Shown: piece by piece, positions 1-20,951 of the stretch
How positions within the stretch are numbered: the first letter of the stretch is position 1
How the letters are laid out: each line of letters opens with the position of its first letter
Origin: a virus
IMG/VR virus record: IMGVR_UViG_3300025326_000236
Span: 1 to 20,951 of that record
Length of the DNA: 20,951 bases
Strand: one strand, 5' to 3'
Program-made: the position numbers and the translations under genes
The notes under the pieces: generated by a model
What the model saw: the letters and a program-made list of their open reading frames with translations, nothing else
Told to the model about the DNA's origin: nothing
Databases searched by the model: none

Positions 1-3000
1 AGCCATTGACTGTAGAACTCCTGCGCGCGGGGGCGCGGCTCGAGAGCGCTCACTGAACGCCACCAGCTCTCATTTGGTATCCCCTCACTAGCGCCAAACC
101 TCTGCATGACTTCCTTAACTTTATGCGTGGTGATAGCGTAGCGACCAAGCCACTCTCTATCCTCTCCAGGCTGGTTGCGAATGTAGGTCTGCACGTCGCT
201 TACGTTGGCCTGTCCCTTCCTTACCTGGAAGAGTAGGTTGTCCACTGAGTCGGTCATCTGCTTCCGGCGGGAGCCCTCCTCCATTCTCTTCTCGTCGATC
301 TGCTGCAGGTATTGAGTCGACGGATTGGTCAACTTAACAAGTGGCCTGATCGCCTGATTCTTGAGCAGCGCCTCAGCAGTTGACTCCGACATTATCCTTG
401 GATCGGTTCCCTCGAATACCATTCTGTAGCCCCAGCCAGCCATTGCGAGGTAAGTGTTATTCGGATTGATAACCTTTCGAGCGGCAGCGTCCAAGCGTGG
501 CGGACTCATACCTAGCCCTGCGCCTACCGCTCTACTCAAGGCGCTCGGCGGCTCACCTCTCCCATACGTCAGCCCCTCATTCTGCGGCAGCACCTGCCCC
601 GCATGAGGAGTGATCGGTCGGCCAGTGAAGGCGTCAAAGTTTGAGAGGTATGTCTTAACTGCTTCAATCACCGGCGGAGCCTGGAACTCTAGCACTGGAT
701 TAAGGTTCGCGAATGACTTCGACAGCACCTGATCTGGCATCCTGCCATACTCAGCCTCCTCAAGCCCAGCGATGATCGTGGCAGCTACGGGCGCAACCAC
801 TGCATCCAATCGCACACCTGGCATATACAGATAGCGCTTGTTCCCATCAGGATCAACGATATAGAACTGATCCCCAAAGGTAATCGGGAGCGATCTAATC
901 TTGTCACTCGTCGGTATCTGTTGCCATGTTTCGGGACTAGCGATCATGTTCGCCAGCACGCTCGACGTAATAGCCCCCGCGCCCCACGCTAGCTTAATGC
1001 CGAGGTCAGCTTTATCCTTCACGCCCGCCTGCACGACTTTTGAGATCGCTTGAACTGCCACATTCGTATATGGTAGTACTGTGTCGACTGCGCGAGTGAA
1101 CTCACCACCGGCGGAGTAGTCAAGTCGATTCCTCGCCCGCCCAGTCGCTTCCCAGGAGTCGACTCCCTGCTTCAGTAGCCGCTCACGGTGCGCCATTCTT
1201 ACCCATATGTCCGCTGCCTCATTGACATAGGACAGCGCTGTTTTGATCTTGTCAAACTTCGGCATCATCTGACGCTCAGCAACACTCACGCTGCGCTCGG
1301 TGAGGCCTGTGAAGCCGCGCCCCTCATGGGTCATGAAGGCTGAGCCGAGGCCCTCCTGTAGAGCTTGCTGATACTTCGGCCCCCTCGTCCAAGCGTCCTT
1401 CGCGGTGGCCGCAAGATCGAGTGCCATCTGGCCGGCGAACGCTGGCAGATGTGAACTGTAGTCGCGGCTAGTCGCTAGCCACGTATGAAGTATATCCATC
1501 GGCAACCCTGCTACTACGAAGCCAGGATTGTAGGTAGTCGAGGTAGCCTTGATCGCCGCAGTCCCCGAACCTATCCTGAACATGGTCGCCACGAACTCTG
1601 GCATAACCTGAGGCCTATGGACGAACTGCTCAGCGAGGTCCTCTCTCATCAAGATGAAATCCTGCTTTCCCTCCTGTCGAACACCGAGTGATGTCCACCC
1701 ACTCGGAGTATGCTTCACATAAGCCTCTGGTGTGCCCTCCTTGCCGACTGAGCCCTTCGGCATCGGGCGCACAACTTTATTCTCAGGCACTTCCATTGCC
1801 AGTGTATGAAGGGACTTGAGCGTTTCGTTCTTGAACATGAGATTCTCTGAACGCACAAGGGCTTCGGCCAGCAACAGCTGCGAGTCCATCACCACGTTGC
1901 CGCGCTTGCCACGCTCGAGGAATGGCACGCCACTCGTACGAACTGTCACTTTATGTCCATGAATGTTATAGGTTTGCAGTGGATCAATGAGGTCAATAAA
2001 CTCCGTTGGGCTGTAGTCGAAGTGCAACAGCTTCATGTAGCTCTCATCTGACAACAAACCGGCGCTGTATCGCCTGGACAGGATGTCCTTGTACTCCCTC
2101 ATGACCTGATTCGTCGCAGAGTAGACACGAGTGAACTGCTCATCGCCCAACTCCTGCTTCATCCTGATCGCGACTGCTTCGGCCTGCGGGCCAGTGATCC
2201 CCTCAGGATGCTTATGCTTGCCAACGCCCTTGTAGGAGTCGATCTCTATGATACGTCGCAGGCGCATCAACTCATCCACTTGACCTTTAGTCGTGGTATC
2301 GAGTTGATTGTATATATTCTCATTGATCGCATCCATGCGAGTCTTCGCCGCCATAGTCGCTCCGTTCTGGAGCGCTATGCGATCTACGGCACGCTGCCCG
2401 TACTCTCCGGCGCGGTCGAGTTCGGCGCGGAGGTCGTAGTCATGGGCGATAGTCCTCTGTCGCACCTGCTTAGCAAGCGAGCCGATTGTGACTTTGCGCT
2501 GCTCAACCTCAGCCGCGCGAGACTTCTCAAATGCAGCCTTGGTTTTGTTATACAGCTCATCCCCCGCACCAGCCGGTGTAGTCCACCCTCGCGCACCAGC
2601 CTGCGCGGCTGCATCCTTCCCGCGTTCGCTAGCGCGGACTACGTCCTCGAACTCAGGTATATCAATCGCTCCACGCTGACGACCGCCGAAGGCTGGGATT
2701 TTCTTCGTGGCGTCATCAGCGCGAACTGGCCACTCCATCCAGGAGTTGTTGAACTCATCGAACACCTCTCGTGCGCCGAAGCGAGCGCGGGTGAAGGATG
2801 CTACCTCATTCTTATAGAAGCTGTGTATACCCTGGAGGTTGGGCGGAAGGGTCTCTTTCGGAATAGAGAGAACCATCTCATCCCAACCCTCCCAGGCTCT
2901 CTCAGCCCGACTTAGCAGACTCCTCGCCGCACCGGCGCTAACCCATCGTCCGCCCCTTCCACTCCCAACGAATATCTCGCTTACCTCACCTCCACGAACT

Positions 3001-5093
3001 CTAACAGCGGTAGCCGGCTGTGTATATGCTCCGAGCTTACTCGGACGTATACCATGCTCTCCCTCCTTAAATCCTCGAATCCACATATTCGCTTTGGCTA
3101 CTGTATCCGCAGTAGCCACTCGCATCGTCCTCACACCGTCACGGCTGGCCTGTCGATTCTCCTCCATGAGGATACGCTCATACCAGCGCTTGTTTAGAGT
3201 TGCTAGCTTCTCCAAGTCGCCAAGCGGGCTAAGACGATCTGGAGCAATTACTCTCTCATCGCGCAGCGCCCCCTGCATCAGATCACTCTGAATCTCCGCA
3301 ACGTGTCTCACGCCAGCGCGCTCAAACCCGCGAGTGTGCGCGAAGTAGTCTGGCACTTCGAAGTGATTATACAGCTCCGTCTTGAGCGGCATCTGCCAGA
3401 CGCGAATGGTCTTCTCCGCACCAACCGCTCCAACGCGATCCAGTCCAACGAACCATATCTGTCGATTCTCTGGTATAGCCGGCGACTGCTTGATCGTGGC
3501 CTGCTTCAGCGGCAGTATATCCGCAGCCACGTTGCCGACTAGCTCAGCTTGCGTAATACTGTCACGGTCGCGCAACGCTCGTAGCACCGCATCCTTCTCA
3601 GCCTGCGGCACTCCCTGCCGATTGAGTTGTCCCACAATAGTAGCGCGCTTGAGAATGGGCTGATTGGGGAGGTCTTTGAACGAGTTGAGTAGGTAGTCCA
3701 TCCCCTCTATGTCGATGGCGCCTGCCTCACTCTTTCTCCACGCTCGAGCCTCAGCTCGCTTTGCTGGCCCAAGCGCTTCAAGAACTTGCGGATAAGTGAG
3801 TCGCCCATCGAAGTTGATAAACTTCTCCAGCGCTGCGTCTCTCCCTCCGAGATACTCATCAGGAAAACTCTGCCTCCACATCCGCTTGAGCGCAGACATC
3901 TCCATGCTACGAGTCCCACTACCTTCAGGCTGCTTCAGCACATTCTCGGCCTGAACGCGCAACTGGCCCATTAACGACACAGCGAGCGCATCGGCACGCT
4001 CGGATGGAGACTTTGAGAGGAACTCTCGATTGAGCATCCTCGCCTGTTCCGCTGTGATAGCCATACCCTCGCTGGTCACAGTGATCGCCTGATCAAACGG
4101 ATGGACAGCCGGCGCGGGCAATCCGCGCTTGCTAGACAAGTCTATCCTCGCTCGGTCGAGCAAGTCGATCTTCGCTTCAAGGGACTGGACTGCGCGCATC
4201 TTCTCGCCCATTGGCAAGTCTGGCGCGATACGGTCGAAGATCATACCGGCCTTCAGCCTAAATGGTATGACCTCCTGTCCGTGAGTAAGCCCAAGCTCAG
4301 TGTTCATCTGCCGCTGCACAGCATCCATGACGCTGGTATCCTCGCGCCGGAAGCGAACGGCTCCAAGCGAGCTTGCATCAATCGCCTTAGCTGTATCAGG
4401 ATATCGAGCGGCGAAGTCGTCCCACGCAGCAAGCGGTGATACTGCTGGCGCTGGACGAGGAGTCGGCTTCACACCCTTTCCGCGCCCGCCCACTGGTGCG
4501 CCCAACAGCGCGGCAGTCGCCATTGTCTCGAAGGCTGCCGCAGCCGCTGGCTCTCCGGCAAATGGCCCCTTGATTGCACCGGCCTCCTGGAGTAGCGTGC
4601 CTGGACCTGGGAGTGGCAGTCCCTTCTCGAATACAAACCCACCAGCGTTCTGCAACCCTTTTGTTATTAGCTCGCTGATTTTGTGTGTGAGCATCTCTCC
4701 GCCAGGAGTCAGCGGCACGTATGCCTGAGCAGCGTTCTCTGCTGCCTTATCGAACTCCTCTCTGAACACTTCGCCGAACGGCAAGCCAGCAGCTGTGCCG
4801 ATAGCCCCCTTGTAGAGTCCCTTGAGCCCGCTGTAGGATTGAGAGAGTAGTCCGTATATCCCTGCGGCGGGCTGCTCAAGCACTGCTAGCCCAGCCTCAA
4901 TTGCTGTGCCGCTCAGCGCCGACCCAGGCTTGATGAACTGAGCCCTGCTCTCCTTCGTCAGCTCTTGATAGTCGGTCGCCTTCTGCGTTGCTGGCTCAGC
5001 CGCTGGGAGTCCGAGCGCTTCGTCTGATAGGTCGAGCGCGCCAGTCTGCGCTGATGGCAAGCCTAGTGCTTCATCCGACAGATCGAGCGGCAT
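1..5093 (-). CDS. Giant polyvalent-type internal virion protein (LPD38-like), C-terminus beyond window
   Basis: I translated this frame from the ATG at 5093 to the left edge and met no stop: about 1,697 codons, with the end outside the window. Its start overlaps the stop of the upstream gene as TAATG. Residues 3-13 and 20-30 are an exact repeat, LDLSDEALGLP. Ala/Gly-rich, weakly hydrophobic stretches follow in roughly the first 190 residues. Around residues 588-620 is an EIQSD motif (600-604) in a setting (HFxxPxxxAHxR before it, a Trp-Tyr-Glu helix after it) seen in phage large polyvalent proteins. Residues 1189-1192 (NPGF) and 1340-1349 (LPYTNVAVQA, preceded by RNRLDYSAGGEFTRA) resemble the LPD38 pattern of NPxF, then DFSRxG, then PFFNAxxQG. 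By position and size it is probably carried in the virion and ejected into the host, like other podovirus internal proteins; that role is inferred. I see no clear catalytic motif. Alternative: a tail-associated structural protein without enzyme activity. Confidence 0.85.
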   Translation of the reverse strand, partial: MPLDLSDEALGLPSAQTGALDLSDEALGLPAAEPATQKATDYQELTKESRAQFIKPGSALSGTAIEAGLAVLEQPAAGIYGLLSQSYSGLKGLYKGAIGTAAGLPFGEVFREEFDKAAENAAQAYVPLTPGGEMLTHKISELITKGLQNAGGFVFEKGLPLPGPGTLLQEAGAIKGPFAGEPAAAAAFETMATAALLGAPVGGRGKGVKPTPRPAPAVSPLAAWDDFAARYPDTAKAIDASSLGAVRFRREDTSVMDAVQRQMNTELGLTHGQEVIPFRLKAGMIFDRIAPDLPMGEKMRAVQSLEAKIDLLDRARIDLSSKRGLPAPAVHPFDQAITVTSEGMAITAEQARMLNREFLSKSPSERADALAVSLMGQLRVQAENVLKQPEGSGTRSMEMSALKRMWRQSFPDEYLGGRDAALEKFINFDGRLTYPQVLEALGPAKRAEARAWRKSEAGAIDIEGMDYLLNSFKDLPNQPILKRATIVGQLNRQGVPQAEKDAVLRALRDRDSITQAELVGNVAADILPLKQATIKQSPAIPENRQIWFVGLDRVGAVGAEKTIRVWQMPLKTELYNHFEVPDYFAHTRGFERAGVRHVAEIQSDLMQGALRDERVIAPDRLSPLGDLEKLATLNKRWYERILMEENRQASRDGVRTMRVATADTVAKANMWIRGFKEGEHGIRPSKLGAYTQPATAVRVRGGEVSEIFVGSGRGGRWVSAGAARSLLSRAERAWEGWDEMVLSIPKETLPPNLQGIHSFYKNEVASFTRARFGAREVFDEFNNSWMEWPVRADDATKKIPAFGGRQRGAIDIPEFEDVVRASERGKDAAAQAGARGWTTPAGAGDELYNKTKAAFEKSRAAEVEQRKVTIGSLAKQVRQRTIAHDYDLRAELDRAGEYGQRAVDRIALQNGATMAAKTRMDAINENIYNQLDTTTKGQVDELMRLRRIIEIDSYKGVGKHKHPEGITGPQAEAVAIRMKQELGDEQFTRVYSATNQVMREYKDILSRRYSAGLLSDESYMKLLHFDYSPTEFIDLIDPLQTYNIHGHKVTVRTSGVPFLERGKRGNVVMDSQLLLAEALVRSENLMFKNETLKSLHTLAMEVPENKVVRPMPKGSVGKEGTPEAYVKHTPSGWTSLGVRQEGKQDFILMREDLAEQFVHRPQVMPEFVATMFRIGSGTAAIKATSTTYNPGFVVAGLPMDILHTWLATSRDYSSHLPAFAGQMALDLAATAKDAWTRGPKYQQALQEGLGSAFMTHEGRGFTGLTERSVSVAERQMMPKFDKIKTALSYVNEAADIWVRMAHRERLLKQGVDSWEATGRARNRLDYSAGGEFTRAVDTVLPYTNVAVQAISKVVQAGVKDKADLGIKLAWGAGAITSSVLANMIASPETWQQIPTSDKIRSLPITFGDQFYIVDPDGNKRYLYMPGVRLDAVVAPVAATIIAGLEEAEYGRMPDQVLSKSFANLNPVLEFQAPPVIEAVKTYLSNFDAFTGRPITPHAGQVLPQNEGLTYGRGEPPSALSRAVGAGLGMSPPRLDAAARKVINPNNTYLAMAGWGYRMVFEGTDPRIMSESTAEALLKNQAIRPLVKLTNPSTQYLQQIDEKRMEEGSRRKQMTDSVDNLLFQVRKGQANVSDVQTYIRNQPGEDREWLGRYAITTHKVKEVMQRFGASEGIPNESWWRSVSALEPRPRAQEFYSQW

Positions 5094-6328
5094 TAGTAGC
5101 GCGCCTCCACTCCACCCTGTTTAGCGTGACCCCGGAGAATCTTGAGCGCTCGCTCCTTCTGCTCCGGTGTGAGGTCGGCTCGTCGCTTGATCTGAGCGGC
5201 TCGAGTGTCGAGCGTTTGTTTGAGATTCTCCTTCGTTGGCGCTCCACTCGGCTGATCCTTCGGCTTGGGAGTAGTCTCCAGCTCAGGCTTCTTTGCGGCG
5301 GGCTTTGCTCCGCCGCCAGTCAGCGCCTCCCACGCACCTTTAATCGCACCCTTTGGCTGCAGCTTCGGCTCAGCAGGCGGCTTCGGAGACTCCGATGCGA
5401 GTGGTAGCGCCTTATTCGCGCGGGTGTGCAGGTCGAGTTGTGCGTTTGGCTTCTGCATTATCGCTGGATCACTCTCAACAAGGTTGCTGATGAACTCGAC
5501 TCGCTGATTGAATATCCTCGTCCGGTTCTCATCGTCGAAGGTAAAGCTGCCGTCTGGCAGTATCTTCGCGTTCAGTGAAAGAGCTGTGAGCCGAGTCGCA
5601 TCGTTGAGTATCTGTCGCGCATGGCTTCGCTCACGCTCACCCGCCGAGCCGCCCATCTTATTCAGTGCATCAAGCCACTTGCGTTCGGCTAGATCGAGTC
5701 GAGCTTCAAACCTCGCTTGGACTGCGTTCTCCTTTTCAGCCTTGTTAGCCTCCTCTCGCACACGCCTCGCCTCAGTCAACTCCGGCAACGTAACAGCACC
5801 CTCAGGCCGCTGACCAACTGGCATCTTCCCGAGCACCTTCACCCGCCCCTCCTTATCCGGCGTGGAGTAGAACGTCTCCCGATCAGGTTTCGTTAGTGTA
5901 GCCTTCGGCCCGAAGCGCTCCTTCACGTACTTCGGGTCGGTCAGCTTCTCTGCATCGAGCGCTCTCACGAACTGAGGAGTCTCCTCCCCCGTATCCTCAT
6001 CGTAGACAGATACCTGTCTCACCTCTCTGGTCGCCGATGGCCAGGTCTCATCCACCATCTTGAAGGCCATTTCAAAGTCGCGCGTGTTGACGAACTTGTG
6101 CGAGTAGTTCTTGACAACCTCTAATGCCTTCTCCCGGTCGCCAGAGTTGCGAATGTCGTCATAGAACTGCTGCACTTCTCTCCTACGCTGCTGCTCCAGG
6201 CCGGTGTTGAATATCTTAGAGAGCGCCGCGCCTATTCCACCATACGGAGACTCCGCAGATGGGATACTCAGTGGCGGCGGGCCAGCCTGGGCTGGAGCGT
6301 AGGGGAACGATTGAAGTTCTTCAGCCAT
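5093..6328 (-). CDS. Putative internal virion protein, function unknown
   Basis: This 411-residue protein is not recognised by sequence. The ATG at 6328 has a good ribosome site (GTGAGGTAAT) about six bases upstream. Residues 1-30 are Pro/Ala-rich. The middle (about 40-300) is charged and mostly helical, with a likely coiled coil around 185-225 (many Ala, Arg, Glu). Residues about 310-365 are a Pro/Lys/Ala-rich linker, followed by a short helical tail. The stop overlaps the start of the giant polyvalent gene as TAATG, so the two are translationally coupled and may act together, for example as virion proteins ejected with the DNA. A TGTATC-N5-GATACA inverted repeat sits 15 bases before its start codon, and the upstream gene ends inside that repeat. 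It has no signal peptide or obvious membrane segment. Function is inferred only from position. Confidence 0.75.
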   Translation of the reverse strand: MAEELQSFPYAPAQAGPPPLSIPSAESPYGGIGAALSKIFNTGLEQQRRREVQQFYDDIRNSGDREKALEVVKNYSHKFVNTRDFEMAFKMVDETWPSATREVRQVSVYDEDTGEETPQFVRALDAEKLTDPKYVKERFGPKATLTKPDRETFYSTPDKEGRVKVLGKMPVGQRPEGAVTLPELTEARRVREEANKAEKENAVQARFEARLDLAERKWLDALNKMGGSAGERERSHARQILNDATRLTALSLNAKILPDGSFTFDDENRTRIFNQRVEFISNLVESDPAIMQKPNAQLDLHTRANKALPLASESPKPPAEPKLQPKGAIKGAWEALTGGGAKPAAKKPELETTPKPKDQPSGAPTKENLKQTLDTRAAQIKRRADLTPEQKERALKILRGHAKQGGVEARY

Positions 6329-6343
6329 ATATTACCTCACTTG

Positions 6344-6360
6344 TGTATCAAATTGATACA
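6344..6360 (-). promoter_or_regulatory. TGTATC-N5-GATACA inverted repeat before the 411-residue virion gene
   Basis: This copy reads TGTATCAATTTGATACA on the minus strand. It lies across the TGA stop of the S74-like gene and 15 bases before the ATG at 6328. The flanks are shared with the other copies: GG before it and CAAG or TAAG after it on the coding strand. Confidence 0.6.
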
Positions 6361-7397
6361 CCACTGAATATCCCGGCCTCTTCCAGCATACCGTAGTTGA
6401 CCAGCTTGTATCCGTCGTCTCTGACGATGATAGCAGCTGGCATGACTTCGGCAACCTCGTCGGCCATCACGCCGAAGCGGACCTTGACTGGATCGAACTT
6501 GTATCGGAAGCTGTAGAAGCCAAGCCCACTCGGTAGCACGTTGAGTAGTACGATGTCCTCTTTGAGCCTTCGATCACTCATCATGCCACCCGCCGCCGCA
6601 GCCTGCCCAGCGCCTCCTGCAAACGCGGTAATAGCCGGGCCGAGCCATCCCTCTGTGGCCTCAGTGCGGAGCGGGATATTCTCAGTCGTCTTCAGCCCAA
6701 GCGCTGCTAGAATCTGCTGCACACGCCGAGCCTTCTCCTCCTGCTGCCGCTGAAATTCGCCATACTCCGCCGTGAGTCGCGTCTGCTCGACTGTGCGCGG
6801 GAGGCTCGCGCCGGTCATCAACTTAAGCAGCGTATCCGCTGAGCCAGCCTCCAACCCAGGCGCTAGCCCGATAGCTTTGAGTATGCGCTCTTGTGCGTCA
6901 CTCTGAGTTTGGTATGCCAGTCCGCTTCGAGCGCCAACCAGCTCCTTGTTCAGCCTCTGAGTGGCCTGTTGCTCGGCAGTCATTCTATCGCTGCCAAACG
7001 CTCCACTTGAGCCATACCGTCGCGTGATCTCTGGTAGAATCATCTCAGTGAAGTCCTGCACCGCAGGATCACGGATACTCTTCTGGAAGAAGTCCTCGAA
7101 GTTGACTGGCGCTCCACCAGTCTTGAGCATCTGCTGAAGCGCTGTCTCGGCCTCCGCGTCGACTCCTGCTCCAGAGGCGCGCTGCATAATCTTCTGCTCA
7201 AGCGCCTCAAGCGAGAGTCCCTCAAGATCACTGAGTCCAGTGGTGAGCTGCCCCCCAAAGGGTGCGCCAGCATCCTTGGCCCCGAGTTCGCCAAGCAGCG
7301 CAGTTAGCGTTGCCTGCTGCTCTGGTGTCATTGATGGGAGTGACTGAACCCAAGCCTTTGGGCTCTCCCCCAGTATCCAGTCTTTAATCGCGATCAT
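6348..7397 (-). CDS. Tail-associated protein with C-terminal S74-type intramolecular chaperone motif
   Basis: The protein has 349 residues. Its start ATG at 7397 is preceded by GAGGTGA, which contains the stop codon of the upstream gene. Residues 274-349 carry SDRRLKEDI (Ser274, Lys279), then a Gly-Phe-Tyr-Ser-Phe-Arg-Tyr block, GVMADEVAEVMP and a final NYGML. This is the layout of the Peptidase_S74 / intramolecular chaperone domain, in which a Ser-Lys dyad cuts the chaperone off folded trimeric fibres and spikes. Here the domain is short, about 76 residues. The N-terminal 270 residues are helical and rich in Gln, Ala and Leu, with no obvious beta-helix or fibre repeats, so the protein does not look like a classic tailspike. 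It lies between the tail nozzle gene and the internal protein genes, which suggests a tail or ejection component. The stop codon falls inside the inverted repeat at 6344-6360. Confidence 0.75.
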   Translation of the reverse strand: MIAIKDWILGESPKAWVQSLPSMTPEQQATLTALLGELGAKDAGAPFGGQLTTGLSDLEGLSLEALEQKIMQRASGAGVDAEAETALQQMLKTGGAPVNFEDFFQKSIRDPAVQDFTEMILPEITRRYGSSGAFGSDRMTAEQQATQRLNKELVGARSGLAYQTQSDAQERILKAIGLAPGLEAGSADTLLKLMTGASLPRTVEQTRLTAEYGEFQRQQEEKARRVQQILAALGLKTTENIPLRTEATEGWLGPAITAFAGGAGQAAAAGGMMSDRRLKEDIVLLNVLPSGLGFYSFRYKFDPVKVRFGVMADEVAEVMPAAIIVRDDGYKLVNYGMLEEAGIFSGVSI

Positions 7398-7400
7398 AAG

Positions 7401-9176
7401 TCACCTCGGAGTTTCCAACTTCCAGTAGAACTCAAAGAACGTCAACATGAACTGTGGATCGCTCCCTGAGAACCTGAACCTAATCCTCTGCGTCACTTCC
7501 TGCTTCCCGAGCAAGAACTTCGTGTTGGTCGAGTTGCTCACAGTGCCCACCGAAACCCAACTCGAACCCTCATTCAAACTATATTCTACCAGAACATTCG
7601 TCCCGCGCAAGAACCCCTCGATAGTATCGAGCCTGATGAGTGCCTCGCTCATCAAGAAGTCCTTGGTCTCAAATATGAAGGAGATCGCTGCTCCGGCATC
7701 GCTATTAGCTATGTAGTTATACTCATACACCTGCCCACCAGTGTCAGCTGTCAGATGCGTAGTGGGTGAGTCCTCCTGTGTGGTAGCAGTTCCCCAAAAC
7801 CACGTCTGCGCTGCCCAGTCGCCTATGAGCGATGCCCAATCAAGAGTTGTCTGCTTAATGTAGAATCCGTAGCCAGTAAACTTGTGCGCGAATATTCGCT
7901 CGGCCCAATTCTCTTCACTGATATTGTAGCGTAGCAAGCGGTCACAGTTCGATGAGAGCGCTGTTGGCAAGAAGAACCAAATCTCATTCAACTCCTCAAC
8001 GAAGAAGGCGAAGCCTCGTCGTCTCATTGAGGGATTGACGTTTGCGCTTGGCCCAAACAGCGTCGGCCATATCTTGTCCCCTATCGGGTCAAGGTCAAAG
8101 CCGGCGCGATACTCATAGATGTTCGCGTTCCCGAGTATTACGTGATAGTCTCCCATGTCCACAATACCAGATGAGGAGCATACTCCCTCACCCTTAATCA
8201 TAGACTGGAAGAAGTAGTTCACTCCACCCTGACCAATGAACTCCCCTCGCTCAATTGAGCGCTCACGATACACAACGAGATATGGCCCGAGTACCTCGCC
8301 GGTGAGAATAAAGTCCGATCCATCATACAGATCGTCGAATCCCGCTGTGCCAGTTGTCCAGTTGGTAGGATCGCCAATGTCACTTCGTCGCGCCCGTTGA
8401 GGAAATGCGGTGCCGCCCTCGAGTGTGTTAAACAAAAACAGCGCTTTATTATACAGCCGAAGTGCTATACAGATAGTGTTCCCGCCTGATGGCAGATTCG
8501 GAATGTCTACACAGTCTGTGCCGTCGTAGCGTTTTGGCTTATCCACTCCATTCGTGAACACGAACCAGTCATGGCTCGGTATCGTGTCCATTGATACCAA
8601 CTTATCAAGATTACCACCAAGCACTACTGCGCGCACAAGCGCGGCGCCATTTGGAGCATTACGCCCGGCTGGTATGGCATCAAGTATCACGATAGTAGTA
8701 CCAGCTGGGACTCCATTTACTGTAGTCCTATGCTGAGTTCCATCGTCAAGTGTGACTCCAACCTTATCTCCATTTGAGAAGCCGGCAATACTCACGACTG
8801 CCAAACTGGTCGCGCCAGCGTTCGCTTGAGCAGTCAGCGTAGTCCCCGCTGTGCCCTTCACGTACTGCCATTGGTCAACTACTGAATTATACCGATACAG
8901 CGAGACTGTCGTGACAAGCATCAACTCGCTCACGCCAGTCTTCTTAAAGAACTGATAGTCTGCCTGCGGAGTACCAAGGATCGCGTCTGCGAACGCGACG
9001 TAGCCAGTATCCTGAATCATCTTGCCACGGTCGAGACGTAGATTCTTCAGCCGCAGCATCTCGCTTGGATCAATCTGATCCTCACGGTCGAGCAAGTTCA
9101 GCCCGCCCACTATCTTCTGTATAGTGGTCTTCTGACGAGTCTCCTTCTCGTTGTCTACCTTTAGCTCGTATGGCAC
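7401..9176 (-). CDS. Tail tube/nozzle or packaged-DNA-stabilisation type protein
   Basis: The 591-residue product starts with GTG at 9176, overlapping the upstream TAG stop as TAGTG. GAGG lies seven bases before the GTG, and no ATG fits better. The N-terminus holds a GGLNLLDRED...MLRLKNLRLDRG pattern followed by a GYVAFA segment. This matches the start of podovirus tail hub or nozzle proteins (P22 gp10-like stabilisation proteins, T7 gp12-like tail tubes): a Gly-Gly-Leu-Asn, then an N-x-R/D-x-D-x-G stretch. The rest is beta-rich with many Trp and Tyr residues, as expected for a propeller or beta-barrel tail protein. An inserted segment near residues 110-180 (ANAGATSLAVVSIAGFSNGD) looks like a small beta domain that might sit on the outside. 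Size and place between fibre and internal-protein genes support this call; family-level identity is an inference. Confidence 0.75.
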   Translation of the reverse strand: MPYELKVDNEKETRQKTTIQKIVGGLNLLDREDQIDPSEMLRLKNLRLDRGKMIQDTGYVAFADAILGTPQADYQFFKKTGVSELMLVTTVSLYRYNSVVDQWQYVKGTAGTTLTAQANAGATSLAVVSIAGFSNGDKVGVTLDDGTQHRTTVNGVPAGTTIVILDAIPAGRNAPNGAALVRAVVLGGNLDKLVSMDTIPSHDWFVFTNGVDKPKRYDGTDCVDIPNLPSGGNTICIALRLYNKALFLFNTLEGGTAFPQRARRSDIGDPTNWTTGTAGFDDLYDGSDFILTGEVLGPYLVVYRERSIERGEFIGQGGVNYFFQSMIKGEGVCSSSGIVDMGDYHVILGNANIYEYRAGFDLDPIGDKIWPTLFGPSANVNPSMRRRGFAFFVEELNEIWFFLPTALSSNCDRLLRYNISEENWAERIFAHKFTGYGFYIKQTTLDWASLIGDWAAQTWFWGTATTQEDSPTTHLTADTGGQVYEYNYIANSDAGAAISFIFETKDFLMSEALIRLDTIEGFLRGTNVLVEYSLNEGSSWVSVGTVSNSTNTKFLLGKQEVTQRIRFRFSGSDPQFMLTFFEFYWKLETPR

Positions 9177-9478
9177 TACACTACCTCGACCGATTTGAAG
9201 GTGTAGACAACACTGTTCTGCTTCGTAACCAAGTAGGCCTTTGACTGACCAGCGCCAGCGTCAGCATCATGCCACACAAGTAGCTCCCCTTCGCCAGGAG
9301 TCGGCTGCGCGTTCTGACTGATAAACTGATGATCGACCGCGGAGATGTCACGCCGAATGAGAGTGAGCGCATACTCCAGCTGACGGAAGAGGCCAGTGAG
9401 CTGCTCGCGCAGCCTTGGATCACTGATCTTATCCAGGCTAAGCTGGATAGCAGGAGCGGTAGCGGAGACTCGAGCCAT
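9176..9478 (-). CDS. Small tail-associated protein, unknown
   Basis: This 100-residue protein begins at the ATG at 9478, one base after the TGA of the fibre frame. Residues 10-50 are helical and amphipathic (LSLDKISDPRLREQLTGLF, then LEYALTLIRR). Residues 60-100 look like beta strands (GEGELLVWHDAD, KAYLVTK, VVYTFKSVEVV), similar to the short beta-rich ends of phage fibre accessory proteins. The TAG stop overlaps the GTG start of the nozzle gene. A role as a fibre attachment or assembly factor is a guess from context. Confidence 0.7.
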   Translation of the reverse strand: MARVSATAPAIQLSLDKISDPRLREQLTGLFRQLEYALTLIRRDISAVDHQFISQNAQPTPGEGELLVWHDADAGAGQSKAYLVTKQNSVVYTFKSVEVV

Positions 9479-9479
9479 A

Positions 9480-10046
9480 TCACAGCTTAATCATAGCATT
9501 GACGAACGCAGTCGGCTGCATATTATTGTGAGCGCTGCCGCTGCTACCACCAGTAGCTTGTGTGTTTAGGGCTACGCCAGGAAATACGTCAATCACCTCA
9601 ATTATGTCAAGAGAGTTAATTGCCGTACCACTACTGCCCCCAGGACTCTCTGCTCCAACCGGCGAACCATTTAGGTTCCCCTGCTCTCTGTGAACGTGCG
9701 ATGGCAGCCCAGACTCGGCAGCTGTCAACGTGTGCGTCTCCGTGCCGGTTGCTAGTCCAAGCACACGACTCGTCAATCCAGCGCCGGCTCCAGCAGAGCC
9801 AAACGCTCGACCGAGCATCTTCGTCAGCGCAATAGTCTTATTCGCTGCATAGTCAGCTGCCGCATTCGCACCACGTCCACCTGATACTGCTGCTTGCGCA
9901 TCAGCTACGTTATCCCACAGTAGCGTGAACAGGTTGACTGTGTCAGCGTTAGCTCTTGTAGTGCCACCAGACGCAGCGTTACCAATAGTGCCATCATTGC
10001 ACATCACCCAGCCAGTGTCAGCAACCGTCTTGAGCGTGAGCTTCAC
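9480..10046 (-). CDS. Tail fibre C-terminal part (collar/receptor-tip type), downstream of an amber codon
   Basis: The frame carries the C-terminal half of a tail fibre. It has Gly/Ser/Ala-rich loops, THTLTAAESGLPSHVH (a histidine cluster typical of fibre tips) and the closing HNNMQPTAFVNAMIKL, which is the characteristic end of phage tail-collar/fibre tip domains. The GTG at 10046 is the first usable start inside this block, but it lies mid-domain with a poor ribosome site. The same frame is open upstream for 55 more codons, up to the amber codon at 10212-10214. The real polypeptide is therefore probably the product of 9480-10517 with amber readthrough, or of a gene broken by one base change. 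A separately translated tip is the less likely alternative. The stop is TGA, one base before the next gene. Confidence 0.75.
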   Translation of the reverse strand: MKLTLKTVADTGWVMCNDGTIGNAASGGTTRANADTVNLFTLLWDNVADAQAAVSGGRGANAAADYAANKTIALTKMLGRAFGSAGAGAGLTSRVLGLATGTETHTLTAAESGLPSHVHREQGNLNGSPVGAESPGGSSGTAINSLDIIEVIDVFPGVALNTQATGGSSGSAHNNMQPTAFVNAMIKL

Positions 10047-10211
10047 GTCTCCGGTAGACCAATCTCCGAGATTAACGTCGAAGTTCGGGACGGTAATAAC
10101 TCGCGTTACACCAGTCGTTAGGCCATCAACCTCGAAGCGAATCTTCTTCGTCGCATCGCCAGAGCCGACGACTACCGGAGAGGTATCTACGAATGGAGTT
10201 AGAGCGCCAGC

Positions 10212-10214
10212 CTA
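10212..10214 (-). other. In-frame amber codon splitting the tail fibre gene
   Basis: The plus-strand CTA reads TAG on the coding strand, between ACG (Thr101) and GCT (Ala). I checked the frame codon by codon from 10517 down to 10131. It is open on both sides, and it stays phased with the 9480-10046 block (10211 minus 10046 is 165, or 55 codons). A single-base change from CAG (Gln) or TCG (Ser) would restore one continuous fibre gene. Confidence 0.85.
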
Positions 10215-10517
10215 CGTCAGCTGTCGAACAGTGCCAGCACTATCCTTATAAAACAGCTCATTGACGCCGCCTACTGCCTTGATGTAGACACCACCATCAG
10301 TAGCATCAAGTGTAGGATCGGCGCCCTGAACGCGAAGTGTTACCTTATTGTGCTTTCCGTCGTGAGCATCACCAGCGATGGAGTGATCTACTGCGACTCG
10401 CTCTCTCACCGCCAACTTAAGGCTCCGTATGCGAGCCGCCCCTTGAGTGGCCGCCTCCACAGTGTCGGGCGGCAGCCCCTCGTATGAGCCGTTCCAGGTT
10501 TCGGTGAAAGAGGTCAT
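10212..10517 (-). CDS. Tail fibre N-terminal part, ending at an in-frame amber codon
   Basis: The 101-residue product starts at the ATG at 10517, with AGGAG six bases upstream. FTETWNGSYEGLPPDTVEA, then RIRSLKLAVRERVAVDHS, then DAHDGKHNKVTL is the usual opening of a family of podovirus fibre or fibre-adaptor proteins. The end, ELFYKDSAGTVRQLT, is the common YKDxxGxVxQLT strand that in related phages continues into the next fibre domain. Here a TAG follows directly, and translation in the same frame beyond it gives AGALTPFVDTSPVVVGSGD and then the fibre tip. Full length with readthrough would be 345 residues, with the amber at codon 102. The short form alone would lack the receptor-binding end. 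Confidence 0.8.
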   Translation of the reverse strand: MTSFTETWNGSYEGLPPDTVEAATQGAARIRSLKLAVRERVAVDHSIAGDAHDGKHNKVTLRVQGADPTLDATDGGVYIKAVGGVNELFYKDSAGTVRQLT

Positions 10518-10526
10518 GGCTTACTC

Positions 10527-10718
10527 CTAACTGGCCAGTTTGTGTCTTGAGGCCAGCGCTGCGTTGCGAACCACATCGAGTTCCGCATCAGTCAGATCAC
10601 GGCCCTCCTTGCGAGCGTTCTCTACCAACACTCCGATGTCGGTGGCCGCAGTCATCAGCTGTGACGCAGCCTGCGTGAGACTCAGCACCAGGCTGACCGC
10701 TTCAAGGACTCCGGTCAT
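10527..10718 (-). CDS. Small helical phage protein of the lysis block, unknown
   Basis: This 63-residue protein starts at the ATG at 10718, overlapping the lipoprotein gene stop as ATGA and with GAAGGAG upstream. The first 25 residues are moderately hydrophobic (VLEAVSLVLSLTQAASQLM), followed by NARKEGRDLTDAELDVV, an arrangement common in small proteins next to phage lysis genes. The TAG stop is followed by GAG and then TAA in the same frame, and TAGGAG doubles as the ribosome site of the fibre gene. Function is unknown. Confidence 0.7.
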   Translation of the reverse strand: MTGVLEAVSLVLSLTQAASQLMTAATDIGVLVENARKEGRDLTDAELDVVRNAALASRHKLAS

Positions 10719-11038
10719 TTTGACTCCTTCAGCGCGGCCTCAAGTTGTAGGAGGATCAACTCAGCCGCCTTCAGCTGATTCTCCGCTTTCGATAGATCAC
10801 CTGCTCCGACTGCCAAGCGAGCAGCGTCGCATGAGGCGAGCGCTTTGTCCCCGATTGACAGCACCTTTGCGCGACTCGAGTCGGAGAGTTGACCGCGAGC
10901 GCGCAGATCGCTGGCTGTATCGAAGGCCGCTCTCACGGTGTAGTAGCACGCTGCTACACCCTCACGCGGAGTTTTGACTCCAGCGGAGGGGCAGCCGGCG
11001 AGCGCCAGTGCCAGTAATGCTGTTGTGATGACTCTCAT
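10715..11038 (-). CDS. Lipoprotein, possibly outer-membrane spanin-like
   Basis: The 107-residue product has a lipoprotein signal peptide: MR, a hydrophobic core, and the lipobox ALAGC with Cys16 as the predicted lipidated residue. The mature part is helical, rich in Ala, Leu and Lys, with two further Cys residues near the start (around 31) and in the middle (around 74). It overlaps both neighbours by four bases (ATGA). In the lysis block of a Gram-negative phage such a lipoprotein is often the outer-membrane spanin. It is, however, longer than a typical Rz1 and not proline-rich, so that role is only a suggestion. Confidence 0.75.
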   Translation of the reverse strand: MRVITTALLALALAGCPSAGVKTPREGVAACYYTVRAAFDTASDLRARGQLSDSSRAKVLSIGDKALASCDAARLAVGAGDLSKAENQLKAAELILLQLEAALKESK

Positions 11039-11205
11039 GCTGTTGGCCCTTTGTTTGGAACTTGATAGACTGCAAAGGCTGTCAGAATGGACATAACTGC
11101 GTCCACGATAGCCTTCTCCTGGCCGGATAGATCAATCCCGTAGCGAGCGGCCAACATCACTCCGAGTCCAACGAGCGCTGCAATCAGCTTGCTGTAGTTC
11201 TGCAT
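11035..11205 (-). CDS. Small membrane protein, holin-like
   Basis: The 56-residue product reads from the ATG at 11205, with an excellent AGGAGGTGAG ribosome site, to a TGA at 11035-11037. It has an N-terminal hydrophobic helix (YSKLIAALVGLGVMLAAR), a GIDLSGQEKAIVDA turn, and a second hydrophobic segment, VMSILTAFAVYQVPN. This pattern is common for tiny two-helix phage proteins beside endolysins. A holin or lysis-accessory role is inferred from size, topology and position. It overlaps the lipoprotein start as ATGA. The endolysin stop TAG lies within its ribosome site, in the same frame. Confidence 0.75.
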   Translation of the reverse strand: MQNYSKLIAALVGLGVMLAARYGIDLSGQEKAIVDAVMSILTAFAVYQVPNKGPTA

Positions 11206-11214
11206 ACTCACCTC

Positions 11215-11586
11215 CTATTTCACGCCTTCATGTTCCATTGAGAAGTGATTCCCGTCCTGTCGCGGTCGGAAGTCTCCACCCCAGCGGTTCATTGGGTGCA
11301 TAGACTTCCACTTCTCCCCTAGTGGACGGTATGCCTCCGAGTCTGGTTGATACACGTCCTCGTCGGATTCAAGAGAGAGGTCGAGGAACAGATTGATGTC
11401 GAGCGCCAAGCGCTTCGTGTGAAGCGTGTTGACAATGCCGCTTCCCTTGGCCGCGTTGATGCGCGCTTGCTCCAACGTCCGATAAGCTTCCCCAAAGGTC
11501 ACCTCGTAGTCGTTCTCGTAGCACCAGACTAGAAACTCGCCCATCATCTTAGCAAACAGGCGCTGCTTGTCGCCGAGAGTACTCAT
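11215..11586 (-). CDS. Endolysin, M15-family peptidoglycan peptidase
   Basis: This 123-residue enzyme has the zinc-site layout of the M15 (VanY / L-alanyl-D-glutamate endopeptidase-like) family. EAYRT is at 34-38; TLHTKRLALDIN gives His56 and Asp63 as zinc ligands; and RWGGDF followed by DGNHF gives His114 as the third ligand. The family cuts the peptide stems of peptidoglycan, and here it would release progeny at lysis. It has no signal peptide or membrane helix, so export must rely on a holin, and the small membrane protein next to it fits. The ATG at 11586 overlaps the upstream stop as ATGA, with GAGGA upstream. The TAG stop is part of the next gene's ribosome site. Confidence 0.9.
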   Translation of the reverse strand: MSTLGDKQRLFAKMMGEFLVWCYENDYEVTFGEAYRTLEQARINAAKGSGIVNTLHTKRLALDINLFLDLSLESDEDVYQPDSEAYRPLGEKWKSMHPMNRWGGDFRPRQDGNHFSMEHEGVK

Positions 11587-11873
11587 TTACCAGTCCTCAA
11601 CCGTTGGATGCGGTCGAGTTCTCCGCGTAGATAGTTCAGATGATTGATGTCGTAGGCATCCTTCACCTTCTTCCGCTCGACCTCCTGAATCGCAGCGATG
11701 ATGCTCCTCATCTGAATATCGAGCGCATAGTCAGCCTTCGTATTGGCGACTACGACGGAGTCCTTAGTAGCAAAGGTGTCATGCACCCAAGCATAGCCAC
11801 TGACAGTTGCGACGAATAATGCCACTCCCCAAGCCAATGGAACCTTGATATCTTGCCAGTTAGCCGGAAGCAT
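11583..11873 (-). CDS. Membrane-anchored coiled-coil protein of the lysis block
   Basis: I place the start at the ATG at 11873 (MLPANWQ), which has GGGAGGA upstream, rather than at the TTG 12 bases earlier. The product has 96 residues. One transmembrane segment (about 14-30, VALFVATVSGYAWVH) is followed by a charged helical region with heptad-like spacing (RSIIAAIQEVERKKVKDAYD, then LRGELDRIQRL). The topology of a short inner part, one membrane helix and a long outer helix recalls inner-membrane spanins or small phage holin-associated proteins. The gene overlaps the endolysin by four bases and the upstream gene by 14. Confidence 0.7.
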   Translation of the reverse strand: MLPANWQDIKVPLAWGVALFVATVSGYAWVHDTFATKDSVVVANTKADYALDIQMRSIIAAIQEVERKKVKDAYDINHLNYLRGELDRIQRLRTGK

Positions 11874-12096
11874 CACTCCTCCCAATCAGTATATCAAGCT
11901 TACCCTTGACCTGACCAAGTTCGACAAGAACACGGTCGAAGCGCTCACGGTCCTCAGTAATATGAGCGCCCAAAGTATCATCTAGTCTATCTATCCGCTT
12001 ATGTATAGTCTGATAAGCGTTCCGCACTAGCCAGGCCAAGAGCCCTATAACGGCGATAACGCCAAGCCTCCAGAGCCATGTGGCATCAGATTCCAT
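11860..12096 (-). CDS. Small membrane-anchored protein of the lysis block
   Basis: The ATG at 12096 is preferred over the GTG at 12102 because GAGGAG lies five bases before it. The 78-residue product has a single hydrophobic helix (WLWRLGVIAVIGLLAWLV) near the start. A charged amphipathic tail follows (YQTIHKRIDRLDDTLGAHI, then DRVLVELGQVKGKLDILI), probably a coiled coil. It overlaps the adaptor gene by 11 bases and the next gene by 14. It may form a complex with its similar neighbour, or act as a holin or antiholin; neither can be shown here. Confidence 0.7.
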   Translation of the reverse strand: MESDATWLWRLGVIAVIGLLAWLVRNAYQTIHKRIDRLDDTLGAHITEDRERFDRVLVELGQVKGKLDILIGRSDASG

Positions 12097-12781
12097 CCAC
12101 ACTCCTCACAAACGGATCACGCCAGTAGTCCTGCGGCCCCTGACTTCCAGTGCGCGCATCACCCACTAGCTCAAGATCAGGCTTGTCACGATCAATCGAG
12201 TCAGCCTCCGTAAACAGCCGCTTGGCAATTCCCTCATGCTTGTTCGCTTCCTCTGGATTGCCGAGAGTGCGATAGGCGTATGAAACTGCTAGCTCAATGA
12301 GCAACTCATCCTTCTCATTGAACTCTGATGGAGTGCCACCAGCGCTGAGTGGCGTCGGCCACTTTGTCCAGCGCAGCCTCACGACTGGATAGCTCTTCTC
12401 CGGCAGCGGAAACACGGAGACGAGATTATTCCAGATCATGTATATCTGAGGGATATCCCGACTGTGATAGTTCGGCATTGGAACCATCTTGTCCCACCAG
12501 CGAGGGCTCCTCTGCACCAACTTGACGCTGCGAGAATCATCCTCAATTCTGATGGAGTACAACTCACGCAGCGATGGCAGCGTAATGTCACCATCAGTTG
12601 CTGCGGGAGTATATGTAAGTCCGACGGTGGAGTTTGTCTCCATCTCGTCGAAGTCGTGCAGTCGCGCTAGACGTTGCTGCGCGAGGTTGAGAAAACGAGG
12701 CAAGCGGGTGTTGAGGTCTGTCCTGCCCCCCAATCCCGCTCGCACTTCGTCCTGCAGCTCAGTGAACGTGAGTGTGCCCAT
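12086..12781 (-). CDS. Head-tail adaptor protein (podovirus type)
   Basis: The 231-residue product has the pattern of portal-binding adaptor proteins of short-tailed phages. It opens with LTFTELQDEVRAGLGGR, then FLNLAQQRLARLHDFDEM, then a lipid-like barrel strand set (ITLPSLRELYSIRIED). A P-Q-I-Y...VSVFPLPEKSYPVVRLRWTKWP segment follows, and finally LIELAVSYAYRTLGNPEEANKHEGIAKRLF. The adaptor ring joins the portal to the tail nozzle. The ATG at 12781 follows a 92-base gap containing two inverted repeats, and AAGGGTGG lies just upstream. Its end overlaps the first lysis-block gene. Confidence 0.8.
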   Translation of the reverse strand: MGTLTFTELQDEVRAGLGGRTDLNTRLPRFLNLAQQRLARLHDFDEMETNSTVGLTYTPAATDGDITLPSLRELYSIRIEDDSRSVKLVQRSPRWWDKMVPMPNYHSRDIPQIYMIWNNLVSVFPLPEKSYPVVRLRWTKWPTPLSAGGTPSEFNEKDELLIELAVSYAYRTLGNPEEANKHEGIAKRLFTEADSIDRDKPDLELVGDARTGSQGPQDYWRDPFVRSVDGI

Positions 12782-12793
12782 GTGCCACCCTTA

Positions 12794-12810
12794 TGTATCG
12801 AATTGATACA
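12794..12810 (-). promoter_or_regulatory. TGTATC-N5-GATACA inverted repeat before the adaptor gene
   Basis: The six-base arms match exactly around a five-base centre (minus strand TGTATCAATTCGATACA), 12 bases before the adaptor start codon. The same arms occur at 6344-6360 and 20685-20701, also directly before start codons on this strand. It could be an operator, a phage promoter element or an RNA hairpin acting on translation. Confidence 0.6.
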
Positions 12811-12812
12811 CC

Positions 12813-12831
12813 ACTTGCGACTAGCGCAAGT
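12813..12831 (-). repeat. Seven-base-stem hairpin in the gap before the adaptor gene
   Basis: ACTTGCG and CGCAAGT flank a five-base loop. It lies two bases upstream (in transcription direction) of the TGTATC repeat, so the transcript could form two adjacent hairpins. No T-run follows it on the minus strand, so it is not a normal intrinsic terminator. The remainder of the 92-base gap (12832-12873) shows nothing I can name. Confidence 0.45.
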
Positions 12832-12873
12832 AGGGTTTTGGCCGAGGCCTTGGCTTTGCTCTCCTCTTCGTCA

Positions 12874-13218
12874 TTAAGGCGCCACTCCGATAGCCACGAA
12901 CTCCACCGAGCCAATGTTTACGTCAGCGGCTGGCTCACCGAAGGCTACATCGGGGAGGTAAGTGGCGTTCTCATTGTCCTCCCAACACTTGATACTCTTG
13001 CTCGCTGGAATCCAGGAACAGGCATAGCCGTTTGTGGAGATGCCACCGAGTAGCACAGTAGGAGTAGTCCGAAAGAACTTTGTGATCCCTGTGATCTCAG
13101 CGAGTGTTGGGTTGTAGTTGGTGATGTTGACACTCCCCCTCACGATACGAAGGGGAGTGCCGGCGAGTACCTGCGCTACCGCGTCCGCAGGAGTGACCGT
13201 AGCTGCATAGGCTGCCAT
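12874..13218 (-). CDS. Small beta-rich virion protein, unknown
   Basis: The 114-residue protein starts at the ATG at 13218, with GAGGAG nine bases upstream overlapping the previous stop. It is rich in Thr, Val, Ile and Ala. Alternating strands are punctuated by GYACSWIPASKSIKCWED and it ends VEFVAIGVAP. This resembles small capsid- or neck-associated proteins that precede adaptor genes in podovirus-like genomes, with a Gly-Tyr, then K-x-I/K-x-W/Y, then F-x-AIG ending. It could be a minor head protein. No enzymatic motif is seen. A 92-base gap follows it, the largest in the window. Confidence 0.65.
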   Translation of the reverse strand: MAAYAATVTPADAVAQVLAGTPLRIVRGSVNITNYNPTLAEITGITKFFRTTPTVLLGGISTNGYACSWIPASKSIKCWEDNENATYLPDVAFGEPAADVNIGSVEFVAIGVAP

Positions 13219-13229
13219 TGGTCATCTCC

Positions 13230-13706
13230 TCAGAACGGGCAGTCGAGGATGACGCCGGTAGTGGCGTTCATGCTGACTCCCACGGACGCTTGAGTCGCAG
13301 CCGAGTCGATGGCCGAGGACTTGTCCGCTGCAGTCATGTGGAACGGTGAACCAGCGGCACCGGTTGTGACAGCGGTATCGAGAGTGGCCGGCCCTTTGAC
13401 TTGCACCCAGATGAAGTACTCCGTCCCAGCCACGCCAGCAGCAACTGCTACTGCCGCGCCAGCAGGGTTGATGGCAGCGTCAGCATCCGTGTGGTCGGAT
13501 ACGACTGTGTGACTGCCATAGCCAGTCGCCGCGAGGTATGCAAGCAGCGTGCCTGCAGCGACCGCGACAGTCGCCGTAGTGTTCTTCAGCTTGCAATACT
13601 TGTAGACCTTGTTCCCCTCAAAGCGAAGGGTGCCCAGTTGGTCACGCTGGACTGAGTCGACGTCAGTGAGCCTTGACGCAAAGGCTTGCTTGATTCCGGA
13701 AGGCAT
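13230..13706 (-). CDS. Putative capsid decoration or head-fibre protein
   Basis: The 158-residue protein lies directly after the major capsid gene. The ATG at 13706 has AAGGAG nine bases upstream. It opens MPSGIKQAFASRLTDVDS and then has long Ala/Val/Thr/Gly stretches (TATVAVAAGTLLAYLAATG, AAVAVAAGVAGTEYFIWVQVKG) with a C-terminal GVSMNATTGVILDCPF. Such composition and position fit a decoration protein that stabilises the shell, but I cannot assign a family. A possible stem, GTTCGA/TCGAAC, brackets its ribosome site. Confidence 0.65.
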   Translation of the reverse strand: MPSGIKQAFASRLTDVDSVQRDQLGTLRFEGNKVYKYCKLKNTTATVAVAAGTLLAYLAATGYGSHTVVSDHTDADAAINPAGAAVAVAAGVAGTEYFIWVQVKGPATLDTAVTTGAAGSPFHMTAADKSSAIDSAATQASVGVSMNATTGVILDCPF

Positions 13707-13736
13707 GTTCGATCTCCTTGGTTAGTCGAACTACGC

Positions 13737-14738
13737 TTACTGCGTGTCGATGGTGTGCAGCACGCCCTGGCAGCGCCGACGGCTCACCTTGAAGCCGCAA
13801 GCGGTGACGATGTGCGCTACGCGGTCATTGACCTGGCTGGGAATCGGCTTCCACTCGGTCATATCGAAGAACAGAGCCGGATCGTAGAAGTACTTGATGA
13901 ACCGGGTGTTCAGCATATACATGCGAGTGTTGGCGCAACTCGGTGACCAGACCATCGGACGGCCCTTGAACTGGATATTCTCGAAGCCCATGTCAGCCAG
14001 TTTCCGATTGGTGACTCGGTAGACTGGCAACACAGTGTCCTCGTAGAACTCGTAGGGCGTCTGCCCGCTGACGATGATGTCAGGCGAATCGCTTCGCAGG
14101 TTGTTGGAGCAGTCATTCAGCAGCGTCCTCATGTTGCTCAGGCCGAACGTAGCGAACGACTTGCCGGTCATGTTGCGTGCCTTGTTTCTCCACCAGGTGT
14201 CAGTGGACTGATTGAAGCCACCAACCACTACCGACGCAGTCGGATCATCGGCGACAAGGTGCTGCAGGCCATCGAAGGCCGCTGCGTCCTCAGTCGTCGT
14301 GCCGACCACTATCGCGCCAGTGTTCCCGAATAGCCGTGTCTCCCCCTCAGTGATGAGAGAGGTCTTCACGTTGTCCATCTTGGAATTGGCGAGGTTGATG
14401 ATTTCGTTCTTGCCGGAGTTCTGCTGATCGTCCACACCGTAGCGCGTGATGGTGCCGACGAGATAGCGCCAGTCGAACTTGGCGAGCGACAAGAACTGGA
14501 AGTCGTTCAACTTCACCGTCCCGCCGCGACCAACCCACTGAACGCCATCGGACTTGTCGAACTGGAGCGGTTCGGTCACAAAGCGACCTCCCCGAATCTG
14601 CTCAAGGCGTCCGCCTTCCTTGAGCCAATACCAGAAGGGCGTAGCGTCGAAGAAGTTATCCGCGACCTCGCTCTTCATGTTCTGCCAGGTGGAGGTGTAG
14701 AAGTTATCCAGTACCTCCGTGAGGGTGGGAACAGCCAT
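13737..14738 (-). CDS. Major capsid protein
   Basis: The 333-residue product follows the scaffold gene by 23 bases and starts at an ATG with AAGGAGG upstream. It shows the layout of a podovirus/siphovirus HK97-fold capsid family: an N-terminal helix (LTEVLDNFYTSTWQNM), DATPFWYWLKEGG, GGRFVTEPLQF, DFQFLSLAKFDWRYLVGTI with Y-G-V-D-D-Q-Q-N-S-G, then AAAFDGLQHLV, GGFNQSTDTWWRNKARNM, and a late region of Y-E-F-Y-E-D, GRPMVWSP and MYMLNTRF strands. Its length is normal for the group. About 415 copies per T=7 shell would be usual, but the triangulation number is not known here. The stop is TAA. Confidence 0.85.
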   Translation of the reverse strand: MAVPTLTEVLDNFYTSTWQNMKSEVADNFFDATPFWYWLKEGGRLEQIRGGRFVTEPLQFDKSDGVQWVGRGGTVKLNDFQFLSLAKFDWRYLVGTITRYGVDDQQNSGKNEIINLANSKMDNVKTSLITEGETRLFGNTGAIVVGTTTEDAAAFDGLQHLVADDPTASVVVGGFNQSTDTWWRNKARNMTGKSFATFGLSNMRTLLNDCSNNLRSDSPDIIVSGQTPYEFYEDTVLPVYRVTNRKLADMGFENIQFKGRPMVWSPSCANTRMYMLNTRFIKYFYDPALFFDMTEWKPIPSQVNDRVAHIVTACGFKVSRRRCQGVLHTIDTQ

Positions 14739-14761
14739 GCTGCCTCCTTAGTGGTTGGTGG

Positions 14762-15571
14762 TCAACTCCGCTTCCCGACAACGGGAAGCTGGTCGAGGGT
14801 CACTCCGCCGAGCGAGGCAAGGACATCATCGAACGCCTTGTTCGCCGCCTCATTGAACTTCATCTTCCCCGCGACTTCGCCGCGGCCACCTCCACCAGTC
14901 GGGAGGATGCCCGTGAAACCAGGGGCAGCTGGCGCCGACTTCTTGGTGTACTTCTCGTCCATCTTCTTCACCTTCTCGGGATTCTCCGCTCGAGCGATTG
15001 TGTAGGCTCGTGTGACTGACAGTCCGGGGGTTGTCTTCACGAGTTCGGCTATCTCCTGCCGCCACTCGTAGAAGTCTGGACGCTGCCCTGCGGCGGCGTT
15101 GACCTCCCGATTCGCCATGTCACCCTCGACTCTCTCGTCGATCTTACCCACACGCTCCTCGAGGGGCTTCATCGCCTCCTTCAAGTTCGTCTGCAGCGCT
15201 TCCTGAAACTTGGTCAGCAGGAGCGCCGCGAAGTCCTTGCGGTCAAGTTGCTCCATGTCGACTCCAGCGAAGAGGTCGGTGCGCGAGCCGCTGGAGCCTC
15301 TACCGCTATCGCCCCCATCGCCTCCATCGCCGCCCTTGTTGCCTCTTGCCTCTGCTTGAGTCTTCATGAACTCAAGCAGTTGCTTGTTCGACTCTTGCAT
15401 GTCGCTCACACCCTTGGCGACTACCGCGAGGCCGCGGAGCAGCATCTCACTGTGCTCACCACTCTTGGCGTCAGCTGCGGTCTTCGCTGCCGCAGCGGCT
15501 GCGGCGCTATCACCACCTTTTCCATCAGTGCCGTCGCCCGCTTCGTTCATCAATACCAATCTTGGTTTCAT
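14762..15571 (-). CDS. Capsid scaffolding protein
   Basis: This 269-residue, highly charged, mostly helical protein sits directly before the major capsid gene, the usual place for scaffold. It has low-complexity stretches: poly-Ala near 23-30 and a Gly/Asp/Ser linker near 78-97. A predicted coiled coil follows (KFQEALQTNLKEAMKPLEE, then GKIDERVEG), and near the end a Pro/Gly-rich segment (SAPAAPGFTGILPTGGGGRG). Scaffolds are unconserved in sequence, so position and composition carry the call. The ATG at 15571 overlaps the upstream stop as ATGA, with AAGGAGAG before it. Confidence 0.75.
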   Translation of the reverse strand: MKPRLVLMNEAGDGTDGKGGDSAAAAAAAKTAADAKSGEHSEMLLRGLAVVAKGVSDMQESNKQLLEFMKTQAEARGNKGGDGGDGGDSGRGSSGSRTDLFAGVDMEQLDRKDFAALLLTKFQEALQTNLKEAMKPLEERVGKIDERVEGDMANREVNAAAGQRPDFYEWRQEIAELVKTTPGLSVTRAYTIARAENPEKVKKMDEKYTKKSAPAAPGFTGILPTGGGGRGEVAGKMKFNEAANKAFDDVLASLGGVTLDQLPVVGKRS

Positions 15572-15834
15572 GCCACTCTCCTTGTCGTATCGGCCTGCTG
15601 TGCCTCATTCGCGTCTTGCTCTCGCAGCGTAGGAGTACTCATCTTCGTATCCTGCGCCAGGAACCTTGCCCTCCAGCGGTGAATCTCTTGCTGCACCCGA
15701 ATGTCGAGACCGACGAGGAAACGCACTGGAGCATTGTGCTGCCAGGCCTCGAGTGATATCTTCATCCCATCCGGCGTCAGCTGGACGACGATAGTCGGAT
15801 GCTCGACTTCCAACTTCACACTGACCCGGCTCAT
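15568..15834 (-). CDS. Small protein between portal and scaffold, unknown
   Basis: The 88-residue protein has a beta-rich start (SVKLEVEHPTIVVQL, then GMKISLEAW) and a helical, charged end (DIRVQQEIHRWRARFLAQD). It overlaps both neighbours by four bases (ATGA), so it is translated as part of the head operon. It shows no family I recognise. It may be a minor head protein or assembly factor. Confidence 0.65.
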   Translation of the reverse strand: MSRVSVKLEVEHPTIVVQLTPDGMKISLEAWQHNAPVRFLVGLDIRVQQEIHRWRARFLAQDTKMSTPTLREQDANEAQQADTTRRVA

Positions 15835-16088
15835 GAGAGTTGCTCCATGTAGAGATCGTTGCGCTGACAGTAGTCTTTCAGCTTCGAGCGGCTGTCGAAG
15901 TATAGCGGATCGGGCGCGAGATGCTCATACCATCCCTTGTGGAAGAGATGAGTTCGCGGCGCAGTGAGAAAGATATGCTCGGTCGCTCCTCCACAGTCAT
16001 CACAAGCCGGTGAGGGCTCACTGATCTTGTGAACAACGTCCACTCGGACAACCCCGCAAATTGAGCACTTTGTATCATACAATGCCAT
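15831..16088 (-). CDS. Small zinc-ribbon protein (FmdB-like)
   Basis: I choose the ATG at 16088 (MALYDTKC), with GAGGG upstream, over an earlier TTG. The 85-residue product has two CxxC pairs, Cys8/Cys11 and Cys29/Cys32, in an N-terminal layout (M-A-x-Y-x-x-x-C-xx-C, then P-x-C-xx-C-G-G) like the FmdB-type zinc ribbon common in phage head operons. The C-terminal half is helical (WYEHLAPDPLYFDS, KLKDYCQRNDL). A role in transcription or protein assembly has been suggested for such proteins, but none is established here. It follows the portal gene by 33 bases. Confidence 0.75.
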   Translation of the reverse strand: MALYDTKCSICGVVRVDVVHKISEPSPACDDCGGATEHIFLTAPRTHLFHKGWYEHLAPDPLYFDSRSKLKDYCQRNDLYMEQLS

Positions 16089-16121
16089 GTTACCCTCATC
16101 ATTTGAGCGTGTCAATAGGCT

Positions 16122-17843
16122 TCATGCCGCCTTACGTGGCCGAGCCAATGTCTGCATGAACTGCTCAGCACTCAGTGGATTCTCCTGAGTGGAACCCTGC
16201 ACACCAGCGGACTGCTGCTGCGCAAGCTGCCCTAGCGTTCTCATCATCGTATCGAACTGTGTGCCATGCAACTCGTGCAGGAGGTATGTGGTGAGGAGCT
16301 GCGGGTCAATAAGAGGGTTGGTCTTCAGCCGTTCGTAGGTCACGAGAGCCTTCTGCATCCGAACCTCCTTCGTCTCTGGCACAGAGCTGTCAGGGTCGAC
16401 TTGAATCTCGTACTGCGCAGCCTTCAGCATGTTTGGCTTGAAGGCTACCCACACTGGTAGTCCATCCGCCCCCGCGACCTGCACGACTATCTCATCGCTC
16501 CAACGATCAAAGATGTCCACATGGATATCCTCGAATAGATCGACTATCAAGTCGGCTACCGCATCTCGGCGCTCATCGACTCGAATCTCGCTGGCTGTCT
16601 GCACTATCCTCGACTCCGTAGCGGTGCGGTCAGCGGAGCCTTCAGCATAGTTACCAAACTGATTACGAGAGAATCCCATGTTTTCTCTGACATCATTCAG
16701 CACCTCATTCCCGGCCATGAACAGGTCCTTTGGAATGTCAGCCATCTGACGGAACTCTATATCGCTCAGCTCACCGTTCACCTTCACAGCCGCTAGAACC
16801 TCTCCGTTGAGTATCTTCTCCAACTCCGTCGTATCGAGGCTCTTGTCCTTATACAGCAGCTTCACGATGGCGAGTCGACGATGCTTCATGGTCAGCGTGC
16901 GAATCTCATTCAGCTCGAGTTGCTGCGGCTCAAGCACTACACTGTCTGGCACTCCCCAACAGACCTCATCATCAGGGTTAAAGACAGTCGTATAGAACGG
17001 AGTGCGACCGTTGACCTGCATAGTGTCGTCACCGTAGAATAGGACCTTCTTATCAGTCTCACCATAGGGAGCGATCACGAAGGCTTTACCAGTTTTCGTA
17101 TCCCTGATCTCGACCAAGTCGATCTCATTCGTCGGTCCTTCGCTCATGTCTGGAAGCGGGCTGGCGCGATACTCGGAGTGATGCGACCCCTTTAGCATTG
17201 CTGTATTCTTGAATCGTGGATCCTCTTGCAGGTCCTCGAGTGGCCTTCGATACCAGCCAGCATACCAGCGGCACTCAAGGAAGTTGCGGCTCCCGGCGGG
17301 GACTATGAAGCCGCCAGTTGGATTCTCGAGAAACCAGGGCATGTTGTCACGGATAGTGGAGTGATACTCTGTCTTCGCCTTAACCCTCATTGTGGAGTCC
17401 TTAGCGAATGGATCACTCCCGCCGGTTATCATATCGGGCGTAGGATGGAACTCCTGGCCAAAGCCCCTCTTTCCAATCCCAGTCCCAAACATCCAGGTAT
17501 CTTGTACAATCTGCTTAACCTGGTTCTTCACACGCATAGTGCGGATCAACTTATTGTCTATGCGCTCGATCAAGCGGGCGAACACCTGCTGCTCAATCCC
17601 GTGCTTGGATGGCTGCACGCTGATACTCGGGTTGCGGAAGTACACTCTCGGAACCACAGTTCGGAGCATACGGAAGAACAAGTTCACGGGGAGTGTGCCC
17701 CTCGGCCAGTACCCTCGATAGTACTGCCGCCAGCGCGCCCAGTCAGCCTCGCGCGCGTACTTCTTCCGGTAGGCAATGCCCTTGCGTATCTGTGTCATCC
17801 ACCAGACTTCATCTGGCCTGCCGTTCACGTAGCCATTTGCCAT
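16122..17843 (-). CDS. Portal protein
   Basis: The 573-residue protein starts at the ATG at 17843, which overlaps the TAA of the upstream gene as TAATG. Portal features are the N-terminal helical region ending W-R-Q-Y-Y-R-G-Y-W, then NLFFRMLRTVVPRVYFRNPSI; a central segment with KQIVQDTWMFGTGIGKRGF; a D-E-V-C-W-G-V-P-D-S block followed by a long helix (ELNEIRTLTMKHRRLAIVKL); RENMGFSRNQFGNYAEGSAD ahead of a TATES helix; and a Gln-rich C-terminus. The portal is the twelve-subunit ring through which DNA is packaged by the terminase and ejected. It lies after terminase and before scaffold, as expected. Confidence 0.85.
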   Translation of the reverse strand: MANGYVNGRPDEVWWMTQIRKGIAYRKKYAREADWARWRQYYRGYWPRGTLPVNLFFRMLRTVVPRVYFRNPSISVQPSKHGIEQQVFARLIERIDNKLIRTMRVKNQVKQIVQDTWMFGTGIGKRGFGQEFHPTPDMITGGSDPFAKDSTMRVKAKTEYHSTIRDNMPWFLENPTGGFIVPAGSRNFLECRWYAGWYRRPLEDLQEDPRFKNTAMLKGSHHSEYRASPLPDMSEGPTNEIDLVEIRDTKTGKAFVIAPYGETDKKVLFYGDDTMQVNGRTPFYTTVFNPDDEVCWGVPDSVVLEPQQLELNEIRTLTMKHRRLAIVKLLYKDKSLDTTELEKILNGEVLAAVKVNGELSDIEFRQMADIPKDLFMAGNEVLNDVRENMGFSRNQFGNYAEGSADRTATESRIVQTASEIRVDERRDAVADLIVDLFEDIHVDIFDRWSDEIVVQVAGADGLPVWVAFKPNMLKAAQYEIQVDPDSSVPETKEVRMQKALVTYERLKTNPLIDPQLLTTYLLHELHGTQFDTMMRTLGQLAQQQSAGVQGSTQENPLSAEQFMQTLARPRKAA

Positions 17844-19084
17844 TAGAGCCACCCCCACGCTTTCAGCTTAGCGAGATCGGCATCGACTCGATTGCCGATG
17901 TCAGTACGATATTGCATGTTAAGAATCTCAAGGTCAGCTATACGCTCATACACGCGCCGGCGCGCTTCGCGTATATCTCTTCCATTTGCGGCTACCTTCG
18001 CCACTACTCCATCACTTCCCGCTAGCACGTAGCCCACCCCATTCTTCATTACGTCACAGGGGAACACTGACCCGCCTGGGCTATCGAGTCCGAGTACTGG
18101 ACTCCCACGAGTGCTCACATCCTGCCTCTGATCCGGGTAAGGAGGACACGTCACCCTGACTGCTATGAGGTAGTCGAAGCTGAACAGCGGCATAGTCTTC
18201 GCCACCCCTGTCGCTACATCGAACAAGAAACTACCAAATGATCCCTTTGTCCCATGCATCAGCGCCTCGATAGCATCATAACCGAATCTCGGCGTGATTT
18301 CAAGGGCATACGCTTGCTTTTCGCTGACTATGCAGTTGATGTCAACTGGGCCCTTATAGGATATCTTCCTCAGCATGGGCTCCAACTTCATCACTGTCTC
18401 TCGCACGAGTTTGTTCGGCTCCTTGAGCGGATAGACCACGTTGCCCATACAGCCTGTCATTGGCCCAACACCTCCCACCGCGAGCCTCTTCTCCTCAAAT
18501 GTATGATTGAAGGGTGTAATCCAATCACTCCCATTGAACCACCCCTCAGTTGAAATCTCAACACCCTTGACTATCTCCTGCACGATGAGTTCTTGATCGG
18601 CTGGAAGAGTGCTGAGTGCCCACTTGTAAGCCTCCTTGCTCTCGCAGCAGGATGTCTTACTCACGTGTAGATTATCGCACGGTTTGATGACGTAACCCTG
18701 CTCATGCGCCCAGTTGAGTGTAGCCGCGCTCTTGGGTGAGTCGAAGTAGTGTGTGACAGGCATGATGATGTCAGCCTTCTTGAATACCTCCACGCACTTA
18801 CGCCGATCCAACTCTAGCATATCGGCGATCTCACTGCAGCCTAGTACTGGCTTCCCGAGTCGTTTGAACAGGGGCGCGTACTGACTAAATCCAACCAGGT
18901 CACATACCACAAGATCAGCCTCCGCAGCATGGGGCCGGAAGGTATCGACTCGGTTGACGATTCCCTTAAGAGCGTGGGAGTACTCGGGTCGCTTGATATA
19001 TAGATCAACACTGTGTCCCTCCTTGATGAGGCGCCAGGCGACACCGGCTCCGTCACCCTCCTTGGAAATCATTAGGACTCTCAC
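17843..19084 (-). CDS. PurD-like ATP-grasp enzyme within the packaging module
   Basis: The 413-residue protein resembles phosphoribosylamine-glycine ligase in layout. An N-terminal nucleotide-fold segment (MRVLMISKEGDGAGVAWRL) is followed by SEIADMLELDRRKCVEVFKK (PurD: AxLExSKxFxK), MPVTHYF, the ATP-grasp YVIKP (131-135), and GPMTGCMGNVVYP (207-219; PurD: GPNTGGMGxxxP). Next come GPVDIN (245-250), LEITPRFGYD (261-270; PurD: EFNxRFGDPE), and the closing YRTDIGNR (392-399; PurD: YRxDIG). The glycine loop of PurD is absent, replaced by CDNLHVSKTS, and the metal-binding Asn after Glu262 is Thr264, so substrate and activity may differ. The start is GTG at 19084, chosen because it preserves the family N-terminus and overlaps TerL as GTGA. 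The stop overlaps the portal start. It may modify a nucleotide, amino acid or virion protein. Confidence 0.75.
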   Translation of the reverse strand: MRVLMISKEGDGAGVAWRLIKEGHSVDLYIKRPEYSHALKGIVNRVDTFRPHAAEADLVVCDLVGFSQYAPLFKRLGKPVLGCSEIADMLELDRRKCVEVFKKADIIMPVTHYFDSPKSAATLNWAHEQGYVIKPCDNLHVSKTSCCESKEAYKWALSTLPADQELIVQEIVKGVEISTEGWFNGSDWITPFNHTFEEKRLAVGGVGPMTGCMGNVVYPLKEPNKLVRETVMKLEPMLRKISYKGPVDINCIVSEKQAYALEITPRFGYDAIEALMHGTKGSFGSFLFDVATGVAKTMPLFSFDYLIAVRVTCPPYPDQRQDVSTRGSPVLGLDSPGGSVFPCDVMKNGVGYVLAGSDGVVAKVAANGRDIREARRRVYERIADLEILNMQYRTDIGNRVDADLAKLKAWGWL

Positions 19085-20679
19085 AGCCAGGGCTCAATTT
19101 GGTTATCTGGGAACGGAAGCCCAGGCTGACCACCCTTGATACTCTCGATCATGGCCTCAAGCGTGAATGGAGAAGCCTCATTGGATTCGAGTGCCGCTGG
19201 TCGGTCAGTAAGCACCAATGTAGCCTTGGTGGAAACGTAGCGGGCCATCGCTGCCGCTATCACCGTATCATCAAAGCAGCCATCAGCCGCGCCGAGCTCT
19301 CCGTTCGGATGCTCAATGAATGATGAGAGCTCAGCTTTGAGAACTTGGCTGTGGATAGTCCACTCATCGCGAAGCGCTTTCCTCAGCAGCCCAATGATGA
19401 AGGGCTTGCTAGTTCCAGTAGTCCGATGTCCTAGATCAACTATACGCTTCACGTCGTCCTTGCCTCGGCCGGCGTTGGCTCGCGGGGTTCGGTAGAGTTT
19501 GATCGAGGGATACTCAAGATCACGCAAGGTGGCAAGCGTGAGTATACCGTGGTTGTTGCTCTCAACGCATACGTAGGCTTCATTGAACATCTTACCAATA
19601 CGGTGAATGTGCCTGCCAAAGACATCAGGGTCAGTTTTGTTGGACATCCACTCGCCTACCTGCTCATTCAGCATGAGGTCGAATATCTCCATCACGCTAG
19701 CGTCGGAACCAACACCACCGCTTACGTCGCCACCAAGTACATACATATGCCCATGCGTCGGATGCCCAGCTAGCACGTGCATATGCTGATCGTGCCGTTT
19801 CCAATTGGCAGTCTCGACAAATCTCACACTCGTAAAGATGCCGCCGCCAGCTGCTTGAAAGCAGTCGTCTAGACATGATGGGTACTCCTGCTTGAACAGT
19901 CGAAGATCGCCCTCAAGTTCATCCTCCAGCACCATTCGGCGCCAAGCGAGCTGCTCTGCATTGAGCCCATAGGCGGCAACAATCTCTGGCTCTTCGATCT
20001 CATCACGTAGGTTCTCCATCAGCGCACGCTGAAGTTCTGGAGTGAGCGTGAGCTTATACTGCGCCTCATCCTGCCACGGCAGGAAGATATGCTTGAACGA
20101 TGAGATTCCCTTCGCCGCTCTCATGCAAGCATTGTGATACCAGTTTCCCATTCCGTTACCAGTGGACTCGATAGAAACGCAGCCGCCGGTTTTCGGAACT
20201 GCTTGTAGCAAGCCAGCCATCAGCGCTGGAGCGTCTGGCCAGTATGCGACCTCTGAGCAGTGGAGGTCAGTGATCGTGTCACCACGACCGAACTTACGAC
20301 TACCAGCGGTGCCAATCCAGAAAACGGAGTTGGTCTTTGGGAACGTAAGTTCATGTTTAGAGTTGTTCCTGATGATTGGCTTCGGCCCTTCCATCGTGTC
20401 GAGGAAGTACTTGACTCGCCCGAACATACGCTCAGTTGCCTCACTCTCATGCGATATGACCACCGCGCCAGTGTTGCGTCTGCCCATGCAGCGGACAGCA
20501 CTTCGAGCGAGGAAGTACGTGGAGATACCACGCTGGCGCGCCTTCGGTATTAGCATCCGAGGATTCCACGCTTCGTCGACTGCGCACTGAGCGCTGTTCA
20601 GACGAAAGGGCACATCTTCCTGTGTCGACTTGTCAATCACATGGAAGAGGGCTTCGATGACTCTGGCTTCTGGTGTCAT
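19081..20679 (-). CDS. terL: Terminase large subunit
   Basis: The packaging motor has an N-terminal ATPase and a C-terminal nuclease. I start at the ATG at 20679 (532 residues). A GTG at 20703 would add MYRIDTQV, encoded by the inverted repeat itself, and is less likely. Numbered from this ATG, the Walker A-like KARQRGIST is at 46-54 and the Walker B-type TDLHCSEVAYW at 137-147, with SIESTGNG near 180 as the coupling motif. The RNase H-like nuclease shows Asp318 (GGDVSGG), Glu373 (VESNNHG) and Asp470/471 (CFDDT). All expected active-site residues are present. The end overlaps the PurD-like gene by four bases. It cuts and packages DNA at the portal. Confidence 0.92.
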   Translation of the reverse strand: MTPEARVIEALFHVIDKSTQEDVPFRLNSAQCAVDEAWNPRMLIPKARQRGISTYFLARSAVRCMGRRNTGAVVISHESEATERMFGRVKYFLDTMEGPKPIIRNNSKHELTFPKTNSVFWIGTAGSRKFGRGDTITDLHCSEVAYWPDAPALMAGLLQAVPKTGGCVSIESTGNGMGNWYHNACMRAAKGISSFKHIFLPWQDEAQYKLTLTPELQRALMENLRDEIEEPEIVAAYGLNAEQLAWRRMVLEDELEGDLRLFKQEYPSCLDDCFQAAGGGIFTSVRFVETANWKRHDQHMHVLAGHPTHGHMYVLGGDVSGGVGSDASVMEIFDLMLNEQVGEWMSNKTDPDVFGRHIHRIGKMFNEAYVCVESNNHGILTLATLRDLEYPSIKLYRTPRANAGRGKDDVKRIVDLGHRTTGTSKPFIIGLLRKALRDEWTIHSQVLKAELSSFIEHPNGELGAADGCFDDTVIAAAMARYVSTKATLVLTDRPAALESNEASPFTLEAMIESIKGGQPGLPFPDNQIEPWL

Positions 20680-20684
20680 CACTT

Positions 20685-20701
20685 GTGTATCAATTCGATA
20701 C
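20685..20701 (-). promoter_or_regulatory. TGTATC-N5-GATACA inverted repeat before terL
   Basis: This copy reads TGTATCGAATTGATACA on the minus strand, six bases before the terL ATG. Its centre is the reverse complement of the centre at 12794-12810. It lies after the TAG of the upstream gene. There is no clear ribosome site between it and terL. Confidence 0.6.
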
Positions 20702-20705
20702 ACCG

Positions 20706-20951
20706 CTATGGTTTGTTTGGCAACTCGGCATCAATCTCTTGTAGACGCACATCCAGCGCAGCGACCTGAGCAAGTAGCTCAGTGTTACGACGCTCCTTAG
20801 CGCTCTGCTGAACTCTTGGCGCAGCGTCACCTCGAGCGCTCTTACTCGCCATGAGCGCCTTCACCTGTAAGCGCTCAGCCTCAGCCAGAGCCTGTCCGAT
20901 CTCAGGACCAGACAGCTCCAGCCGAAGCGTGCGTAGCTCGTTTGCTATCCT
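20706..20951 (-). CDS. Coiled-coil protein before terL, possibly small terminase subunit; N-terminus outside window
   Basis: The last 81 codons read in one frame to a TAG at 20706-20708; the start lies outside the window. The visible part is helical and charged (ELRTLRLELSGPEIGQALAEA, VKALMASKSARGDAAPRVQQ, LLAQVAALDVRLQEIDAEL), ending NKP. Position directly before terL suggests a small terminase subunit, but no DNA-binding motif is visible in this portion. If the TAG were read through, eight more codons would follow, to a TGA overlapping the terL ATG. Confidence 0.65.
   Translation of the reverse strand, partial: RIANELRTLRLELSGPEIGQALAEAERLQVKALMASKSARGDAAPRVQQSAKERRNTELLAQVAALDVRLQEIDAELPNKP

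Follow-up and report, generated by a model that had tools for sequence, protein, structure and literature searches.

A PurD-fold ATP-grasp protein, distinct from GAR synthetase, encoded in the late virion modules of phages

A gene situated between the terminase large subunit (terL) and portal genes of a virus (IMG/VR record IMGVR_UViG_3300025326_000236, positions 1 to 20,951; this whole stretch of 20,951 bases is referred to below as the window) encodes a full-length PurD-fold ATP-grasp protein, yet one that is not PurD. It represents a variant of a familiar enzyme type that is both new and distinct, with an unusual path from enzyme to pseudoenzyme, and a search of the accessible literature returned no earlier description of a PurD-like gene beside terminase and portal. 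Our best reading, which we hold with about even confidence, is that of a PurD-derived ATP-grasp ligase other than GAR synthetase, residing in a late virion operon and acting as an amide ligase, whose substrate is probably part of the virion or of its assembly, and having a non-catalytic role that outlasted catalysis.

Results and Discussion

Homology and fold of the window protein

The homology of the window gene to PurD is far above chance. The three landmarks by which the preliminary description had recognized a PurD-like gene of 413 codons (GPMTGCMG, LEITPRFGYD and YRTDIGNR) are present at residues 207-215, 261-271 (LEITPRFGYDA) and 392-399, respectively (Table 1), and the protein matches the purD family TIGR00877 with an E-value of 3.6e-21. 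The score of this match (75.5 bits vs the equivalog cut-off of 288) bears out the earlier view of a PurD-like protein that is not PurD itself. PurD entries of the PDB were matched at E 5e-15 starting from the single sequence and at 1.7e-35 from the family profile, and two Pfam ATP-grasp domains scored above their cut-offs (GARS_A, 32.7 bits with a cut-off of 27; ATP-grasp_3, 29.0 bits with a cut-off of 23.2).

An AlphaFold2 model built with 36 viral sequences (mean pLDDT 93.1) displays the overall three-part PurD fold (N-terminal, ATP-grasp and C-terminal domains). Its top matches among solved structures are all PurD enzymes (GAR synthetase; TIGR00877, PF01071/PF02843), the best being Aquifex aeolicus PurD with ATP (Z 37.2, rmsd 3.0, 392 residues). 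The families below PurD in the structure alignment reflect the shared ATP-grasp fold only; one of them, the 3-methylornithine-lysine ligase PylC (Z 24.4, 18% identity), is clearly more remote than PurD, also by its profile score (TIGR03909, 14.3 bits vs a cut-off of 248). None of the 37 aligned members (0/37) had a match among the 38,880 PHROGs families (E up to 0.01), and nothing close was found among the top matches in predicted viral protein structures (TM at most about 0.49, identity 10-12%). Phage ATP-grasp peptide ligases of the R2K/RimK type, which are likewise phage-encoded and have been proposed to modify proteins (PMC7824862), belong to other ATP-grasp branches (best viral model TM 0.46-0.49, in the same range of identity).

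Table 1. Positions of the PurD-like gene, its neighbours and its sequence motifs in the window.
Feature	Positions	Strand	Remarks
PurD-like ATP-grasp gene	17843..19084	-	413 aa/codons, GTG start; ORF call confirmed exactly
Terminase large subunit (terL)	19081..20703	-	stop codon overlaps the GTG start of the PurD-like gene (GTGA)
Portal protein	16122..17858	-	start overlaps the stop of the PurD-like gene
SKEGDGAG, residues 7-14	19043..19066	-	stands in for the PurD N-terminal GxGGREHA loop
K134 and the loop standing in for PurD DGLAAGKG	18653..18685	-	K134 is the ATP lysine (K143 of Aquifex PurD)
EGWFNG, residues 180-185	18530..18547	-	W182 and G185 conserved across the phage group, in intact versions as well as in full-length dead ones
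FNHTFEEK, residues 192-199	18488..18511	-	stands in for PurD LPxSQDHK
GPMTGCMGN, residues 207-215	18440..18466	-	corresponds to the PurD GPNTGGMG loop
D248xN250 ... E262xT264xR266xGYDA	18272..18343	-	metal/carboxylate end of the active site; [FY]xG ... ExNxRxGDPE in PurD
Zn-ribbon (FmdB-like) gene, 94 aa	15831..16115	-	follows the portal gene; retained by many relatives
Ejection-type virion protein	6348..7397	-	C-terminal Peptidase_S74 intramolecular chaperone domain

Active site and signature of the family

In Aquifex PurD, ATP is bound by K103, K143, E185, E192 and K214, glycine by D212, R287 and E292, and Mg by E100 together with K214 (PMC8880213). The profile alignment places R94, K134, Q169, E176 and K199 (ATP), E197, R266 and A271 (glycine) and E91 (Mg) of the window protein at the equivalent positions, with E197 corresponding to D212 and K199 to the ATP/Mg ligand K214. 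The ATP and Mg residues are thereby either retained or conservatively replaced (K103 to R, E185 to Q), so that the damaged ATP site suspected earlier was not confirmed. The window protein shares with PurD the ATP lysine, the Mg glutamate, the YRxDIG C-terminal motif and the carboxylate arginine (R266), whereas the other two glycine-contacting residues are altered (D212 to Glu, E292 to Ala). Further differences include D248 and N250, located where PurD has [FY] and G ([FY]xG to DxN), the change of ExNxRxGDPE to ExTxRxGYDA and the replacement of both glycine-rich loops. DGLAAGKG has become xxNxxxxKT in the family (KPCDNLHVSKT in the window protein), and the N-terminal domain (residues 1 to about 84) begins with the SKEGDGAG region; the glycine loop reported as missing is indeed absent in its PurD form but has been replaced rather than lost. 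From this replaced loop we infer that the PRA site of PurD would also be gone, an indirect deduction, as no PRA-bound form of PurD is known (PMC8880213).

Twelve residues (E91, R94, K134, Q169, E176, E197, K199, D248, N250, E262, T264 and R266) constitute a signature found in 36/36 aligned viral relatives, in all of which the ATP lysine K134 and K199, as well as the acidic residues E91, E176 and E262, are invariant. The same signature occurs in 48/48 members of a second, freshwater phage group, in the loci L086 and L087, in MW202796, in an archaeal plasmid (Halarchaeum) and in a bacterial chromosomal homologue (genome G152), as well as, with two positions different, in a Roseomonas plasmid protein. 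The active-site pattern of the window protein (ERKQEEK-DN-ETR-YDA) departs from that of four PurDs (EKKEEDK-[FY]G-ENR-DPE; three annotated as PurD and one assigned by homology) at 9 of the 15 positions checked, and none of the four has the signature. The preliminary description had correctly read a metal-ligand Asn as Thr264. An interpretation of this residue as a decayed metal site was rejected: T264 is invariant in the 36 intact relatives and common to the non-phage homologues, and its presence in the signature of all intact relatives marks a separate subfamily, not decay.

The PurD-like paralogues of Halarchaeum, Roseomonas and genome G152 share nearly the whole signature with the phage proteins (including ExTxR, R94, E197, K199 and N250) but reside in non-phage contexts as far as seen; for the two plasmid proteins the identity is 26-31%. 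The Halarchaeum homologue is alone on its plasmid. That of Roseomonas (L047:8001-9275) adjoins genes for a type III polyketide synthase, a methyltransferase, a monooxygenase and an aminotransferase, and could possibly be the amide-forming step of a natural product. A Sphingomonas plasmid homologue (L048:7516-8816) is annotated as two adjacent genes covering its N-terminal and C-terminal parts and is possibly broken. A plasmid-borne paralogue of Robbsia (L049:5752-7044), with a mostly PurD-type signature and located near ectB and a PGM1-related peptide ligase, is another non-purine PurD relative.

Placement in late virion modules

The stop/start overlaps with both neighbours described previously were found as reported. 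The start of the PurD-like gene and the stop of terL share 4 nt (GTGA, 19081-19084), and the stop of the PurD-like gene overlaps the portal start either as TAATG (portal ATG at 17843) or by 16 nt (if the portal starts with the GTG at 17858). A survey of related phages, proposed as a check in the preliminary description, revealed the gene order terL-ligase-portal in every one of the viral loci in which the gene was detected (43/43). Among the junctions compared, those between terL and the ligase gene overlap or abut in 25/35 cases (30/35 at 15 nt or less), and those between the ligase and portal genes in 21/35. With a median pairwise identity of 47% (terL 43%, portal 45%), the ligase is conserved to the same degree as its packaging-gene neighbours.

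In the second phage group (49 loci plus MW202796), the ligase gene of the loci read lies directly 3' of a large virion-module gene and is followed by short genes and a lysozyme-like gene, the lysozyme and virion-module labels being assigned by reading sequences and position. It follows a tail-fibre gene in L087 and a tailspike gene in L086. The subfamily thus resides in late virion modules of two or more phage groups, which differ in their gene order, and the proposed expression with packaging genes holds in the sense that every viral relative with the gene carries it in a packaging/virion operon. No relatives of L087 were found among viral contigs. A search for a cultured relative using the portal gave no match in 50,697 phage records, and the corresponding capsid search gave distant matches only, none of them close.

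Two side observations were made on the related contigs. A phage contig of 12,850 bases that was binned into a Bipolaricaulota MAG (L084/L025) is apparently the same as an IMG/VR contig. Locus L067 (10620-11975) encodes a fusion of a ParB-like nuclease domain with an N6/N4 DNA methylase, and several genomes of the group have related genes.

Loss of the active site, of domains and of the gene

The fate of the gene was assessed in a survey not conditioned on the ligase, in which a search with the major capsid protein (MCP) yielded 33 loci holding a terL-portal junction that were then subjected to a profile search (some contigs are near-copies, and the counts are of loci rather than species). The slot contains an intact ligase in 21 loci, an active-site-less version in 6 and the N-terminal domain only in 3, while 3 have no trace. 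Three of the active-site-less proteins are full-length (L102 and the identical L110/L136 from two metagenomes); the other three are of a marine type, in which the K134-Q169 region is deleted and other ligands are lost, and which totals 13 distinct members in a wider scan. The N-terminal domain alone was detected in L104 (E 1e-7), L116 (3e-5) and L125 (7e-5), and the profile search found no trace of the ligase at the terL-portal junction of L109, L111 and L126. A small, unassigned ORF of about 120-136 aa is located directly after terL in relatives without an intact ligase (L109:1877-2275, L116:2824-3186, L125:3975-4382). No match to the GARS_A domain was obtained elsewhere in five records of the dead lineages.

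A terL+portal+MCP tree, rooted at midpoint, places three changes from the intact state: in the L102/L136 pair, in the marine clade and in a clade of N-domain-only and gene-less loci. Support is 100 for each of the first two clades and for the branch that unites L104, L126, L109, L116 and L125. Whatever the root, the intact state is most likely ancestral, because the signature is common to the non-phage homologues.

In the dead marine clade, which is the part of the dead versions covered by this analysis since synonymous sites are saturated for L102/L110, dN/dS is 0.07-0.09 for nearly all usably diverged pairs (intact pairs 0.06-0.12); this best-sampled of the dead versions is thus, like the intact enzyme, under strong purifying selection as a protein. 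The 12 core ligand positions are kept at none (marine clade), three (L102) and one (L110) of the sites, as compared to 33, 33 and 24 of 62 other positions invariant among intact members; with an active-site set that was partly author-chosen, this amounts to a preferential loss of the active site (Fisher test, 1.5e-4, 9e-4 and 6e-4, respectively). Positions kept in all dead forms include W182, G185, P191, F192 and several in the N-terminal domain, and the EGWFNG segment is a candidate non-catalytic surface. The AlphaFold model of a dead marine version is poor (pLDDT 43.6), so that fold retention in this clade rests on sequence. The dead proteins might have acquired another activity.

Proposed function and alternative explanations

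Judging from conserved residues and the model, the intact protein has most likely remained an enzyme that uses ATP to form an amide from an amino-acid-like carboxylate, with an acceptor that is probably not PRA. It would activate the carboxylate, probably that of an amino acid, as an acyl-phosphate, which would then be joined to an amine, either of a virion or assembly substrate or of a small molecule linked to the virion. A virion or assembly component as the acceptor is suggested by gene placement, and the genomic position as such points to co-expression rather than to action on the virion. A second, non-catalytic role, probably the binding of an assembly partner, is proposed because the slot is still occupied by the protein, or by its N-terminal domain alone, in lineages that lost the active site; such a role is well supported at least in the marine clade. 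Neither role would be indispensable, given the three relatives devoid of any trace of the gene. No partner gene tracking the intact enzyme stood out between 9 intact and 4 dead genomes, in a comparison whose Pfam scan covered a single early region. More tentatively, a captured metabolic ligase may have become a virion-assembly factor that both modifies and binds an assembly or virion protein. In three lineages the binding would have outlived the chemistry, and what works in packaging or portal assembly there would be a pseudoenzyme or no more than the N-terminal domain.

As an alternative, the enzyme could produce a soluble amide (e.g. an amino acid conjugate) that serves infection or counter-defence, with its late position being incidental and the dead versions representing exapted leftovers. 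PurD's own product is a small molecule, and the nearest non-phage homologues include that of Roseomonas, next to polyketide synthase and aminotransferase genes, and the solitary gene of Halarchaeum. Such a ligase seems unlikely to us, however, as the virion-operon placement is strict in two phage groups whose gene orders differ and the shared gene set is without a partner biosynthetic gene.

We regard as rather improbable that the protein is purely a structural or assembly protein in all members, its conserved site serving as an ATP-binding switch only. The full set of ATP, Mg and carboxylate contacts, invariant in 36/36 and 48/48 members, goes beyond the needs of ATP binding, and the substrate-side residues R266 and E197 are kept as well, even though the dead and N-domain-only versions retained in the same slot, with strong purifying selection on the marine one, would agree with a structural role.

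The idea put forward in the preliminary description, that an amino acid is ligated to a nucleotide or a base of the DNA ahead of packaging, gained no support and appears improbable to a still greater degree. The gene does adjoin terL and descends from a nucleotide-pathway enzyme; on the other hand, among the genes scanned no modification pathway was seen, with no DNA hypermodification enzyme except the ParB-methylase fusion in one genome, a gene of the PurA/PurZ family is absent from 15 related genomes, and the second phage group and L086/L087 place the gene with virion, tail or lysis genes instead of terL.

An ordinary PurD boosting purine synthesis as an auxiliary metabolic gene, despite PurD being the closest solved family and the existence of reported viral counterparts (see below), is very improbable in view of the score far under the purD cut-off, the altered glycine-site and other active-site positions in a pattern common to non-purD homologues, the repeated loss of the active site while the protein stays, and the absence of PurA/PurZ and PurM/PurL-type domains (the two families searched) from the 15 related genomes, in line with the earlier judgement that simple purine supply is less likely.

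Implications

Studies of oceans, vents and snow have reported purD or GART among the auxiliary metabolic genes of viruses (PMC11360552, PMC12043954, PMC11097641), and the viral protein clusters of the vent paper among these three include PurD together with the AAA family PF13479. Since PF13479 is also encoded by the ligase-bearing phage group, an overlap is plausible, and the viral purD/GART auxiliary metabolic genes in such surveys may partly belong to the ligase family rather than represent purine enzymes. The signature residues provide a simple test separating this family from purine PurD. If our reading of the family is true, an enzyme of central metabolism would have been turned stepwise into a virus assembly protein, with intact, dead, N-domain-only and lost intermediates all found in one genomic slot.
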